A stretch of 64,000 nucleotides of DNA from Actinomycetes bacterium (GTDB taxonomy: Bacteria > Actinomycetota > Acidimicrobiia > Acidimicrobiales > Palsa-688): NCBI GenBank assembly GCA_021787365.1, contig JAJYMB010000130.1, positions 62,001 through 126,000 of the forward strand. Reading direction: 5' to 3'. Each line of letters opens with the position of its first letter. The first letter of the stretch is position 1. The position numbers were made by a program, and so were the translations under genes. The notes beneath the pieces are model-generated. The model was given only the letters and a program-made list of their open reading frames with translations. It was not told the origin of the DNA and made no database searches. This document shows positions 1 to 64,000 of the stretch, piece after piece.

Positions 1-951
1 GACGGCGGCCTTCCAGCCGTAGCTGGCCAGGATGAACATCGCCACCTGGCCCTTCTCGAACGCTGCTGCCGCTTCGGAGCCGTTCCAGCCGAGCGACTGT
101 GGCGGTGCTACGTGGAACTGGTCTTCGAGCGCGAAGTAGAACTGCACCGCCTTTTGCATCTGCGGCGTGTCGAAGTTGACGACCTTCCCGTCGGGGCTGA
201 TCCACTCCCAGGGCTTGGCGCCCCCGAGCTGCGCGTCGTAGAAGAAGTCGTTTTTCCAGGGGTCGTAGGGGTCCTGGGGATCTATCGCGACCCCGTACAC
301 GCCCTTCACCTTGGCCTGGATCTTCTTTCCGTCGGCAACGAGCTGGTTCCAGGTCTTGGGCGGGCCCGCGATCCCGGCCTCCTTGAAGTACTTGGTGTTG
401 TAGGCGAGCACGAAGGGGTTGACCTCGTTGATAACACCGATGTACTTGTTGCCCGGCGCGTTGACGTTGGTGATGTCTTGGGCGGACTGGCTAACGCCGG
501 CGTCGTAGAAGGTGGACGGCATGAACGAGCTCTTGCCGCCGAGCGTGTTCCAGTCGGCATTGGTGAGCGGGGTGAAGTCACCGGTGGCCCAGAGCGTCCC
601 GACAAAAGACGTCCCGTAGGAGATCACGTCCGGCCCGCTGCCCGACACGGTGGCGGTCTCTATATCGGTGACCTCCTGGGACGGAGACGAGTAGTACTGC
701 CACCTGAGCGTCGCCCCGGTCTGCTGCTTGAACACCTTGGCGACGTAGTTGTAGTACTCCACCGTCTGCTTGACGTCCGCTCCGGTCGGTGCGCCATCGA
801 GTGCTGTCAGGGTCATACCCGAGAAGGCGCCATGATGCGGGCTTGGAGCCGCGGACGCCACGCCCCCGACCCCGACGAGAGAGACCATGGCACTGAGCGA
901 CGCGCCGGTCGCCATCAACCGGCGCAGGTTGCGCCTACGTAATTTTCTCAT
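1..951 (-). CDS. Extracellular solute-binding protein of a sugar-type ABC transporter (3' end outside window)
   Basis: The gene encodes a family 1 extracellular solute-binding protein that would capture a carbohydrate and hand it to an ABC permease. Translation from the ATG at 949-951 gives a twin-arginine-rich start (MRKLRRRNLRR), a hydrophobic segment and an Ala-X-Ala type cleavage region, so it is exported. The mature part has the expected pattern, including NPFVLAYNTKYFKEAGI and PKTWNQLVADGKKI. The 317 codons visible run off the left edge; the family is usually 400-450 residues, so the C-terminus is missing. AAAGGAG lies about 6 nt before the ATG. It diverges from the isomerase gene, and a LacI gene sits nearby. 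The exact sugar cannot be told. Confidence 0.85.
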   Translation of the reverse strand, partial: MRKLRRRNLRRLMATGASLSAMVSLVGVGGVASAAPSPHHGAFSGMTLTALDGAPTGADVKQTVEYYNYVAKVFKQQTGATLRWQYYSSPSQEVTDIETATVSGSGPDVISYGTSFVGTLWATGDFTPLTNADWNTLGGKSSFMPSTFYDAGVSQSAQDITNVNAPGNKYIGVINEVNPFVLAYNTKYFKEAGIAGPPKTWNQLVADGKKIQAKVKGVYGVAIDPQDPYDPWKNDFFYDAQLGGAKPWEWISPDGKVVNFDTPQMQKAVQFYFALEDQFHVAPPQSLGWNGSEAAAAFEKGQVAMFILASYGWKAAV

Positions 952-1272
952 GCGTTGCTCCTTTGAGGTGGTTGGTTGAAGTTCGGCTGCGCGTACGCGA
1001 GCCCCTTCCCCCCCTTTTTGGTGGACAGCCTCCATTTTGTACGCATGTTTGTTCGCGTACTCGCTGCGCCCGTCAACATAGCAGGGTGGGCCGGCACCCG
1101 ACAAGTCACCGTGCCATCGCACCTAGGGGCGGGTGCCATCGCACCTCGGGGCGGACAGCCGAAGGTTGCGGAGCATGGGGCGAGAGCTGCACCATTTTTC
1201 GCAACTATGTCTGTTGCCAGCAGTGGCGCGCCCGTGGCGGCCAGGCTAGTGTCTGCTTTGGAGGTGGGTCTT
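952..1272. promoter_or_regulatory. Divergent control region between the solute-binding protein and isomerase genes
   Basis: No gene is seen in these 321 bases. On the minus strand a good promoter is visible: TTGTCG (plus coordinates 1099-1104), 18 bp, TATGTT (1075-1080). Just downstream of its expected start lie GTACGC-N10-GCGTAC (1039-1060) and the palindrome CGCGTACGCG (990-999), both sharing GCGTAC. A tandem 22-bp repeat (1111-1154) is upstream. On the plus strand TAGTGT (1247-1252) precedes the isomerase ribosome site GGAGGT (1260-1265). Operator use by the nearby LacI protein is inferred. Confidence 0.5.
1111..1154. repeat. Tandem 22-bp repeat, two copies
   Basis: Two adjacent 22-bp copies (1111-1132, 1133-1154) differ at one base. 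Each begins GTGCCATCGCACC, which contains the inverted half-sites GTGC and GCAC four bases apart. They lie upstream of the minus-strand -35 box at 1099-1104, so they could be an activator or repressor site; this is inference. Confidence 0.6.
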
Positions 1273-2121
1273 GTGGGCCAAGTTGAAGCTGATCGGCAGC
1301 TGCCGCGTCTGGCTTTTTCGACGCTCGCCTTCCCGAGCCAGAGCCTCGCCGAGGCGGCCGCGTTCGGGCGGCGATCGGGGTACGAGGGCATCGAGTTGCG
1401 GCTCGTGGACGGTGAGCTGATCGACCCGGCCATGTCCGGAGAAGAGCGCAGGCGTGTAAAGCGCGACGTGGGTGGCCTGCCCGTGGTCGCGGTGGACAGT
1501 TCGGTCCGCCTCACCGAGGAGGGCCCCGTGCCACAGATAAAGGCGTTCCTCGAGCTGGCCAACGACTGGGAGGCGCCGGCGGTGCGGGTGTTCGGGGGCA
1601 AGCTGCCCGAAGGCGTTGCCGAACGTCGCCGGGCCTTGGAGGAGGCGGCGAAGGTCCTGGAAGAAGTGGCGCCCCTCGCCGAGCGCCTGGGTGTGGCGGT
1701 CGGGCTCGAGACCCACGACAGCTTCTCGGCTTCGTCCGTGGTGGCCGAGCTGCTCGATCTGGTGCCGTCCCGATGGGTCGGTGCTGTCTGGGACAGCCAC
1801 CACCCTCACCGGATGGGCGAGACGCCAGCCGAGGTTTACGCGAACATAGGGGCTCGCCTCGTGCTCGCCCAGGTAAAAGACGCCCGGAAGAGCGACAGCG
1901 AGCCGAGCGGGTGGCAGCTCGTGCTCATGGGCGAGGGAGAGGTGCCCGTTCGTGACATGCTGGCCGTGCTGGCCGGGGGTGGTTACTCAGGCGTGGTATC
2001 GGTCGAGTGGGAGAAGCGCTGGCACCCCGAGATCGAAGAGCCCTGGGTGGCCCTGCCCCAGCACATAGAGGTCTTGAAGCCCTGGGTGGAAAGCGCCTGG
2101 GCGGCGCCGCAACGAAGCTAG
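1273..2121 (+). CDS. Sugar phosphate isomerase/epimerase (xylose-isomerase-like TIM barrel)
   Basis: The 282-residue product is a single TIM barrel of the AP-endonuclease 2 / xylose-isomerase-like family, which isomerises or epimerises sugars and polyols such as inositol derivatives. Visible family features are the first strand LAFSTLAFP, the metal-ligand region GLETHDSF, AVWDSHHPHRMGE, and the late VSVEWEKRWHPE. I chose the GTG at 1273 because GGAGGT (1260-1265) stands 7 nt before it; the frame is open further upstream but lacks such a site. The oxidoreductase gene follows after 29 bp on the same strand, so the two are probably one transcript. It likely works on the sugar brought in by the divergent transporter. 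The substrate is unknown. Confidence 0.8.
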   Translation: MGQVEADRQLPRLAFSTLAFPSQSLAEAAAFGRRSGYEGIELRLVDGELIDPAMSGEERRRVKRDVGGLPVVAVDSSVRLTEEGPVPQIKAFLELANDWEAPAVRVFGGKLPEGVAERRRALEEAAKVLEEVAPLAERLGVAVGLETHDSFSASSVVAELLDLVPSRWVGAVWDSHHPHRMGETPAEVYANIGARLVLAQVKDARKSDSEPSGWQLVLMGEGEVPVRDMLAVLAGGGYSGVVSVEWEKRWHPEIEEPWVALPQHIEVLKPWVESAWAAPQRS

Positions 2122-2150
2122 ACGAGAGATCAAGAGGAGGAACCAGGCCC

Positions 2151-3275
2151 ATGACCAGTCCAGGGAGCGCACGCACGTACGGCTTTGGTGTCGTCGGGTG
2201 CGGGGTGATCGGTCCCCGCCACGCAGAGGTGGCCGACGCCTTGCCCAATGCTCGTTTCGTCGCTTGTACCGACGTCGTCCCCGACCGGGCCAAAGCGCTG
2301 GCCGAAGCCCATGGTGGCGACTTCGAGCCCGACCTCGAGGCTCTCTTGTCCCGCGACGACGTGGACGTCGTGTCGGTGTGCGTGCCGAGCGGCCTTCACG
2401 CGGAGGTCGGCGTCCAGGTTGCCGAAGCCGGCAAGCACCTGGTGGTCGAAAAGCCGATAGACATCTCGCTCGCGGCCGCCGATCGGCTGGTAGGGGCGGT
2501 GAAGAAGGCGGGCGTCAAGATGACCGTCATTTCCCAGCACCGCTTCGACCCGGGGTTGGTGGAACTGCGCCAGATGCTGGACGCGGGTCGCCTGGGACGC
2601 CTGGTGCTAGGCGACGCCCGGGTGAAGTGGTACCGCACCCAGGCTTACTACGACAGTGGGGACTGGCGCGGGACCTGGGCCCTCGACGGCGGCGGGGCCC
2701 TCATGAACCAGGGCGTCCACTACACCGACTTGCTCCGTTGGTGCATGGGCCCGGTGGACGAGGTAATGGCGCTCACTGCGACCGAGGCCCACAAGATGGA
2801 GACCGAGGACCTCGCCTTGGCCGTGATGCGCTTTTCCTCCGGCGCGCTCGGCACCTTGGAGGCGAGCACCGCGGTCTTCCCCGGCTTTCGTGAGCGGCTC
2901 GAGATAAGCGGCACCGAGGGCACGGTGGTGGTCGAAGACGGCAGGATCGTGGTGCGCGAGTTCGCCTCCGAGCACGGCGATGTCGGCCTCTACGGCGCTC
3001 GCGTGGGCAGCGAGGCGAAAGACGCGGCGGCTTCGGGCGCTTCCGATCCCGCTGCCATCAGCAACGACGCCCACGCGAGCCAGGTCTCCGACCTCCTCGC
3101 CGCCATTGACGAAGGTCGCGAGCCGCTCATGACGGGCGAGGAGGCGAGGAACGCTGTGGAGCTTGTCCTCGCCGTCTACGAGTCTGCCCGCCGCCGCGGC
3201 CCGGTCAGCCTGCCGCTTTCTCGAGCCCGATACGCACCGGCTGGCCCGAGCAAAAGGAGTCGTACGCGGCCCTGA
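2151..3275 (+). CDS. Gfo/Idh/MocA family NAD(P)-dependent oxidoreductase (copy 1)
   Basis: A 374-residue dehydrogenase of the Gfo/Idh/MocA family, enzymes that oxidise hydroxyl groups of sugars or inositols. The N-terminal Rossmann fold shows GVVGCGVIGPRH; the catalytic lysine lies in VVEKPIDI; the C-terminal domain has GGGALMNQGVHYTDLL. The ATG at 2151 has AGGAGG about 10 nt upstream. It is downstream of the isomerase gene in the same direction. Its 3' end overlaps the end of a convergent paralogue (3205-4269) by 71 bp. The two proteins share local patterns such as SYYDS/AYYDS, WRGT and GGALMNQGVH, so they are related, possibly handling successive or alternative substrates. Confidence 0.88.
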   Translation: MTSPGSARTYGFGVVGCGVIGPRHAEVADALPNARFVACTDVVPDRAKALAEAHGGDFEPDLEALLSRDDVDVVSVCVPSGLHAEVGVQVAEAGKHLVVEKPIDISLAAADRLVGAVKKAGVKMTVISQHRFDPGLVELRQMLDAGRLGRLVLGDARVKWYRTQAYYDSGDWRGTWALDGGGALMNQGVHYTDLLRWCMGPVDEVMALTATEAHKMETEDLALAVMRFSSGALGTLEASTAVFPGFRERLEISGTEGTVVVEDGRIVVREFASEHGDVGLYGARVGSEAKDAAASGASDPAAISNDAHASQVSDLLAAIDEGREPLMTGEEARNAVELVLAVYESARRRGPVSLPLSRARYAPAGPSKRSRTRP

Positions 3276-4269
3276 CGAGCTCCAGCGCTTTCCTGCCGTC
3301 CGCTCCCGTGACGGTAGGTGGGCGGCCCTCGCGGATGGCATCGACGACGTCTTGGAGCTGGGCGCGATGGGCGGTCACGGCCAAGTTGCGCGAGCCGGCG
3401 GCCGCGCTCGCCGCGCTGGGGCCGGCTCCACGAGGGCCGGGGTCGAGGTCGTAGGAAGAACTTTCGTCGGTTTGCCAGGAAAGGACCGAACCCGCTTCGA
3501 GCACGACAGTGGCCGAGCTCCCGGTTACCGCCAGGGTTTCGGGGGCGCCGGGGTAGCTGGCCGTGGTGACGCAGAGGTTACCCAGCACGCCGCTTTCGAA
3601 CTCGATCGAGACCAGGGCCAGGTCCTCGCACTCCATCTTGTGGGCCGCCGTCTTGCCCCGTGCGTAAACGGAGCTCACCGGGCCGAGGAGATGGATGAGC
3701 AGGTCTACGAGGTGGACGCCCTGGTTCATGAGGGCTCCCCCGTCCAGCGCGGCGGTCCCCCGCCAGATGTCGGAGTCGTAGTAGGACTGGGCCCGGTACC
3801 ACCAGGCGCGCGCCTCGGCGAGCACGACGGGGCCGAGGTCGCCACGGCGCAACGCTTCTTTCAGTGCTATGACCCCGGCGTCGAAGCGGTGCTGGGATAT
3901 CACCGAGAGCACGACTCCTTCGGCCGCACACGCAGCGATCACGCCGTCGGCCGCCTCGAGGCTCACGTCCACGGGCTTTTCGAGCACGACGTGCTTCCCC
4001 GCCCGGGCGACCTGGTTGCCAAGCTCCCCGTGGGTGCCGCTCGGCGTGCAGACGCAGACCAGGTCAACCTCTGGGAGCGCGAGCAGCTCGTCGACGTTGG
4101 AGCAGGCCGTGACGCCATAGCGGCCGGCGAGGGAATGGGCCCGCTCGGGCCGGGTGTCGGCCACGGCCACGAGGTGTGCCCCCTCGACGCCGGCCAGCGC
4201 TTCGGCATGGAGCGGCCCGATCGAACCGCACCCGAGCACGGCTGCACCGAGCTCGGCTGTGGCGCTCAC
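3205..4269 (-). CDS. Gfo/Idh/MocA family oxidoreductase (copy 2)
   Basis: A 354-residue member of the same family as the convergent gene at 2151-3275. It shows the dinucleotide-binding VLGCGSIGPLH, the catalytic VLEKPVDVS and GGALMNQGVHLVDLL. The frame is open further upstream, but the GTG at 4267-4269 overlaps the TGA of the lacI-type gene (4266-4268) as GTGA and gives the expected N-terminus (SATAELGAAVLGCG), so translation is probably coupled to the regulator. The last 71 bp overlap the 3' end of the opposing paralogue. Substrate unknown; a sugar or inositol is likely from context. Confidence 0.87.
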   Translation of the reverse strand: MSATAELGAAVLGCGSIGPLHAEALAGVEGAHLVAVADTRPERAHSLAGRYGVTACSNVDELLALPEVDLVCVCTPSGTHGELGNQVARAGKHVVLEKPVDVSLEAADGVIAACAAEGVVLSVISQHRFDAGVIALKEALRRGDLGPVVLAEARAWWYRAQSYYDSDIWRGTAALDGGALMNQGVHLVDLLIHLLGPVSSVYARGKTAAHKMECEDLALVSIEFESGVLGNLCVTTASYPGAPETLAVTGSSATVVLEAGSVLSWQTDESSSYDLDPGPRGAGPSAASAAAGSRNLAVTAHRAQLQDVVDAIREGRPPTVTGADGRKALELVRAAYDSFCSGQPVRIGLEKAAG

Positions 4270-5339
4270 CGCTCCGCCGCCGCGGGTGCTCTCTGTGCCC
4301 GCCGGCGGGAGGCGGGCTTGCCGCGGGCGCGCCGCCAGTGCGAGTCTCTCAGCACGATCTTGGAGGGTAGCAGCACGTGCGGCGCCTCCTGCTGGTAGCT
4401 GGTCCGGTTGAGCAGGATACGGGCGGCGGTCTCGCCCATGGTCCGGGTGGGTTGCTCGATGACCGTCACGCCTGGCTCCACGAGAGCGGCGTAGACGGCG
4501 TCGCCGAAGCCCACGACGGCGACGTCGTCGGGCCAGCGCAGGCCATGCTGGCGGAGGCCCGTGAGCACGCCGGAGGTGAGCACGGCGCTGGTGGAAAAGA
4601 TGGCGTCGGGGCGCTCGGGAGCCTGCATCAGCCAGTCGACCGAGCGGCGGGCGTCTTGGAAATTGAACTCGCCCACCCATATCCGCTCGTCACTTCTCTC
4701 GAGCCCGCCGGCGGCGAGCGCCGCCATGTAGCCTTCGGTCCGCGCCCGAGCCGTGGATATCCGCTGGGGCCCGTTGACGAGCGCGATGCGCTCGAAGCCG
4801 CTCTCGACCAGGATCATGGTCGCCCTGTACGCGCTGTCGAAGTTGTCCATCGCCACGCTCGGCAGCTGAGGGGCGCCGCCGTCGCGGTCGACGAGCACCA
4901 CCGGCACCCCACGGCTGGCCAGCGCCAGGGTGGCCGGACCGACCTGGGAGGCCGGTGCGAGCACGAGCCCGTCTATACGCGATGCGAGGAGGCTCACGAT
5001 CTGGTCCTCGAGCTCGGGGTCCTCGCGCGAGGGGGCGACCAGTATGCGGTGGCCTTCCGCCGCGAGCGCCTCGTCCACGGCCCCGGTCAAGGTTGCGAAA
5101 AACGTGTTGGTCACTTCGGGGATGACCACTCCGACCCAGAGGGGCCTGGCCCGGCGCCTGCCCCTCGGCCGGAGCTCGTAGCCAAGCTCGTCTGCGGCGC
5201 GCTGCACCCGGGCCCGCATCACGTCGCTCACCCCTCGCCGCCCCTGGCCGAGGGCGCAGGACGCGGTCGCGAGCGAGACACCCGCGTGCAGGGCCACGTC
5301 GCGAAGCGTCGCCGGCTTTCCGTTCGCGCCAGTGTTCAT
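4266..5339 (-). CDS. LacI-family transcriptional regulator
   Basis: A 357-residue LacI/GalR-type repressor. The N-terminal helix-turn-helix is clear (TLRDVALHAGVSLATASCAL, residues about 11-30) followed by a hinge helix, and residues about 65-340 form the periplasmic-binding-protein-like sensor domain (VGVVIPEVTNTFFATL, DGLVLAP, VVGFGD). It is cotranscribed with, and overlaps, the oxidoreductase gene behind it. A candidate -10 box TAGGAT lies at plus 5376-5381. The natural targets would be its own operon and the divergent transporter region near 1 kb, where GCGTAC-based inverted repeats occur; that assignment is inference. Confidence 0.9.
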   Translation of the reverse strand: MNTGANGKPATLRDVALHAGVSLATASCALGQGRRGVSDVMRARVQRAADELGYELRPRGRRRARPLWVGVVIPEVTNTFFATLTGAVDEALAAEGHRILVAPSREDPELEDQIVSLLASRIDGLVLAPASQVGPATLALASRGVPVVLVDRDGGAPQLPSVAMDNFDSAYRATMILVESGFERIALVNGPQRISTARARTEGYMAALAAGGLERSDERIWVGEFNFQDARRSVDWLMQAPERPDAIFSTSAVLTSGVLTGLRQHGLRWPDDVAVVGFGDAVYAALVEPGVTVIEQPTRTMGETAARILLNRTSYQQEAPHVLLPSKIVLRDSHWRRARGKPASRRRAQRAPAAAER

Positions 5340-5422
5340 CGCTCTTGCCTCGACATACGGCTGGCCATGGCGCTGATCCTACCGAAATAGACCCAGGTCA
5401 GTGCTCGATGCACCGTACAGGT

Positions 5423-5468
5423 CTCGCTATCGAGCGCGAAAAGTTCGCACAAGGGCTGGCAGTAGGCT
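5423..5468 (+). promoter_or_regulatory. Candidate operators and leaderless promoter of the MarR gene
   Basis: TAGGCT (5463-5468) ends 6 nt before the ATG at 5475, so the transcript probably starts at the start codon. Upstream are two inverted repeats, CTCG-CTAT-CGAG (5423-5434) and GCGAA-AAG-TTCGC (5436-5448). The second sits where a -35 box would be, fitting autorepression. Confidence 0.45.
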
Positions 5469-5474
5469 CATCAC

Positions 5475-5939
5475 ATGGTGCCCCCGGCTGCCCGCCTGCC
5501 CGCTCCAGAAGCGATGAGGGCGGTCCGAGCGCTGACGAGGCTCTCCCGGGCGCTCGAACGCCGCGCCGGCGAGATCAGCCTCGCCCACTACCGAGTGCTG
5601 ATGGCAGTGGCACAAGGCGACGAGCGGGCGAGCCGAGTGGCCGAGCGCCTGGCGCTCGGCAAACCCGCCGTCAGCGCGTCGGTGGAGGCTCTTTGCGCCC
5701 GCGGGCTGCTCGCCCGTAGCGGGTACGCCGGCGACCAGCGCTCTATAGCGCTGGCCCTCACGCCGGCGGGGCAGGACCTGCTCGAGGAGGCCGAGGCCGC
5801 GATGTCGGCCGAACTGGAGGAACTCGCAGAGAGGACGGGGAGGCGAGGAGAGATCCTCGAGGCCCTCTCGCTCCTCGGCGCCGCGCTCGAGGACCGTGCG
5901 GCAGAGCGCCGGCGCCCCTCGTGCGACGCCCCGAGCTAG
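5475..5939 (+). CDS. MarR-family transcriptional regulator
   Basis: A 154-residue protein with the winged helix-turn-helix layout of MarR regulators: ALTRLSRALERRAGEISLAHYRVLMAVAQ is the dimer and first helix region, ASRVAERLALGKPAVSASVEAL the recognition part, and a wing with DQRSIALALT. No ribosome site is visible; a TAGGCT box 6 nt upstream suggests a leaderless message. It lies between the divergent lacI gene and the convergent carboxypeptidase gene, and its target is not evident from the neighbours. Confidence 0.85.
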   Translation: MVPPAARLPAPEAMRAVRALTRLSRALERRAGEISLAHYRVLMAVAQGDERASRVAERLALGKPAVSASVEALCARGLLARSGYAGDQRSIALALTPAGQDLLEEAEAAMSAELEELAERTGRRGEILEALSLLGAALEDRAAERRRPSCDAPS

Positions 5940-6059
5940 CCCGTCCCAGAGCTCCTCCGCCCTGGTGCCGCTATCGCCTTGGCGGGGCACTAGCGAGAGG
6001 CAGAACCGCGGCCCTCCCCGGCGCAAACCGCGCCCTCGCCGGCCCTCACATGGCGGAGG

Positions 6060-7283
6060 TCAAAAGCGCGTCAGGCGGTACTTCAAGGATGCCTGCGGCA
6101 GCGGACCGGGAGCCACCACGGGCACGGTCTGGGCCTGCCCGTCCGCCGCGGTCACGAGCACGGTGGCGAGCTTCTCGCCGGCGGTGAGCGTCGTGACCTT
6201 ACCGGAGAGGACAGGCGCCGGCGTGACCTTCAGCCGGACGGGCTCGCCCGTGAAACCGAAGACGCTGACCGGGCGGGAGGTGCCGGCGACCACCTCCTTG
6301 CCCCATTTCGCCTTGACTACGACCACTTTCCGCCCGGCCGGGAGCACGGTGGCGACGCGGAGTTGGGAAAAGGCGGCGGACGCAAGACTCTCCCCGTCCT
6401 TCAAGGCAGCCGGCAAAGGCTGCACGCCGGGAGCACCGAGCACGGCGCCGAGCACCATCACTGTGCGCCCCGCGACGACGCGGCGGGCGGCGAAGATGAA
6501 GTTACCACCGGCAGTTGTCGTAGAGCCGGTCTTTACTCCGATTATCCCGTCGCGGCCGAGCACGTAGTCGTAGTTGTAGACGGTGCCGGCGACGGGGAGG
6601 GTGACCTGGGGCATCGAAACGATTTGGCGCAAGAGGGGGTTGGCCATGACGACGCTTGCCAGCCGGAGCATGTCGGCGGCCGTCCCGACGCTGTCCGGGC
6701 TGATGCCGGCGGGGTCGGCGAGATGGGTGTGGTGGAGGCCGATTGCCGCCGCTTCTTGGTTCATGTCCCTTATAAAGGCCCTGGTGCTCCCGGCCGACCA
6801 GCTGGCGAGCATGTCGGCCACGTTGTTGGCCGAGGGGACGAGCATCGCTTCGAGGGCCTGCAATTCGGAGAGGCGCTCGCCTGCGGCCACCGGGACGACG
6901 GACTGCTTTTGCGCCGCGTCGGTCCGGTAGGCGGCGACATCTGCCGTGCTCACAGTGATGTCTGGGCCGCTTTGCCCTGGCGCCAGTGGGTGCTGCTTCA
7001 ACACGACGAGGGCGCTCACCAGCTTGGTCACGCTGGCGAGCGGCCTCACCTCGTCCTGCCGGACGCCTCCCATGGTGCCGAGGCCTTGAACTTCGACCGC
7101 CGAAGCGGCATAGGCGGGCCAAGGGAGCGAGAGCGCAGGTCCCGGCACCACGGTTGAGGTCGGGAGCACAAAGGAGACCGCTGCGGTCGGCAAGGCGCGG
7201 AAGAGCTGCACCAATGTGCCCGCCGCCGCCAGGATGACGACGACCAGTAGCGCAACGAACAGCCGTCTAAAAAATCTCGCCAC
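6060..7283 (-). CDS. D-alanyl-D-alanine carboxypeptidase (penicillin-binding protein 5 type)
   Basis: A serine peptidase of family S11 that trims the terminal D-Ala from peptidoglycan stem peptides at the outer face of the membrane. All three active-site motifs are visible: SVTK (SxxK), SANN (SxN) and KTG in GVKTGSTTT. A hydrophobic N-terminal segment (LFVALLVVVILAAAGTLVQLF) acts as signal or anchor, and a C-terminal beta domain follows. I prefer the GTG at 7283 with GAGGTG 6 nt upstream; the frame also allows a start at 7334. It is divergent from the two-component system at 7476, which may control it. Confidence 0.87.
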   Translation of the reverse strand: MARFFRRLFVALLVVVILAAAGTLVQLFRALPTAAVSFVLPTSTVVPGPALSLPWPAYAASAVEVQGLGTMGGVRQDEVRPLASVTKLVSALVVLKQHPLAPGQSGPDITVSTADVAAYRTDAAQKQSVVPVAAGERLSELQALEAMLVPSANNVADMLASWSAGSTRAFIRDMNQEAAAIGLHHTHLADPAGISPDSVGTAADMLRLASVVMANPLLRQIVSMPQVTLPVAGTVYNYDYVLGRDGIIGVKTGSTTTAGGNFIFAARRVVAGRTVMVLGAVLGAPGVQPLPAALKDGESLASAAFSQLRVATVLPAGRKVVVVKAKWGKEVVAGTSRPVSVFGFTGEPVRLKVTPAPVLSGKVTTLTAGEKLATVLVTAADGQAQTVPVVAPGPLPQASLKYRLTRF

Positions 7284-7475
7284 GTGCCCCACCTCGTGGA
7301 CTGGGTAACTGTGGGCGGCAACCCCGTGTGCCACGTCACGATCGTAGGTGCCGGCGTACCCGAGGTCTTGGCATGCGCCTTGGGCAGCCCTCCCCGGGGT
7401 ATCCGACCGCCGCCGTACAATGGCGGTTATCAGCTATCAGCTGCGATTAAGGCTCGGTGACTAGGCAGCAGTCGG

Positions 7476-8144
7476 ATGCGTGTGCTGGTTGCCGAGGACG
7501 ACAGGGCGCTCCGGTCGGTGCTGGAGCGCGGCCTGAAAGAGCACGGTTACGTCGTTGACTCGGTGGCGGACGGCGAAGCTGCCCTCGGGTACCTTCGAGA
7601 GTTCGAGTACGAGGTCGCCATCATCGACTGGCGCATGCCCAAGCTCTCCGGCCTCGACGTGGTGCGTACTTTGCGAGCGCGGCGCGACCCTGTGCCCGTT
7701 CTCATGCTGACCGCGCGCGACACGGCGCTCGACCGCGTGACGGGCCTCGACGAGGGGGCCGACGACTACCTCGTGAAGCCGTTCGACTTCGGGGAGCTGC
7801 TCGCCCGCATCCGGGCTCTGCAGCGCCGGCCCCGCGCGCTGCACCCGACCACCCTGGTCGTCGGGGACGTCGAGCTCGACCCTGCCACCCGGGAGGTGCG
7901 CGCCGCGGGGGAGCGGCCTACCCTCACGTCTACCGAGCTCGCCATACTCGAACTGCTCATGCGCCGTTCGCCCGCCGTGGTGCACCGCCGGTCGATCGCG
8001 CTGCACGTCTGGGAGCAGGAGGCCGACGCGGTCGGTTCCAACACGATCGACGTCCACTTGGCCCGGTTGCGCGCCAAGCTAGCGCCCGCCCATGCCCGGA
8101 TCGAAACCGTCCGCGGGGTCGGTTACCGCGTGCTCGCGTCGTGA
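7476..8144 (+). CDS. OmpR-family response regulator
   Basis: A 222-residue response regulator. The receiver domain has the acidic pocket (AEDD), the phosphoacceptor aspartate in VAIIDWRMPK and the lysine in YLVKPFDF; the winged-helix DNA-binding domain ends in TVRGVGYRV. The stop overlaps the GTG of the kinase gene (GTGA, 8141-8144), so they are translated together. A TACAAT -10-like box at 7416-7421 lies between CCGCC and GGCGG repeats, and a doubled TATCAGC follows near 7428-7442; either could be a control site. Confidence 0.92.
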   Translation: MRVLVAEDDRALRSVLERGLKEHGYVVDSVADGEAALGYLREFEYEVAIIDWRMPKLSGLDVVRTLRARRDPVPVLMLTARDTALDRVTGLDEGADDYLVKPFDFGELLARIRALQRRPRALHPTTLVVGDVELDPATREVRAAGERPTLTSTELAILELLMRRSPAVVHRRSIALHVWEQEADAVGSNTIDVHLARLRAKLAPAHARIETVRGVGYRVLAS

Positions 8145-9535
8145 GGCGCTGGCCGGGCGCTGCGGTCCTGAGCGCGGTGGCGCGCCGGCCGGGGTGGACC
8201 CACGCCGCCCGGGTGGCTGCCATTGCCGCTGCTTTGATGGCCGCGCTCTACGTCGCGGTCGTGGTCAGCTTCGACGTCGTCGACAGTTCTCACCTCGTCG
8301 GAGAAGTCGACGCTCAGCTCACCGACACGCTCCACGAAGTGCACCGGTTCCACCCCAACGTACCGGTCACCACCTCCCCCTTGACCTCGAGCCCCTTGAC
8401 CTCGAGCCCCTTGACCTCGAGCCCCTTGACCTCGACCACCGGGGGCACCACTGCCCACAAGGGCTCTCACGCCAGCGGGGACACGCCGTTCGACAGGGAC
8501 GCCGACGCAGACGTGGACGGTGTGCCGATCCTGATCTGGCTCGTGGGCCGCAACGGGACGGCCGTCCCTCTCAACCCGAGCGCCCCGCCGCTTCCCCGCC
8601 ACGCCTGGCAGGCTTCGGGCGGGCCCACCACGGCCAGGCTGGGTAACGAGGACTTCCGCCTCCTCGCTGCCCCGACTTCGGACGGCTGGGTGGTAGCAGG
8701 CGAAAACCTGGCGGACACCCTGCGGGTTTCTTCCATCGTGGACGGGGCCGAACTCGTTGCCGGCCCGGTGCTGGTGGTGGCTATGTTCCTCGGCGCCTTG
8801 GCCATCGGCGTCATGGCCTCCCGCCCGGTCGAGCAGGCACGCCGGCGCCAGCTCGACTTCACGGCGGACGCCTCGCACGAGCTCCGCACCCCTCTCACCG
8901 TTATCGAGGCCGAGGTCGGGCTGGCGCTTTCTGCCAGTCGCGACAGTGGCGCCTACCGGGAAGCCCTCGAACGGATAGGCACAGAGGGCAAACGCCTTCG
9001 CCATATCGTGGAGGAACTGCTGTTCCTCGCCCGTTTCGATTCGGCGCCGCCGGTACCGGGAGACGAGCCCGTGGACCTGGCCGCCCTGGCCGGCAGCTGT
9101 GCCGGCCGGTTTGCCCCGGTGGCTGCCGGCAACGGGATCGAGCTCGCGGTGAGGACAGACGGCGCCGGCCCGGCGCTCGTGAAGGCCCCCCCGGCTTGGC
9201 TCGACCGCCTCTGCGGCGTGCTCTTGGACAACGCTTGCCGGTACGCGGGCCCGGACGGTTCGGTGTGGGTGACGGTGAGCTCACGTGCGACCACGGTTAG
9301 CCTGGCCGTGGAAGACTCCGGGCCGGGGATCCCAGCCGAGGCTCGGTCGCGCCTCTTCGACCGGTTTTACCGGGCCTCGGAGATGGCTGCCGGCAACGGC
9401 GGCGGCGCCGGCCTCGGGCTAGCCATCGCTGACGCCGTGGTGAGGAGCACGGGTGGCAAGTGGCGGGTGGGCGACGCGCCAGGAGGGGGAGCGCACATGG
9501 AAGTTTCGTGGCGCCGGACGGTCGGCTTCAGGTAG
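8141..9535 (+). CDS. Membrane sensor histidine kinase
   Basis: A 464-residue kinase paired with the regulator at 7476. Two membrane segments (VAAIAAALMAALYVAVVVSF and LVAGPVLVVAMFLGALAIGV) bracket an extracytoplasmic domain of about 180 residues. The H-box is TADASHELRTPLTV, the N-box DNACRYAG, and the G-boxes VEDSGPGIP and GLGLAIADAVV. The start GTG overlaps the preceding stop. The extracytoplasmic part contains four direct copies of a 15-bp unit (8377-8435) giving SPLTS repeats, a segment likely to vary in length between strains. The stimulus is unknown. Confidence 0.9.
   Translation: MRRWPGAAVLSAVARRPGWTHAARVAAIAAALMAALYVAVVVSFDVVDSSHLVGEVDAQLTDTLHEVHRFHPNVPVTTSPLTSSPLTSSPLTSSPLTSTTGGTTAHKGSHASGDTPFDRDADADVDGVPILIWLVGRNGTAVPLNPSAPPLPRHAWQASGGPTTARLGNEDFRLLAAPTSDGWVVAGENLADTLRVSSIVDGAELVAGPVLVVAMFLGALAIGVMASRPVEQARRRQLDFTADASHELRTPLTVIEAEVGLALSASRDSGAYREALERIGTEGKRLRHIVEELLFLARFDSAPPVPGDEPVDLAALAGSCAGRFAPVAAGNGIELAVRTDGAGPALVKAPPAWLDRLCGVLLDNACRYAGPDGSVWVTVSSRATTVSLAVEDSGPGIPAEARSRLFDRFYRASEMAAGNGGGAGLGLAIADAVVRSTGGKWRVGDAPGGGAHMEVSWRRTVGFR
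8377..8435. repeat. 15-bp tandem repeat inside the kinase sensor domain
   Basis: Four copies of CCCCTTGACCTCGA(G) start at 8377, 8392, 8407 and 8422 and encode repeated SPLTS in the extracytoplasmic region just after the first membrane segment. The unit is a multiple of three, so copy-number change keeps the frame. Confidence 0.85.
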
Positions 9536-9620
9536 GCACCCCTTGCGTTCAGGTACCCGTCGCCGCCTTCGCTACCTGGGCGTGACCGGCGAGTGTGCCT
9601 GCGGTGTAGGCGCACACAAA

Positions 9621-10559
9621 TCAGGCGACGTCTCCCCCCACTAACTCGGCCGGCCGCCCCGGCGCACCGGCTGTGCCCCCAGCGGGCCCGTTCGCGGGAG
9701 CGGCTGGTCCCTCGCCGCCGGTCAGCAACGCGAGGCCGAGGACCACCACCACCAGCCCGGTGACCTCACCAAAGAGAGCGAGCGGCGTAACCCTGAAGGG
9801 TTCGTCGAAGACCGTCACACCGAGCACCAGGCTGGCGACCGTGTCCACGGTGGCCATGGCGGGAAGGCTGGCGCGAAGCGGCGCCGCCTTGAACGCGAGT
9901 TGCGTGAGGAGCATCCCCGCTGCACCGCCGACGGCAACGGCGTAAACGGGCCAGTCCAAGAACACGGCGCCGACCCCGTGCCCGAGTTCGGTAGTCACCT
10001 GCTTCAAGGCGCCAGCCGTACCTGCGAAGCCGAGCCCCGCACCAACCGCCAGCGCGGCGGCAGCCCAGTTGCCTTTGGCGCTCCGGCCGAGAAAGGTGCA
10101 GAGCCCCATCCCTCCTCCGATGGTTAGGACAGCCACAAATGTTGGCAGCGCGTCCGGGGCACGACCCGGGCCCTCAGCGGAGGTCGCCACGACGAGGAAC
10201 GTAGCGAGCCCGGTGCAGAGCAGGGCTGCCCAGGCCAGCTCGGAGTTGCGAGGGCGCCGGCCTTCCAAGAGGTGGCGGAGCGGGAGGGCGAACACGACCT
10301 CGGTGACCATGAGCGGCTGGACCAGCGTCAGGGGGCCGTCGTGGAGCGCCAGCGCGTGGAGGCCAAAGCCGAAGAGCTGGCCCAACATGCCAAGGAGCCA
10401 CAGCGGGTGGACCGAGGTCCTGGCGACAAACCTGGCCATACCCCGCCCGCCGGTCGCCTGCGCCACCAGCCCGGCCGAACGGTGCAGCAGCGCGGTAGAG
10501 ATCGCGTACAACGCCGCGCCGACGAGGGCGGCGGCAGTGGCGATGAGGGTCAGGGCCAC
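9621..10559 (-). CDS. DMT-superfamily (EamA-like) membrane transporter
   Basis: A 312-residue polytopic protein with about nine to ten hydrophobic helices and the duplicated pattern of the drug/metabolite transporter superfamily. Visible helices include LIATAAALVGAALYAISTALL, PLMVTEVVFALPLRHLL and FGEVTGLVVVVLGLALL. The tail is Gly/Ala/Pro-rich. It is convergent with the kinase gene and upstream of nothing in its own direction. Substrate cannot be told; the Mg2+-transporter-like NIPA subgroup is one possible relative. Confidence 0.75.
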   Translation of the reverse strand: MALTLIATAAALVGAALYAISTALLHRSAGLVAQATGGRGMARFVARTSVHPLWLLGMLGQLFGFGLHALALHDGPLTLVQPLMVTEVVFALPLRHLLEGRRPRNSELAWAALLCTGLATFLVVATSAEGPGRAPDALPTFVAVLTIGGGMGLCTFLGRSAKGNWAAAALAVGAGLGFAGTAGALKQVTTELGHGVGAVFLDWPVYAVAVGGAAGMLLTQLAFKAAPLRASLPAMATVDTVASLVLGVTVFDEPFRVTPLALFGEVTGLVVVVLGLALLTGGEGPAAPANGPAGGTAGAPGRPAELVGGDVA

Positions 10560-10623
10560 CGGAGAACTTGTGCCATCCAGGAACCCATGTCCCGACCATA
10601 CAAAACTCTGGAGGTTGCAGTGC

Positions 10624-11070
10624 TCAGGATAGCTCGGCCCAGACCACCTTCCCGCCGGGGCGGCTCTGGGAACCCCAGGCCTGCGCCAGAGCGCTCACGA
10701 TCTGAAGGCCGCGCCCGCTCATGTTGCCGGGCGCGGCCGGTTCGGGTAGCACGTTCGAGCCGTCCGCGACCTCGAGGCGCAGGCGGTCGTCGCCGTACCA
10801 GATGCGCACGAACAAGAGGCCGCCGGCGTGGAGCACGGCATTGGTCGCGAGCTCGGTCACCACGAGGGCGGCTTTTTCCTCGAGGTCCGGTCGGAGGCCG
10901 AGGTTGCCGATGGCGCTGCGGGCTTCGCGGACCGAACCGAACACGTCGGTAAAGCGCGAGTAGGCCGCCTGGCCCACCGCCTCACCGGGCGGGTCAGGCC
11001 GGCGTGCCTCTCGGCCAGCTGGCACCCCCGACGCTAGATCCACCTGGCCTTGTTTACCCGGTTCGGCCAA
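10624..11070 (-). CDS. Anti-sigma regulatory factor type ATP-binding protein
   Basis: A 148-residue, single-domain HATPase_c_2 protein like RsbW or SpoIIAB, which bind sigma or anti-anti-sigma factors and phosphorylate the latter. The N-box is VVTELATNAVLHAG, the G1-like segment LEVADGS and the G2-like segment GRGLQIVSALAQAWG. The first start is TTG at 11070; GTG at 11043 with AAGG upstream is an alternative that removes nine residues. No sigma or antagonist gene is adjacent, as is common for these proteins in actinomycetes. Confidence 0.8.
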   Translation of the reverse strand: MAEPGKQGQVDLASGVPAGREARRPDPPGEAVGQAAYSRFTDVFGSVREARSAIGNLGLRPDLEEKAALVVTELATNAVLHAGGLLFVRIWYGDDRLRLEVADGSNVLPEPAAPGNMSGRGLQIVSALAQAWGSQSRPGGKVVWAELS

Positions 11071-11128
11071 AAGTTACGCCACCAGGCACCGACTGGGCGG
11101 GTTTTGTCGAGGCGTGCCGGCGGCGCCA

Positions 11129-13456
11129 TCACTCTGCTGGGCCCACCAGTCGCAGGGCCGCCCGCCGGCCCGGCCTCTTTTGCACTTCTATGGCGCTCGG
11201 GAGCTGCTCTTTTATGTCCGTCGAGTGGGTGACGACCAGGATCTGGCGGAAGCGGGCCCGGAGCCGCTCCAAGGCGAGCAGCATCCTCGTCCTGCGCTCG
11301 TCGTCGAGGGGGCCGAAGACCTCGTCGAGCACGAGGAGCCCCACTGCCCCCCCCGACATGAAGCGCACGTGCTCGCTGATGGCGACCCGGAGGGCAAGGT
11401 TGGCTAGGTCCACCTCCGAGCCCGAGAAGCGCTCCAGGTCGTAGGCGACGCCGCCGTCTGAGATTTGCAAGCCATAAGTCTCGGCGTCGACTTCCAGGCG
11501 GTCGTACTCGTTGTCTGTGAGCTCGGCGAACAAGGAGGCCGCCTCAGCCGCCAGCCGGGGCCCGACGCTCGCCACCACACTGGTGCGGAAGGCGTTGAGC
11601 AGCTCGGCCGTGCGTCGCAGGTGGACAGATTCCGATTGGAGGGCGGCGAGACGCTCGTGCTGACCTCGTGCCTCGGCGAGGCGCTTGGACGCCGCCTCTG
11701 CGCCGGCGCGCGCGGTCGCTGCAGCGACGCGCGCCTCGCGGGCGAGTCCGTCGGCTTCCTCGGCGGCGCTCTTCGCGTCGGCCAGAGCGGCGCGGGCGGC
11801 GTCGAGCGCGCCGGCGTCGAACCCGAGCCCCTTCACCTTGGCCTCGAGCGTCTCGACCAGGGCGGAGGCGCTGTCCGCTCGCTCCTCGGCCTCGGTCAAG
11901 GCGAGCTCTGCTTGGGGCCGGTGCTCGAGCCGGCCACGCACGCGGTTGGCTTCTTCCGAGGCTTTACGGCACTCTTCCAGCTGCCGGGTTGCGAGGGCCA
12001 GGACCTCGGTCACGACGGGAAGTGCCGGAGCCGGCCCGAGCTTGCCAGCGAGCTCGGGGTCATGGGCCCGGAGCGCGCCGAGCGCGCCTTCGAGCCTGGC
12101 GACAGCACCCTCGCGCCGTGCCCGAGCTTGCTGGTAGCGGGCCTGCGCCTCACGGGCGGTCTCCACCGCTTCGGTGATGCGCCTGAGCTCTTTGTCCGCC
12201 TGCCGGGCCGCTTTACTGGCTGCGTCCAGCTCTTTCTTGGCTTCGGACAAGGTCTGCTCAGCCGAAGCCAGCTCGCTGGCGCGGTGCGCTTGGACCTGCC
12301 CGAAGGCGTCGCCCAGGGACTGGCCGCAAAGCGGGCAGCTCTCCTGACCAGAGAGGGAAGCGGCCTGTTCGAGGGCGTGTTTGGCGCGCGCCAGCTCACG
12401 CTCGGCTGCGTCGCTGCCCCCCTTGGCCGCGCCCAAGGCCGCCTGGGCTGCCATCGCGGCCTGGGACGCTGCTGCGAGGCCCTCCTCGTCGGGTGGCGCC
12501 AGCGCGGGGACGTCGGGCAGGCCGTCGAGCTCAGCCGCGGCGCCGGCCAGGGCATCGAGCAGCTGGGCACGGTCCCTGGCGCCGTCCAAGGTACTGGCCG
12601 CCGGCTCGAGCTCTGCCAGCCTGGCTTCGGCTTCGGCCAGCCCGGCCAGCTCAGCAGAGAGGCGCTCGACGTCGGCCTTGGCCCGCTCTAGCTCGGTGCG
12701 CGCCGCCTTTCCCTCGACGACGAGCATGTCGTGCTCCTGGCGGAGGCGGTCGAGCCGCAAGAAGGCCTCTTCTGTCGAGGCCGCGCGGTCCTTGGCCGAT
12801 ACGGCCGCCCTTTCCTCCTCCGTCGCTGTTTCCTCGGCCGCCGCGGAACGCGCCTCGGCGTCTGCCAGGGAAACTTCTGCCTCCTGGAGGTCGGGGAGCA
12901 TGCCCTGGAGCCTGGCGTGCTGGTCCTCCGCCACCCGGGCGTCCTGCCTGGCTCGGTCGCGCGCTCCGTCCAGGGGTGTCACCCCGAGCAGGGAGAGGAC
13001 CAGCTTGCGCCGGTCGGCAGGGCTGTGGCCGGAAAAGGCCGCCACCTGATTTTGCTCGGCAAAGACGGAGGCACGAAAGGCCGCGTCGTCCATACCGAGC
13101 ACCGAGTGCATGTACCTGGCCGTGTCCCTGACGCCCTCCGCAACCACCAGGTTGTCGCAGTTGACCTGGGCCTGCACGGTGGCCGTGGCACCAGATATGC
13201 GCCGGCGGGCGACGTAGAGGTGGCCTTCGTGCTCGAAGGTGACCTCGGCCACGCACTCGCCGTGGCTCCCCGCTGTCGGGATCTCCTCCTTGGTGGTGCG
13301 CGCCTTTCCCCAGAGGGCCCAGAGCACGGCCTCGAGGATGGTCGACTTGCCGGCGCCATTGGGGCCGTAGACGCCCACCAGCCCTGGCGGCAGCTCGAGG
13401 TCGACCTCGTCTTCGAACACGCGGTAGTTGCGTAGGTAGAGGCGCTCGATCAGCAC
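11129..13456 (-). CDS. sbcC: SbcC/Rad50-type SMC ATPase
   Basis: The 775-residue ATPase subunit of the SbcCD nuclease, which opens hairpins and processes DNA ends. The Walker A is YGPNGAGKST near residue 32. Two long Ala/Glu/Arg-rich coiled coils flank a zinc hook with ESCPLCGQSL near the middle. The C-terminal half has the signature (FSGSEVDLANLALRVAIS) and Walker B (LLVLDEVFGPLD). It starts 7 nt after the sbcD stop, in one operon. It is shorter than Escherichia coli SbcC (about 1050 residues), in line with shorter coils in actinomycete forms. Confidence 0.93.
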   Translation of the reverse strand: MLIERLYLRNYRVFEDEVDLELPPGLVGVYGPNGAGKSTILEAVLWALWGKARTTKEEIPTAGSHGECVAEVTFEHEGHLYVARRRISGATATVQAQVNCDNLVVAEGVRDTARYMHSVLGMDDAAFRASVFAEQNQVAAFSGHSPADRRKLVLSLLGVTPLDGARDRARQDARVAEDQHARLQGMLPDLQEAEVSLADAEARSAAAEETATEEERAAVSAKDRAASTEEAFLRLDRLRQEHDMLVVEGKAARTELERAKADVERLSAELAGLAEAEARLAELEPAASTLDGARDRAQLLDALAGAAAELDGLPDVPALAPPDEEGLAAASQAAMAAQAALGAAKGGSDAAERELARAKHALEQAASLSGQESCPLCGQSLGDAFGQVQAHRASELASAEQTLSEAKKELDAASKAARQADKELRRITEAVETAREAQARYQQARARREGAVARLEGALGALRAHDPELAGKLGPAPALPVVTEVLALATRQLEECRKASEEANRVRGRLEHRPQAELALTEAEERADSASALVETLEAKVKGLGFDAGALDAARAALADAKSAAEEADGLAREARVAAATARAGAEAASKRLAEARGQHERLAALQSESVHLRRTAELLNAFRTSVVASVGPRLAAEAASLFAELTDNEYDRLEVDAETYGLQISDGGVAYDLERFSGSEVDLANLALRVAISEHVRFMSGGAVGLLVLDEVFGPLDDERRTRMLLALERLRARFRQILVVTHSTDIKEQLPSAIEVQKRPGRRAALRLVGPAE

Positions 13457-13463
13457 GTTGTTG

Positions 13464-14591
13464 TCAGCCCGCCGTTTCGATGGCTGCTTGAAGGTACCGG
13501 TGGCCGAGGTCGCGCACCCGGCTCCGGTCGAGGCCGGTCAGGTCCTGGTGCGTGAGCCAGGACTCCCACTGCCCGCCCAGGGTTTCGACCCTCGGTAGCT
13601 CAGCCGGCACGGCGAGGTCCTGGAACTCCGGCTGGAGGTCCAGGTGCAGAGCGGCGCCGGCGGCCTCCCGGACCGCTTGGCGGTCCAGGAGGCGGAAGGC
13701 CTCCGGGTCGACGCCTTCCAGGTAGAGCCGGGCGACCGCCCCAGCTGGCACCGTGGCCGCGCGGGCCAGGACCTCGTCCGCCAGCTCGGCGGGGGAGAGG
13801 CCGAGGGCGCGCACGGGGGCCAAGGTGAGGAGCGGTCGCTGGCCGGCCAGGGGCAGGTGGCGGCACGACCCGCTCGCCGTGTCGAGGACGACTATGCCCT
13901 TCGGCTTGTCCGGGTCGTCGGCGAAGCTGAAGGTGTCGGTCGACCCCGCGTACCAGATGCGCTCTGCCACTTCGGCGTGGAAATGGTAGTGGCCGAGCAG
14001 GACGAGGTCCGAGCGGAGCGCGCCAAGGTCGACCTCGATCTCGTTGATGTCGGCGTGGCGCGGCTCGACCTGCTTGACGCGGGGGTGGGTGAGGAGCAAG
14101 TTGGTGTGCTCGGCGCTGCGGGATCCAGCCGCCTGCTCCAACGCCTCCAACGTGGCTTCCACGCTCATCGTCTGGGGGACGGCGTGCACCACGATGCGGT
14201 CGGCGCCAGCGGAGATCTCGAAGCGCTCGTAGGCAAGGCGGTAGGCAAAGCAGATCTCGGGGAAAGTGTCGGCGAGCGCCGAATAGGGGCTTCCCCGTCC
14301 CGGCAGCCGGGGCGTGTCGTGGTTGCCGCTGATCACGACCGCGGGCAGGCCAGCGTCCCTGATGCGGGCGAGCGCGCGCTGGGCCACCCGGTAGGAGCGG
14401 TAGTGGGGGGCAGGGTGGTCGAAGACGTCCCCCAGCCACACGACGAGGTCGGGCTCCTGGCTGAGAGCGAGGTCCACGGCGGCCTGGAAAGAGACCTCGA
14501 AGTCCCGCTCCCTCTGGTTGACCCCGGGCTCGGCCACGTAGGGGAGGTACGAGCGCCCGAGGTGGGCGTCGCCTATAGCTGCGACCTTCAT
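13464..14591 (-). CDS. sbcD: SbcD/Mre11-type DNA exonuclease
   Basis: The 375-residue nuclease partner of SbcC. Metallophosphoesterase motifs are all present: GDAHLG, WLGDVFDHP, SGNHD and LLGHYHFH. The ATG at 14589-14591 gives the canonical MKVAAIGDAHLG start; the frame stays open upstream but without family sequence. It is the first gene of the sbcDC pair and is divergent from a MarR gene at 14700. Confidence 0.92.
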   Translation of the reverse strand: MKVAAIGDAHLGRSYLPYVAEPGVNQRERDFEVSFQAAVDLALSQEPDLVVWLGDVFDHPAPHYRSYRVAQRALARIRDAGLPAVVISGNHDTPRLPGRGSPYSALADTFPEICFAYRLAYERFEISAGADRIVVHAVPQTMSVEATLEALEQAAGSRSAEHTNLLLTHPRVKQVEPRHADINEIEVDLGALRSDLVLLGHYHFHAEVAERIWYAGSTDTFSFADDPDKPKGIVVLDTASGSCRHLPLAGQRPLLTLAPVRALGLSPAELADEVLARAATVPAGAVARLYLEGVDPEAFRLLDRQAVREAAGAALHLDLQPEFQDLAVPAELPRVETLGGQWESWLTHQDLTGLDRSRVRDLGHRYLQAAIETAG

Positions 14592-14699
14592 GGCCCCGGG
14601 ACCGCCACCGGGCCGTTCTCCGTGAGGGTCTCTCGTTGCTCCATGGTCCCCAGTACAGCACGGGGGTGGGACTGCCACGCGGATAGTGTCGAGAACGGG

Positions 14700-15236
14700 A
14701 TGTCCCGCCCGCTCAGTTTCGACCCCATCATGGAGGCCCGCCGGCAGTGGGCTGCTCACGGCTGGGAGGAAGCGAGCGCCGGCATGGCGGCGGTCACTTC
14801 GATCGTGCGCGCCCAGCAGATCTTCCTCGGGCGCATCGAAGCGGCCCTCCGGCCGCTCCAGCTCACCTTTGCCCGCTACGAGGTCCTCATGTTGCTACTC
14901 TTCTCCCGCCGGGGCTCTCTCCCGCTCAACAAGATCGGCGCCAGGTTGCAGGTGCACCCGACGAGCGTCACCAACGCCGTCGACCGCTTGGAGCAGCAAG
15001 GGCTGATCAAGCGGGTGCCGCACTCGAGCGACCGGCGTACGACCCTCGCCGAGATCTCCTCCCATGGGCGCGAGCTCGCCCTGCGTGCGACCAAAGCCCT
15101 AAACGAAGAGATTTTCTGCCGCCCGGGCATGGCGGAGGAGGACCTCACGCAACTGGTGGACGTACTGCGGCGCTTCAGGCAGGCCGCGGGCGACTTTTCC
15201 GAGAGCCCGGCCGGCGAGCGCGAGCCTGGTGCTTAG
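14700..15236 (+). CDS. MarR-family transcriptional regulator
   Basis: A 178-residue MarR regulator. The helix-turn-helix is LPLNKIGARLQVHPTSVTNAV followed by DRLEQQGLIKRVPHSSDRRTTLAEIS (recognition helix and wing). A TAGTGT box at 14684-14689 stands 10 nt before the ATG, giving a very short or absent leader. The gene sits between the divergent sbcDC operon and the convergent herA-nurA operon, so either could be its target; nothing in the sequence decides this. Confidence 0.87.
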   Translation: MSRPLSFDPIMEARRQWAAHGWEEASAGMAAVTSIVRAQQIFLGRIEAALRPLQLTFARYEVLMLLLFSRRGSLPLNKIGARLQVHPTSVTNAVDRLEQQGLIKRVPHSSDRRTTLAEISSHGRELALRATKALNEEIFCRPGMAEEDLTQLVDVLRRFRQAAGDFSESPAGEREPGA

Positions 15237-15421
15237 CGGGCGCCGAACAGCTCGCTCCAGATCTGGGCCAGATCTAGGCCAGGGGTCCGCACGGCTCGAT
15301 CCGCCGCCATCTTCGGGGCTGCTCGCTGCGGTGGGACGCAGGTGCGGGTAGGCCGTGCCGGCGGCTCGCTCCCGCGCCGCCGGCGCACCACCTGCCCCGC
15401 CCGGCGCCGGCGAGGCTCACC

Positions 15422-17311
15422 TCAATCGACGAGCGCCGACACGTTGGCGGCCACGACGGGCCGGGGGGAAGGCGCGGGCGGGGCGGCCCTCACGACCTCG
15501 TCGTAGAGGTAGACGGAGGCCGGTACGGCAAACGGGGCAGAGAGGTTGACGACAAGGCACTCGCCCGGCATCAAGGTCTGGATCTCGGGGCCGAGGGCCG
15601 AAAGGTCCTGCTTGGCCGAGGAACGCAGGATGTTGCGGTCCCTCTCGTCGGCCAGGCCCAGCACGAAGAACGTGTTGAACTGGCTGAGCAACTCGTCGTC
15701 GAGGAGCTTGGGCTGCTGGCTGACGGCGAGCAGCCCGACGCCGAACTTCCTTCCTTCGCGCGCTACCCGGGGGAACACGTTGGTCTCCCGGTCCTTGCTC
15801 TGGGACAGCACCCTCTGGGCTTCTTCCAGGGCCACCGCCACCACTGGGAGCCTGTGCCTGCGCTCAGGTCCCTCCAGGAACGCCGCCTGCCACTCCTCGA
15901 GCACCCGCCTGGTGAGGTAGGACGCCACGAGGACCTCCTCGGTGCTGCCGAGCCCGCTCACGTCGACCAGCACGACCTTGCCTTCGGCCAGTTCGCCGAG
16001 GATGCGCCGGCCAACCGAGACAGCGGGGTCAGCGGAAATGCACGGCAGGTCAACTATGCGCCGGGCGCGCCTATGGACGACCTGGAGCGTGTTGAGGGCT
16101 ACTCGGGACGAGAGCTCCACGTCCCGGAAGCCGGCGAGGTCATCGATCCGGGCGAAGTCGGCGAGCCAGGCCAGGCCGGCGGAGCTCGGCCGACCACGGG
16201 CTCTAGCAGTTGCCTGGCCGCTGGTGACACCCGCCTGGCCGCCGGTGGCGCCGGCCTCGGCACGGGTCCTAGCACTCGGTTGCCCGCCTGGGGCGTCGCC
16301 GTTGGCAGCTGGGAGGTCGTCGCTCGGGAGTGCCGCCGAGTAGTGGCGCTCCAGTTCGTGGAGGGCCTCTTCCTGGGGGCGGGTCCACTCGTAGGCCGTG
16401 CGCAGGTCGTCCACGGAGAGCTCAGCCAGGCTGACCCGGAGGGTCGAGGTGTTGGGGAGCCGGCGGTCGGCGTAGGTGCGGAGCGAGGCCGGCGCCCAGG
16501 GGTGGCGCGCGAGAGCGGTGCGGTGCTCGCCGTGCGGGTCGATCACGAGGAGCCCGTAGCGGCCGTTGGCTGCCATGACGCCGGCACAAAGGACTTGGAG
16601 AAGGTTGGACTTCCCCATCCCGGTCGTCGCAAATATGCCAATGTGGCTGGCCAAGCTCGAGCCGGGGATGCCGACCGGGAACTCGACGACTGTTTCCCCG
16701 CTACGCAGCCTCCCGACCGGGACGTCGCCCATACGCTGGGCGAGGAAGGCGAAATCTTCGGGCGTCGGCGAGACCACTTTGGAGAACTGCGTGGGCAAGC
16801 TCTTGGGCTTGCGGAACACCGTTCGGGGCCCACCGGGCGCCGCCGGCGGGGCGAGGTAGCCGAGGCAGCGGCACTCGGCCAGGCGATAGGTGCGTTTGGC
16901 CTGCTCGTGGAGCGTATGAGCACCGCTCTCGCCCCGGGCGTCGTCTGCGAGTAGCGTGCCGGCCACCCTCTCGGCCCATCCTGGCTCGCGGTGCTCGGTG
17001 CCATAGCTCACGTCGACCACCCTGAACAGGTAGCGCCGGCCGGTCGCCTGGTCCACCCCGACGAGCAGCTCCCCGAGGAACAGGTCCTCGTCGGGCGTCG
17101 CCCTGAAGAGCGCCTCCAGCACGTTGCGCCCGAAGAGCCGCCCCCGCGTATGGGAGGGGAGACCAGCCTGCGCAGCCACGTCGGGCCCAGCCGGCGCATG
17201 AGCGTCGGTCACAAGGGGCCTGGCGCCTGCGGGGTCCTCGGCTACCGGCGCGGGGACTGCCTGGCTGGGTACCTCACGGGCCTCGTCGGGTCGAGCAGCG
17301 TCCACGCCCAC
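15422..17311 (-). CDS. herA: HerA-type DNA translocase ATPase
   Basis: A protein of about 629 residues in the HerA/FtsK superfamily, which pumps DNA through a hexameric ring and works with NurA in end resection. An N-terminal HAS-barrel-like region (LFGRNVLEALFRATPDEDL) precedes the Walker A ATTGMGKSN, VIDPHGE and the Walker B LPVVAVALEEAQRVL; VSQQPKLLDDELLSQFNT and DERDRNILRSSA follow. A low-complexity Thr/Gly/Ala insert of about 50 residues (around 16180-16330) interrupts the ATPase domain. The frame is open upstream, but the nurA gene ends at 17413, so a GTG near 17305-17311 is the likely start. No strong ribosome site is seen. Confidence 0.85.
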   Translation of the reverse strand: MGVDAARPDEAREVPSQAVPAPVAEDPAGARPLVTDAHAPAGPDVAAQAGLPSHTRGRLFGRNVLEALFRATPDEDLFLGELLVGVDQATGRRYLFRVVDVSYGTEHREPGWAERVAGTLLADDARGESGAHTLHEQAKRTYRLAECRCLGYLAPPAAPGGPRTVFRKPKSLPTQFSKVVSPTPEDFAFLAQRMGDVPVGRLRSGETVVEFPVGIPGSSLASHIGIFATTGMGKSNLLQVLCAGVMAANGRYGLLVIDPHGEHRTALARHPWAPASLRTYADRRLPNTSTLRVSLAELSVDDLRTAYEWTRPQEEALHELERHYSAALPSDDLPAANGDAPGGQPSARTRAEAGATGGQAGVTSGQATARARGRPSSAGLAWLADFARIDDLAGFRDVELSSRVALNTLQVVHRRARRIVDLPCISADPAVSVGRRILGELAEGKVVLVDVSGLGSTEEVLVASYLTRRVLEEWQAAFLEGPERRHRLPVVAVALEEAQRVLSQSKDRETNVFPRVAREGRKFGVGLLAVSQQPKLLDDELLSQFNTFFVLGLADERDRNILRSSAKQDLSALGPEIQTLMPGECLVVNLSAPFAVPASVYLYDEVVRAAPPAPSPRPVVAANVSALVD

Positions 17312-17412
17312 AGCATCGCAGGTGAGTGTGACGGGCGGCCAGCAGTGCGGGCCGGGTTCGCATGTCCCCGCCCTTTCAGGACCACTCTGCGCTTTCAGGG
17401 CCCTCCCGCTCT

Positions 17413-18393
17413 TCAGGCCCGCTCCATCAAGCTGTGGCGGTCGGCGAAGGCGCGCTCGCGCACCTCTTCGGCCACGCCGGCAGCCGCGAGGGCATCGTCC
17501 AGCTCGGCCCAGGCTTCTTCGCGGAGCCAGCCGGGACACGAGGCGAGGCGGTCGGCTACCGAGAGCGAGTACGGGTAGCCCGGGAAGGCGGCGTCGTCGG
17601 CCAAGGCCGACAGCTGGCCGAGCAGCGCTGCCGGATCCCGGTCGCCCGGCAGGTCGACCCGGAAGGCGAAGCGGGCGTCGGGGTCCAAGCGGGCCACCAC
17701 GACGGAGAGGCCCGGTCCCAGCTCGGCTCGCAGGATGCCGACTGGAGCCCACCAGCACGAACGCGCCCCAAGGGCTTTTTCTGCCTCTAGCTCGAGCTGG
17801 CCGACCAGAGGCCCGCCCCCGCGGGCGAGCGAGGAGTGCTTGGTGACGCCGACGAGCGCGATGTCGCGCTCGGCCGCCCGAAGGAGCAGTTCCCCGAGCC
17901 ATCGGGCTGGGATGCGCCAGTCCGGCTGCAAGTCGCCGTCTACCAGCACCAGCGCGCCAGGCTCGGCTTCCTCGACGCAGCGCGCCACCAGCCTCCACTC
18001 CGACCAGTCCCTCAGCAGGTTGAGATCGACCGGTGTGTCAGATGCAACAGGTGCGCCCAGCATCGCCAAGGAACGCTTCGCCTCAGCGCCTCCGCCCGGC
18101 CCGGCCAGCACGTGGGCGGACAGCTCACCCTGCTCTTCCAGCGTGCAGCGCCCTTGCTGCCAGCGCACCCGCGCTGCCCGGGTGATGCAGACCTGAACGG
18201 AACGGGCGTCCGCCACGAGCGCCTGGCCCCCGTCCACCGCCCAGCAGTCGACCGGTGGCGCGGTGCGGTCGAGCGGGCGCGCTTCTACCTGGGCTGCAAA
18301 CTCGATATCGCTGCCAGTCGGGTCCGAGAGCTGCTGGGAACGGCCGGCGAGGAGATCTGCCAGCGCCTCGGCCGCTTCGCTGATCGTGGGCAC
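17413..18393 (-). CDS. nurA: NurA-domain 5'-3' nuclease
   Basis: A protein of about 326 residues with the NurA nuclease pattern: an acidic motif in CWAVDGGQALV near the N-terminus, LVLVDGDLQPDW in the middle and VGVTKHSSLARGGG. NurA degrades the 5' strand of DNA ends while HerA drives translocation; the gene is 101 bp upstream of herA on the same strand. The motif reads DGG where many relatives have DGS. I chose GTG 18391-18393 (VPTISEAAEAL), because the open frame upstream only translates the GCCGGCGCCCCAC tandem repeat. It diverges from ku. Confidence 0.82.
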   Translation of the reverse strand: MPTISEAAEALADLLAGRSQQLSDPTGSDIEFAAQVEARPLDRTAPPVDCWAVDGGQALVADARSVQVCITRAARVRWQQGRCTLEEQGELSAHVLAGPGGGAEAKRSLAMLGAPVASDTPVDLNLLRDWSEWRLVARCVEEAEPGALVLVDGDLQPDWRIPARWLGELLLRAAERDIALVGVTKHSSLARGGGPLVGQLELEAEKALGARSCWWAPVGILRAELGPGLSVVVARLDPDARFAFRVDLPGDRDPAALLGQLSALADDAAFPGYPYSLSVADRLASCPGWLREEAWAELDDALAAAGVAEEVRERAFADRHSLMERA

Positions 18394-18420
18394 GCCGGAA
18401 TGGTAGGCGCTAGGTGCACC

Positions 18421-18495
18421 GCCGGCGCCCCACGCCGGCGCCCCACGCCGGCGCCCCACGCCGGCGCCCCACGCCGGCGCCCCACGCCGGCGCCC
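18421..18495. repeat. 13-bp GC-only tandem repeat between nurA and ku
   Basis: Five perfect copies of GCCGGCGCCCCAC (18421-18485) plus a partial sixth end 37 bp before the ku start and 28 bp before the nurA start. Each unit holds the palindromes GCCGGC and GGCGCC. Because it fills the divergent promoter space, copy-number change could alter both genes. Confidence 0.9.
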
Positions 18496-18532
18496 TTTCC
18501 TCTTCCCGCCGCCCGAGCGGCACAATGGAATT

Positions 18533-19378
18533 ATGCCGAGGCCCATATGGAGCGGTTCGATCAGTTTCGGTCTGGTCAATGTGCCGGTCAAGCTGGTGAC
18601 AGCGACCTCGCCGAAGGACGTCAGGTTCCACCAGTTGCACGGGGCGGACGGGGGGAGGATAAACCAGAAGCGGGTTTGCTCCCTCGACGGCGAAGAAGTG
18701 GACTACTCCGAGATCGTGAAGGGCTACGAGGTGCGCAAAGGCGAGTACGTGGTCGTCGAGCCTGAAGAGCTCGAAGCGCTGGCGCCGGAGGCGAGCCGGG
18801 TGATCGATATCGAAGAGTTCGTCGAGCTGTCGGCCATCGATCCGCTGTTTTTCGAACACAGCTATTACCTGGTGCCAGACGGGCCGGCGGAAAAGCCCTA
18901 CGCCCTGCTCGTGGAGGCGATCGAGGGCACAGGCAAAGCCGGGATCGGCCGCTTCGTGCTACGCACCAAGGAGTACCTGGCCGCGCTACGGCCGCGCGAC
19001 GGCGTGCTAGTGCTCTCGACACTGCTTTTTGCCGACGAGGTGGTGAAGGCGGCCGATTTCGAGGTGCGCACGACCAAGGACACCAAGCCAACCGAGCGGG
19101 AGCTCGACATGGCGCGCCAACTCGTAAGTACTTTCGCCGCCGAATGGGACCCCGCCAAGTACAAGGACGACTACCGGGAAAAGGTCCTTGCCATGATCGA
19201 GGCCAAGGCGGCGGGCAACGAAATTGCCGTGCCGGAAGGGCCCGAACGGCCCGCTCCCGTGGTGGATCTCATGGCCGCCCTGGAGGCGAGCCTGGCCCGG
19301 GCTGGAAGGCGTTCTCGAAGCCAGGAAGGTACGGGCGAGACCGAGAGCGACGAGGCCAAAGAGCGCGCGAGCGCTTGA
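18533..19378 (+). CDS. ku: Bacterial Ku DNA end-binding protein
   Basis: The 281-residue homodimeric Ku of non-homologous end joining, which rings DNA ends and recruits ligase D. The start MPRPIWSGSISFGLVNVPVK is the family hallmark; the core continues through YYLVPDG and FVLRTKEYLAALRPRDGVLVL, with a Lys/Arg/Glu-rich C-terminus typical of actinomycete Ku. CACAAT lies 7 nt before the ATG and may be the -10 of a short-leader transcript. No ligD is in the window. The gene diverges from nurA-herA. Confidence 0.95.
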   Translation: MPRPIWSGSISFGLVNVPVKLVTATSPKDVRFHQLHGADGGRINQKRVCSLDGEEVDYSEIVKGYEVRKGEYVVVEPEELEALAPEASRVIDIEEFVELSAIDPLFFEHSYYLVPDGPAEKPYALLVEAIEGTGKAGIGRFVLRTKEYLAALRPRDGVLVLSTLLFADEVVKAADFEVRTTKDTKPTERELDMARQLVSTFAAEWDPAKYKDDYREKVLAMIEAKAAGNEIAVPEGPERPAPVVDLMAALEASLARAGRRSRSQEGTGETESDEAKERASA

Positions 19379-19482
19379 TCCGGCCGAAGGCGCGACAGAT
19401 AGGACAACGGAGGGTCTTGGCGTACAAAAACCAGGCCGATCTGAAGTCGTTAGCCGCACATTTGTCGGTTTTCTGGGCGAAA

Positions 19483-19543
19483 ACGCGCAAGTTACTGATG
19501 GATGTGGCCTCTGGCGGCGCACATCAGTCAGTTTTTCGCGCGT
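19483..19543. repeat. Imperfect long inverted repeat downstream of ku
   Basis: Two 24-nt arms (19483-19506 and 19520-19543) match at about 18 positions when one is reversed and complemented, around a 13-nt loop. Both arms carry ACGCGC at the outside and GATGTG at the inside. It could be a terminator for the convergent genes or the remnant of a palindromic element. Confidence 0.5.
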
Positions 19544-19595
19544 CCCCGCCTTAGAGAGCGGCTTTGTCGGGGCGTCCCGGGCCAGGCGGCCCCCC

Positions 19596-19659
19596 GGCAC
19601 GGCGGCCTGGCGGCACGGCGGCCTGGCGGCACGGCGGCCTGGCGGCACGGCGGCCAGGC
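19596..19659. repeat. 16-bp tandem repeat, four copies
   Basis: Copies of GGCACGGCGGCCTGGC begin at 19596, 19612, 19628 and 19644; the last has one base changed. They lie in the non-coding spacer between ku and the beta-lactamase-like gene. Confidence 0.88.
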
Positions 19660-19734
19660 GGCCTGCTAATAGCTAATCGGCGCCGGCGACGCAATGTGGG
19701 TCGGCTGCCCTGCTTTTGGTGCTAACAGCTAACG

Positions 19735-20715
19735 CTAACCGGCGCCGGCGAAGGCGAGTACTGCGTCGGAAACCGCCGGCCAGGCCTGCTTGGCCCAGGG
19801 ACCGAAGGGCTCGGACGAAAGGCCGGCGAGCGCCACGCCGGCCTCGGGGTCGGCCCACACGAACGAACCGGACTGCCCGAAGTGACCATAGGTGGAGGGC
19901 GAGTTGCGGGTGCCGGTCCAGTGGGGCGACTTGTTGTCGCGTAACTCCGGCCCGAGCCCCCAGTCGCAGGGTTCGTACCGCCCGAAGCCCGGCAGCACGC
20001 CGGCGAGGCCCGGGAACGCCACTGAAGTGGCCGTCTTCCATGTCGACTCGCCGACGAGGCTAGGTGCGAGCAGTTCTTTCGCAAGGAGGAGCAGGTCCGA
20101 GAGGGGGCCGCGGGCGCCGTGGGCGGGTGAGCCGGCGAGGGTGGTGCGGTTTATGCCGAGCGGGCCGAGTACGCCTTCTCGCAGGTACTGCTCGAAGCTC
20201 ATAGCCGTACGGAACTCCAAGTGGGCGGCCAGGGCCTCGGTCCCGGTGTTGGAGTAGACGCGCCTGCGCCCGGGCGGGGAGAGGGGGCTCGTCCCCTCGA
20301 AGGGGAGGCCCGACGCGTGCGCCATCAGGTGGGCGACCGTGGAGCCCTCGGGGCCGGCGGGTTCGTCGAGGCCGAGGGTGCCCTCTTCGCTCGCCACGAG
20401 GACTGCCAAGGCCACCAGCAGCTTCGTGACCGAGGCCCACGCAAAGGGCTGCTCGGCTGGGCCGCTCGCCGCCAGTGTGCCGGAGGGGCCGACGACGCCA
20501 CAGGCCGCCTCTCCGGGCCAGCTGCTTATGTGGGCTCGCAGTGCGGCCTCGAGGCCGGTGCCCGCTGAGAGCCCTGCTCCGGGACCGGCGGGCCGGGTCA
20601 CGCCGGCGACCCCCCGTGGATCGTTGGGGAACCCGTTCGTCTCCGCCGTGGGAGTCACGCCGGCGACCCCCCGTGGATCGTTGGGGAACCCGTTCGTCTC
20701 CGCCGTGGGCGTCAC
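19735..20715 (-). CDS. Class C beta-lactamase / D,D-peptidase-like serine hydrolase
   Basis: A 326-residue hydrolase of the class C beta-lactamase fold. The catalytic SVTK (SxxK), YSN and a late HFGQSGS in place of KTG are visible, with AHLMAHASGLP as in esterase-type members. No signal peptide is evident. The first possible start, GTG 20713-20715, overlaps the stop of the preceding DUF2505 gene (GTGA). The first 38 residues are two copies of a 19-residue unit (TPTAETNGFPNDPRGVAG) encoded by a 57-bp tandem repeat; each copy supplies its own in-frame GTG (20715, 20658, 20601), so the true start is uncertain. Substrate unknown. Confidence 0.82.
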   Translation of the reverse strand: MTPTAETNGFPNDPRGVAGVTPTAETNGFPNDPRGVAGVTRPAGPGAGLSAGTGLEAALRAHISSWPGEAACGVVGPSGTLAASGPAEQPFAWASVTKLLVALAVLVASEEGTLGLDEPAGPEGSTVAHLMAHASGLPFEGTSPLSPPGRRRVYSNTGTEALAAHLEFRTAMSFEQYLREGVLGPLGINRTTLAGSPAHGARGPLSDLLLLAKELLAPSLVGESTWKTATSVAFPGLAGVLPGFGRYEPCDWGLGPELRDNKSPHWTGTRNSPSTYGHFGQSGSFVWADPEAGVALAGLSSEPFGPWAKQAWPAVSDAVLAFAGAG

Positions 20716-20728
20716 GCCGGCGACCCCC
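20597..20728. repeat. 57-bp tandem repeat spanning a start/stop junction
   Basis: Two 57-bp copies (20597-20653, 20654-20710) differ only at the last base, and 18 bp of a third (20711-20728) overlap the 3' end of the DUF2505 gene. Each copy contains the GTGA start/stop overlap, so the junction has been copied into the downstream reading frame. Confidence 0.92.
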
Positions 20729-21221
20729 GGCGGGCGGCCACGTAGCGGCCCATTAGCGTCGCCGTCTCGGCGAGGTTCTGGCGGATGCTGCCGGCAATGG
20801 CGCGCTCCGCGAGCGGGCCTAGTAGGGGGATGTTGACGCGGAGGTCGGCCTCGAAGTGCTGGTAGCAGGCGGCCTCGCCGTTGGCCACGAGCTCGTACCA
20901 GCCCGAGAAGGAAAGCAGGCCGGCGTAGTTGTCGGCCAGCATCGTCACCTGGGTGGACCGCCGGTCGAGGTCGACGTCGCTCACTTGTGCCCAGGTCAGT
21001 TTGGCGGGGTCCAAGATCACGGCGGCTGGCCCGTTGAGCCGGCCGGCGAACTTGTACCCGACCACCACCCGGGCCCGTCTCCCGTTGGTTTCGAGTGTTC
21101 TGAGCTCGGGCGCTGAAATGCCCTCGAGGGCGCCTAGCTCGCGGTAAAAAGAGGGGTCGAGGAAGGCCGCCTGCGCTTCTTCCACGCTGGCCTCGATCGG
21201 CTGATCGACGCAGATCCTCAT
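20712..21221 (-). CDS. DUF2505 (SRPBCC-like) protein
   Basis: A 169-residue protein matching the actinomycete DUF2505 pattern within the START/SRPBCC hydrophobic-ligand fold: MRICVDQPIEASVEEAQAAF at the start, a beta-rich centre (VVVGYKFAGRL) and a C-terminal long helix (PLAERAIAGSIRQNLAETA). Function unknown. It starts 4 nt after the stop of the solute-binding lipoprotein gene and overlaps the next gene by 4 nt, so the three form an operon. Confidence 0.78.
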   Translation of the reverse strand: MRICVDQPIEASVEEAQAAFLDPSFYRELGALEGISAPELRTLETNGRRARVVVGYKFAGRLNGPAAVILDPAKLTWAQVSDVDLDRRSTQVTMLADNYAGLLSFSGWYELVANGEAACYQHFEADLRVNIPLLGPLAERAIAGSIRQNLAETATLMGRYVAARRGSPA

Positions 21222-21225
21222 GTGC

Positions 21226-22170
21226 TCAGTAATAGCTTGCGGAGGTGTCGCACTCCAAGGGGCCCTCGAGCGCGTGGAGGTTGGCCTCCATCACATCGAA
21301 ATACGTCTGGTACTTCGTGCCCGGGGCGGGAGCGAGCTCCATCGGGTCGAGGCTCTTTGCCTCGAGGTGGTCGGCCTTTGCCACCTGCAAGAGTTGGCCA
21401 GAAGGCACACCCTGCTCGGAGAAAACGCCCGGTATCGAGTACTGGGCTATGGTCGCCAGCGCACTTTTCACCCCGGTCGAGCTGACGGCGACGTCCACGA
21501 GCGAAAAAGCCGACGCCATGCGCCCGAAGGCGTCGTCTGCGGTCACGAATTCCCGTAGCGGGCAGCTCGAGAGCGAGCTGTAGTAGTCAGAGGAAATAGA
21601 AGAGGCGAGGGACTCGAAGTCACGAGCGCCGTTTTCGAACTGGCGCTTCCCGGCCGGGCTCACGGCGGAGAGGGCGTCCGCCACTTTTCCTGCGGCCGAA
21701 GACCAAAGGTACGGGTCGAGCCAGAACTCGTACGAGCCAGCCTTCTTTGTGACTGCCGGCAGCAGCGCCAAGTGGCGGCGTGAAGCCGCGGCCGCTTCCA
21801 CCTTCGGTTGGTAGCCGGCGCCGACTTCGACGACGAGCTGAGCAGAGGCGAGCTCCTTGCGCTGGGCGGCAGACGGCGTGAGGCCCTCGGGCTGGACGCC
21901 GGCCGGGGCGAGGTCGGTCACTTTGACATCTGCGCCGCCCACGTAGGCCACGAGCTGGGCCAAGGGAAAGGCAGTGGCCACGACCCGGAGGGGGTGGGCC
22001 AGGGCGGAGTCGACCGTGGCGGGCCGGGACTTCCCAGCTGCGCCGCTTCCATGAGCCTTCGCGCCGCAGCCGGCCAGAGCGGCCCCGACGAGCAGGCCAC
22101 CGAGCACGCCGGTGAGGGCTCGCCCCGGTGCGCGCCTTGCCTGGGCAAAGTCCAGTCGGGCGCGGCTCAC
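21226..22170 (-). CDS. ZnuA/TroA-like solute-binding lipoprotein with acidic residues at metal-ligand positions
   Basis: A 314-residue cluster A-1 metal-binding-protein homologue. Residues 20-35 form a lipoprotein signal with lipobox LAGC (Cys35). The family frame is clear (VVATAFPLAQLVAYVGG, GVQPEGLTPS, WLDPYLW, VFSEQG), but the usual histidine ligands are replaced: Glu95 in GVQPEG (normally PHxY), Glu148 in SYEFWLDP (normally DPHxWLDP) and Asp212 in TADDAFG (normally xHDAFG), with Glu252 in VFSEQ. A His-poor acidic site would favour a different metal or another ligand. No permease or ATPase gene is adjacent; it heads a three-gene operon. Confidence 0.8.
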   Translation of the reverse strand: MSRARLDFAQARRAPGRALTGVLGGLLVGAALAGCGAKAHGSGAAGKSRPATVDSALAHPLRVVATAFPLAQLVAYVGGADVKVTDLAPAGVQPEGLTPSAAQRKELASAQLVVEVGAGYQPKVEAAAASRRHLALLPAVTKKAGSYEFWLDPYLWSSAAGKVADALSAVSPAGKRQFENGARDFESLASSISSDYYSSLSSCPLREFVTADDAFGRMASAFSLVDVAVSSTGVKSALATIAQYSIPGVFSEQGVPSGQLLQVAKADHLEAKSLDPMELAPAPGTKYQTYFDVMEANLHALEGPLECDTSASYY

Positions 22171-22197
22171 CCTTCGAGCATGGCACCGTGCTGTTCT

Positions 22198-22315
22198 TAG
22201 CGGCGAGTCACGCGCTGCTGTCCCAGCCAGCCGTACACGGCCGCCCCCGCCCGCGAGCCACGCCCGACTTGCCCGCCGGCGAGTCGTGCCCGGCTGCCCC
22301 TAGCGGCAAGTCACG
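22198..22315. promoter_or_regulatory. Repeated GCGGCrAGTCACG motif upstream of the solute-binding lipoprotein gene
   Basis: TAGCGGCGAGTCACG (22198-22212) and TAGCGGCAAGTCACG (22301-22315) are 15-bp direct repeats with one difference; a third weaker copy, CCGGCGAGTCGTG, lies near 22276-22288. They fill the space between the minus-strand lipoprotein operon and lpd and may be regulator sites. No classical Zur palindrome was seen. Confidence 0.35.
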
Positions 22316-22408
22316 GCCGCAGACCCTGGCTCGGCAGGCAGGGCTGGCGCGCGAGCGGCCCCGGTTGGGCCTATCAGCGCGCTGGCAATAACCTGTGGGA
22401 AGAGAAAG

Positions 22409-23848
22409 GTGGTGGTCCCTACGGCCCAGAGTTCTAGTTCGTTTGATGCCGTCGTGATCGGCGGCGGCCCGGCGGGCTATGCGGCGGCGCTTTACGGTGG
22501 GCGCCAGGGCCTATCCGTCGCCGTGGTGGAAAAGGACAAGGTGGGTGGCACATGCCTGCACCGGGGGTGCATACCCGCCAAGGAACTCCTGGAGACGGCC
22601 GCCGTCTACCGCACCGTCCAGGGCGCGAAGGGTTACGGCATCGCCGTGGACGGCATATCGGTCGACTTTTCCTCTTCCCAGGCGCGAAAGAAGAGGGTCG
22701 TCGACCAGCAGCACAAGGGCCTTCAAGGGCTCCTCGAGAAGTGCAAGGTGACCACTTTCATAGGGAGGGGCTCCTTGCAGCCCGGCAAGGTGGTGCGCGT
22801 CGAGGGCGCCGACGGGGCGGTCACCGAGCTCGAGGCGCCTGCCGTTCTGCTCGCCGCCGGCTCGGTACCCCGTACGATCCCTGGTTTCGACGTGGACGGG
22901 CGGCTAGTGCTCACCAGTGACGAGTTGCTCGAACTGGAGAAGTTGCCGGCGTCGGCGGTGGTGATCGGGGGAGGGGTGGTCGGCTGCGAGTTCGCCTCGA
23001 TGATGGCCGACATGGGCGTCAAGGTCACGGTCCTCGAAGCCCTCCCGAGCGTCCTTCCTGGGGTCGACGCTGACGTGACAGCCGTGGTGGTCAAGTCCTT
23101 CGCGCGGAGAGGCATCGAGGTGAAGACGGGCGTGACCGTGAAGGGCCACGACACTTCCGAAGACGGGGAGTCGACCACCGTTCGCTACGAGTCGAGCGAG
23201 GGTGCGGCCAGCCTGCAGGTGCGAGCGGTGGTCGTGTCGGTTGGCCGCCGCCCCTACAGCGAAGAGCTGCTCGCCCCCGGTTGCGGTGTCGAGGTGGACG
23301 AGAGGGGCTTTGTCAAGGTGGACGAGCTGTTGCGGACGAGCGCAGAAGGGGTCTGGGCCCTAGGTGACCTGGTGGCGACTCCCGGCCTCGCTCACGTTGG
23401 TTTTGCCGAGGCCATCGTTGTCATGGACCAACTGCTCGGGCGGGAGCCCGTGCCGATCGACTACGCCAAGGTGCCTTGGTGCGTCTATACCCACCCTGAG
23501 GTCGCCTACGCCGGCTACTCCGAGCAGGCGGCGAGGGAGGCCGGTTACGAGGTGGTCACGAAGAAGGACCCCTTCGTGGGCAACGGCAGGGCAGCGATCA
23601 TCGGTGACACCGAGGGCGTCGTCAAGCTCGTCGCCGAAAAGCTCCCCGATGGCCGGCCGGGGCGGCTCCTCGGGGTCCATATGGCCGGCCCGTGGGTGAC
23701 CGAGCAGCTCGGGCAGGGGTACCTGGCTGTCAACTGGGAGGCGACGGCCGACGAGGTTGCCCAGTTCGTGCAGCCGCACCCGTCGTTGTCAGAGGTTTTC
23801 GGCGAGACGATGCTCGCCCTCACTGGAAGAGGTATCCACGTTGGCTGA
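22409..23848 (+). CDS. lpd: Dihydrolipoyl dehydrogenase (E3)
   Basis: A 479-residue flavoprotein that reoxidises dihydrolipoyl groups of 2-oxoacid dehydrogenase complexes with NAD+. The FAD site VIGGGPAGYAAALYG, the redox disulfide GGTCLHRGCIPAK, the NAD-binding VVIGGGVVGCEFASM, FAD-binding VWALGDL and the C-terminal active-site HPSLSEVF are all present. GTG 22409 follows an AGAGAAAG stretch; TAACCT at 22389 is a possible -10. It overlaps the E2 gene by 8 nt. Confidence 0.94.
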   Translation: MVVPTAQSSSSFDAVVIGGGPAGYAAALYGGRQGLSVAVVEKDKVGGTCLHRGCIPAKELLETAAVYRTVQGAKGYGIAVDGISVDFSSSQARKKRVVDQQHKGLQGLLEKCKVTTFIGRGSLQPGKVVRVEGADGAVTELEAPAVLLAAGSVPRTIPGFDVDGRLVLTSDELLELEKLPASAVVIGGGVVGCEFASMMADMGVKVTVLEALPSVLPGVDADVTAVVVKSFARRGIEVKTGVTVKGHDTSEDGESTTVRYESSEGAASLQVRAVVVSVGRRPYSEELLAPGCGVEVDERGFVKVDELLRTSAEGVWALGDLVATPGLAHVGFAEAIVVMDQLLGREPVPIDYAKVPWCVYTHPEVAYAGYSEQAAREAGYEVVTKKDPFVGNGRAAIIGDTEGVVKLVAEKLPDGRPGRLLGVHMAGPWVTEQLGQGYLAVNWEATADEVAQFVQPHPSLSEVFGETMLALTGRGIHVG

Positions 23849-25364
23849 CATCACGATGCCCCAACTCGGTGAGACGGTCACCGAGGGGACGATCACTAAG
23901 TGGCACAAGAAAGCGGGCGACCCGGTCGCGGAGGACGAGGTGCTTTTCGAGGTCTCGACCGACAAGGTCGACTCGGAGGTGCCCTCTCCTATCAGCGGCG
24001 TCGTCGGCGAAATCCTGGTTGCCGAAGGCGAAACGGTGGCAGTGGGTACGAAGCTGGCCGTCGTGACGCCCGCTGGTGAGGCGCCAGCGGCTCCTGCCGC
24101 CGACACGGGGGCAGCCTCGGCCGGCGAAGTTGCCACCGCGCCCGCCCGTGAGCCGGGCGCCGAGGGGCCCGAGGCCGCGGAGCCCGTGGAGGCTCGGGCA
24201 GCGGCCGCAGCGCCGGCAGGGCCAGCCAGCATTCCCGGGGCCACCAAGCCGCCCTCCGGCGGCCCGGCCAGGCCGGGTGGACGGCCGGCCGACCAGCGGC
24301 CGCCCAGCGCGCCGGCGCAGGGCGGGCCAGGCAAACTGCTCTCACCGGTTGTAAGGCGCCTCATCGCCGAGCACGGCCTCGACCCGGCCCAGATCCCCGG
24401 CACGGGGGCAGGCGGCAGGATCACCCGGGACGACGTGCTTGCCGCGATCGAGCGTCAGGGGGCCAACGGCAACGGTTCTGCAGCTGTCGAGGTCGCTCCC
24501 TCGGCCAGCGCCTCGCCGGGCGGTGCTCCCTGGCCGCCGGGCGGGACGGTCGGTGCGGGGGTCGCCGAGCCGGCTCGTCCCCGGGTCGGTGCACCTCTCC
24601 CCGGAGAGGAGTTCGCGATAGCGCCGAGCGCGCCGGCGCCGAGGCCGGGGTTGCGGGACATGGTCGTCCCGTTCACCAACATCCGCCGGCGCACTGCCGA
24701 GCACATGGTCCGTTCCAAGCACACCTCGGCCCACACGATGGTGGCGGTGGAGGTGGACTACTCGGCCGTCGACCGAGCGCGGCTGCCCGTCCGCGCCAGT
24801 TTCAAGGCCAACGAGGGCTTCAGCCTCACTTACCTTCCGTTCATTGCTCGTGCCGTCGTCGACGCGCTGGAGGAGTGGCCCTACCTCAACTCCTCGGTAG
24901 GCGAGGATGAGCTGGTCGTGCACGGCGAGGTCAACCTCGGCGTCGCCGTCGACCTCGACTTCGAAGGCCTGCTGGTGCCGGTTGTGCACCGCGCAGAGGA
25001 AAAGCGCTTGGTGGGCTTGGCCCGCGAGGTCGCCGACCTGGCGTCGCGGGCGCGTAGCAAGCGCCTGACCATGGACGACATCTCGGGAGGGACCTTCACG
25101 CTGACCAACGCGGGTGGCTACGGGACATTGATCACGGTGCCTGTTATCAACCAGCCCCAGGTCGCGATCCTCTCCACCGACGGTGTGCGCAAGCGCCCGG
25201 TGGTGGTGACCCTGCCGGACGGTTCCGACGGCATCGCCGTCCACCCCGTGGGCAACCTGGTGCTGTCGTGGGACCACCGGGCGGTCGATGGGGCCTACGC
25301 GGCGGCGTTCATGGCCAAAGTCCGGGACATCTTGGAAACCCGGGACTGGGCGGCCGAGCTGTAG
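23841..25364 (+). CDS. 2-oxoacid dehydrogenase E2 (dihydrolipoamide acyltransferase)
   Basis: A 507-residue E2 with one lipoyl domain (lysine in STDKVDSEV), an Ala/Pro linker, a peripheral-subunit-binding domain (LLSPVVRRLIAEHGLDPAQI) and the catalytic domain ending with HRAVDG (HxxxDG). In actinomycetes this arrangement next to lpd and lip genes is usually annotated as the 2-oxoglutarate (sucB) E2; pyruvate or branched-chain use cannot be excluded. I chose TTG 23841 (MADITMPQLGE by family), with AGAGG 9 nt upstream and 8 nt overlap with lpd; ATG 23856 is an alternative. Confidence 0.9.
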   Translation: MADITMPQLGETVTEGTITKWHKKAGDPVAEDEVLFEVSTDKVDSEVPSPISGVVGEILVAEGETVAVGTKLAVVTPAGEAPAAPAADTGAASAGEVATAPAREPGAEGPEAAEPVEARAAAAAPAGPASIPGATKPPSGGPARPGGRPADQRPPSAPAQGGPGKLLSPVVRRLIAEHGLDPAQIPGTGAGGRITRDDVLAAIERQGANGNGSAAVEVAPSASASPGGAPWPPGGTVGAGVAEPARPRVGAPLPGEEFAIAPSAPAPRPGLRDMVVPFTNIRRRTAEHMVRSKHTSAHTMVAVEVDYSAVDRARLPVRASFKANEGFSLTYLPFIARAVVDALEEWPYLNSSVGEDELVVHGEVNLGVAVDLDFEGLLVPVVHRAEEKRLVGLAREVADLASRARSKRLTMDDISGGTFTLTNAGGYGTLITVPVINQPQVAILSTDGVRKRPVVVTLPDGSDGIAVHPVGNLVLSWDHRAVDGAYAAAFMAKVRDILETRDWAAEL

Positions 25365-25376
25365 GGGCCCCGGACG

Positions 25377-27341
25377 GTGCGGGCAAACCCCACGGGGCCG
25401 GTGACGGGCGCGGACCGCGCACGGCCCGCTCGCTTCTCGCTTCTGCCCGGTCGGGTGCTGCGGCTTCGCTGGCTCGGTTCACGCGTTGCCTACCGTGACG
25501 CGCACGCCCTCCAACGAGCGTTGTGGGCCGCTGGCCGAGAGGCCGATGACTGGCTCCTGCTGCTCGAACACCCCCACGTCTACACTGCCGGTGTCCGGGC
25601 CAAGGCGGAGCACATGCTCGTGGACCCGGCGAGCGTGGGTGCGGAGCTACTTCCGGTAGACCGCGGCGGCGACATCACCTACCACGGGCCCGGCCAGCTC
25701 GTCGGCTACCCGGTACTGTCGGTCCCGAGCGGCCCGGGTGCCACACCGGGGTACGTCCACGAGCTCGAGGAGCTGGTTATCGAGGCGCTCTCGCGTGTGG
25801 GCCTCCCCGGCGCCGGCCGTCTCCCTGGTTACCCGGGCGTGTGGGTCAGCACGCAAGGCACTCGGCCGCGCAAGATCTGTGCCATCGGGGCACGCCACAG
25901 CCGCCAGCGGACCATGCACGGCTTCGCCCTCAACGTGGTCCCCGACATGTCGATGTTCGGCCACATCGTGCCTTGCGGGATCGTCGGCAAGGAAGTGACC
26001 TCGCTCGCCGGCGAGGGCGTGCACGTCAGCGTGGCCGAGGTCGCCGAGGCCGTGTTCGAGCTGGCAGCCGAGCGCTGGGGTACCGGCCGGCCCGTCGAAC
26101 GTCAAGACATGGCGGGACTGGCAGGTTCGGGGACCTTTGCTTCGCCGGCTGCTTCGCAGGCTGTTTCGCCCGCGTTCGCAACCGTGGCAGGGACCCCTCC
26201 CGCCACTGCCTCTGGCGACGTCGCCCCGGCGCCTTCCAGCGCCGCCGCCGGAGCACCTCCCGTCAGCTCTTCTGCTGGTGTACCTCCCGCCGGCACTCGC
26301 GGCGCCCAGCCTGTGCGCCTCCTCGCCCGGTTGGCTGCCGCCGGCGTCGGCGAGGGCGTGCCGTTGACGGTTCGCAAGCCCCCCTGGCTCCGGGCCAACG
26401 CCAGCCTGGGGCCGGGTTTCCGTTCGCTCAAAAAGACCGTCCGGGAACTGGCCCTGGTCACGGTGTGCGAGGAGGCGGGCTGCCCCAACATCTTCGAGTG
26501 CTGGGCCGACGGGACAGCCACCTTCATGATCAACGGGGACCGCTGCACCCGAGCCTGCGGTTTCTGCGAGGTGAGCACGGCGAAGCCACTTCCCCTCGAC
26601 CCCGACGAGCCCGAACGAGTGGCCGAGGCGGTCGCTCGCCTCCACCTCGCTCATGCCGTCATCACCTGCGTCGCCCGCGACGACTTGCCAGACGGAGGGG
26701 CATCGGCCTTCGCGGCCACGATCCGGTCGGTGCGCCAGCGCTGCCCAGGTACGGCCGTCGAAGTCCTCGTCTCGGACCTGAAGGGCGACCCCGCCGCGCT
26801 GGAGACGGTGTTCGCGGAGCGGCCCGACGTGTTCAACCACAACGTCGAGACCGTCCCCCGCTTGCAGCGGGCGGTGCGGCCTTCTGCCTCCTACACTCGC
26901 AGCCTCGCGGTCTTGGCCCGGGCGGCGGCGGCTGGGCTCACGACCAAGTCGGGACTGATGGTGGGCCTGGGCGAGGAGGAGGCCGAGGTGCTAGGGGTCC
27001 TGGCGGACCTCCACGCCATCGGAGTGAGCATCGTGACGATAGGCCAGTACCTGCGCCCGACGGCCCGGCACTTACCGGTGGCCCGCTGGTGGGAGCCGGC
27101 AGAGCTCGCCCGCCTAGCCGAGGCGGGCCGAGGGTTTGGGATCCGCGAGGTGGTTGCTTCGCCGTTCACACGCTCGAGCTACCACGCCCGACAGGCGGCC
27201 GAGGTCGTGGCGGGTAAGGCTGGCACCGACCCCGAGCGCGGCGGCGCTTCGGCGAACGGGCAGCTGCGTCGCAGCGTCACGCCGGCGGAGGGCCCCGCCG
27301 ACCCCGAGCGCGGCGGCAGTTCAGCGAGGGTCACGGCTTGA
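25377..27341 (+). CDS. LipB-LipA fusion: octanoyltransferase and lipoyl synthase in one polypeptide
   Basis: One uninterrupted 654-codon frame holds both steps of lipoate assembly. Residues about 27-240 are LipB: RGGDITYHGPGQLVGYP, Lys166 in RKICAIG and the catalytic Cys200 in HIVPCGIVGKE. Residues about 241-325 are an Ala/Pro/Ser-rich linker. Residues about 330-620 are LipA: the auxiliary cluster CEEAGCPNIFEC (Cys364, 369, 375), the radical-SAM CTRACGFC (Cys390, 394, 397) and a late RSSYHAR. LipB moves octanoate from acyl carrier protein to E2; LipA inserts two sulfurs. The start is GTG 25377 or GTG 25455. It lies 12 nt after the E2 gene, its main client, and overlaps the peptidase gene (TTGA). 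Confidence 0.9.
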   Translation: MRANPTGPVTGADRARPARFSLLPGRVLRLRWLGSRVAYRDAHALQRALWAAGREADDWLLLLEHPHVYTAGVRAKAEHMLVDPASVGAELLPVDRGGDITYHGPGQLVGYPVLSVPSGPGATPGYVHELEELVIEALSRVGLPGAGRLPGYPGVWVSTQGTRPRKICAIGARHSRQRTMHGFALNVVPDMSMFGHIVPCGIVGKEVTSLAGEGVHVSVAEVAEAVFELAAERWGTGRPVERQDMAGLAGSGTFASPAASQAVSPAFATVAGTPPATASGDVAPAPSSAAAGAPPVSSSAGVPPAGTRGAQPVRLLARLAAAGVGEGVPLTVRKPPWLRANASLGPGFRSLKKTVRELALVTVCEEAGCPNIFECWADGTATFMINGDRCTRACGFCEVSTAKPLPLDPDEPERVAEAVARLHLAHAVITCVARDDLPDGGASAFAATIRSVRQRCPGTAVEVLVSDLKGDPAALETVFAERPDVFNHNVETVPRLQRAVRPSASYTRSLAVLARAAAAGLTTKSGLMVGLGEEEAEVLGVLADLHAIGVSIVTIGQYLRPTARHLPVARWWEPAELARLAEAGRGFGIREVVASPFTRSSYHARQAAEVVAGKAGTDPERGGASANGQLRRSVTPAEGPADPERGGSSARVTA

Positions 27342-28462
27342 ACGGCGGCACGCCCTTTGCTGCCCGCTTGGAGCGGGCTCGCCTGGCGATGTCGGTTGCC
27401 GGCGTAGACGCTCTCCTCATCTCGTTGGGTGCAGACCTCCCGTGGTTGACCGGCTACTCCGCCATGCCCTTGGAACGCCTCACGATGCTCGTGGTCCCAG
27501 CCGCCGCCGGCGGCCAGGCCACGCTCGTCGTCCCCGAGCTCGAGGCGCCCCGGGTCGTGCCCATCCCCGAGGTCTTCTCGCTGCGTCCCTGGTCCGAGAC
27601 AGAGGACCCGGTCGAGATAGTCGCGTCGCTCGTGCGCAAGGAGACGGGGCCGTCGCCGGCGCTCGCGGTCGGGGACCAGACCTGGGCGAGGTTTGTGCTC
27701 GGGCTGCAGGCGGCGCTCCCCAGCGCGACCTGGCGCCCGGCTTGTTCGGTGACCGGCCCGTTGCGGGCGGTCAAGGACGCAGCCGAGATCGAGGCTCTGG
27801 CCCGGGCGGCGGCGTCCGCGGACAAGGTGGCGGCTGCACTCCTCGGCGGCGAGATCCCCTTGGCTGGGCGCACCGAGCGGGAAGTCTCCGCCGAGATTTC
27901 GAGGCACCTCTTGGAGGAGGGCCACGAGCACGTCAACTTTGCCATCGTGGCCTCGGGCCCCAACGCGGCCAGCCCCCACCACGAAGCCTCCGACCGGCGG
28001 ATCGGCAAGGGCGAACCGGTGGTCTGTGACTTCGGTGGCTCGCTCTCGGGCTACTGTTCCGACACCACGAGGACGGTGTTCACGGGGCCCCCGCCGGCGG
28101 AACTGGCCCACATATACGAGGTCGTGGCTGGTGCGCAGGCCGCCGGGGTGGAGGCGGCGCAGCTCGGCCGCCCGTGCAGCGAGGTCGACCGCGCGGCCCG
28201 TACGGTCATCGAGGACGCCGGTTACGGCCGCTACTTCGTGCACCGCACCGGGCACGGGATCGGCCTGGAAGAGCACGAAGACCCCTACATGGTCGCTGGC
28301 AACGACGAGCCGCTCGCGGCGGGGCACGTTTTTTCGGTCGAGCCAGGCATCTACGTACCCGGCAAATGGGGCGTGCGCATCGAGGACATCGTGGCTGCCA
28401 CGGCGGCGGGGCCCGAACCGCTCAACAAATCGAGCCGCGCCCTGACGGTCGTCCCGAGCTGA
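27338..28462 (+). CDS. Xaa-Pro aminopeptidase-type metallopeptidase (M24B)
   Basis: A 374-residue pita-bread peptidase. The N-terminal creatinase domain (VDALLISLGADLPWLTGYS) is followed by metal-ligand motifs VCDFGGSLSGYCSDTTRT (two Asp), HRTGHGIG (His), SVEPGIY (Glu) and VRIEDIV (Glu). It removes N-terminal residues before proline. The TTG start at 27338 overlaps the fusion gene's TGA. A hairpin CCACGC-TCGCG-GCGTGG just after the stop may end the operon. Confidence 0.88.
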   Translation: MNGGTPFAARLERARLAMSVAGVDALLISLGADLPWLTGYSAMPLERLTMLVVPAAAGGQATLVVPELEAPRVVPIPEVFSLRPWSETEDPVEIVASLVRKETGPSPALAVGDQTWARFVLGLQAALPSATWRPACSVTGPLRAVKDAAEIEALARAAASADKVAAALLGGEIPLAGRTEREVSAEISRHLLEEGHEHVNFAIVASGPNAASPHHEASDRRIGKGEPVVCDFGGSLSGYCSDTTRTVFTGPPPAELAHIYEVVAGAQAAGVEAAQLGRPCSEVDRAARTVIEDAGYGRYFVHRTGHGIGLEEHEDPYMVAGNDEPLAAGHVFSVEPGIYVPGKWGVRIEDIVAATAAGPEPLNKSSRALTVVPS

Positions 28463-28463
28463 G

Positions 28464-28480
28464 CCACGCTCGCGGCGTGG
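28464..28480. terminator. Hairpin between convergent peptidase and MFS genes
   Basis: CCACGC-TCGCG-GCGTGG forms a perfect 6-bp stem with a 5-nt loop directly after the stop of the Xaa-Pro peptidase gene. There is no T tract, so any termination would be of the actinomycete type. Confidence 0.4.
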
Positions 28481-28559
28481 GCCAGGGGCGGGCGCGGCGG
28501 CTCGGTGCGCCCCGACGGCGATGGGCGAGGGGCCTCGGGAGGGCGATAGGCGCGCGGGC

Positions 28560-30005
28560 TCAGCGTGCCCGGAGGGCGACGAGCACGGCGGCCCCCGCCG
28601 CCGCCGCAGCGGCGAGCATGGCAGCGCGGTCGCCGGCGACGCTCGCCAACTGTCCGTGCCTGCTCACGGCCTCGACCACGGCCGGCAGGAGCGACGCGCC
28701 CACCGCGGCGCCGATCTGGCGGCTCGTGTTGATCGCGCCGCCGACAAACCCCTGGTCCGAGTCGTCCATGCCAGCGCTCGCACCCACGGTGCTGGCGAAG
28801 GCCGTGCCGGCGGTGCCGAAGCCGACCAGTGTCACCGCAGCCAAGGCCGGGCTGTAGGCGCCGGTGGCAGGGATCTGGGTGAGCAACAGGAAGCCGGCCA
28901 GTGCGGCCAACGCGGTCACGATGTTGAGGCCCCTTATCCCAAAGCGCCTGAGCAGCCTGGCGCCAAAAGCCCCGGCCGTGAACCCGACCACGCCCTGAGG
29001 GGCGATGACGAGGCCGGTGACGAGGGGCGAGTCGTGGAGGACGTCTTGGAGGTAGAGGGAAAGGACGATCAGCTCCCCGCCGTTCCAGAGCCCCATCAAG
29101 ACCATCATGAGGTTGGCACGACGCAGGTTGCCGAGGCGCAGCAGCCGCAGCGGTACCAGGGGGGCTTCGTGGCGGCGCTCGACTGCCACGAAGGCGCGGA
29201 GCGCCAGGACAGCCAAGCCCAAGGGCCCGAGCACGAGGGCGGAAGCCATGCCCACGGCACCCGCTTCCGACACGGCGTAGACGAGGAGCGCCACCCCGGC
29301 GGTGATGAGGAGGGCGCCGCCGAAGTCCAGGTGCTTCGCGCTCCCGCCCAGACGGGACTCGGGCAGCACCTTGCGGCCGAGCGCCACGACCGCGAGCGCG
29401 ACGGGCAAGTTGACCAGGAACACTGACCTCCAGCTGGTGAAGTCGACCAGCACCCCGCCGAGCACCTGGCCGGACACGAAGCCGAGCGACGCCACCGCCC
29501 CGTACGCGCCCAGCGCACGGTTGCGGCTCTGGCCCTCGGGGAAGCTCGTCGTGATGAGCGAGAGGGCCGCCGGCGCCACCATGGCCGCCCCTGCGCCTTG
29601 GACCAGGCGGGACACCACGAGAAGACCAGGGTCCTGGGCGAGGCCTCCGGAGAGTGAGGCCAGTGCAAATACGGCGAGACCGCTGAGGAAGATCCGCCGG
29701 CGCCCGAAAAGGTCGGCGGCGCGCCCGCCGAGCACGAGGAGCCCGCCGAAGGTGATCGCGTACCCGGTGACGACCCACTGGACTGACGAGGCCGTGAAGC
29801 CGAGCTCGCGCTGTATGGAGGCGAGGGCCACATTGACGATGCTGAAATCCAGGACCACCATGAAAGATGCGGCCAATATGAGTACCAGCGCGAGCTGTCC
29901 GGGGCCCATGACGGTGGTCTCGGGCGAGGGCTCCCATGAGGCGCCGGCGGGTACGGGGGTGCTCGCCATGGGGCCCGGCTCGGTGTCAACTGCCGCGATA
30001 CTCAT
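28560..30005 (-). CDS. MFS multidrug efflux transporter (DHA2 / EmrB-QacA type)
   Basis: A 481-residue polytopic protein of the 14-helix DHA2 group. It has the motif region VVLDFSIVNVALASIQREL in helix 1, GGRAADLFGRRR (motif A) after helix 2 and LGGVLVDFTSWRSVFLVNLP (motif C area). Such pumps expel drugs or metabolites using proton flow. ATG 30003-30005 has GGAG about 9 nt upstream. It is divergent from a TetR gene with only 36 bp between start codons, so TetR control is very likely. Confidence 0.9.
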   Translation of the reverse strand: MSIAAVDTEPGPMASTPVPAGASWEPSPETTVMGPGQLALVLILAASFMVVLDFSIVNVALASIQRELGFTASSVQWVVTGYAITFGGLLVLGGRAADLFGRRRIFLSGLAVFALASLSGGLAQDPGLLVVSRLVQGAGAAMVAPAALSLITTSFPEGQSRNRALGAYGAVASLGFVSGQVLGGVLVDFTSWRSVFLVNLPVALAVVALGRKVLPESRLGGSAKHLDFGGALLITAGVALLVYAVSEAGAVGMASALVLGPLGLAVLALRAFVAVERRHEAPLVPLRLLRLGNLRRANLMMVLMGLWNGGELIVLSLYLQDVLHDSPLVTGLVIAPQGVVGFTAGAFGARLLRRFGIRGLNIVTALAALAGFLLLTQIPATGAYSPALAAVTLVGFGTAGTAFASTVGASAGMDDSDQGFVGGAINTSRQIGAAVGASLLPAVVEAVSRHGQLASVAGDRAAMLAAAAAAGAAVLVALRAR

Positions 30006-30021
30006 CTTCACGATCTCCGAT

Positions 30022-30035
30022 ACGGTACGATCCGT
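30022..30035. promoter_or_regulatory. Candidate TetR operator between the MFS and tetR genes
   Basis: ACGG-TACGAT-CCGT is an inverted repeat in the 36-bp space between the two start codons, where both promoters must overlap or lie. It is the best site for the adjacent TetR protein; binding is inferred. Confidence 0.45.
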
Positions 30036-30041
30036 TTTGTT

Positions 30042-30806
30042 ATGTTGGAGTCCAACAGCGGGAGGCGGAGGGCTATTCCCAGAGGAGCCAGAGGCGGCGA
30101 GCAGACGGCAGGGCGCGATGAGCAGGGGGAGCCCGGTGCCGGGGAAGCTTTCGGCGGGGCCGCCCACCGGCCCGGGAGGCCCCGGAGCGCGGAGGCCGGC
30201 GCGGCGATCCTCGACGCCGCGAGGGATCTCCTAGCCGAAAAAGGGCTCTCGCATATGTCGATCGAAGAGGTGGCGGCCCGCGCTGGGGTGGGCAAGGCGA
30301 CCGTCTACCGGCGGTGGCCGTCTCGGGGGGCTCTGGCGCTCGACGCTTTCTTGACGGAGTTCCAGAGCCAATTGACGCTGCCTCACACCGGGACGTTCCG
30401 AGAGGACCTGCGTGCCGCGGTCAAATCGTGGGTGCGCGCCGTGACGACCACCAGGGCGGGCAGGATGCTCCCCGCCCTGGTCGCGGAAGCCCAGCGGGAC
30501 CCCGACCTGGCGATGGCGTGGCGAGCCCGGGTGTTCAACCCCCTTCGTGAACAGCACCGGGCCATCGTGGACCAAGCCGTCCGCCGCGGGGACCTGCCAC
30601 CCGGCACCGACGCAGACTTGGTGCTCGACCTCGTGTTCGGTTCCGCCTACCACCGCCTCTTACATGGCCACCTGCCCCTCGACGAACGTTTCGTCACCCA
30701 TGCCGTCGACTTGGTGGTCGACGGCTTGGAGAGCGGGGCGGGCCGGCGCTCTCCGCCCCATGGCCCTGGCAAGATAGGCGGGAATGCAAGTCGCAGAGCA
30801 CATTGA
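30042..30806 (+). CDS. TetR-family transcriptional regulator
   Basis: A 254-residue TetR repressor with a long Gly/Arg-rich N-terminus of about 50 residues, then the helix-turn-helix (AAILDAARDLLAEKGLSHMS, VAARAGVGKATVYRRW) and a C-terminal ligand domain (TetR_C type, LVLDLVFGSAYHRLLHGHLP). The start could lie further in, but no in-frame ATG or GTG with a ribosome site was found. It is divergent from the efflux gene it probably represses, and its end overlaps the next gene by 23 bp. Confidence 0.9.
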   Translation: MLESNSGRRRAIPRGARGGEQTAGRDEQGEPGAGEAFGGAAHRPGRPRSAEAGAAILDAARDLLAEKGLSHMSIEEVAARAGVGKATVYRRWPSRGALALDAFLTEFQSQLTLPHTGTFREDLRAAVKSWVRAVTTTRAGRMLPALVAEAQRDPDLAMAWRARVFNPLREQHRAIVDQAVRRGDLPPGTDADLVLDLVFGSAYHRLLHGHLPLDERFVTHAVDLVVDGLESGAGRRSPPHGPGKIGGNASRRAH

Positions 30807-31542
30807 CGCCCTGGAGCGCGACGGCAAACACCTTGTCTCTGTCGCCCGGGCGTCCGACCTCGACCTCCCCGTCCCCTCTTGCCCGGGTTGGCGTCTCGCC
30901 GATCTCCTGGCCCACATCGGTTTCGTGCACCACTGGGCCGCCAGCTACGTCTCCCACGGGTGGACCGAGATGGTGCCCGAGAAGGACGAGCAAGAGATTT
31001 TCGGCACCGCCCCGGGCCCTGCACAGCTTCTCGGCTGGGCCGAGGAGGGCCACGCGGGCCTCGTCGCGGCGCTGCGGGAGGCGCCCGGGGATCTGCGCTG
31101 TTGGACGTTCCTGCCGGCGCCGTCCCCGCTCGCGTTTTGGGCGCGGCGCCAAGCCCACGAGACCGCCGTGCACCGAGCGGACGCGGAGCTCGCCCGCTCC
31201 GGCGCTGTCACCGCGTTCGAGCCAGCTTTTGCCGCCGACGGTATCGACGAGCTTCTCTTCGGGTTCCTGGCCAAGCGCAGACGCCAGGGCGACGAAGGGG
31301 CCCCTGGAGGCTCCATGGTGCTGGAAGCGACCGACTTCGCCGCCTCGTGGACGGTGCGGATCGGTGCCGAGGGGGTGACTGCGCTCGAAGGCGACCACGG
31401 CGGGGACGTCTCGGTGAGCGCAACCGCCTCGGACCTCTACCTCTTCACATGGAACCGCCGCGGTGCCGAAGGCCAGGAGGTCAGCGGGAACAGGGATGTG
31501 ATAAAGCGGTGGCAAGAGAGCGCTCGCGTGAGGTGGGCGTGA
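30784..31542 (+). CDS. Maleylpyruvate-isomerase-family mycothiol-dependent enzyme
   Basis: A 252-residue DinB-like protein of the MDMPI group, four-helix metal-binding enzymes that use mycothiol. The N-terminal domain has CPGWRLADLLAHIGFVHHW and the metal-binding HETAVHRADA; a C-terminal SCP2-like domain follows. Its reaction here is unknown. It overlaps the tetR gene by 23 bp, so it is expressed with the regulator of the efflux pump and may belong to a detoxification unit. Confidence 0.82.
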   Translation: MQVAEHIDALERDGKHLVSVARASDLDLPVPSCPGWRLADLLAHIGFVHHWAASYVSHGWTEMVPEKDEQEIFGTAPGPAQLLGWAEEGHAGLVAALREAPGDLRCWTFLPAPSPLAFWARRQAHETAVHRADAELARSGAVTAFEPAFAADGIDELLFGFLAKRRRQGDEGAPGGSMVLEATDFAASWTVRIGAEGVTALEGDHGGDVSVSATASDLYLFTWNRRGAEGQEVSGNRDVIKRWQESARVRWA

Positions 31543-31608
31543 AGGAGGAGGCCCGCTGCCGCGGCGACGTGGTCCTCGCAAAGACGGGCCCGGTCGGCCC
31601 GCTCTTGG

Positions 31609-32274
31609 TCAGCTCACGCCGGGCTGCTTGCGGGCGATAGCCGTGACGAGCGGCGGGAGAACTACGGGGTCGTCCCCGGGGCTCACGCCGGTCAGGTCTT
31701 CGAGGTAGCTGGCCACCGGTCCCGGGCCGGCGCCGGCCGGGGCTTCGGCCCAGGCGTCGACCAGCTCGAGGCCGGCGTCGATCACCAAGCGGGGCAGCAG
31801 GGCGCCGACGTCGGGGTGGCGGGCGGAGGGCATAGACATGGCGGTACCGCCGACCCGCCCGGCGGAGGTGACCGGTTCCTGGGCGAGCACCCAGCCGCCG
31901 GGCCGCGTGACCGACGCCATGCGGGCGAGGACAGCGCCAGGGTCGATTACGTGCATGAGCAAGAACCTGCAGTACGCCAGGTCGACCTGCTCGGGTAGCA
32001 GGAGCTCCTCCGCCGCTTGGGTAATGGCCACGACCTGGGCGCCGGCCTCGCTCGCCGCGGCCTCGGCCACCTCGTCGCGACTGGCCGGGTCGATGTCGAC
32101 GGCGTACACCCGGCCTCCCGGGCCGACCACCCGCGCCAGCGCCACGGTCACGTCCCCGCCACCGGCGCCGACGTCTACGCAGCGCCAGCCCGCCCCGAGC
32201 CCCAGGCGGACCAGGGCGGTCTCGAGCGGCCGCCGGTACACGTCGTTGCGCAGCACGAGCGCGAGTTCTGCCAT
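31609..32274 (-). CDS. Class I SAM-dependent methyltransferase
   Basis: A 221-residue methyltransferase. Motif I is CVDVGAGGGDVTVALA, followed by VYAVDID and the catalytic-strand region VDLAYCRFLLMHV. Substrate unknown. On the minus strand TAGGTT (plus 32285-32290) stands 10 nt before the ATG, so the leader is short. It is divergent from the FtsH-like gene. Confidence 0.82.
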   Translation of the reverse strand: MAELALVLRNDVYRRPLETALVRLGLGAGWRCVDVGAGGGDVTVALARVVGPGGRVYAVDIDPASRDEVAEAAASEAGAQVVAITQAAEELLLPEQVDLAYCRFLLMHVIDPGAVLARMASVTRPGGWVLAQEPVTSAGRVGGTAMSMPSARHPDVGALLPRLVIDAGLELVDAWAEAPAGAGPGPVASYLEDLTGVSPGDDPVVLPPLVTAIARKQPGVS

Positions 32275-32319
32275 GTGCGGCCCAAACCTAGTACAGGCCG
32301 TTATCCGCGCCTTCCCACC

Positions 32320-32382
32320 TAGAGTGGATCCGTGCGCGCTCTCCGGCTAATGTCGCACTTCAAGCCCCGGAGGCGTGCGTAG
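32320..32382 (+). promoter_or_regulatory. TAGAGT promoter box with a possible leaderless 16-codon leader ORF
   Basis: TAGAGT (32320-32325) ends 6 nt before a GTG at 32332. From there 16 codons run to a TAG at 32380-32382, in a different frame from the protease gene that starts at 32417. The spacing is what a leaderless transcript would show; whether the peptide is made or matters is unknown. Confidence 0.3.
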
Positions 32383-32403
32383 GCTCACTGCACAGGCCGG
32401 CGC

Positions 32404-32440
32404 AGGAGGAAGGTCGATGGCAAAAGGAGGGCCAACGATG
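32404..32440 (+). promoter_or_regulatory. Two ribosome sites and two ATGs in tandem at the FtsH-like gene
   Basis: AGGAGG (32404-32409) is 7 nt before ATG 32417. Within the next codons AAAAGGAGGG (32422-32431) is about 6-7 nt before a second in-frame ATG at 32438. Both starts look usable, giving products differing by seven residues. Confidence 0.6.
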
Positions 32441-34279
32441 GAACTGGCTGCGCTCGGCTCCAAAGAAGTGCTCCGTGACGCGGACGTGGGGACGTCACGA
32501 GAGCGGGCGCGCCAGGCCCGCTTGCGCCGGCTGGCCATAGTCCTCGCGGTAGTGGCGGTCCCGGTCGTCGGCCGCACGGCCGCCGGCGTCGTCCGTTACC
32601 TCCAGGGCAACTACCTGGCGGCGAACGCCGATTTCCACTGGCCGCACATCGGTTTCCCGCCGGCGCTCGTCTCCTACCTGCCTGCGCTGGCCTTGGTCGT
32701 GCTGCTCGGTGCCGTGATGGGAGGGCCGCTCCTCGCGGCAGGGCGTTCGCCGCACGTTCTCTACCGGCCCGAAGAGGTGGGGGTGCGCTTGGCGGACGTG
32801 GTAGGGGCGGGGGCGGTCGTCGACGAGGTGGTGAAGACCCTCAACCTCTTCCTCGCCCACCGGACCTTCTCCGAGCAGATGGGCGGGAACCCCCGCCGGG
32901 CGGTCTTGTTCGAGGGCCCGCCCGGGACGGGCAAGACCTACATAGCCAAGGCGATGGCGGCCGAAGCAGGGGTCCCGTTCCTCTTCGTGTCGTCCTCTGC
33001 CTTCCAGTCGATGTACTACGGCCAGACCAACCGCAAGATCCGCAGCTATTTCCGGGCGCTCCGCAAGTACGCGAGGCAAGAAGGCGGCGCCATCGGGTTC
33101 ATCGAGGAGATCGACGCGATCGGGGCTGCCCGGGGCGGCATGGGCGCCGGGCCAGGCCGGGAGGGCATCGCCGGCGTGGTCAACGAACTCCTGGTCCAGC
33201 TCCAGTCCTTCGACACGCCGCCGTTTGGGACGCGCCTCGTGAACGCCTTCGTGGACCAGGTCAACCGGTGGCTGCCGGCGTCCAAGGCGCTCGCCAAAAG
33301 GACGCTCGCGCCGGCCAATTTCTTGGTGGTCGGCGCCACCAACCGGGCCTCTGACCTCGACCCGGCCCTCGTGCGGCCGGGGCGCTTCGACCGGACGGTG
33401 CGGGTCGACCTGCCGAGCCGTTCGGGGCGGCGGGAGATCCTCGACTACTACCTGGCTCGCAAAGCGCACGAGGCCGAGCTCGACGACCCGGCGCGCCGCG
33501 ACGCCCTGGCCGGCTCGACCTTCGGTTACTCGCCGGTGATGCTGGAGCGCCTCCTCGACGAGGCCTTGGTGTGGGCGCTGCGGGCCGGACGTCCGGCGAT
33601 GACCTGGGTGGACGTGGAGAAGGCGCGCATGACCGCCGAGCTCGGGCTCGCCCAGCCGGTCAGCTACACCCAAAGCGAGCGCCAACAGATAGCCACCCAC
33701 GAGGCAGGCCACGCCACGGTGGCCTATTTCGGGGCGCCCGACCGTCGCCTCGACGTCCTGTCCATCATCAAGCGGAGCGAAGCCTTGGGGATGCTCGCTC
33801 ACTCCGAAAAGGAGGAGCGCTTCACCCGTTCCCGGAGCGAGTGCGAGGCCCTCCTCCGGGTGGCGATGGGAGGGCTGGCGGCCGAAGAGGCCTTTTTCGG
33901 CGAGGCCGGGACAGGCGTCTCGGGTGACCTGGCCGGCGCCACCCGGCTGGCTGCCCAGATGGTCGGCGCCTACGGCATGGCGGGCAGCATGATCTCGCTC
34001 GAGGCGTCCGCGGGCCATGCCGACCTCGTGAGCAAGGCTCTCTCCGACGAAAGCACCCGAAAAGCCGTCGAAGACCTATTGCAATCCGCCCGGGAAGCCG
34101 CGAAAGGCATCATTTCGTCCCAGCGGCGCGTGGTCGAGGCCCTCCGTGACGCCCTGCTCGAGCGCGACGAACTGGTCGGCGAGGAGATCACCTCTGTCAT
34201 AGCAGCAGCTGGCGCCCCCCTACCGAGCCCGGTCATCGACGTGCGCGAGCCTGCCGCACAGCCCCGCTCGGGGACCTAG
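32417..34279 (+). CDS. Divergent FtsH-like membrane AAA metalloprotease
   Basis: A 620-residue protein with the FtsH order: two membrane segments (LRRLAIVLAVVAVPVVG and YLPALALVVLLGAVMGG) around a short external loop of about 35 residues, an AAA domain, and a zinc protease domain with HEAGH (about residue 428) and SGDLAGAT carrying the third ligand. It departs from ordinary FtsH in three ways: the pore loop reads MYYG instead of FVG; Walker B is GFIEEIDAIG with Glu where Asp is usual; and about 25-30 extra residues lie between Walker B and the sensor GATNR. Arg fingers (RPGRFDR) remain. It is probably a specialised paralogue of a housekeeping FtsH elsewhere. Confidence 0.85.
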   Translation: MAKGGPTMELAALGSKEVLRDADVGTSRERARQARLRRLAIVLAVVAVPVVGRTAAGVVRYLQGNYLAANADFHWPHIGFPPALVSYLPALALVVLLGAVMGGPLLAAGRSPHVLYRPEEVGVRLADVVGAGAVVDEVVKTLNLFLAHRTFSEQMGGNPRRAVLFEGPPGTGKTYIAKAMAAEAGVPFLFVSSSAFQSMYYGQTNRKIRSYFRALRKYARQEGGAIGFIEEIDAIGAARGGMGAGPGREGIAGVVNELLVQLQSFDTPPFGTRLVNAFVDQVNRWLPASKALAKRTLAPANFLVVGATNRASDLDPALVRPGRFDRTVRVDLPSRSGRREILDYYLARKAHEAELDDPARRDALAGSTFGYSPVMLERLLDEALVWALRAGRPAMTWVDVEKARMTAELGLAQPVSYTQSERQQIATHEAGHATVAYFGAPDRRLDVLSIIKRSEALGMLAHSEKEERFTRSRSECEALLRVAMGGLAAEEAFFGEAGTGVSGDLAGATRLAAQMVGAYGMAGSMISLEASAGHADLVSKALSDESTRKAVEDLLQSAREAAKGIISSQRRVVEALRDALLERDELVGEEITSVIAAAGAPLPSPVIDVREPAAQPRSGT

Positions 34280-35466
34280 CCCGGGACAAGCCCGAGGTCG
34301 TCCAGCGCCGCCACCAAGCTCGCGACCTCTGCGTCGGCATGGGCAGCCGAGAGCGACGCCCGAAGCCGCGAGCTGCCGGGAGCGACGGTAGGCGGGCGCA
34401 CGGCCGGCACATAGAGGCCACGGGCCAGCAGGGCCGCCGAGGCGGCCACCGCGGACGCCTCGCTCCCCGTCACGACCGGCACTATGGGAGAGGGCTCTGG
34501 GCGCCCCGGCACAACGGCACGGGCGAGGCGCTCGAGACGCGCGACCAGGTGCGCTCCTTCTTCCGACCTGAGCACGTCGAGGGCGGCCAGGGCGGCGGCG
34601 GCGCTCGCCGGCGCCAAACCCGTGGTGAAGATGAACGACCGGCACCGGTTTACCAGCATCTCGACCAGGTCTCTCGGGCCTGCCACGAACCCGCCCTGGC
34701 TCCCCAGCATCTTCGAGAGCGTGCCGACCCGGAGCACCGGGCCAGGCAGTGGGCCGAAGTGCGGGCCGAGCACGGCGTGGGCCTCGTCGAGCACGAGAAG
34801 GGCACCGTGGCGGGCGCAGGCCTCGGCCAGTTCGACTACGGGCGCGAGGTCGCCGTCCATGGAAAAGACCGTGTCCGTAACGACGACAGCCCGGCCCGGC
34901 CAGCGCGCGACCAAGGCTGTGGCGGCCTCGTGGTCCCGGTGCGGGTAGGTGGAAAAACTGGCCCCGAGGGCGCCCGCGAGCCGGCAGCCGTCGATTATCG
35001 AAGCGTGGTTGAGGGCGTCCCCGCAGATGAGCACCTCTGGCCCGGCGAGCGCCGCCAGCACGCCCAGGTTGGTGGCAAAACCACTTGGGAAAACGAGGGC
35101 TTTGTCTGCCGCCTTCCACGCCGCCAGCTCGGCCTCGAGCTCTTGGTGGACCGGCCTCGACCCACCGATCAAGCGGGAGGCGCCGGCGCCGGCGCCCCAG
35201 CGGTCGAGCGCCTCGTGGGCCGCGGCCAGGACGCGGGGGTGGCAAGAAAGCCCCAGGTAGTCGTTGGAGGAAAAGGAGACTACGGGCCGCCCGCCGAGGT
35301 GGCCCCGAGGACCGAGAGAGTCGAGCTCGGCCAGCTCACGCCAGCGGTTCTTGGCTCTGGCCTTCAAGTTTTTGGCGGCCACCCACCCGGCCCAGCCCGC
35401 CGGTGCCGGGCCGGCGCCCGGGTTGGGGGCGGCCGACTCAGTCCGCTCCGACTCGGAGGGCCCCAA
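34276..35466 (-). CDS. bioF: 8-amino-7-oxononanoate synthase-type aminotransferase
   Basis: A 396-residue PLP enzyme of the alpha-oxoamine synthase family, most like BioF, which condenses alanine with pimeloyl thioester in biotin synthesis. Visible: SSNDYLGLSCHPRV, GASRLIGGSRPVHQ, the PLP-ring DEAHAVLG and the PLP-lysine GTLSKMLGSQGG. No other bio gene is near, so 2-amino-3-ketobutyrate ligase remains possible. The frame opens at TTG 35466, one base after the peptidase stop; GTG 35382 is an alternative. Its stop shares CTAG with the stop of the convergent protease gene. Confidence 0.82.
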   Translation of the reverse strand: MGPSESERTESAAPNPGAGPAPAGWAGWVAAKNLKARAKNRWRELAELDSLGPRGHLGGRPVVSFSSNDYLGLSCHPRVLAAAHEALDRWGAGAGASRLIGGSRPVHQELEAELAAWKAADKALVFPSGFATNLGVLAALAGPEVLICGDALNHASIIDGCRLAGALGASFSTYPHRDHEAATALVARWPGRAVVVTDTVFSMDGDLAPVVELAEACARHGALLVLDEAHAVLGPHFGPLPGPVLRVGTLSKMLGSQGGFVAGPRDLVEMLVNRCRSFIFTTGLAPASAAAALAALDVLRSEEGAHLVARLERLARAVVPGRPEPSPIVPVVTGSEASAVAASAALLARGLYVPAVRPPTVAPGSSRLRASLSAAHADAEVASLVAALDDLGLVPG

Positions 35467-35467
35467 G

Positions 35468-37669
35468 TCAGCCCGCTCCGAGAGCTGCCAGGACGAACGC
35501 CTGCACCCTCGCCTCGTCGCGCCACGCGTCGTAACGCCCGGAGGGGCCTTGGTGGCCTGCCCCCATTTCGGTTCTGAGGAGGAGCGGGTTGTGGTCGGCC
35601 TTGGTGGCCCGGAGCTTGGCCACCCACTTGGCCGGCTCCCAGTAGCCGACGCGAGGGTCGTTCAGGCCGGCCGTCACGTACATGGCGGGGTAGTGGGCGT
35701 CATGGACGTTGTCGAAGGGGGAGTAGCTCTTCATGTACGCGTACGCCTCGGCCTGGTCTCGAGGGTTTCCCCATTCCTCCCACTCGGTAACGGTCAAGGG
35801 GAGGGTCTCGTCGGACATCGTGGTCACGACGTCCACGAAGGGCACTTCTGCCACGACGGCCTGGAACAGGTCGGGGCGCATGTTGGCCACCGCACCCATC
35901 AGCAGGCCGCCGGCGCTCCCGCCCCGTATGGCGAGGCGGCGGGGCGAAGCCCAGCCGTCGGCGACGAGCTTTTCTGCGCACGCGATGAAATCCGTGAAGG
36001 TGTTGCGTTTGTTCAGCAGGCGCCCCTCCTCGTACCAGTGCCGGCCCATCTCGCCCCCGCCCCGCACGTGGGCTATGGCAAAGACCACGCCCCGCTCCAA
36101 GAGGTTGAGCCGGGTGAACGAGAAGGCCGGCTCGGTCGGCAGCTCGTAGCTGCCGTACCCGTAGAGGAGGCAGGGGGCGCTCCCGTCGGGCACCTGGTCC
36201 CGCCGGCAGACGAGCGAGACCGGGACTCGGGCCCCGTCGGGCGCGGTCGCCCAGAGCCGCTCGCTGCGGTAGGTGGACGGGTCGTAACCCCCGCCCACGG
36301 TGGCCTGCTTGATGACGCTGCGCCGCCGGCGGGCCATGTCGTACTCGATGCTCGAGGGCGGGCTCGTGAGCGAACTGTAGGAGAAGCGCACGAGGTCGCT
36401 CTCCCACTCGGGGTTGGCTTCGGCGCCCAGGCTGTAGGCGGGCTCGGGCTGGGCTACGACGTGCTCCTCGCCGCCGTCGAGCGCCACGACCCGGAGCTGC
36501 TCCAGCCCGCCGGCCCGCTCGAGCACGAGCAGGTGCCGGGCGAAGGCGTCCACTGCCGAGACCTTGACTTCGGGGCGGTAGGGGACGAGGGGGCGGAGCG
36601 CCGACGGGTCGTTCTCGCCGAGAGCGAGCTCGTAGACGGCGAAGTTGTCGAGCTTTTCGCCAACTGGTCCGCAGTTGGTGCGGACGGCCCACGCGTCGCC
36701 CTGACCCGGGCGGCGGATGTGGTCGACGTCGTACTCGACGGCCTCGCGCCGGGCCAGGAGCAGGTGGGGGTGGGCCCGGTCCTTCTCGGCGTCCATGTAG
36801 CGCACCTCGCTCGACATCTTGGAGTGGCTCTCGACGAGCACGTAGCGCTTGCTCCTGGTGAGGCCGACCGAGACGAAGAAGCGCTCGTCGTCTTCCTGGT
36901 AGACGAGCTGGTCGTGAGCCGAGGGGGTGCCGAGCGTGTGCCTCCACACCTGCCAGGGGCGCATGGCCTTGTCGGGCCGCACATAGTAAAACGACCTGCA
37001 CCCGGTGGACCAGGCCGAACCGTAGTAGACGTCGTCCACCACGTCGGGCAGGTCGTGGCCGGAACCGAGGTCCTTGAAGCGCAGCTTGTAGCGTTCGCTC
37101 CCGTCGTGGTCGACGGCGTAGGCGAGCACCTCGCCGTCGGGGCGGATGTCGAAGACCCCGAGGGCGAAATAGGCGCCGTCGCCGGCCAGTACGTTTTCGT
37201 CGAGCACGACCTCGCCGGGGTGAGCCTGCACCGCGGGGTCGTGGCCGGCTTCCTCGGGCGGGGGAGTCCCGTCCCCGGCCACTCCTGCCCCCGGCAGGGC
37301 GGCCCTGGCTGCCACCAGGACCTGAGCGGCCGAAAGGCCGCGGTTGGGGTCGGCCCGTCGGCAGTGGACCGGGTACTGCTTGCCGGCCAGCGTCCTCGAC
37401 CAGTACCACCAGCCGCGGTGCCAGACCGGGGCCGAGACGTCGGTCTCGGCGACCCGAGCGCGGATCTGTTGGAACAGCTGGTCTTGGAGCTCGAGGGTCG
37501 GGGCCATCACCGCCTCGGTGTAACGGTTTTCTGCCTCCAGGTACTCGCTGACGGCAGGGTCGTCCCGGTTGGCGAGCCACTGCCAGTCGTCGGGACGGGT
37601 GTCGCCGTGGGCAGTGTGCGTCGAGGGCCGGCGGGGCGCGATGGGAGGCGGCGTAGTGAGCGAGAACAT
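35468..37669 (-). CDS. ptrB: Prolyl oligopeptidase family S9A peptidase (oligopeptidase B type)
   Basis: A 733-residue serine peptidase: an N-terminal beta-propeller (about residues 60-430) and a C-terminal alpha/beta-hydrolase domain with the nucleophile in GGSAGGLLMGA, the aspartate region AGLNDPRVGYWEP and the histidine in EMGAGHQGPSG. HVRGGGEMGRHWYE is typical of oligopeptidase B, which cleaves short peptides after basic residues. No signal peptide, so cytoplasmic. It is followed one base later by bioF on the same strand. Confidence 0.9.
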   Translation of the reverse strand: MFSLTTPPPIAPRRPSTHTAHGDTRPDDWQWLANRDDPAVSEYLEAENRYTEAVMAPTLELQDQLFQQIRARVAETDVSAPVWHRGWWYWSRTLAGKQYPVHCRRADPNRGLSAAQVLVAARAALPGAGVAGDGTPPPEEAGHDPAVQAHPGEVVLDENVLAGDGAYFALGVFDIRPDGEVLAYAVDHDGSERYKLRFKDLGSGHDLPDVVDDVYYGSAWSTGCRSFYYVRPDKAMRPWQVWRHTLGTPSAHDQLVYQEDDERFFVSVGLTRSKRYVLVESHSKMSSEVRYMDAEKDRAHPHLLLARREAVEYDVDHIRRPGQGDAWAVRTNCGPVGEKLDNFAVYELALGENDPSALRPLVPYRPEVKVSAVDAFARHLLVLERAGGLEQLRVVALDGGEEHVVAQPEPAYSLGAEANPEWESDLVRFSYSSLTSPPSSIEYDMARRRRSVIKQATVGGGYDPSTYRSERLWATAPDGARVPVSLVCRRDQVPDGSAPCLLYGYGSYELPTEPAFSFTRLNLLERGVVFAIAHVRGGGEMGRHWYEEGRLLNKRNTFTDFIACAEKLVADGWASPRRLAIRGGSAGGLLMGAVANMRPDLFQAVVAEVPFVDVVTTMSDETLPLTVTEWEEWGNPRDQAEAYAYMKSYSPFDNVHDAHYPAMYVTAGLNDPRVGYWEPAKWVAKLRATKADHNPLLLRTEMGAGHQGPSGRYDAWRDEARVQAFVLAALGAG

Positions 37670-37739
37670 CGCAGTACATCTAACAGGCCCAGTTCCGTAC
37701 AGTGAGGCCGGTCAGCCGGCGAGGGCCAGTGGAGGCAGA

Positions 37740-37994
37740 GTGGCAGAGGTCACAAACGACCCCGAAGAGGCGGCTCGTCTGGTCGCCGGGGGCACCCCCG
37801 TGGTGCTAGTCGGTCCCGACGCCTTGGCGCTCGGCCGCTTCGCCGCCTCCGTTACCGGCACCGCCGGCAACGGCACCGCCGGCAAGTGCCTGCTCGCTGT
37901 GCTTGTGGGCGACCTCTCGGACCCCGCCGTGTCGGGAGCAGCGTCTCAGATGGCCGCCGAACTGTGGCCCTCCGCCGGCACCGGCCCGCTCTGA
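37740..37994 (+). CDS. Small hypothetical protein, 84 residues
   Basis: A short frame from GTG 37740, preceded closely by GGAGG. The product (VAEVTNDPEEAARLVAGG...) resembles a small nucleotide- or Rossmann-like fragment with VVLVGPDALALGRFAASV and holds a short repeat GTAGNGTAG. TACAGT (37698-37703) could be its -10. The function is unknown. It sits between divergent ptrB and sufB. Confidence 0.5.
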   Translation: MAEVTNDPEEAARLVAGGTPVVLVGPDALALGRFAASVTGTAGNGTAGKCLLAVLVGDLSDPAVSGAASQMAAELWPSAGTGPL

Positions 37995-38041
37995 CCAAAC
38001 TGGCGTTTGCCTACTGACCTGGTCGTACCCGCTGGGAAGGC

Positions 38042-38072
38042 TTGACGGCTAGGTGGGCAGGGTTGTTACTAT
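38042..38072 (+). promoter_or_regulatory. Promoter of the suf cluster
   Basis: TTGACG (38042-38047), 19 bp, TACTAT (38067-38072) lie upstream of sufB, which has GAAGGGAG before its ATG at 38104. No sufR-type regulator gene is adjacent. Confidence 0.5.
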
Positions 38073-38103
38073 CGACGTAGGAGAAATTCCGAAGGGAGTT
38101 CGC

Positions 38104-39510
38104 ATGGCGACAACTGCGCAAGAACTCGACCTGGGCCGCTACCAGCTCGGCTGGAGCGATGTCCAGGACTTCTACGTGTTCAAGCCCAAGAAGGGGCTCA
38201 ACGAGGACATCGTGCGGGAGATGTCCTGGATGAAGGGCGAGCCCCAGTGGATGACTGACCGCCGGTTGAAGGCGCTCCGTTACTTCGAGCGCCGCCCCAT
38301 GCCGACCTGGGGCGGGGACCTGTCGGGCATCAAGCTGGACGACATTTTCTACTACATCAAGCCGACCGACAAGCAGGTCGACGCCTGGGAGCAGCTGCCC
38401 GAGTCGGTGAAGGCGACCTACGACAAGCTGGGCATCCCCGAGGCTGAGCGCAAGTACCTGGCCGGCGTCACAGCCCAGTACGAAAGCGAGGTCGTCTACC
38501 ACCGCAACCGGAGCGAGCTCGAGAAGCAGGGAGTGCTCTTCTCCGACATGGACACCGCGCTTCGCGAGTACCCCGACATCGTGAAGCAGTACTTCGGGAA
38601 GATAATCCCCGCCAACGACAACAAGTTCGCGGCGCTCAATTCGGCCGTCTGGTCCGGGGGGTCGTTCATCTACGTGCCTCCGGGCGTGAAGGTGGAGATG
38701 CCTCTCCAGGCCTATTTCCGCATCAACGCCGAGAACATGGGCCAGTTCGAAAGGACGCTCATAATCGCCGACGAGGGCGCGCAGGTCCACTACATCGAGG
38801 GTTGCTCGGCCCCCGTGTACTCCACCGACTCGCTGCATTCCGCCGTTGTCGAGATCGTGTGCAAGCGGGGTAGCCGGGTCACCTATACGACCATCCAGAA
38901 CTGGTCCAACAACGTGTTCAACTTGGTGACCAAGCGTGCTTTCGCGGAAGCGGAGGCGCACATGGAATGGATAGACGGCAACATCGGAAGCCAGCTGACG
39001 ATGAAGTACCCGTCGGTTTACCTGATGGGCCCGAAGGCCTCTGGTGAGGTGCTCTCGGTCGCTTATGCCGGCGCCGGCCAGCACCAAGACGCCGGGGCCA
39101 AGATGGTCCACGCCGCGCCGGAAACGACATCGACGATCGTGTCCAAGTCGATCTCCAAGGACGCCGGCCGCACGTCTTACCGGGGCCTCGTGCGTTTCGA
39201 GGAAGGCGCCAAGCGTTCCAAGAGCTTCGTGCGCTGCGACGCCCTCTTGCTAGACGAGCAGTCTCGTTCGGACACCTACCCTTACATCGAGTTCGGCGAG
39301 CACGACGCCCAGGTCGGCCACGAGGCGACGATCTCCAAGGTCGGTGACGACCAGCTCTTCTACTTGATGAGCCGCGGCCTTTCCGAGCAGCAGGCGATGA
39401 GCATGATCGTCAACGGCTTCATCGAGCCGGTCACCCGGACCCTGCCGATGGAGTACGCAGTCGAATGGAGCCGGCTGATCGAGCTCCAGATGGAAGGCAG
39501 CGTCGGCTGA
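38104..39510 (+). CDS. sufB: Fe-S cluster assembly scaffold SufB
   Basis: The 468-residue core of the SufBCD iron-sulfur scaffold. The beta-helix core is recognisable: [52 protein letters not shown] (conserved Cys), [10 protein letters not shown], and the C-terminal [20 protein letters not shown] followed by [10 protein letters not shown]. The usual length is about 470. It leads the cluster sufB, anchored protein, sufD, Rieske, sufC. No intein is present. Confidence 0.95.
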
Positions 39511-39559
39511 CGGCTAGCCGGCGGGCCGCGGGCACAGGCCAGCCCTAAGATCCGGGGCT

Positions 39560-40120
39560 ATGGCCGCGGCGCTCGCACTGGCGATCATGTTGGTGGTGGT
39601 GGTCGCCGTGGTGAGCCTGGCCGTCAATTCCCAGGCCCAGGTACCTGGCGCCCAGCGGGCGGGCTCACCTCGCAGCGGGCGCACCGGGCACCCGGGTTCG
39701 GGCCCCTCCGCACCGAGGTCGCCGCGGCGCCCACCGCGTGAGAAGGGTGAGCGGGCCAAGGGCGAGCGTGGCAAGGACCGCGCCGGCCCGGAGCAGGCCC
39801 GGCGTGAGCAGCCGGCACCGTCGGAGAAGTCGAGCGATCCCGACCAGGTTTTCGGGGACCTCCGCCCGCTCAACAAGACGGCCAAGGCGGTGGTGCTTTC
39901 GGTGGTCGACGAGCGCACGCTCGGGCCGGTCACGCGCTGCCGCTTGACGCTTCGCGTGGAGCCGGGCGGAGAGGACGCCTTCGAAGTCACAGCGAGGGTC
40001 GCGTTCCCGACGCCCGAGGAACGCGCCAGGGTCAAGGTCGGGGCGACGGTCGCGGTTCGGTACGACTCCGAGGACCACCGCCGCATCGTCGTCGAAACGG
40101 ACAAGCCGGCCGGGGACTGA
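39560..40120 (+). CDS. Membrane-anchored protein of unknown function inside the suf cluster
   Basis: A 186-residue protein: an N-terminal membrane anchor (ALALAIMLVVVVAVVSLAV), a Pro/Arg/Gly-rich disordered region to about residue 95, then a compact C-terminal domain (AKAVVLSVVDERTLGPVTRC ... VAVRYDSEDHRRIVVE) resembling the small beta domains found in many actinomycete membrane proteins. TAAGAT (39546-39551) ends 8 nt before the ATG, so it may have its own promoter. It is transcribed with sufB and sufD, but a role in cluster assembly is not shown. Confidence 0.65.
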   Translation: MAAALALAIMLVVVVAVVSLAVNSQAQVPGAQRAGSPRSGRTGHPGSGPSAPRSPRRPPREKGERAKGERGKDRAGPEQARREQPAPSEKSSDPDQVFGDLRPLNKTAKAVVLSVVDERTLGPVTRCRLTLRVEPGGEDAFEVTARVAFPTPEERARVKVGATVAVRYDSEDHRRIVVETDKPAGD

Positions 40121-40150
40121 GGGCCCTTGGCCGGCGATTACGTGTGCCTC

Positions 40151-40210
40151 GGCCCCCGCGCGCCCGGCCCCCGCGCGTTCGGCCCCCGCGCGTTCGGCCC
40201 CCGCGCGTTC
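40151..40210. repeat. 15-bp tandem repeat in the sufD promoter region
   Basis: Four copies of GGCCCCCGCGCGTTC (the first ending CCC) start at 40151, 40166, 40181 and 40196 and end 30 bp before the TAGACT box of sufD, covering the place of upstream regulatory sites. Confidence 0.9.
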
Positions 40211-40240
40211 GGTCCCGGTACCCAAAATCACCCGCTCGCC

Positions 40241-40246
40241 TAGACT
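40241..40246 (+). promoter_or_regulatory. TAGACT -10 box of sufD
   Basis: TAGACT stands 10 nt before the sufD ATG at 40257, leaving almost no leader. It suggests an internal promoter splitting the suf cluster. Confidence 0.45.
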
Positions 40247-40256
40247 GGCCGCCAAC

Positions 40257-41549
40257 ATGAAACTCCCCCCTGCTTTCAGCGCGGACGCGGCTTGCGCCCT
40301 ACCCGGGCCGGCGTGGCTGCGCGAGCGCCGTTTAGCGTCATGGGAGAGCTTGGCGGCTTGCGAAGCACCTGCCGAGTCGGAGGAGATCTGGCGTTACAGC
40401 CGCATCGACGACCTGGACCTCGCCGGTTACAGGCTGGGTGAGCCGGGCTACGCCGGGCCCATTGACCCGGCTGGCCTGCCGGATGGCGTGGCCGAGCTGG
40501 TGGGCGCGGCCGGGCCCGAGGCCACGGTCGTGGTGTCGAGGAACGGCGGCGAGGCGTCGGTTTTGCACCCCCAGCCGGGGCTGTCGGTGTCGCCGGCGGA
40601 GGTGCGGCCTCTTGGCGGGCCCGGCGAGCCCATCCCCGCGCCAAGTGGCCAGAGGCTTGACGCCTGGGTCAGTTTCAACGGGGCGTTCGTGTTGGCGCCG
40701 TGGAGGGTCACGGTCGCGCCCGGCTCCGCCCTGGCTCACCCGGTGGTCATCGTGCACTGGCTCGACGCGGTAGGGGCGGCGCTTTCCCCCCGCCTCGAGG
40801 TCGAGCTCGGCGATGGCGCCGAGGCGCACGTGCTCGAGGTCGTAGCGGGGGCGGACGTTGCCATGCTGGTGGTGCCGCTGTCGGAGCTGGCCGTCGGCCG
40901 AGGGGCACGGCTCGGCTTCGGGCAGGTGCAGTTGCTCGGGCGAGCCGCCTGGCAGCTCGGCAACCAAATGAGCAGGGTGGCCTCCGGCGGGGCGCTCCGC
41001 TCGATGACCGTCGCTTTGGGCGGCTCGTACGCCAGGGTGCGCACGGACTCGGTGCTCGAAGGCGAGGGCGGCGACACCGAGCTGCTCGCCGCTTATTTCG
41101 GCACCGGGGACCAGATGCACGACCTGCGGACCGTGCAGCACCACGCAGCCCCTCGTAGCCGCTCGGACCTGTTGTTCAAAGGAGCTGTGGCCGACGAGGC
41201 GCAATCGGTGTATTCCGGCCTGATAAGGGTCGAAAAAGGAGCACGCGGCACAAACGCCTTCCAGACCAACCGCAACCTCGTCCTTTCCGAGGGGGCGCGG
41301 GCCTATTCGGTGCCCAACTTGGAGATCGAGGACAACGACGTTCGCTGCTCGCACGCTTCTGCGGTGGGGCCGGTGGACGAGTCGCAGCTTTTCTACCTGG
41401 AGAGCCGGGGAGTACCGGCGGCCGTGGCTGAAAGGCTCATAGTGCTCGGGTTTATGGACGACGTGCTCGAACGTTTCCCGGTCGCGGGGGTGCTCCCGTG
41501 GCTCCGGAGGGCGTTCGCAGACAAGTTTTCGACGAGGCGCCCCCATTGA
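40257..41549 (+). CDS. sufD: Fe-S cluster assembly protein SufD
   Basis: A 430-residue SufD, the paralogue of SufB in the SufBCD complex. It shows the family C-terminal pattern TVQHHAAPRSRSDLLFKGAV, GLIRVEKGARGTNAFQTNRNL, VPNLEIEDNDVRCSHASAVG and FYLESRGVP. Its stop precedes the Rieske gene closely; a TTG of that gene's frame overlaps it as TTGA. Confidence 0.92.
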   Translation: MKLPPAFSADAACALPGPAWLRERRLASWESLAACEAPAESEEIWRYSRIDDLDLAGYRLGEPGYAGPIDPAGLPDGVAELVGAAGPEATVVVSRNGGEASVLHPQPGLSVSPAEVRPLGGPGEPIPAPSGQRLDAWVSFNGAFVLAPWRVTVAPGSALAHPVVIVHWLDAVGAALSPRLEVELGDGAEAHVLEVVAGADVAMLVVPLSELAVGRGARLGFGQVQLLGRAAWQLGNQMSRVASGGALRSMTVALGGSYARVRTDSVLEGEGGDTELLAAYFGTGDQMHDLRTVQHHAAPRSRSDLLFKGAVADEAQSVYSGLIRVEKGARGTNAFQTNRNLVLSEGARAYSVPNLEIEDNDVRCSHASAVGPVDESQLFYLESRGVPAAVAERLIVLGFMDDVLERFPVAGVLPWLRRAFADKFSTRRPH

Positions 41550-41563
41550 GCCAGGAGGTAAGG

Positions 41564-41860
41564 GTGAAGCTGGCGGACCTTCCCGAAGGGGCGGCCGTGC
41601 ACGTCGAGGGGGGCCGCTCGGGCCTGTGCCTGGTGAGGCTCGGGTACGACGTTTTCGCCGTCGAGGACCGCTGCAGCCACCAAAACTGGCCACTTTCCGA
41701 CGGCGAGGTCGACCCTGCTGACTGCAGCATCGAGTGCACCAAGCACGGGAGCACCTTTTCACTGAAAGACGGGCAGCCGCTGTGCCTCCCTGCCACTCAG
41801 CCGGTGGCCACTTATGCCGTGTGCCTCGAGGGTGACGAAGCGGTGGTGAGCGTCCCATGA
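41564..41860 (+). CDS. Rieske-type [2Fe-2S] ferredoxin of the suf cluster
   Basis: A 98-residue small Rieske protein. Ligand motifs are CSHQNWPLSDG (CxH) and CTKHGSTFSL (CxxH). I chose GTG 41564 because AGGAGG (41553-41558) is 5 nt upstream; TTG 41546 overlapping the sufD stop is possible. Its stop overlaps the sufC start (ATGA). In actinomycete suf operons such proteins sit between sufD and sufC, probably as electron carriers or cluster recipients. Confidence 0.88.
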   Translation: MKLADLPEGAAVHVEGGRSGLCLVRLGYDVFAVEDRCSHQNWPLSDGEVDPADCSIECTKHGSTFSLKDGQPLCLPATQPVATYAVCLEGDEAVVSVP

Positions 41861-42639
41861 GCGACCTCGTCGTCGAGGGCCTCCACGCGAGCGTCGCCGG
41901 GAGGGAAATATTGCGGGGGGTGGACCTGCGGGTGGGCGGCGGGGAAGTCCATGCGCTGATGGGCCCGAACGGTTCGGGGAAGTCCACGCTCTCCCATGTC
42001 CTCGCCGGCCGGCCAGGTTACGAGGTGACCGCCGGCAGCGTCCGTCTCGACGGGGTCGAGCTGCTTGGGCTGCCGGCGTGGGAAAGGGCGCAGGCGGGGC
42101 TGTTCTTGGCCTTGCAGTACCCGATCGAGGTGCCGGGGGTGAGCGTGTACGACGCGCTCGGGGAGTCGATGGAAGCGGCCGGGCGCGAGCGCGGCCGGGT
42201 ACGCGAGCTCGTGGGCGCCGAAGCCCGCCGCATAGGCCTCGACGAAGCCCTGCTTACCCGGGCTCTAAACGTCGACCTTTCCGGCGGCGAGCGTAAGCGC
42301 AACGAGATCCTCCAGCTCGCCGTCCTCCAGCCCAAGGTCGCCGTGCTGGACGAGATCGATTCCGGTCTCGACATCGACGCCCTTACGGCAGTCGCCCGGC
42401 GGGTGGCGCAGCTCGCCGCCGAGTCGGGTACCGGCGTGCTCGCCATCACCCACTACCAGAGGCTGCTCTCCGAGCTTGCCGCCGACAAGGTGCACGTGCT
42501 CTCGGCTGGCCGGGTGGTGCAAACGGGGGGCCCCGAGCTCGCCTTGGAGCTCGAACGGACGGGCTACGCGGCCTACGGCGGCGAGCAGGAAGAACCCGGC
42601 GAGCCCGCCGTGGCCCGCCGCCCGCGTCCTCTGGTCTGA
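41857..42639 (+). CDS. sufC: Fe-S assembly ATPase SufC
   Basis: The 260-residue ABC-type ATPase of SufBCD. Walker A is MGPNGSGKSTLSHVL, the Q-loop region LALQYPIEVPGVS, signature LSGGERKRNE, Walker B VAVLDEIDSGLD and the H-loop ITHYQRLL. It overlaps the Rieske gene by 4 nt. sufS and sufU, which usually follow, are absent here: the next gene is on the opposite strand. Confidence 0.95.
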   Translation: MSDLVVEGLHASVAGREILRGVDLRVGGGEVHALMGPNGSGKSTLSHVLAGRPGYEVTAGSVRLDGVELLGLPAWERAQAGLFLALQYPIEVPGVSVYDALGESMEAAGRERGRVRELVGAEARRIGLDEALLTRALNVDLSGGERKRNEILQLAVLQPKVAVLDEIDSGLDIDALTAVARRVAQLAAESGTGVLAITHYQRLLSELAADKVHVLSAGRVVQTGGPELALELERTGYAAYGGEQEEPGEPAVARRPRPLV

Positions 42640-42651
42640 ACCGCCGGTGGG

Positions 42652-43080
42652 CTAGTCGCCCTTGGGGCGGCGCTTGCCGTGCTCTGTTTCGCGCCTTCCC
42701 TGGTGGTGGCCCACCTTGTAGCCCACCCAGCCGGCGGCGACGGCGAGCACCACGTACTCGGCTATGCGGAGGGCGAGGTCGAATATGCCCTGGAAGAGGC
42801 CCCAGGCCAGTATCCCGGCGACGATCACCACGACGGCGACTGCGAGCTTGCTCTTGGTGCTGCCTCGCCCGCGAAGCTTTTCCTCGCCCGCGCCCTTCGG
42901 TTGGCCCGCCTTGGGCCGAGCGAGCGTGCGGGCCGGGCCGCCGTTGAGCCCTTCCAGCTCGAGCGAGGAGCCCGGCTTGTCAGCGACCGTGGTCGTGTTG
43001 CCTGCGCCGCCCGCCGTCCGGGCGAGCGTGCTGCAAATGAGGCACTGGCCCTGCGGGAAGCCATGGGTGCAGTTCGCCAC
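42652..43080 (-). CDS. Small membrane protein with a CxHx(n)CxxC N-terminus
   Basis: From GTG 43078-43080 the 142-residue product begins VANCTHGFPQGQCLICSTL, which resembles a small zinc-binding knuckle, then a disordered Gly/Lys/Pro region and two hydrophobic helices (LAVAVVVIVAGILAWGLFQG, IAEYVVLAVAAGWVGYKVG) and a basic tail. Function unknown. It is convergent with sufC. Confidence 0.62.
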   Translation of the reverse strand: MANCTHGFPQGQCLICSTLARTAGGAGNTTTVADKPGSSLELEGLNGGPARTLARPKAGQPKGAGEEKLRGRGSTKSKLAVAVVVIVAGILAWGLFQGIFDLALRIAEYVVLAVAAGWVGYKVGHHQGRRETEHGKRRPKGD

Positions 43081-43189
43081 CGGGACCAGAGTACGCCCGC
43101 AGCGTCGCCAGCGGTTGGCGGGCCTTCTGGGGCCGCCCGGACCAGGCTCGAGGAGGCGTACTGGCCTAGGGGGGTTGGCCCCTCGAGCG

Positions 43190-44089
43190 TCAGCTGTCGG
43201 GGCGGTGTTCGCGCAGGTAGCGCTCCACTTCTGCCGCGATGTGCTCGCCCGACGCTGGGCGGAGGCGCGGGCCCTCCTCTCCTCCCCTGGCGTTGCCCGG
43301 GCCTCGGTGCTCGGCTTCCTCGTCTTGTGCCTCCAGCTTGTGCACATAAGCGGTGGCGTCCTCGTCGGAGGCCACGAGGTCGTCTATCTGGCGCTCGTAG
43401 GCAGCTGCGGCCATCTGCAACTCGGCCAGGTCCACCTTGGTGCCGAGCACGTGCGTGGCGCGCTCCACGAGCACCAGGGTGGCCTTGGGCGAGCTGCTCT
43501 GCGACACGTAGTGGGGGACGCTCGCCCAGAGGGACACGGTCGGGATGCCGGCCTGGCCGAGCGAATCGGACAGGACCCCGACGATGCCCGTCGGGCCCTC
43601 GTAGTACGAGGGCTCCACGCCGGCTAAGGCCGCCAGCTCGGGGTCGGCTGCACCGCCGGTAACGTGCACGGGCCGGGTGTGGGGGACATCTGCCAGGAGG
43701 GCACCGAGGAAGATGGCGGTGCCGACGCCGAGTTCGGTCGCGGCCTCCCGCAGTTCCCGGGCCAGGCTGCGCCAGCGCAGCTGGGGCTCGGGGCCAGAGA
43801 GGAACACGATGTCCTGTTCCCTGCCGGGGAGAGTGGCGCTGGCCAACTCGAGCTTCGGCCACTCGAGCCGCCTCGTCTGCCCGGACTCGAGGCGGACCTT
43901 AGGCCGGCTGGCGGTGAAGTCCCACAGCTCTTCGGCATCGAAGGACGCGAACTCATTGCCCCTCCACGCCCGGCTCAGGTAGGCGACCGCCCCTGAGGCG
44001 GCGTTGCCGGCGTCGTTCCAGCCCTCGAAGGCGGCGAGGAGCACCGGCCGGCGCAGCTCGGGCCGCTCGGCCCAGCGCAGGAGTGCCAT
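43190..44089 (-). CDS. PAC2-family protein
   Basis: A 299-residue PAC2 protein, relatives of proteasome assembly chaperones common in actinomycetes. The start MALLRWAERPELRRPVLLAA leads into FEGWNDAGNAASGAVAYL, a strong family signature, followed by LLADVPHTRPV, GPTGIVGVL and SLWASVPHYV. An acidic low-complexity tail precedes the last helix. The frame extends upstream to 44137; ATG 44089 fits the family start. No proteasome gene is in the window. Confidence 0.85.
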   Translation of the reverse strand: MALLRWAERPELRRPVLLAAFEGWNDAGNAASGAVAYLSRAWRGNEFASFDAEELWDFTASRPKVRLESGQTRRLEWPKLELASATLPGREQDIVFLSGPEPQLRWRSLARELREAATELGVGTAIFLGALLADVPHTRPVHVTGGAADPELAALAGVEPSYYEGPTGIVGVLSDSLGQAGIPTVSLWASVPHYVSQSSSPKATLVLVERATHVLGTKVDLAELQMAAAAYERQIDDLVASDEDATAYVHKLEAQDEEAEHRGPGNARGGEEGPRLRPASGEHIAAEVERYLREHRPDS

Positions 44090-44145
44090 TCCCTCGACGC
44101 TAGTCAGCGGGGGGGAGTGACGCGGTTGGCGTGGCACCTAGGGCC

Positions 44146-44247
44146 ATGCCTAGGCTCTTCGGGCGTTTCGCGGCGCGGGTGGCCCAAACGGTGCCAGAAC
44201 CTGTGATCGACTACGTGCGCCTCAACATCGTGGCCCGGGCTCTGTAG
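44146..44247 (+). CDS. Possible 33-residue small protein upstream of tyrS
   Basis: ATG 44146 opens a 33-codon frame (MPRLFGRFAARVAQTVPEPV...) ending at 44247, 28 bp before tyrS. The peptide is basic and amphipathic and uses GC-rich codons like real genes, but no clear ribosome site is seen. It could be a small protein or a leader peptide for tyrS. Confidence 0.3.
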   Translation: MPRLFGRFAARVAQTVPEPVIDYVRLNIVARAL

Positions 44248-44260
44248 CAGGCCGGACCGC

Positions 44261-44266
44261 TAGGCT
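44261..44266 (+). promoter_or_regulatory. TAGGCT -10 box of tyrS
   Basis: TAGGCT ends 9 nt before the tyrS GTG at 44276. The leader would be too short for a T-box, and none is seen. Confidence 0.45.
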
Positions 44267-44275
44267 CGACCCACT

Positions 44276-45673
44276 GTGAGCCGCCTCAGCCACTCGGTCG
44301 AGCAGGTCAGCAAGCTGCTGGCCTCGGCAGACCTGTCTTCGGGTGCGGCCGTGGGCGAGCTTCTCGGCCACACCTACGAGCGCCGGCGCCTGGACCTCTC
44401 CGACCTTTCCCCGGCCGAGCAGGCCGCCCTGGTCGCGGGCCGCTGCGAGAACCTCCAGCCGACCGAGGAGGCCCTGGCTGAGAGGGTGAAGGCTGCCGCC
44501 AGGGGGGGCCGGGGCTTCGTGGCCAAGTTCGGGATCGACCCGACGGCGGCTCAAGTGCACATAGGCCATGCCGTTCCCATGATCCTCCTCTCCCGGTTCC
44601 AGCGCATGGGCCACCGGGTGGTCTTCATCGTCGGCGACGTGACCGCCAAGATCGGCGACCCGAGCGGCCGTTCGGACGAGCGGCCGCCGCTCACGGACGC
44701 GGACATAGCCGCGAACCTCGCCACCTACCGCGAGCAGGTGTCGCCCTTCTTCGACTTCTCCCGGGCCGAGTTCCGCCACAACGGCGATTGGCTGCGCGCC
44801 GTCACCCTGCCGCGCTTGATCGAGGTCACTTCGCACGTACCCCTGTCGATGTCGCTCCAGCGCGAGGACTTCCGGGCACGTCTGGAGGCCGGGCACGGCC
44901 TCTCCCTCGCCGAGCTGCTCTACTCGGTCGCCATGGCCCTCGACTCGGTGGAGGTCAACTGCGACCTCGAAGTGGGGGGCGTGGACCAGTACCTCAACAT
45001 GCAGATGTGCCGCAAGGTCATGGAAATTTGCGGCCAGGAGCCCGAGCTGGTCGCCACGGTGCCGCTCATCGAGGGCACCGACGGCACCGGGGCCAAGATG
45101 AGCAAGTCACGGGGCAACTACGTCCCCCTCGCGGCTCCGGCCGGCGAGGTGTTCGGCAAGCTCATGTCCGTCCCCGATCGCCTCGTTGTGCCCTACCTGC
45201 GGGCGTTGTCCGAGTGGCAGGACCCCGAGCTCGAACTGGTGAGGAAGCGCTTGGAGGGCGGCTCGCTCCGCCCGGTCGACCTGAAGCGGGCCATGGCTGG
45301 CGAGGTCACGGCAGCCCTCCATGGGGTGGAGGCAGCCATGCGGGCGAGAGACGACTTCGCGGCCCATTTCTCCCGCTCGAGCTACGCGGAGATAGGCGAC
45401 ATCCCCGTGGTGGAAGACGCTTCGCGGCCAGTAGCCGAGGTCGTGAAGGAGCTGGGCTTTGCCTCGAGCAACGGTGAGGTGCGCCGGCTGGCCGACCAGC
45501 GCGGGGTGCGCCTCGTGCTCGAGCCCGCCGACGGTGGCCCCCAGCAACAAGCCGTGCTCGGCCCCGACGAGGTCCGCGAGCTTCTTTCTTCCCTGTTGGC
45601 GACCAGGTTCGCCGACGGGGCGGGCACCCCGTACCTGAAGGTGGGCCGCAAGCTCGCCCGCGTCGCTCGGTAG
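44276..45673 (+). CDS. tyrS: Tyrosyl-tRNA synthetase
   Basis: A 465-residue class I synthetase. The HIGH motif (VHIGHAVPM), the tyrosine site GDVTAKIGDPSGRSDERPPL, VGGVDQYLNMQ and KMSKSRGNYV are present, with an S4 RNA-binding domain at the C-terminus (LGFASSNGEVRRLADQRGVRL). The GRSDERPPL form places it with TyrZ-like enzymes. An extra N-terminal region of about 50 residues precedes the catalytic core. GTG 44276 is the only good start. Confidence 0.93.
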   Translation: MSRLSHSVEQVSKLLASADLSSGAAVGELLGHTYERRRLDLSDLSPAEQAALVAGRCENLQPTEEALAERVKAAARGGRGFVAKFGIDPTAAQVHIGHAVPMILLSRFQRMGHRVVFIVGDVTAKIGDPSGRSDERPPLTDADIAANLATYREQVSPFFDFSRAEFRHNGDWLRAVTLPRLIEVTSHVPLSMSLQREDFRARLEAGHGLSLAELLYSVAMALDSVEVNCDLEVGGVDQYLNMQMCRKVMEICGQEPELVATVPLIEGTDGTGAKMSKSRGNYVPLAAPAGEVFGKLMSVPDRLVVPYLRALSEWQDPELELVRKRLEGGSLRPVDLKRAMAGEVTAALHGVEAAMRARDDFAAHFSRSSYAEIGDIPVVEDASRPVAEVVKELGFASSNGEVRRLADQRGVRLVLEPADGGPQQQAVLGPDEVRELLSSLLATRFADGAGTPYLKVGRKLARVAR

Positions 45674-45730
45674 GGCCGCACGGCCGCCCGGCCCGCCCCC
45701 GCCGGCGGGCTTGCTCCCGCGGGCAGATCT

Positions 45731-45861
45731 GCTCTCGACCGATTTCCCCGCGACTTCTGACCTCTTCGTTCACTGCTGACGCGTTCGGGGCGTATTTGGC
45801 CGCGAGGTGGACATTTTTCGACCGAGTCGGCATTTGTCGGTTGGAGCGGCTTGTCGAGAGC
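45731..45861. repeat. Spacer bounded by 9-bp inverted repeats
   Basis: GCTCTCGAC (45731-45739) and GTCGAGAGC (45853-45861) frame a 131-bp stretch between convergent tyrS and the aldo-keto reductase gene. The inside is poorer in G+C and holds CATTTGTCGGTT (45831-45842), also present in the ku spacer at 19459-19470. It may be a small degenerate element; chance is not excluded. Confidence 0.35.
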
Positions 45862-46869
45862 CTACGCCAGCGGGCGGGCCGGCCCCTCGCCGGCGCCGGT
45901 CGAGGTGATGGCGCTCGCGACCCGGTCGAGCTCGTTGCCCGAGAGCTCGAGCGTCGCCGCCGGCAGCCAGCCGTCGACCTGGGCGGCGCTGCGAGCGCCG
46001 ACGATGGCCCCGGTCACGCCGGGCCAGGCGAGGGCCCAGGCCACGGCGACTGCGGCCACGGTCGTGCCCCTCTCGGCTGCAATGGGCCGGAGGGCGTCGG
46101 CCAGGGCGAGGTTGCGCTCGAGCCGCTCGCCTTGGAACTCGGGGCTCCTGGCCCGCCAGTCGTCTTTGTGGAGGCCGGCGACGCGCTCCGCGCTGAAGGT
46201 GCCCGTGAGGAGCCCGGCCTGCATCGGCGAGTAGACGATGACGCCCGTGGAATGGGCAGCGCACCACGCGATCTCGGCCGCCGCCGTGCGCCTTATCGCC
46301 GAGAACGGAGGCTGCAGGCTGTCGACGTGACCGAGGCGCTCGGCGGCTTCGAGTTGGGCGACGCTGTGGTTGCAAAGGGCCGGGGCGCGGATCTTGCCTT
46401 CGTCTTTCAGCTCGAGCAGGGTTGACCAGTAGGACTCGAGCGGGGTGCCGTCTTCGGCGGGCCAGTGCAGCTGGTACAGGTCGATCCTGTCGACTTGCAG
46501 GCGGGTGAGCGAGGCTTCCACCTCCTCGCGGAGGCTCGCCGGCGCGCCCACCCGTCTGGCCGGCTTGTAAGGGTCGGAACTGTCCCACCTGAGCCCACAT
46601 TTGGTGAAGATGTAGGGGCGGTCTGCCGGCGGGATGCCCTGGACAGCGCGGCCCACCACCTCCTCGGAGTGGCCGAGCCCGTAAGCGGCGGCGGTGTCCA
46701 CCCAGTTGACCCCGGACTCGACGGCGTGGCGCAGGGCGGCTACCGAGTCGTCATCGTCCTGCGGGCCCCACGAAAACGCCCAGCCGCCGCCTCCGGCTGC
46801 CCAGGCGCCGAAACCGACGCGGGTTATGTCCATGCCGGTCGTGCCGAGCGGCCGGGTAGGCGGGCCCAT
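45862..46869 (-). CDS. Aldo/keto reductase
   Basis: A 335-residue NADPH-dependent aldo-keto reductase. The barrel shows LGTTGMDITRVGFGAW, NWVDTAAAYGLGHSEEVVG (catalytic Asp and Tyr), IFTKCGL (Lys), IDLYQLHWP (His) and the C-terminal NADP site AIVGARSAAQV. Natural substrate unknown. Its stop touches the inverted repeat at 45853-45861. Confidence 0.88.
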   Translation of the reverse strand: MGPPTRPLGTTGMDITRVGFGAWAAGGGGWAFSWGPQDDDDSVAALRHAVESGVNWVDTAAAYGLGHSEEVVGRAVQGIPPADRPYIFTKCGLRWDSSDPYKPARRVGAPASLREEVEASLTRLQVDRIDLYQLHWPAEDGTPLESYWSTLLELKDEGKIRAPALCNHSVAQLEAAERLGHVDSLQPPFSAIRRTAAAEIAWCAAHSTGVIVYSPMQAGLLTGTFSAERVAGLHKDDWRARSPEFQGERLERNLALADALRPIAAERGTTVAAVAVAWALAWPGVTGAIVGARSAAQVDGWLPAATLELSGNELDRVASAITSTGAGEGPARPLA

Positions 46870-46880
46870 GGCTCGGCCCT

Positions 46881-47075
46881 TCAGGATGTCGGCCGGCGCA
46901 ACGCCGCCATGATCACGAGGTCCAGGATGCCGAAGAAGACGCCGAGGCCGATCAACGAGTACTCGAGGTTGGCCGGCGACACCAAGAAGATGGGCGCCAC
47001 GATCAGGAACGCCGCTATGGCCAAGACGAAGAGGTGCTCGAGGGCTTCGTCCCGCCCCAGTGGTCGGATCGTCAT
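46881..47075 (-). CDS. Small two-helix membrane protein
   Basis: A 64-residue protein with two hydrophobic helices (LFVLAIAAFLIVAPIFLVS and YSLIGLGVFFGILDLVIMAAL) and a basic end. Function unknown. It lies 11 bp before the aldo-keto reductase gene on the same strand. A hairpin, CCCGAGGT (47079-47086) with ACCTCGGG (47096-47103), stands just before its ATG where a ribosome site would be. Confidence 0.6.
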   Translation of the reverse strand: MTIRPLGRDEALEHLFVLAIAAFLIVAPIFLVSPANLEYSLIGLGVFFGILDLVIMAALRRPTS

Positions 47076-47156
47076 GGCCCCGAGGTTAGCTGCTCACCTC
47101 GGGCCGGCAAAACCTGGTGGCGGCAGGTGGCGGCAGGTGGCGGCCTCTGGCCGTTT

Positions 47157-49730
47157 CTAGAGGGCGCCCAGCCGTTCGACGGCGAGGGGAACCAGCGCCG
47201 GCTCACCCCGCTCGTCCGAGGCATCGAGGTCCACCTCTACCAGGAGAGCCCAGTCGTGGGCCTCTTCGGGGTCGTCTATCACCTGGCGCACCTTCCAGCG
47301 CCGGCCGGACTTATCGACCTGCCAGAGAGCCGGTCCCCGGGCATCTGGCCCCGTGCCTATCGTTGAGTGCTCGGAGAAATAGGGCGAAAAGGCCGCCTCC
47401 CACCGGGACGCGTCCCAGCCCGCGCCCTCGTCCAGCTCGCCGAGAGCCGGCCAGTCGCGCCGCGCCGCCAGTTGCACGCGACGGAACGAGCCGTTGCGGA
47501 CCATGACCGAGAACGCCCGCTCGTTGGCACTCACCGGAGGTGCCTCCCGCGCACCGAGAACCCCCTGTTCGACCCGGGCGGAGGGCTCCTCCACGAGCTC
47601 GGGGTGAGAGAGAGCTTCCCACTCGTCGAGCAGGCTCGAGTCGACCTGGCGCACGATTTCGCCCAGCCACTCGGATATGTCGGCGAGCTCTTCGGTTTTT
47701 TGCTCGTCCGGCACATTTTGGGCGAGCGCCTTGTAAGCGTCCGAAAGGTAGCGGAGCAAGAGGCCCTCGCTGCGGGCGACCCCGTAGTGGGCGACGTACT
47801 CGGAAAAGCTCATCGAACGCTCGTACATGTCCCGGACGACCGATTTCGGCGCCACGTTGTAGTCCCGTGCCCAAGGGTGGTGCACGCGGTAGGTGTCGAA
47901 CACTGCGTAAAGAAGCTCCGCCAAGGGCTTTTCGTGCTCCAAGTCGCGGAGGACCTCCATGCGCTCGTCGTACTCGACGCCTTGTTCCTTCAGCCTGGCC
48001 AAGGTTTCCGACCTCTTCGCTTCGAGCTGGGCGGCGAGCACCGGCCAAGGGTCCTCCAAGGTGGACTCGACGACGGATACGACGTCGAGCGCGAACGCCG
48101 GCGAAGCTGTGTCGAGGTGGGGGAGCGCTTCGAGCACGAGCAAGCTCAAAGGTTGGTTGAGGGCGAAGTCATCTTGCAGTTCGGCTTTCACGCGCACCCG
48201 CCGGCCGAGGTCGTCTGGGACGTCGAGGCGTTCGAGCACGCCGGCGCCGAGGAGGCTCCGGTACATGGCGATGGCGCTCCGGATATGGCGCCGCTGCGCC
48301 GGCCTGTCCTCGTCGTTGTCGGTGAGGAGCCTCCTCATGGCGGCGAAACCGTCCCCGGGGCGGTCGAGCACGGCGAGCAGCATGGCGTTGGTGACCCGGA
48401 AGCTCGACGCGAGCGGCTCCGGCGGCGAGGAGACGAGCCGGTTGAAGGTGCCCTCGTCCCAGTGCACGAACCCCTTTTTGGCTTTGGCTTTGACTACCTT
48501 GCGTTTCTTGGCCGGAGCTTGGGCGGCCTTGGCTTCGGCCTTTATGTTTTCTGCCACGTGCTCTGGGGCCTGGGCCACCACCGTGCCGACGGTGTCGTAG
48601 CCGGGGCGGCCCGCCCGGCCCGCCATCTGGTGGAACTCCCGTGCCGACAGCAGCCGGCTCCTCTCCCCGTCGTACTTGGAGAGCGCGGTGAAAAGCACCG
48701 TCCTTATGGGCATGTTGACGCCGACGCCGAGCGTGTCGGTCCCGCACACCACCCTGAGCAGGCCGTCGCGGCAGAGGCGCTCGACGAGCCGGCGGTACTT
48801 GGGGAGCATGCCGGCGTGGTGTACCCCGATGCCGTGGTGCAGGAGGCGTGACAGGGTCTTGCCGAACCCCCCAGCGAAGCGGTAGCCAGCGAGGGCCGCC
48901 GCCACAGCCTCGCGCTCGGGGCGGGTGGAGATGCCGGCGCTCGTCAAGGCCTGGGCGCGTTCGACGGCTGACTTTTGGGTGAAATGGACCAGGTACACCG
49001 GCGCCAGGCCCTCGTCGACCAGTTGGTCGATGGTCTCGTGGAGGAGCGTCCGCGCGTAGCGGTACTCCAGGGGGACAGGGCGCTCTCCGGAAGTGACGAC
49101 GCTCGTGGCGCGCCCCGTACGCCTTTCCAAATCGGAGACGAAGCGGGACACGTCCCCGAGCGTGGCCGACATGAGGACGAACTGCGCCCGCCTCAGTTCG
49201 ATGAGGGGCACCTGCCATGCCCACCCTCTGTCCCTGTCGGCATAGAAGTGGAACTCGTCCATCACCACTTGGTCCACCGGCGCCTCCTCCCCGTAGCGGA
49301 GGGCCAGGTTGGCGAGCACCTCGGCGGTGCAGCACACCACGGGGGCGTCGGGGTTAATGGAGGCGTCGCCTGTCAGCATCCCGACGTTGACCGGCCCGAG
49401 GTGCTCGCACAGTTCGAAGAACTTCTCGGAGACGAGCGCCTTTACGGGTGCGCTGTACCAGGAGCGGCGGCCCGTCGCAAGGGCAGCCAGGTGCGCGCCC
49501 AGCGCGACCAGGCTCTTGCCCGAACCGGTCGGCGTGGCGACTATCACGTGGTCACCGGCCAGCACCCCGACGAGGGCTTCCTCCTGGGCGGGGTAAAGGG
49601 TGACACCCCGGGCCGCGGACCAAGAACTGATGGCCAGGAGGACGGCATCTGGGCTATCGCCGCCGCCAGCCCGGAGCGCTTCGAGCAACGGGGAGGTGTC
49701 CCTGGTCGCGATCGGCGGACTTCCTACCAT
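47157..49730 (-). CDS. Ski2-like DEAD/DEAH-box helicase with DUF3516
   Basis: An 857-residue superfamily 2 helicase. Visible motifs: YPAQEEALVG, ATPTGSGKS (Walker A), the DExH box MDEFHFY, SATLGD, HHAGMLPKYRRLVE, GVGVNMP and HQMAGRAGRPGYD. A Lys/Ala-rich linker (AKKRKVVKAKAKKG) leads to a C-terminal half of the DUF3516 type found in actinomycetes. A role in RNA turnover is likely from the Ski2 relationship but not shown. On the minus strand TAGTAT (plus 49749-49754) may be its -10 and overlaps the edge of the palindromic element at 49753. Confidence 0.87.
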   Translation of the reverse strand: MVGSPPIATRDTSPLLEALRAGGGDSPDAVLLAISSWSAARGVTLYPAQEEALVGVLAGDHVIVATPTGSGKSLVALGAHLAALATGRRSWYSAPVKALVSEKFFELCEHLGPVNVGMLTGDASINPDAPVVCCTAEVLANLALRYGEEAPVDQVVMDEFHFYADRDRGWAWQVPLIELRRAQFVLMSATLGDVSRFVSDLERRTGRATSVVTSGERPVPLEYRYARTLLHETIDQLVDEGLAPVYLVHFTQKSAVERAQALTSAGISTRPEREAVAAALAGYRFAGGFGKTLSRLLHHGIGVHHAGMLPKYRRLVERLCRDGLLRVVCGTDTLGVGVNMPIRTVLFTALSKYDGERSRLLSAREFHQMAGRAGRPGYDTVGTVVAQAPEHVAENIKAEAKAAQAPAKKRKVVKAKAKKGFVHWDEGTFNRLVSSPPEPLASSFRVTNAMLLAVLDRPGDGFAAMRRLLTDNDEDRPAQRRHIRSAIAMYRSLLGAGVLERLDVPDDLGRRVRVKAELQDDFALNQPLSLLVLEALPHLDTASPAFALDVVSVVESTLEDPWPVLAAQLEAKRSETLARLKEQGVEYDERMEVLRDLEHEKPLAELLYAVFDTYRVHHPWARDYNVAPKSVVRDMYERSMSFSEYVAHYGVARSEGLLLRYLSDAYKALAQNVPDEQKTEELADISEWLGEIVRQVDSSLLDEWEALSHPELVEEPSARVEQGVLGAREAPPVSANERAFSVMVRNGSFRRVQLAARRDWPALGELDEGAGWDASRWEAAFSPYFSEHSTIGTGPDARGPALWQVDKSGRRWKVRQVIDDPEEAHDWALLVEVDLDASDERGEPALVPLAVERLGAL

Positions 49731-49752
49731 GTCGTTGCTCTGGCTGCCATAC

Positions 49753-49901
49753 TACAAAGGCGAAACCTGCTCGGTGTACAGATGGGAGCGACGCATGTCT
49801 ATCTTGTGGCGCCAAAGGTGGCGCACTTGGGTGGAGATCACACTGCCACCGCGACATGCGCTGCTTGCATCTTGGCCCAGGTGGCAGGTTTCGCCTTTGT
49901 A
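49753..49901. repeat. 149-bp palindromic element (MITE-like) with 18-bp perfect terminal inverted repeats
   Basis: TACAAAGGCGAAACCTGC (49753-49770) recurs reversed and complemented at 49884-49901 without mismatch. Further inside, arms continue imperfectly (GACGCATGTC near 49791 against GACATGCGCTGC near 49853), so much of the 149 bp can fold into one long hairpin. It lies in the promoter space between the helicase and RDD genes. No open reading frame of its own and no clear target-site duplication are seen. Confidence 0.7.
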
Positions 49902-49908
49902 CGGGGCG

Positions 49909-50571
49909 ATGTCGGGCCTGCCGCCTGAAGGCTCTGGCTGGGGGCCCGGGCCCTCGGAAGGACAGCCGGGCCCGTGGGGCTCGCAGCCGGGCGGCGGGGA
50001 GGCGCCGGGTGGCTGGGGGGCCGCCGGTGGCACGCCACCCCGGTACGGCGAGCAGCCCTACGGCCAGGGCCTGCCGTCGTACTCCCAGTTCGGCGGGCAA
50101 GCCAACCAGGGGCCAGGTCCTAATTGGGGCGGCCAGCTGGCAAGTTGGGCCAGCCGGGCGGGCGGTTACATCATCGACGCCGCCGTCATAGCGATCCCGA
50201 CCGCCGTCCTCTACGTCATCGGGACCGCCTCCAAGGCCGCCTGGCCCGATGTGCTGGGGGCGCTGTGGGCACTGGCCATGTGGGTGTGGTTCGCGGTCCA
50301 GTCGGGCCAGTACGGGTCCTCGCCGGGCATGCGGGTCATGGGCCTCAAACTGCTGAAGGCCTCGACGGGCACGACGATCGGCGGCGGCATGGGTTTCGTA
50401 CGCCAGCTCCTGCACGTCGTCGCCTGGGCACTGTGCGGGCTCCTCTACATCGCGGACATGCTCTGGCCCCTCTGGGACGGCCAGCGCCAGACGCTGGCGG
50501 ACAAGGTCGTAGGCACCGTGGTCATCAGGGTGCCCCCGGAGCCGTTCAGCCTCAAGCCGAGGGCCCGGTGA
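49909..50571 (+). CDS. RDD-family membrane protein
   Basis: A 220-residue protein: a Gly/Pro/Gln-rich cytoplasmic N-terminus of about 85 residues, then an RDD domain (ASRAGGYIIDAAVIAIPTAV, GSSPGMRVMGLKLL, DMLWPLWDGQRQTLADKVVG). RDD proteins are small integral membrane proteins of poorly known, partly transport-related roles. ATG 49909 begins 7 nt after the palindromic element. Its stop overlaps the next start as GTGA. Confidence 0.78.
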   Translation: MSGLPPEGSGWGPGPSEGQPGPWGSQPGGGEAPGGWGAAGGTPPRYGEQPYGQGLPSYSQFGGQANQGPGPNWGGQLASWASRAGGYIIDAAVIAIPTAVLYVIGTASKAAWPDVLGALWALAMWVWFAVQSGQYGSSPGMRVMGLKLLKASTGTTIGGGMGFVRQLLHVVAWALCGLLYIADMLWPLWDGQRQTLADKVVGTVVIRVPPEPFSLKPRAR

Positions 50572-51029
50572 CCGCCGGCGCAGCCGCCGTAGCCAGCCGA
50601 GCACCCGCCCGAGCCGGCCGAGCACCGGTCGCGGCGCTGGCCGCCGGCCTCGCACCCGTGCCCATAGTGGCGAGCGCGGTAGCGGTGGTCACAGTGGACA
50701 GCCCGTTTTCGCACCACTTGACGCCGCCTTGCCCGTTCCGCGCCATTACCGGGCTCTGGTGCCCGTTTTGCGGGGGGACGAGAGCCGTGTGGGCTGCGAC
50801 TCACGGCGACTTCCGCCTCATGTTGCACGCCAACGCCTTGCTGCCCGTTTACGCCCTCTTTGCGTTGTGGGCCTGGATGGCCTTCCTCGGGCGGTTGACC
50901 GGTTGGTGGCGGGTGCCGGCACCCGGGGGCCGTGCCTTTTATGCAGTAGCAGTGGCGGTGCTCGTGGGCTTCACGGTGGTGCGCAACCTGCCCGGCCTCG
51001 GCGCCCTCGCCCCGCCGGCGCTGTCCTGA
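50568..51029 (+). CDS. DUF2752 membrane protein
   Basis: A 153-residue protein with the DUF2752 signature CPFRAITGLWCPFCGGTRA and three hydrophobic helices (VAALAAGLAPVPIVASAVAV, ALLPVYALFALWAWMAFL, FYAVAVAVLVGFTVV). The GTG start overlaps the RDD stop. Function unknown. Its last codons and stop lie in the first of three 27-bp repeats. Confidence 0.75.
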   Translation: MTAGAAAVASRAPARAGRAPVAALAAGLAPVPIVASAVAVVTVDSPFSHHLTPPCPFRAITGLWCPFCGGTRAVWAATHGDFRLMLHANALLPVYALFALWAWMAFLGRLTGWWRVPAPGGRAFYAVAVAVLVGFTVVRNLPGLGALAPPALS

Positions 51030-51080
51030 GCTCCCGCCCCGCCGGCGCTGTCCTGAAATCCCGCCCCGCCGGCGCTGCCC
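51008..51080. repeat. 27-bp-period repeat copying the DUF2752 gene end
   Basis: The segment CGCCCCGCCGGCGCTGTCCT, followed by GA, starts at 51008, 51035 and (truncated) 51062. The first copy encodes the last residues and the TGA of the DUF2752 gene; the second repeats the TGA in the spacer. Confidence 0.8.
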
Positions 51081-51090
51081 GTGCAGCCCG

Positions 51091-51600
51091 TCACGGACGG
51101 GAGACGCCGACACCACCCAGGGTCTCGGCCCCGTAGCGCTGCATCTCCCGGTCGAGGTCGAGGTGGCCGATCGACGCCCGGGCGGCGAGGGCGGTGTCGT
51201 CGAGCAACTCGGCGGGGACGACCCAGGCGACTTCGAACTCGATGCCGTCGGGGTCCTTGGCGTACAGGCTCTTGGTGGTGCCGTGGTCGCTCGCCCCGAC
51301 CAGTGCCCGGGCACGGCGCAGCTTCCCAGCCACCTCCCCGAGTTCCACGAGCGTGTCGACCTCCCAGGCGAGGTGGTAGAGGCCGACCGTCTCACGGCCT
51401 GCGCCCGAGGCGCCCGCCTGTTGCCCGATCGAGAAGAGGCCGAGGTCGTGGTCGTTGGTCGAGCCCGGCGCTCTCATGAAGACCGCGCCGGGGAAGCCCA
51501 TCGGGAGGCGTTCGAAGCCGAGCACCTCTTCGTAGAAATGGGCGGTGATCTCGGCGTCACGTACGTAGAGGACCGCGTGGTTCAGGCGTCTGACTGGCAT
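51091..51600 (-). CDS. Glyoxalase/VOC-family protein (ring-cleavage dioxygenase type)
   Basis: A 169-residue vicinal-oxygen-chelate protein with paired beta-alpha-beta modules: RLNHAVLYVRD (first His), GLYHLAWEV (second His) and YAKDPDGIEFEVAW (Glu). These metal ligands suit a catechol 2,3-dioxygenase-like or glyoxalase-like enzyme. Substrate unknown. ATG 51598-51600 gives the family start (MPVRRLNHAV). Confidence 0.82.
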   Translation of the reverse strand: MPVRRLNHAVLYVRDAEITAHFYEEVLGFERLPMGFPGAVFMRAPGSTNDHDLGLFSIGQQAGASGAGRETVGLYHLAWEVDTLVELGEVAGKLRRARALVGASDHGTTKSLYAKDPDGIEFEVAWVVPAELLDDTALAARASIGHLDLDREMQRYGAETLGGVGVSRP

Positions 51601-51619
51601 GAGCCAGTAGTACACCAGC

Positions 51620-51625
51620 TAGTGT
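51620..51625 (+). promoter_or_regulatory. TAGTGT -10 box of the 51636 lipoprotein gene
   Basis: TAGTGT ends 10 nt before ATG 51636, another near-leaderless start in this window. Confidence 0.4.
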
Positions 51626-51635
51626 CGTTCCCGCT

Positions 51636-52193
51636 ATGAACAGGCGTACCGCGAGCATGACCGTGGGCCTCGCCGGGCTGGCGTTCGTGCTCGCCGGCTG
51701 CGGTCAGGGCGTCGCCAGGGGCGGGGAAAACGCCGCCGAGCACCCAGCCCTCGGCATCTTCGTCCCGACGACAGTGGGGGCGGGAAACATATCTGGCCAC
51801 CCACAAAAGCCCGTGCCGGTGAGCATCCCTTCCAACCGAGCGCCGGCGCGCCTCCCCGCCGGCCAGGCTGCTACCGTGGCGGCGGTCCAGTCGGCACTCC
51901 CAGGCGGTTGCTGGCAAAACGCCCACGCGGGCTCCGTCTACGGCGCCTACAACCAGCTGTTCTGGTGGGAGGGGGAGTGTGCGGGCACGGTTGGCGACCA
52001 GGTGACCGTCGAGGTTTTCCCTAGCGAGGCCAAGGCCGCTGCCGCAGCCCACCACCCGAGCCCCGGTGCGACGGCGGCGCGGTTCCTCGGCGGCGGAGTG
52101 CTGGTCAGCGTGTTCACGTCGGCCCCGCCCAGCGTCCTGTCGCAACTAGCGGCGCTGAAGAGCCTGAAGCCGGTCCCCGGCTACGGGAGCTGA
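51636..52193 (+). CDS. Secreted lipoprotein of unknown function
   Basis: A 185-residue protein with a lipoprotein signal (MTVGLAGLAFVLAGC; lipobox LAGC). The mature part has two cysteines (GGCWQNAHAG, GECAGTVGD) that could pair and an otherwise unassigned alpha/beta sequence. No family recognised. Its stop codon lies in a repeat block that continues to the end of the convergent gene. Confidence 0.72.
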   Translation: MNRRTASMTVGLAGLAFVLAGCGQGVARGGENAAEHPALGIFVPTTVGAGNISGHPQKPVPVSIPSNRAPARLPAGQAATVAAVQSALPGGCWQNAHAGSVYGAYNQLFWWEGECAGTVGDQVTVEVFPSEAKAAAAAHHPSPGATAARFLGGGVLVSVFTSAPPSVLSQLAALKSLKPVPGYGS

Positions 52194-52263
52194 CGCCTTC
52201 CGCCCCCACGGGAGTTGACGCCCCGGCCCTCGGCTACGGGAGCTGACGCCCCGGCCCTCGGCC
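52183..52263. repeat. 25-28-bp repeats across two convergent gene ends
   Basis: ACGGGAGCTGACGCC-type units begin at 52183, 52208 and 52236. The first contains the lipoprotein gene's TGA; the last encodes the C-terminus of the opposite-strand gene ending at 52234. Confidence 0.75.
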
Positions 52264-52626
52264 GCCGGGGCCGCGGCTGAGCAGCATGCCGGCAAGGTCG
52301 GCGGCAATGGCGGTGGCGTCGCGATGGCTCACCACGACCCGTTGCCAAGTACCTCCGTCGGCATCGAGGACGACCGCTGGCTGACCAGCGTGCGCGGCTG
52401 CGAACTCACGGCCGCCGGCGAAGCGGGCGGACCCCACGGTGAGAGTGCCCGGGCACCATATGCCGGGACGCCGCCAGCGGGTGAGGCCGGCCAGGGGCGA
52501 CTCCTCCACGTGCACCATGCGGAGGTACTCGAGTGGCACGCGCACCTCACGACGCAGGGCTAGCAGGGCTTCCGCGACGTTCAAGGTGACGACGATGTCG
52601 TTGCCATCGACTCTGAGGTCGGCCAT
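52234..52626 (-). CDS. Hypothetical protein, 130 residues
   Basis: A mostly beta-strand protein (VDGNDIVVTLNVAEALLALR, VRVPLEYLRMVHVEESPLAG, GTLTVGSARFAGG) with a Gly/Arg-rich tail. The pattern of short strands ending in a helix (ATAIAADLAGMLL) recalls PH-like domains of actinomycetes, but I cannot name a family. It is convergent with the lipoprotein gene. Confidence 0.6.
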   Translation of the reverse strand: MADLRVDGNDIVVTLNVAEALLALRREVRVPLEYLRMVHVEESPLAGLTRWRRPGIWCPGTLTVGSARFAGGREFAAAHAGQPAVVLDADGGTWQRVVVSHRDATAIAADLAGMLLSRGPGGRGPGRQLP

Positions 52627-52717
52627 TGTGTGCCCTCGGCTCCTCTGGCGCGGGTCGGCTGCAGTCTACTGGGGCGGTGTTGCCGTGCCCGATGGCCACG
52701 TGCCGCCGGCCCGCTCC

Positions 52718-52776
52718 GCCGGCCCCCTTTCTTGGGCGCCGGCCCCTTTCGTGGGCGCGGGCCCCCTTTCGTGGGT
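52718..52776. repeat. About 20-bp tandem repeat, three imperfect copies
   Basis: Units of the form GCCGGCCCCTTTCGTGGGC begin at 52718, 52738 and 52757, in the 291-bp spacer between the divergent genes at 52626 and 52919. Nothing else was recognised in that spacer. Confidence 0.75.
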
Positions 52777-52918
52777 GCCGGGAGCCTGAGGCCGGGCTGA
52801 GCATGGCCTGATAAGACGGCAAGACCACCAGGCCTGCTCGGGCCCGCACGTCCCCGGTGCTGGCGGAGCAGTACGATTGGGGCTGGTCGAGCACTCGAGA
52901 GGGTAACGGAAGGCGCAC

Positions 52919-54016
52919 ATGGCTACGAAGCAGCAGAGTTCCGGCGGGAGCGCGGGCAAGGTCCCGCCCCGCCCCGGCGGTCGCTCCGGCGGGCCCGGCA
53001 ACAAGGCGTCGGTGCCCCCGAGGCCCTCGGGCAGGGCCGGCGGCGGAGCGGCTTCGAGGCCGGCAGGGCGCGCTGCTCCGAGGGTGTCGGCGCGCCAGCT
53101 CGCCCAGCGCCGGCGCCAGCGCAGCATCTACATGGCACTCAGCGGGGTTGGCGTGGTCGTGGTCGTGGTCGTGGTGATCATCGCGGTTTCGCTCACCGGC
53201 ACGACGAAGAAGCCGAAGACGAGCGCCGGCCTGGTGAAGGGGGAGTACGACATCCCGGCCAGTCTCGTGGCCAAGGTGGAGGCCGTCCCGGTGAACAAGC
53301 TGGTGGCGGCCGCCCTGGCGGGCAAGTCCATAGCAACGCCGCCTCAGGCGCTTCCCGCCAAGGCCCAGGCGCTGACGAGCGGGGGGAAGCCCGAGGTCCT
53401 CTACATAGGCGCAGAGTACTGCCCCTACTGCGCCGCCGAACGGTGGGCGATGGTGTTGGCCCTGTCCAAGTTCGGCACCTTCAGCGGCTTGCACGGCACT
53501 TCGTCTTCCGCCACCGACGTCAACGCGAGCACACCGACTTTTGCCTTTTACCACTCGACTTTCACCAGCAAGTACCTGGCCTTCACGCCCGTCGAGACCG
53601 AGAACAACACCTACGGCAGCCTGCAAACCCCCTCCAGCGCAGAGCAGGCTCTGCTCACCAAGTGGGACGTACCTCCCTACGTGAGCTCGGTCCAGCAGGA
53701 CGGCTCGATCCCCTTTGTCTACATGGGGGGCAAGTACGTCCAGATCGGCGCGCAGTACAACGCCAGCCCGATGTCCGGCATGCAGTTCACCAAGGCTGTC
53801 AGCTACGTGACGTCGGGTGCCAACGCCACCTCCAAAGCCGCCATGGCGGCCGCCGGCTACCTCGTGGGCGACATCTGCGCCCTCACTCACGGCCAGCCGG
53901 CCTCCGTGTGCTCTCAGGTGCCGAAGAGCCTCGTCGGGATTACCACTACTTCGCGGTCGTCGGGGAAGAGCTCCGAGAGCACCCCGGGCACCACGGCGAA
54001 GGCCCCGAAGAAGTGA
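52919..54016 (+). CDS. DUF929-type membrane-anchored thioredoxin-fold protein
   Basis: A 365-residue protein: a Gly/Pro/Arg-rich cytoplasmic start of about 65 residues, one membrane helix (IYMALSGVGVVVVVVVVIIA) and an external domain with a CPYC redox motif (YIGAEYCPYCAAERWA), matching DUF929. It probably exchanges disulfides outside the membrane. The VKOR gene follows after 43 bp, and VKOR enzymes reoxidise such partners, so the pair would form protein disulfides. Confidence 0.82.
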   Translation: MATKQQSSGGSAGKVPPRPGGRSGGPGNKASVPPRPSGRAGGGAASRPAGRAAPRVSARQLAQRRRQRSIYMALSGVGVVVVVVVVIIAVSLTGTTKKPKTSAGLVKGEYDIPASLVAKVEAVPVNKLVAAALAGKSIATPPQALPAKAQALTSGGKPEVLYIGAEYCPYCAAERWAMVLALSKFGTFSGLHGTSSSATDVNASTPTFAFYHSTFTSKYLAFTPVETENNTYGSLQTPSSAEQALLTKWDVPPYVSSVQQDGSIPFVYMGGKYVQIGAQYNASPMSGMQFTKAVSYVTSGANATSKAAMAAAGYLVGDICALTHGQPASVCSQVPKSLVGITTTSRSSGKSSESTPGTTAKAPKK

Positions 54017-54059
54017 CGGCTGTGCCAAGGCAGCTGGCCCTGGCCAGAGGGTCCTGACC

Positions 54060-54671
54060 TTGCCGCGGGTAACGCGGGCTCGGGACGAGGAGGCCCTCCG
54101 GCCGGTTGGCCAAGGGCCGGTGGTAACCGTCCGCCCGCCGGCGCCGTCCAAGCCACGTGAACCAGAGCCGCCGGAGCCCGACGAGCCGGGGCTCGCCATG
54201 GTCCCGCCCCGCTGGGCGCCGCTGACAGCGACCGCCATCTGCGTGCTTGCCTTCGCGGACTCCGCCTACCTGACCTATGCCCACTTCACGTCGGCTTCGG
54301 TGCTGGCCTGCTCGACCAAGGGCTTCGTCGACTGCGCCGCAGTGACGACCAGCGCCTACTCCCACCCTCTGGGGGTCCCCGTGGTCATCCCAGGGCTCAT
54401 CTGGTGCGCCGTAATGGGCGTACTTGTCAGCCCCTGGGTGTGGCGGCCCTCGGACCGGCCCTGGTGGCCCTGGGTCGGCCGGCTCCGCATAGCCGGTTCG
54501 GTGGCTGGGGTCGGCATGGTCTGCTACCTGCTTTGGGCCGAACTTATAAAGCTGCACCACCTTTGCGAGTACTGCACGGGCGTGCACGTCCTCACCGGGG
54601 CCCTCTTTTTGGTGATCGTGTTCGGGACGGCGCTCTCGGTGCCCGCCGAGGCAGAGCCGGCTGCCACCTAG
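54060..54671 (+). CDS. VKOR-family disulfide bond oxidoreductase
   Basis: A vitamin-K-epoxide-reductase homologue of about 203 residues with four hydrophobic helices. The loop cysteines are in CSTKGFVDCAA and the quinone-side pair is CEYC before the last helix. It passes electrons from a thioredoxin-like partner to quinone. TTG 54060 with AGAGGG upstream is my preferred start; ATG 54198 would remove a Pro-rich tail. It ends 2 bp before the stop of the convergent GH13 gene. Confidence 0.83.
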   Translation: MPRVTRARDEEALRPVGQGPVVTVRPPAPSKPREPEPPEPDEPGLAMVPPRWAPLTATAICVLAFADSAYLTYAHFTSASVLACSTKGFVDCAAVTTSAYSHPLGVPVVIPGLIWCAVMGVLVSPWVWRPSDRPWWPWVGRLRIAGSVAGVGMVCYLLWAELIKLHHLCEYCTGVHVLTGALFLVIVFGTALSVPAEAEPAAT

Positions 54672-54673
54672 GC

Positions 54674-56299
54674 CTACGGGACCGGCCAAGCTCCCGCGGC
54701 GACGAGCGCTTGCCACGGGCCAAGCGAGAGGTGCCCGCCAGCCTCGATGCCCTCCTGCCCAAGTGATGTCGAAACCAGGATCTTCCCGGCGCCTCGCCGC
54801 AGTTTGACCTCCGCAGGCTCGGGGGAAAGGTTGGCCACGGTTATGGTTTCGCCGGCGCGGTACGCCCAGCACTGGTCATCGAGCAGGACCGTCTCCAGGT
54901 GGCCGAGCGTCCCGATTTGACCTGAGCGGCGAAGCGCTCCGAGCCGGCGCCAGAAGTTGAGCACCGAAGCGGGGTCGGCGTGCTCGGCTTGGACGTTGAG
55001 GGAGCTGTGTTCGCCCAAGGGTAGCCAGGGACGGGCACTAGGGGCCGTGAAGCCCCCGTTCTTTCCCCCTGTCCAGGGCATCGGCGTACGGCAGCGGTCC
55101 CGGCCGGGCACCCCAGGGCGGGCGAGGCTGATCTCGTCGAGCTGGAGGTGGCGCGGGATGTCGACATCGGTCATGCCGAGCTCGTCGCCGTAGTACAGCA
55201 CCATCGTCCCTGGCAGTGTGGCCATGACCAGCAAAGCGGCCTTTACGGCGCGGGGGTCGTTGCCGCACCAGCGGCTCGGGAACCTTCCCACGTCGTGGTT
55301 GGAGGCGGTCCAAGTGGGCGTGGCGCCGGCGGGCAACCCCGCCAATGTGGCTTCCACCACGCCGGCGATGTCCCGTGCCGAAAAGCGGGAAAAGACGAAG
55401 GGGAAGTTGAAGCACAGGTGCAGTTCGGCCTCGTCCCGCCCGTAATAGTCACCGAGGCGCTCGTAATCGAACTCCCAGGTCTCGCCGAGCAGCACCCGGC
55501 CGGGTTCGTACCCGTCGGCGATCTTCCGCCAGCGCCGGTAGATCTCATGGACCTCGGGCCGGTGCGAGTTGTAGACGGTGCGGAAGCCGTCTCGCAGGGC
55601 CTCGGGCGGGTCGTCAGGGGTTGCCGGCGGGTTGTCCCGGAGTTGGCGGTCCTTGTAGAGGCCGTGGGCGACGTCGATCCGGAAGCCGGCTACCCCACGG
55701 TCCCACCAGAAGCGCAGGACCGACTCGAACTCGGCGGGCACGGCGGGGTTCCACCAGTTGAGGTCTGGCTGGGTCGGCAGGAAGTTGTGGAGGTAGTACT
55801 GCCCGCTCGCCTCGTCGAAGGTCCACGCCGGTGCGCCGGTTGCCGAGATCCAGTTGTTGGGCGGGGCGTTGCCCGCCTTCGGCGGCGCCCACACGTACCA
55901 GTCGCGGTGCTCGGCGCTCGGGCCGGAAAGCGCGTCCACGAACCAGGGGTGGGCGCTCGAGGTGTGGTTGGGCACCAGGTCCAAGAGGACCGAGATGCCA
56001 TGGCCGGCGGCCTCCTTGACGAGGCGCTCCAGGTCGTCGGTGGTGCCGAGGTCAGGGTGGACGCCGTAGTAGTCGGAGACGTCGTAGCCCCAGTCGGTGT
56101 TCGGGGAGGGCATGGTCGGCGAAAGCCATATCCCGTCGATGCCGAGCGACTCCAAGTAGTCGAGGCCGTCGATGATGCCGGCGAGGTCGCCGGTCCCGTC
56201 GCCATTGGAGTCCCGCCAGCTGCGAACGTATACCTGGTAGAAGGTCGCCCCATGCCACCACGGCCACGAGTTGTCAGAGAGCCTGTCCTGGTCAGCCAT
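54674..56299 (-). CDS. GH13 alpha-glucosidase-type enzyme
   Basis: A 541-residue glycoside hydrolase of family 13. Conserved regions: LVPNHTS (region I), GFRIDVAHG with the nucleophile Asp (II), LLGETWEF with the acid Glu (III) and TASNHDVGR (IV). FYQVYVRSWRDSNGDGTGDL and DYYGVHPDLGT are typical of oligo-alpha-glucosidases and trehalose-acting relatives. No signal peptide. ATG 56297-56299 matches the family start. Confidence 0.9.
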   Translation of the reverse strand: MADQDRLSDNSWPWWHGATFYQVYVRSWRDSNGDGTGDLAGIIDGLDYLESLGIDGIWLSPTMPSPNTDWGYDVSDYYGVHPDLGTTDDLERLVKEAAGHGISVLLDLVPNHTSSAHPWFVDALSGPSAEHRDWYVWAPPKAGNAPPNNWISATGAPAWTFDEASGQYYLHNFLPTQPDLNWWNPAVPAEFESVLRFWWDRGVAGFRIDVAHGLYKDRQLRDNPPATPDDPPEALRDGFRTVYNSHRPEVHEIYRRWRKIADGYEPGRVLLGETWEFDYERLGDYYGRDEAELHLCFNFPFVFSRFSARDIAGVVEATLAGLPAGATPTWTASNHDVGRFPSRWCGNDPRAVKAALLVMATLPGTMVLYYGDELGMTDVDIPRHLQLDEISLARPGVPGRDRCRTPMPWTGGKNGGFTAPSARPWLPLGEHSSLNVQAEHADPASVLNFWRRLGALRRSGQIGTLGHLETVLLDDQCWAYRAGETITVANLSPEPAEVKLRRGAGKILVSTSLGQEGIEAGGHLSLGPWQALVAAGAWPVP

Positions 56300-56361
56300 A
56301 CCGCCAGTATCCCAGGTCGGCGTGCCGGGGCGCACGGCTTTGGCCGTGGCGCCGGGGCTCC

Positions 56362-56649
56362 TCAGGTGCCAAGGTACTTGCTCAGCTCGGCGGGGTACTC
56401 GGGGAAGTAGCGGGTGATCACGTCGAGGCTGAACTTCGGCAGGATCGAGCTCGCCGGCTCCCGGTCGAGCAGGAAGACGAACGACGCCCGTACCAGTTCC
56501 TCAGGCGGGACCGCATCCGCCCCGACTTTCTCGCCCAGGCCCTTTGGGACGGTCACGACGTGGCTCGTCTCGTACTTCGGCCCGCGTACCTTGACCGTGA
56601 AGCTGCCGTCCGTCTGCCGGGCAACGAGCACGGTCGGCAAGCTGGTCAC
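56362..56649 (-). CDS. Small hypothetical protein, 95 residues
   Basis: From GTG 56649 the product reads VTSLPTVLVARQTDGSFTVK and ends SLDVITRYFPEYPAELSKYL. The pattern of two strands, a helix (PPEELVRASFVFLLDRE) and a closing helix looks like a small folded domain. I do not recognise the family. It is on the same strand as the GH13 gene, 62 bp upstream. Confidence 0.6.
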   Translation of the reverse strand: MTSLPTVLVARQTDGSFTVKVRGPKYETSHVVTVPKGLGEKVGADAVPPEELVRASFVFLLDREPASSILPKFSLDVITRYFPEYPAELSKYLGT

Positions 56650-56718
56650 GGGACCACGCTACCGGCAGGCGCGAGCGAACGCCTGCTCCCGGTATAACCG
56701 GGGGCGGAGGCGCTGTGA

Positions 56719-56769
56719 CGTTCTTGCAGACGAAAACGGCTTATTTGTCCACTTACGTCTACAAGAACG
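56719..56769. repeat. 14-bp inverted repeat with 23-nt loop
   Basis: CGTTCTTGCAGACG (56719-56732) faces CGTCTACAAGAACG (56756-56769), matching at 13 of 14 positions. The A+T-richer loop contains CGGCTTATTTGTCC. It lies in the spacer between the divergent gene at 56649 and yjbQ at 56887 and could be an operator or RNA hairpin. Confidence 0.65.
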
Positions 56770-56886
56770 CACCCGTCCGCTGTTGTGCACCGCCGGCGCC
56801 CGGCCGGCACCGTTCGCTCCGGCGCGGCGCCGGCGCCCGCCCACGACGCCCCGCCATGCGGTGCCGGCACGGGCTAGGAATGGCCC

Positions 56887-57288
56887 ATGGACACCCATGA
56901 GCTGCACGTAGACACCTCGCACCGCAAAGTGGTGGACATCACCGATGATGTAGCCAGCTTCTGCGAAGGCAAAGGCGATGGCCTCTGCTCGGTGTTCGCC
57001 CCGCATGCCACCGCCGGCCTGGCCGTGATGGAGACCGGGTCGGGCTCGGAAGAGGACCTGCTGGAGGCGCTGCGCTCGTTGCTGCCTCGCGACGGACGCT
57101 ACCGCCACTCACACGGCTCGCCAGGCCACGGTGCCGACCACCTCCTGCCGGCGCTGATGTCACCATCGCTGGTCCTGCCCGTGTTCGCCGGCAAGCCCGC
57201 CCTCGGCACGTGGCAGTCGGTAGTGCTGGTCGACACCAACGTCGATAACCCCCGCCGGCGGGTGCGGCTCAGCTTCGTGTCTGGCTGA
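56887..57288 (+). CDS. YjbQ / UPF0047 family protein
   Basis: A 133-residue protein of the UPF0047 (YjbQ) family, some members of which have weak thiamine-phosphate synthase activity. Signature residues are in VFAPHATAGLAVMETG, SHGSPGHGADHLLPALM and LGTWQSVVLVDTN. Function in the cell is not settled. TAGGAA precedes the ATG. Confidence 0.85.
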   Translation: MDTHELHVDTSHRKVVDITDDVASFCEGKGDGLCSVFAPHATAGLAVMETGSGSEEDLLEALRSLLPRDGRYRHSHGSPGHGADHLLPALMSPSLVLPVFAGKPALGTWQSVVLVDTNVDNPRRRVRLSFVSG

Positions 57289-57305
57289 CCGGGCCCGTCG
57301 ATGGG

Positions 57306-57343
57306 CGGCGCCCGGGGTCAGTGCCGGCGCCCGGGGTCAGTGC
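57306..57343. repeat. 19-bp tandem repeat, two copies
   Basis: CGGCGCCCGGGGTCAGTGC occurs at 57306-57324 and 57325-57343. The second copy includes the stop of the minus-strand gene ending at 57337. Confidence 0.85.
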
Positions 57344-57645
57344 CGCTTGGCCCGCCGCTCCCGCGCCACCGAGGCCGCCAAGAGCAGGACTACCAGAGCC
57401 GGGAACCCGCCGACGGCGACGGCGTTCAGCGAAGACGCCTTCACCAGCAAAGCGACGATCCCGATGGCCACGAGCGCGCCCACAAACAGCTCGGGCGTGT
57501 CTCCTACCAGGAAGTCCCACCAGAAGGCACCGAAGGACCTGAGCCAGCGCTGGACTAGCGGGCGCTCGGGACCGGCGCCGGCGCCGGCCTCGGCACCGGC
57601 CTCGGCGCCGGCCTCGGCACCGGCCTCGACGTCCTCAGGCGGCAC
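57337..57645 (-). CDS. Small membrane protein with a Glu-Ala-Gly-Ala repeat
   Basis: A 102-residue protein. Residues 8-25 are repeats of EAGA encoded by a 12-bp unit (57585-57628); then FGAFWWDFLVGDTPELFVGALVAIGIVALLV and FPALVVLLLAASVA form membrane segments. Its GTG start overlaps the end of the upstream permease-like gene by 11 bp, so they are probably made together. Function unknown; an accessory subunit of that membrane protein is plausible. Confidence 0.65.
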   Translation of the reverse strand: MPPEDVEAGAEAGAEAGAEAGAGAGPERPLVQRWLRSFGAFWWDFLVGDTPELFVGALVAIGIVALLVKASSLNAVAVGGFPALVVLLLAASVARERRAKRH

Positions 57646-58420
57646 CTGCTTGCTCCCCAGCTATGGCAGGACGGGGGCCGGCGGCCCGGAGCACCTGCAC
57701 GAGACCCCAGGTGACCACGGCGTAGGCGCCCACGAGGACCGGTATGGCGAGGTCGCTACCGGGCCACCGGACCCCGAGCCCCTCGCCGGCCCAAAATGTC
57801 CCGAACGACACCAACATGAGTCCCACCACGGTCTTCATGGCGTTTTCGGGCACTCCTGAGAGCTGGCGGGCAACGACCGCCCCAACGCCGGCCACGACCA
57901 GGACGGCGGCCGCCGCAGCTGCGCTGGCGAGCCCGATGTTGTGGTCGCCGCCGCCGAGGCCGAGCACGATCACCGCCACCTCCATGCCCTCCAGGAAGGT
58001 CCCCTTGAAGGCGACCGTGAAGCCGACCGGGTCACGCTGTGCCTGGCGGCGTTCCCTGGCAGAGAGGTCCTGGCCGGCCGACATCTCTTCGACGTGCCTC
58101 TTGAAGATCAGGTCCTCATCGTGCTTGGCCTTGAGGCCGACAGCGCGGAGCACCGCCTTGCGGAGCCACTGAAGCCCGAAGATGAGCAGGAGCGCCCCCA
58201 CCACACCCCGCAGGACGTCGATCGGGACGAGGTAGACGAGCGCCGGCCCGAGGGCGCCGACGATGATTATGAGCAGGCCGAACGCGGCGGCCGCTCCCTC
58301 GAAGGCGGAACGCCAGCTCCGGCTCACCCCGGCCGCGACGATGATCGTGAGCGCCTCGACGCTCTCGACGGCGCTCGCGAGGAAAACGGCGACTGCAAGG
58401 CTTATCCCGCTGGCGTGCAT
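57635..58420 (-). CDS. Integral membrane protein with two ExxE helices (possible metal permease)
   Basis: A 261-residue protein with about seven helices. Two membrane segments carry ExxE: AVESVEALTIIVAAG near residue 17 and FLEGMEVAVIVLGLG near residue 145. This spacing resembles the paired REGLE motifs of FTR1-type iron permeases, although the arginine is missing; COG4280-type membrane proteins are another match. A cytoplasmic loop is rich in charged residues. Metal transport is an inference. It is followed, with overlap, by the small membrane protein. Confidence 0.65.
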   Translation of the reverse strand: MHASGISLAVAVFLASAVESVEALTIIVAAGVSRSWRSAFEGAAAAFGLLIIIVGALGPALVYLVPIDVLRGVVGALLLIFGLQWLRKAVLRAVGLKAKHDEDLIFKRHVEEMSAGQDLSARERRQAQRDPVGFTVAFKGTFLEGMEVAVIVLGLGGGDHNIGLASAAAAAAVLVVAGVGAVVARQLSGVPENAMKTVVGLMLVSFGTFWAGEGLGVRWPGSDLAIPVLVGAYAVVTWGLVQVLRAAGPRPAIAGEQAGAA

Positions 58421-58440
58421 TTGCAGCCCACCCTAGGCCC

Positions 58441-58539
58441 AGATCACCATCGGCCCCAGATCGCCATCGGCCCCAGATCGCCATCGGCCCCAGATCACCA
58501 TCGGCCCCAGATCACCATCGGCCCCAGATCACCATCGGG
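58441..58539. repeat. 17-bp tandem repeat, about six copies
   Basis: Copies of AGATCACCATCGGCCCC start at 58441, 58458, 58475, 58492, 58509 and 58526 (last one partial); two carry a G for A. They fill the spacer between the divergent permease-like and PfkB genes. There are no unique spacers, so it is not a CRISPR. Confidence 0.92.
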
Positions 58540-58640
58540 GAGGTAACCGAGCTCGGTCGACCGGCTGCTTGCCGCGTCGGTGAGGTCCGTGCGCTCCTGG
58601 CCGGTCCTCCCGAGGCTCGTCACCGGCTATTGCGCTCATG

Positions 58641-58646
58641 TAGTCT
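58641..58646 (+). promoter_or_regulatory. TAGTCT -10 box of the PfkB kinase gene
   Basis: TAGTCT ends exactly 6 nt before GTG 58653, and no ribosome site is present, so the transcript is probably leaderless. Confidence 0.5.
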
Positions 58647-58652
58647 GCCTCC

Positions 58653-59735
58653 GTGGCGTACGGGCTCGACATACGGCCCCAGGGTGATCTGGATTTCGTC
58701 GCCCTCGGAGCTTTGAACCACCGCTTGGACCCGGGGGTGGTGCCCTTCCGGAAGGCGGCCAGGTGTGACATCTACGCAAGCGGCGCGGAGTTCAACGTCG
58801 CCGCCAACCTGGCGGACTGCTTCGGGCTTCGGGCGGCCATCGTGAGCGCCATGGTCGACTACCCGATCGGGGACCTGATTGCGGAGGGCGTGCGTGCCAA
58901 GGGCGTGTCCGCCTTCTACAAGCACTTCGAGCACAACGGGGTCAACGGGCCCAACATGGCGACCGTGTACAGCGACCGCGGGTACGGCGCCCGGCCGCCG
59001 GTCGTGTTTTACAACCGGGCCAACGAGGCCGCTGCAGAACTCGGGCCGGGGGACTTCAACTGGGGCCAGATTTTCGGCGGGGGGGTGAGGTGGTTCCACA
59101 GCGGCGGCGTTTTCGCCTCGCTTTCGGAGAGCACCGGCGAGCTCATAATCGAGGCGATGAAGGCGGCAAAGGCCGCCGGGGCGGTCACCTCCTTCGACCT
59201 CAACTACCGAGCCAAGCTCTGGGGCGTGTGGGGCGGGCAGGACAAGGCCGTGCCGGCCTACTCGCGGATCGTCGAGCAAGTCGACGTCTTGGTGGGCAAC
59301 GAGGAGGACCTGCAAAAGGGGCTCGGCATCAAAGGCCCTGACGTCGAGAGGGCGTCTGCGCTCGACCCGAGCACGTTCGTGGCGATGATAGACGAGGTCC
59401 GCAAGAGCTTCCCGCAGGTGAAAGTCGTCGCGACCACGTTGCGGGAAGTGCTGTCCACCAACAGGCACCGCTGGGGCGCGGTCGCGAGCATCGGTGGCAA
59501 GGTGTACTCGGCCCCGACCTGCGACCTGGACGTGCTCGACCGGGTGGGCGGCGGGGACGGCTTTGCCGCCGGCCTTTTCTACGGGCTGCTGGCCGGTGAG
59601 GACCCCGAGGAGGCCGTAAGGCTGGGCTGGGCTCACGGGGCGCTGCTCACCACGTTCCCCGGGGACCAGACGATGGCGACGCTCCAACAGGTGCTCGACT
59701 TCGCACGAGGCGGCTCGGCGCGCGTCCAGCGCTGA
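58653..59735 (+). CDS. PfkB-family sugar kinase
   Basis: A 360-residue ribokinase-fold kinase. The N-terminal substrate part shows GAEFNVAANLADCFGLRAAIV, the centre SFDLNYRAKLW, and the C-terminal ATP/anion-hole motif DRVGGGDGFAAGLFYGLL (usually DTxGAGD; here GGGD). 2-keto-3-deoxygluconate kinase is the closest type I recognise, which would fit sugar-acid breakdown, but the substrate is not fixed by sequence. Confidence 0.85.
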   Translation: MAYGLDIRPQGDLDFVALGALNHRLDPGVVPFRKAARCDIYASGAEFNVAANLADCFGLRAAIVSAMVDYPIGDLIAEGVRAKGVSAFYKHFEHNGVNGPNMATVYSDRGYGARPPVVFYNRANEAAAELGPGDFNWGQIFGGGVRWFHSGGVFASLSESTGELIIEAMKAAKAAGAVTSFDLNYRAKLWGVWGGQDKAVPAYSRIVEQVDVLVGNEEDLQKGLGIKGPDVERASALDPSTFVAMIDEVRKSFPQVKVVATTLREVLSTNRHRWGAVASIGGKVYSAPTCDLDVLDRVGGGDGFAAGLFYGLLAGEDPEEAVRLGWAHGALLTTFPGDQTMATLQQVLDFARGGSARVQR

Positions 59736-59738
59736 CGC

Positions 59739-59940
59739 TTGCAACAATTTCCCGCCCGACGGCACCGCTACCGGCCGGGTCGGGTGGGAGTTGACAACGT
59801 CTTCTAAACGTCGGGCGGGCTTTAATTGCTCCCACGGTAGTTGATCCCGGCCCGACGATCTGGCGGCCCAGCCGAGTTGTAAGTAAATCCCGCCTGACGG
59901 CCCTTTCGCGCGGGGCGTCGGGCGGAGTTGCAATACATTG
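59739..59940. repeat. Six alternating copies of a TTGyAA...CCCGCCCGACG motif forming three hairpins
   Basis: Degenerate 20-26-bp copies lie at 59739-59762 (+), 59777-59797 (-), 59809-59828 (-), 59837-59858 (+), 59874-59900 (+) and 59916-59940 (-). Each ends in a form of CCCGCCCGACG preceded by TTGCAA-like bases. Neighbouring copies face each other and can pair into three GC-rich stems. The block fills most of the 283-bp spacer after the PfkB gene. No reading frame is seen inside. REP/BIME-like sequence or a structured RNA are possible. Confidence 0.7.
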
Positions 59941-60004
59941 GGTGCTGGCGAATGGGGTCAAGCGGCGAGCGGCGGGGTGGCCGCACCTGAAGGCCCGGGT
60001 CGCG

Positions 60005-60010
60005 TAGGAT
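60005..60010 (+). promoter_or_regulatory. TAGGAT -10 box of the 60019 lipoprotein gene
   Basis: TAGGAT ends 8 nt before ATG 60019, directly after the inverted-repeat block. Confidence 0.45.
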
Positions 60011-60018
60011 CGACCGGG

Positions 60019-61656
60019 ATGTTGCCTCGGAACTGGCACAACAGGACAAGAAAGGGCTCTCTGGTCGCCGGCGTCTTGGCCGGGGCGCTCGTGCTGGCGG
60101 CGTGCGGCGGAGGAGGCTCCGCGGCACCGACGACCAGCAGGCCCGCGACCGCCGGGCCGACGACCAAGGCGGGCCACGAGAGCACCGCCGGCAAGACCTC
60201 CCCACCCGCGACCAACGGCCCCGCCACCTTCATGGGGCCCGACGGGGTCGAAGCGCGCTGGGTCATACAGGAGAACAAGAAGCCAGGGACGACCGCTTGG
60301 CACCTTTCCGGGGATGGGCCGGCTACTATCCACGGGTTTGCCAACCTGACCGCGGCCTCCGCCGGCCAGAAGGTGTCGCTCTATATAACTACGACCGCCG
60401 CCCGTTACCATGTGAGCGCCTACCGGATCGGCTATTACGGGGGGACGGGCGGGCGCCTCGTGTGGAGATCTCCTGAGGAAAAAGGGGTCGTCCAGCCGGC
60501 GTGCACGTTGACGGCGTCCACTCGCATGGTGGCTTGCGACAATTGGGCACCCTCCATAACGTTCACGATCGGCCCGGAGTTCGTGCAGGGGGACTACCTC
60601 TTCAAGCTCGTCGCCGACCCCGGCCAACAGAGCTACATACCCTTGACGGTCTGGGACCCGACGAGCCACGCGACCTACATCATCCAAAACAGCGTGCTCA
60701 CGTGGCAGGGCTGGAACACCTGGGGCGGCTACGACATGTACGGCGGCGCGCCGCCGGGCCAGACCCCGCAGTTCGCCCAACGGGCGTATGTGGAGAGCTT
60801 CGACCGCCCCTACGCCAACGGCAATGGCGCTGCGGACTTCATGGCGCTCGAGTACCCGCTCGTCTATTGGGCCGAGCAGCACGGCCTCGACGTCACCTAC
60901 TGGACCGACGTCACTTTCGCTGAGCACCCCAACCTGTTGCTCAACCACAAGGCGCTCATCACGCTCGGCCACGACGAGACCTGGACGATGGCCGAACGCA
61001 ACGGCGTCCTCGAGGCCCGGGCCGCGGGAGTGAACATCGTTTTCCTCGGGGCCTCCCCGGTGCTGCGCCACGCTCGCCTGCAGCCGAGCCCCCTCGGGCC
61101 GGACCGGGAAGAAGTCGACTACCGGGACCCCCAGCTCGACCCCATATACGCCAAGGACCCGCTCGCTGCAACGGGCAACACCTGGGCCCAGCCACCCGAC
61201 AACGCGCCGCCCAGTGAGATTGTCGGCGACACCTACATGGGCTACGGCCTCGACGACCCGATGGTGGTCACCGACGCCAGCGCGTGGCCCTGGGCGGGCA
61301 CCGGTGTCACTGACGGCACCCAGTTGAAAGGCGTCCTCGCCGGCGACTACGACGCCTACGACCCCAACTCGATCGACCCCGCGGGAGTCGAGATCCTCGC
61401 CCATTCACCGGTCCACGCCCAGGTGCAGGACGCCCCCTACTCGGACATGGTTTACTACACCTGGCCGCACGGCGGCGGCGTGCTGGCGACGGGCACTATC
61501 GGCTGGATCCCGGCGCTCGAATCCTGCCGGGGCTCCCTGCCCGCCTGCCCGGCACCGGTGCTCCAGGCGGCGACGGGCAACATTTTCCACCTCTTCGGCG
61601 AGGGGCCGGCCAGCAAGACCCACCCCTCGGTAGCCAACTGGCGCCAGTACTACTAA
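60019..61656 (+). CDS. Lipoprotein with an N,N-dimethylformamidase large-subunit-like domain
   Basis: A 545-residue exported lipoprotein (signal GVLAGALVLAACGGGG; lipobox LAAC) with a Thr/Pro-rich spacer to about residue 65. The rest resembles the large (beta) subunit of N,N-dimethylformamidase: YHVSAYRIGYYGGTGGRLVW, NSVLTWQGWNTWGGYDMYGG, VTYWTDV, ITLGHDETWTMAERNGVLEA and GTIGWIPAL. No small-subunit gene is adjacent, and export is unlike the known soluble enzyme, so the substrate may differ. Confidence 0.78.
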   Translation: MLPRNWHNRTRKGSLVAGVLAGALVLAACGGGGSAAPTTSRPATAGPTTKAGHESTAGKTSPPATNGPATFMGPDGVEARWVIQENKKPGTTAWHLSGDGPATIHGFANLTAASAGQKVSLYITTTAARYHVSAYRIGYYGGTGGRLVWRSPEEKGVVQPACTLTASTRMVACDNWAPSITFTIGPEFVQGDYLFKLVADPGQQSYIPLTVWDPTSHATYIIQNSVLTWQGWNTWGGYDMYGGAPPGQTPQFAQRAYVESFDRPYANGNGAADFMALEYPLVYWAEQHGLDVTYWTDVTFAEHPNLLLNHKALITLGHDETWTMAERNGVLEARAAGVNIVFLGASPVLRHARLQPSPLGPDREEVDYRDPQLDPIYAKDPLAATGNTWAQPPDNAPPSEIVGDTYMGYGLDDPMVVTDASAWPWAGTGVTDGTQLKGVLAGDYDAYDPNSIDPAGVEILAHSPVHAQVQDAPYSDMVYYTWPHGGGVLATGTIGWIPALESCRGSLPACPAPVLQAATGNIFHLFGEGPASKTHPSVANWRQYY

Positions 61657-61681
61657 ACGCAAGAGCTGCCGGCACTTCTAC

Positions 61682-62899
61682 CTAGCGGGGCCCGGTTACG
61701 AAGTCCTTCCCGTCCACGAACTCCGAGTAACCGAGCCTCTCCAGGTCTTCTCGCTGCTTGCGGGCGTTTCTTGCGCGGCGCAGCACGCTCACCGTCCCGC
61801 CGGTGCGGGCGGCCCTCGCCGCCGGTGCCGCCGCCAGGCAAGCCAGCAGTTCCTCCTCGGTGGCGCAGGTCACCGCGACCCTGGGCGCACCAGTCGCGAA
61901 AAGGCCCCGGTCCACTAGGTCACAAACCCTTTCGAAGCCGATGGAAAAGCCGCACATAGGCAGGTCCGGGCCCCCGAAGCGAGCGGTCATCGAGTCGTAG
62001 CGGCCCCCGCCGGCGAGCGAGTAGCCGACTTCGGGGTGGGCGACTTCAAATATCTGCCCTGTGTAGTAGGCGATGCCGCGGACGAGCGCCGGGTCGAAGC
62101 GGGCGCCGTGGCCCGCCGCTTGGAGCGCCGCCAGTGTCGTGCTGAGCCCGTCCGCCATGTCGGCAGCGCGCTCGGAAAGCGCGGCCGCCGAGGCGAGGTC
62201 GGCGTCGGTCACCCATTCCACGAGGGCGCGGGCGCGATCTTCGCCATAGGGTGCCAGTTCTTTTACCACCGCCTCGGCTGGTGAGTTGTCGAGCCTGTCG
62301 AGGGCCACGTAAACGGGGTAGGGGTCGTCCAATGGACCGAGGTGGGCCTCGACCGCTTCCCGCAGGAGGCGCCGGTCGTTGAGCCTAACCGTGCAGCCGC
62401 TGATGCCGAGCTTTCGGAGGGCCTCGAGCCCGGCGCTGCAAAGCTCTATTTCTGCGGCAACGCTCGGTTCGCCAACAATGTCTATATCGCACTGGACAAA
62501 CTCACGGAAACGGCCTCTTTGCGGGCGCTCGGCCCGCCACACGGGCGCGACGTGGGCGGCCTTGAAGGGCATAGGTAGCTCGTGGAGGTGGTTGGCCACG
62601 AAGCGGGCGAGGGGCACCGTGAGGTCGAAACGCAGGCCGGCGTCGGCTAGTTCGCTGCCGGCGGTGAGCGCTTCTTCGAGCCTTTCGCCCCGCCGGAGGA
62701 CCTTGAAGACGAGTTTTTCGTTCTCGCCGGCCTGGCCTCCGAGCAGAGTCGCCAGGTCCTCCAGTGCCGGCGTCTCGATCGGTTCGAAACCGTAGCTTTG
62801 GTAGATGTCCAATATGGTGTCGGCGACCCGCCGGCGGAGTGTAGCCTCAGGCGGCACGAAGTCGCGCATTCCCCTAACCGCGTGAAGACGGCGAGCCAT
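61682..62899 (-). CDS. hisS: Histidyl-tRNA synthetase
   Basis: A 405-residue class II synthetase. Motif 1 region GMRDFVPPEATLRRRVADTI, LRFDLTVPLARFVANH, motif 2 WRAERPQRGRFREFVQCDID, the histidine motif LVRGIAYYTG and motif 3 GFSIGFERV are visible; a short C-terminal anticodon domain follows. The histidine motif is usually RGLDYYTG, so Asp is replaced by Ala here. ATG 62897-62899 gives MARRLHAVRGMRDF. A HisZ-like role is less likely because the tRNA domain is present. Confidence 0.88.
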   Translation of the reverse strand: MARRLHAVRGMRDFVPPEATLRRRVADTILDIYQSYGFEPIETPALEDLATLLGGQAGENEKLVFKVLRRGERLEEALTAGSELADAGLRFDLTVPLARFVANHLHELPMPFKAAHVAPVWRAERPQRGRFREFVQCDIDIVGEPSVAAEIELCSAGLEALRKLGISGCTVRLNDRRLLREAVEAHLGPLDDPYPVYVALDRLDNSPAEAVVKELAPYGEDRARALVEWVTDADLASAAALSERAADMADGLSTTLAALQAAGHGARFDPALVRGIAYYTGQIFEVAHPEVGYSLAGGGRYDSMTARFGGPDLPMCGFSIGFERVCDLVDRGLFATGAPRVAVTCATEEELLACLAAAPAARAARTGGTVSVLRRARNARKQREDLERLGYSEFVDGKDFVTGPR

Positions 62900-62977
62900 C
62901 CAGCTATCCTGCGCCACGTGACAGATCCCGCGCAAGGCGTCGGTCCTGGTCGTGGCGTCGCAGCGAAGTACCTCTAG

Positions 62978-63154
62978 GTGAGCGTGTTCGGCTTGGCCCG
63001 TCCAGACGCCGTCCGGGCGGGCCTGGTCGGGGGGATGCTCCAGGTGGGCTTGCTCGTCAACGAGCTCACGGTGCGCGAACTGGTGAGCATGGTCGCCGCC
63101 CTGCTCACGTGGCTGGCCGTCGTGGTCTACCGCCGCGACACCGCCCGCGCCTGA
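62978..63154 (+). CDS. Small membrane protein, 58 residues
   Basis: From GTG 62978 a 58-codon frame reads VSVFGLARPDAVRAGLVGGM and has two hydrophobic stretches (GLVGGMLQVGLLV and LVSMVAALLTWLAVVVY) before a basic end. Codon use looks like that of real genes. No family recognised and no strong ribosome site. It lies between divergent hisS and the tetR gene. Confidence 0.45.
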   Translation: MSVFGLARPDAVRAGLVGGMLQVGLLVNELTVRELVSMVAALLTWLAVVVYRRDTARA

Positions 63155-63209
63155 GCGGCCCTCTCGGGTGACCCCCCGCCGGGCCGGTCCTGTTGGCCCC
63201 AGGAGATGG

Positions 63210-63237
63210 GTACTAGTACGAATTTCTCTGTTATACT
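63210..63237 (+). promoter_or_regulatory. Leaderless promoter and palindromic operator of the tetR gene
   Basis: TATACT (63232-63237) ends 6 nt before GTG 63244. The perfect palindrome GTACTAGTAC (63210-63219) covers the -35 position, a good place for autorepression by the TetR product. Confidence 0.55.
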
Positions 63238-63243
63238 GCCTTC

Positions 63244-64000
63244 GTGGCCGCGCGCGACAACGCCGTCGGGACGCCTCAGCGCGAAGTGCCGAAGAAGCGC
63301 GCCGCTTGGGGCTCGGTGACGCGCGAGCTGGTCGTCGGTACGGCGCTTCGCATCGTTGCGGACGCAGGCTACGAGCAGCTTACGATCCGGAGCCTCGCGT
63401 CCGAGATGGGCGTGGCCCCGATGACGCTGTACCACCACGTGAGCAGCAAGGACGACCTTTTGGACGAGGTCGTGGACCATTTGTTGGGCGAGGTGTGGAG
63501 GCCGGCCGCCAGGATCGAGAAGGGGTGGTGGGCCTGGCTCGCCGAGGCCGCGGAGAGGTTCCGCCAGTTCTTGGTGGACCAGCCGGCCGCTCTCCACGTG
63601 TACCTTTCGCACCCGGTCGTATCGCCGGCGGCCCTTGCCCGCATGGACGAAATGCTCCGGGCGCTCCGGATGAGCGGGCTCGACGAGCACGAGGCCCGGC
63701 GAGCCTATGCCGCGCTCCACTCGTACACCATCGGTTTCGCTGCGCTGCAGGCTTCGCGTGCCGGCTGGCGGCCCGCTCCTGGCACCAAGCCGATCGCCCA
63801 TCAGTTGGCCGCGTACACCACCCCCCGGCAGTTCAAGGAGGGGCTCAGGTACGTCTTGGAAGGCATCGAGCGCCGGGCCAGTGCCGGGGCCGGCTCGCCG
63901 GTGGGCGACGCAGCGGTCCCGCGCGCCCCGGCGGGCCAGGACGGGGCAGGAGGCCCCGAGCAGTCCCGCCCCGAGCCCAACGGCGGACGCAGGGATGCCG
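63244..64000 (+). CDS. TetR-family regulator (3' end outside window)
   Basis: 252 codons are visible with no stop before the window edge. The helix-turn-helix is VGTALRIVADAGYEQLTIRS, LASEMGVAPMTLYHHVSSKDDLLDEVVDHLLGEV, and the C-terminal part (WLAEAAERFRQFLVDQPAALHV, TIGFAALQ) resembles the TetR_C_1 domain of tetracycline-type repressors. The last 40 visible residues are Gly/Pro-rich. The regulated gene is probably beyond the edge. Confidence 0.88.
   Translation, partial: MAARDNAVGTPQREVPKKRAAWGSVTRELVVGTALRIVADAGYEQLTIRSLASEMGVAPMTLYHHVSSKDDLLDEVVDHLLGEVWRPAARIEKGWWAWLAEAAERFRQFLVDQPAALHVYLSHPVVSPAALARMDEMLRALRMSGLDEHEARRAYAALHSYTIGFAALQASRAGWRPAPGTKPIAHQLAAYTTPRQFKEGLRYVLEGIERRASAGAGSPVGDAAVPRAPAGQDGAGGPEQSRPEPNGGRRDA

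Follow-up and report, generated by a model that had tools for sequence, protein, structure and literature searches.

The 204-bp segment that lies between a PfkB-like kinase gene and a lipoprotein-like gene in the window (the whole stretch of 64,000 nucleotides analysed here) is probably one copy of a non-coding BIME/MITE-like DNA repeat, dispersed and specific to its genus, with six inverted copies of one motif at fixed spacing, which would be recognised by a protein and spread by passenger mobility. Searches of open-licence literature returned no description of this repeat, and the element is apparently uncatalogued, being ordinary in kind and unusual in its fixed six-site geometry.

The original prediction described six copies of a 20-26-bp motif in the order + - - + + -, the facing pairs of which form three successive palindromes with GC stems, and all of these are present in the sequence, the motif measuring ~20-24 bp (Table 1). 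Single motif units are not palindromic; one palindrome consists of two motif copies. The 11-bp core of the motif is by itself unremarkable in this GC-rich window (135 two-mismatch matches versus 143 expected by shuffling), and hence the finding rests on the clustering of six copies within 200 bp and on their facing order. The + strand of the element folds with an energy of -104.6 kcal/mol (z = -4.3), which none of 200 shuffles equals, and the minus strand also folds better than its shuffles (z = -2.9). The recurrence of the element, described below, is stronger evidence for its reality than the fold. Examination of the reading frames revealed stops in every frame for most copies and no frame that is open throughout, and a coding origin was therefore rejected. 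Elsewhere in the window, a small ORF predicted on the opposite strand (minus) contains a short run of Ala-Gly-Ala-Glu repeats (57540-57640).

Table 1. Positions of the element, its motif copies and the flanking genes in the window
Feature	Position	Strand	Pairing or context	Basis
Whole element, 204 bp	59738-59941	+ (model's orientation)		homology edges of non-orthologous copies near the ends; near-constant length of full-length copies
Motif copy M1	59739-59762	+		sequence; aligned motif column block in alignment A4
Motif copy M2	59775-59798	-	with M1, palindrome A; stem 59750-59760 / 59779-59789	sequence and fold
Motif copy M3	59809-59829	-		sequence and fold
Motif copy M4	59837-59857	+	with M3, palindrome B; 59809-59857	sequence and fold
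Motif copy M5	59876-59899	+		sequence
Motif copy M6	59916-59933	-	with M5, palindrome C; stem about 59891-59900 / 59915-59924	sequence and fold
Upstream gene, PfkB-like kinase	58653-59735	+	stop codon TGA at 59733-59735, element directly after	
Downstream lipoprotein-like gene	60020-61656	+	ATG near 60020	

BLAST searches with a 207-bp block recovered one further copy, a diverged one, from the window's own genome (E 2e-8); across the genus they gave weaker matches and, in a sister genome, an 89% copy at the corresponding junction. With a covariance model built from four copies, many more came to light in each of the three genomes that make up the genus sample, all of them drafts (G000, the genome of the window, 91% complete; G001, 89%; G002, 61%), and a second model, built from 25 two-palindrome stretches, found several loci outside its training alignment. 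At E <= 1e-4 the second model gives ~12 distinct loci for G000 and 22 and 11 for G001 and G002, respectively, counts that derive from a search in which E-values are rough and training sequences match by construction. In the rest of the family, 27 of 29 other genomes gave no match to the covariance model; G028 gave one weak match, and G023, from another genus, has a single strong copy (L120, contig C104) with a flank that matches contig C632 of G002, the G023 contig being probably misbinned. No matches were found in 197 other genomes of the order, searched under stricter filters, and given this near-absence from the other family and order genomes the element family is essentially genus-specific. 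When inspected, the BLAST matches in other genera (E 1e-2 to 1e-4) resemble coding sequence, matches of a 17-mer from M5 in other bacteria look like chance, being scattered over unrelated phyla, and a search of plasmids returned no copies.

The full form, found in G000 and G002, is ~204 bp long and comprises palindromes A (+ -), B (- +) and C (+ -). Shortened A-B forms also occur, and the copies in G001 are mainly of this type (~120 bp), with the internal spacing nearly unchanged. At one locus in G001 (L109, contig C157, 1640-1860) palindrome B occurs alone, in three head-to-tail copies with a 62-bp period. Non-orthologous copies are ~45-60% identical, yet mostly show 0-2 gap columns in 204, a figure obtained from copies collected by a fixed-length model, which favours gap-free matches. 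The A/T half of the motif is lineage-specific across most arms and copies, taking the form GTAANCAATC in G001 and GTTGTTAA/TAAATCC forms in G000 and G002; GTAANCAATC-GCCC has 23 matches in G001 (control 1) versus 2 each in G000 and G002. Such a lineage-wide variant suggests that the motif turns over together with a shared recogniser.

With genes called by a home-made codon model, not one of the 28 copies examined falls well within a predicted gene; a single copy, L097, overlaps a weakly predicted gene at that gene's edge. The non-orthologous loci with both neighbours predicted (17 in number) comprise 6 convergent, 10 tandem and 1 divergent arrangement, and the copies are biased towards gene ends. 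The neighbours look like ordinary genes, between which the copies stand singly.

All three orthologous junctions that were compared differ among the genomes in the presence or absence of the element. The pfkB junction carries it in G000 and G002; in G001 the spacer after the pfkB ortholog is only a few tens of bp long and holds no element. The junction between genes that we take, from their sequences, to be pheT and argC is occupied in G000 and G002 and short in G001, and the one downstream of a presumed aroC is occupied in G001 and empty of the element in G000. Furthermore, two copies in G001 (L085 and L091) share 96.6% identity across 205 bp, their surroundings being unrelated, and, judged by their sequences, are a recent duplicate. 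Together the presence/absence pattern and this near-identical pair in unrelated contexts indicate that the element moves or is copied. No target-site duplication was seen (longest shared flank k-mer 5.0 versus 4.98 in mismatched flanks), and neither a transposase nor a motif-flanked gene was found as a mobiliser. Three local features accompany these loci. The duplicated unit of L085 and L091 (about 1435-1640) reaches ~65 bp beyond the model on the upstream side and apparently includes a further, degenerate copy of the motif. In G001, GC-rich tandem-like repeats (GCCGGCCCGCTGGGTGC...) occupy about 2720-2930 of L154 (contig C65), immediately ahead of the copy that follows aroC; at the corresponding place in G000 (L155, contig C141), on the reverse strand, sits what we presume to be a small toxin-antitoxin pair of a ribbon-helix-helix and a PIN-domain protein.

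Comparison of four orthologous pairs reveals that the element is substituted at the rate of the intergenic flanks (11.7% versus 12.6%). Indels between orthologues number 2 in the element versus 15 in the flanks (p = 0.02), and the half of the columns that is conserved across the family changes between orthologues at 7.9% versus 15% for the rest (p = 0.002), with a base-stratified odds ratio for change in conserved columns of 0.49. Given that the overall rate equals that of the flanks, constraint does not extend beyond the motif columns; the motifs and their spacing appear, from these comparisons, to be under constraint in place.

We propose that the paired motifs are bound, as DNA, by a protein of the host or of a transposon, and that this recognition might both spread the element and constrain its copies. 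The element could spread as a passenger of some transposase or recombinase and would survive mainly downstream of genes, where promoters stay undisturbed; a mild side effect on transcription or on mRNA 3' ends is possible. A less probable alternative, which we regard as unlikely, is that a dedicated multimeric protein, either a chromosome-organising factor or an undescribed recombinase, docks on the six sites as one composite platform, its recognition motif having co-evolved across all copies in each lineage.

It is improbable that the copies represent a true REP/BIME family moved by a RAYT, a tyrosine HUH transposase acting on single-stranded hairpins, that has been lost or lies in an unassembled part of the genome. 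The original prediction of a REP/BIME cluster was right in kind: the element is a palindromic repeat with alternating orientation that is dispersed between genes and recurs in relatives, and its alternating inverted units, intergenic sites, bias to gene ends and length variants (A-B-C, A-B and the tandem B of G001 contig C157) resemble BIMEs (PMC3733652). It was not right in membership. The REP-associated transposase that it led one to expect did not appear, PF01797 (Y1 transposase) being without a match in the drafts of G000 and G001 (91% and 89% complete), and the copies number tens at most. Two PF01797 matches in G002, which we take to be IS200-type TnpA genes, have no element within about 1.5 kb and were for that reason rejected as its source. 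Moreover, the units are not hairpins singly and there is no constant GTAG/CGTC tag; the motif heads vary among copies (TGTAAGG, GTTGTTAA, GTAGTTAA, GTAATCAATC), and CGTC sits inside the stem, often replaced by CGTT.

Derivation as a classical MITE from a DDE insertion sequence, in which the outer motif copies would be terminal inverted repeats (TGTAAGG...CTTACA) and those between them additional sites for the transposase, is likewise improbable. While the outer ends are inverted copies, the size of 204 bp is suitable and both ends are common to many copies, target duplication is lacking, palindrome B occurs alone in tandem, and the motif patterns are found almost only inside elements, so that no insertion sequence with such ends was seen in these draft genomes.

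The remaining alternative, that each copy gives rise to a functional multi-hairpin RNA (a 3' UTR stabiliser or a small RNA), is very unlikely. The strong fold of the + strand, the co-directional orientation of 17 of 25 upstream neighbours and a slight pairing excess in a wider alignment, one that mixes lineages (8 of 500 shuffles reach it), are in its favour; however, orientation to the neighbours is mixed, and the two strands fold about equally, with energies that favour neither consistently. In the three-palindrome alignment there is no covariation above shuffles (86.1% of cells paired versus 85.8%). Single stem changes between orthologues keep or break the pair about equally often (8 versus 5), and a search of Rfam gave no match for the element. 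An apparent G-U excess in palindrome A, considered as a sign of a strand-specific RNA, is absent from B and C. The motif columns appear constrained and the pairing does not, a pattern that points to recognition of the DNA sequence rather than to a structured RNA, and the multi-hairpin RNA offered by the original prediction thus finds little support.

Among known systems, the GTTGGGC/GCCCAAC cores of the element fit the R'/R'' consensus of attC sites. Unlike in integron attC sites, the paired cores span only about 31 bp, with several palindromes per element and no cassette arrangement, and attC sites were set aside on this geometry. The element resembles the bacterial MITEs (ERIC, NEMIS, RUP and others), which are non-coding, dispersed sequences of 70-300 bp with inverted ends and strong secondary structure (PMC3733652); it differs from them in having six copies of one site rather than one pair of ends, and in that no target duplication or parent insertion sequence was detected. 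Repeats of the GTAG and CGTC REP super-families are similarly intergenic, mostly between convergent or co-directional genes, with inverted units that gather in dimers and larger clusters (PMC3733652). However, a single REP unit, 20-40 bp long, already forms a hairpin and carries an unpaired tag, and copies are usually far more numerous (PMC3733652), whereas here a palindrome takes two motif copies and the spacing of the array is fixed. That paper does not mention Actinobacteria. With the element, a high-GC lineage gains a repeat of strict organisation that is apparently uncatalogued. It makes a tractable case, having six sites in fixed geometry, a motif specific to each lineage, junctions of clear presence or absence, and no obvious mobilising enzyme. 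The nearest precedent is provided by the CGTC REPs, which also occur without a known dedicated transposase (PMC3733652), and the element bears on how such repeats spread.
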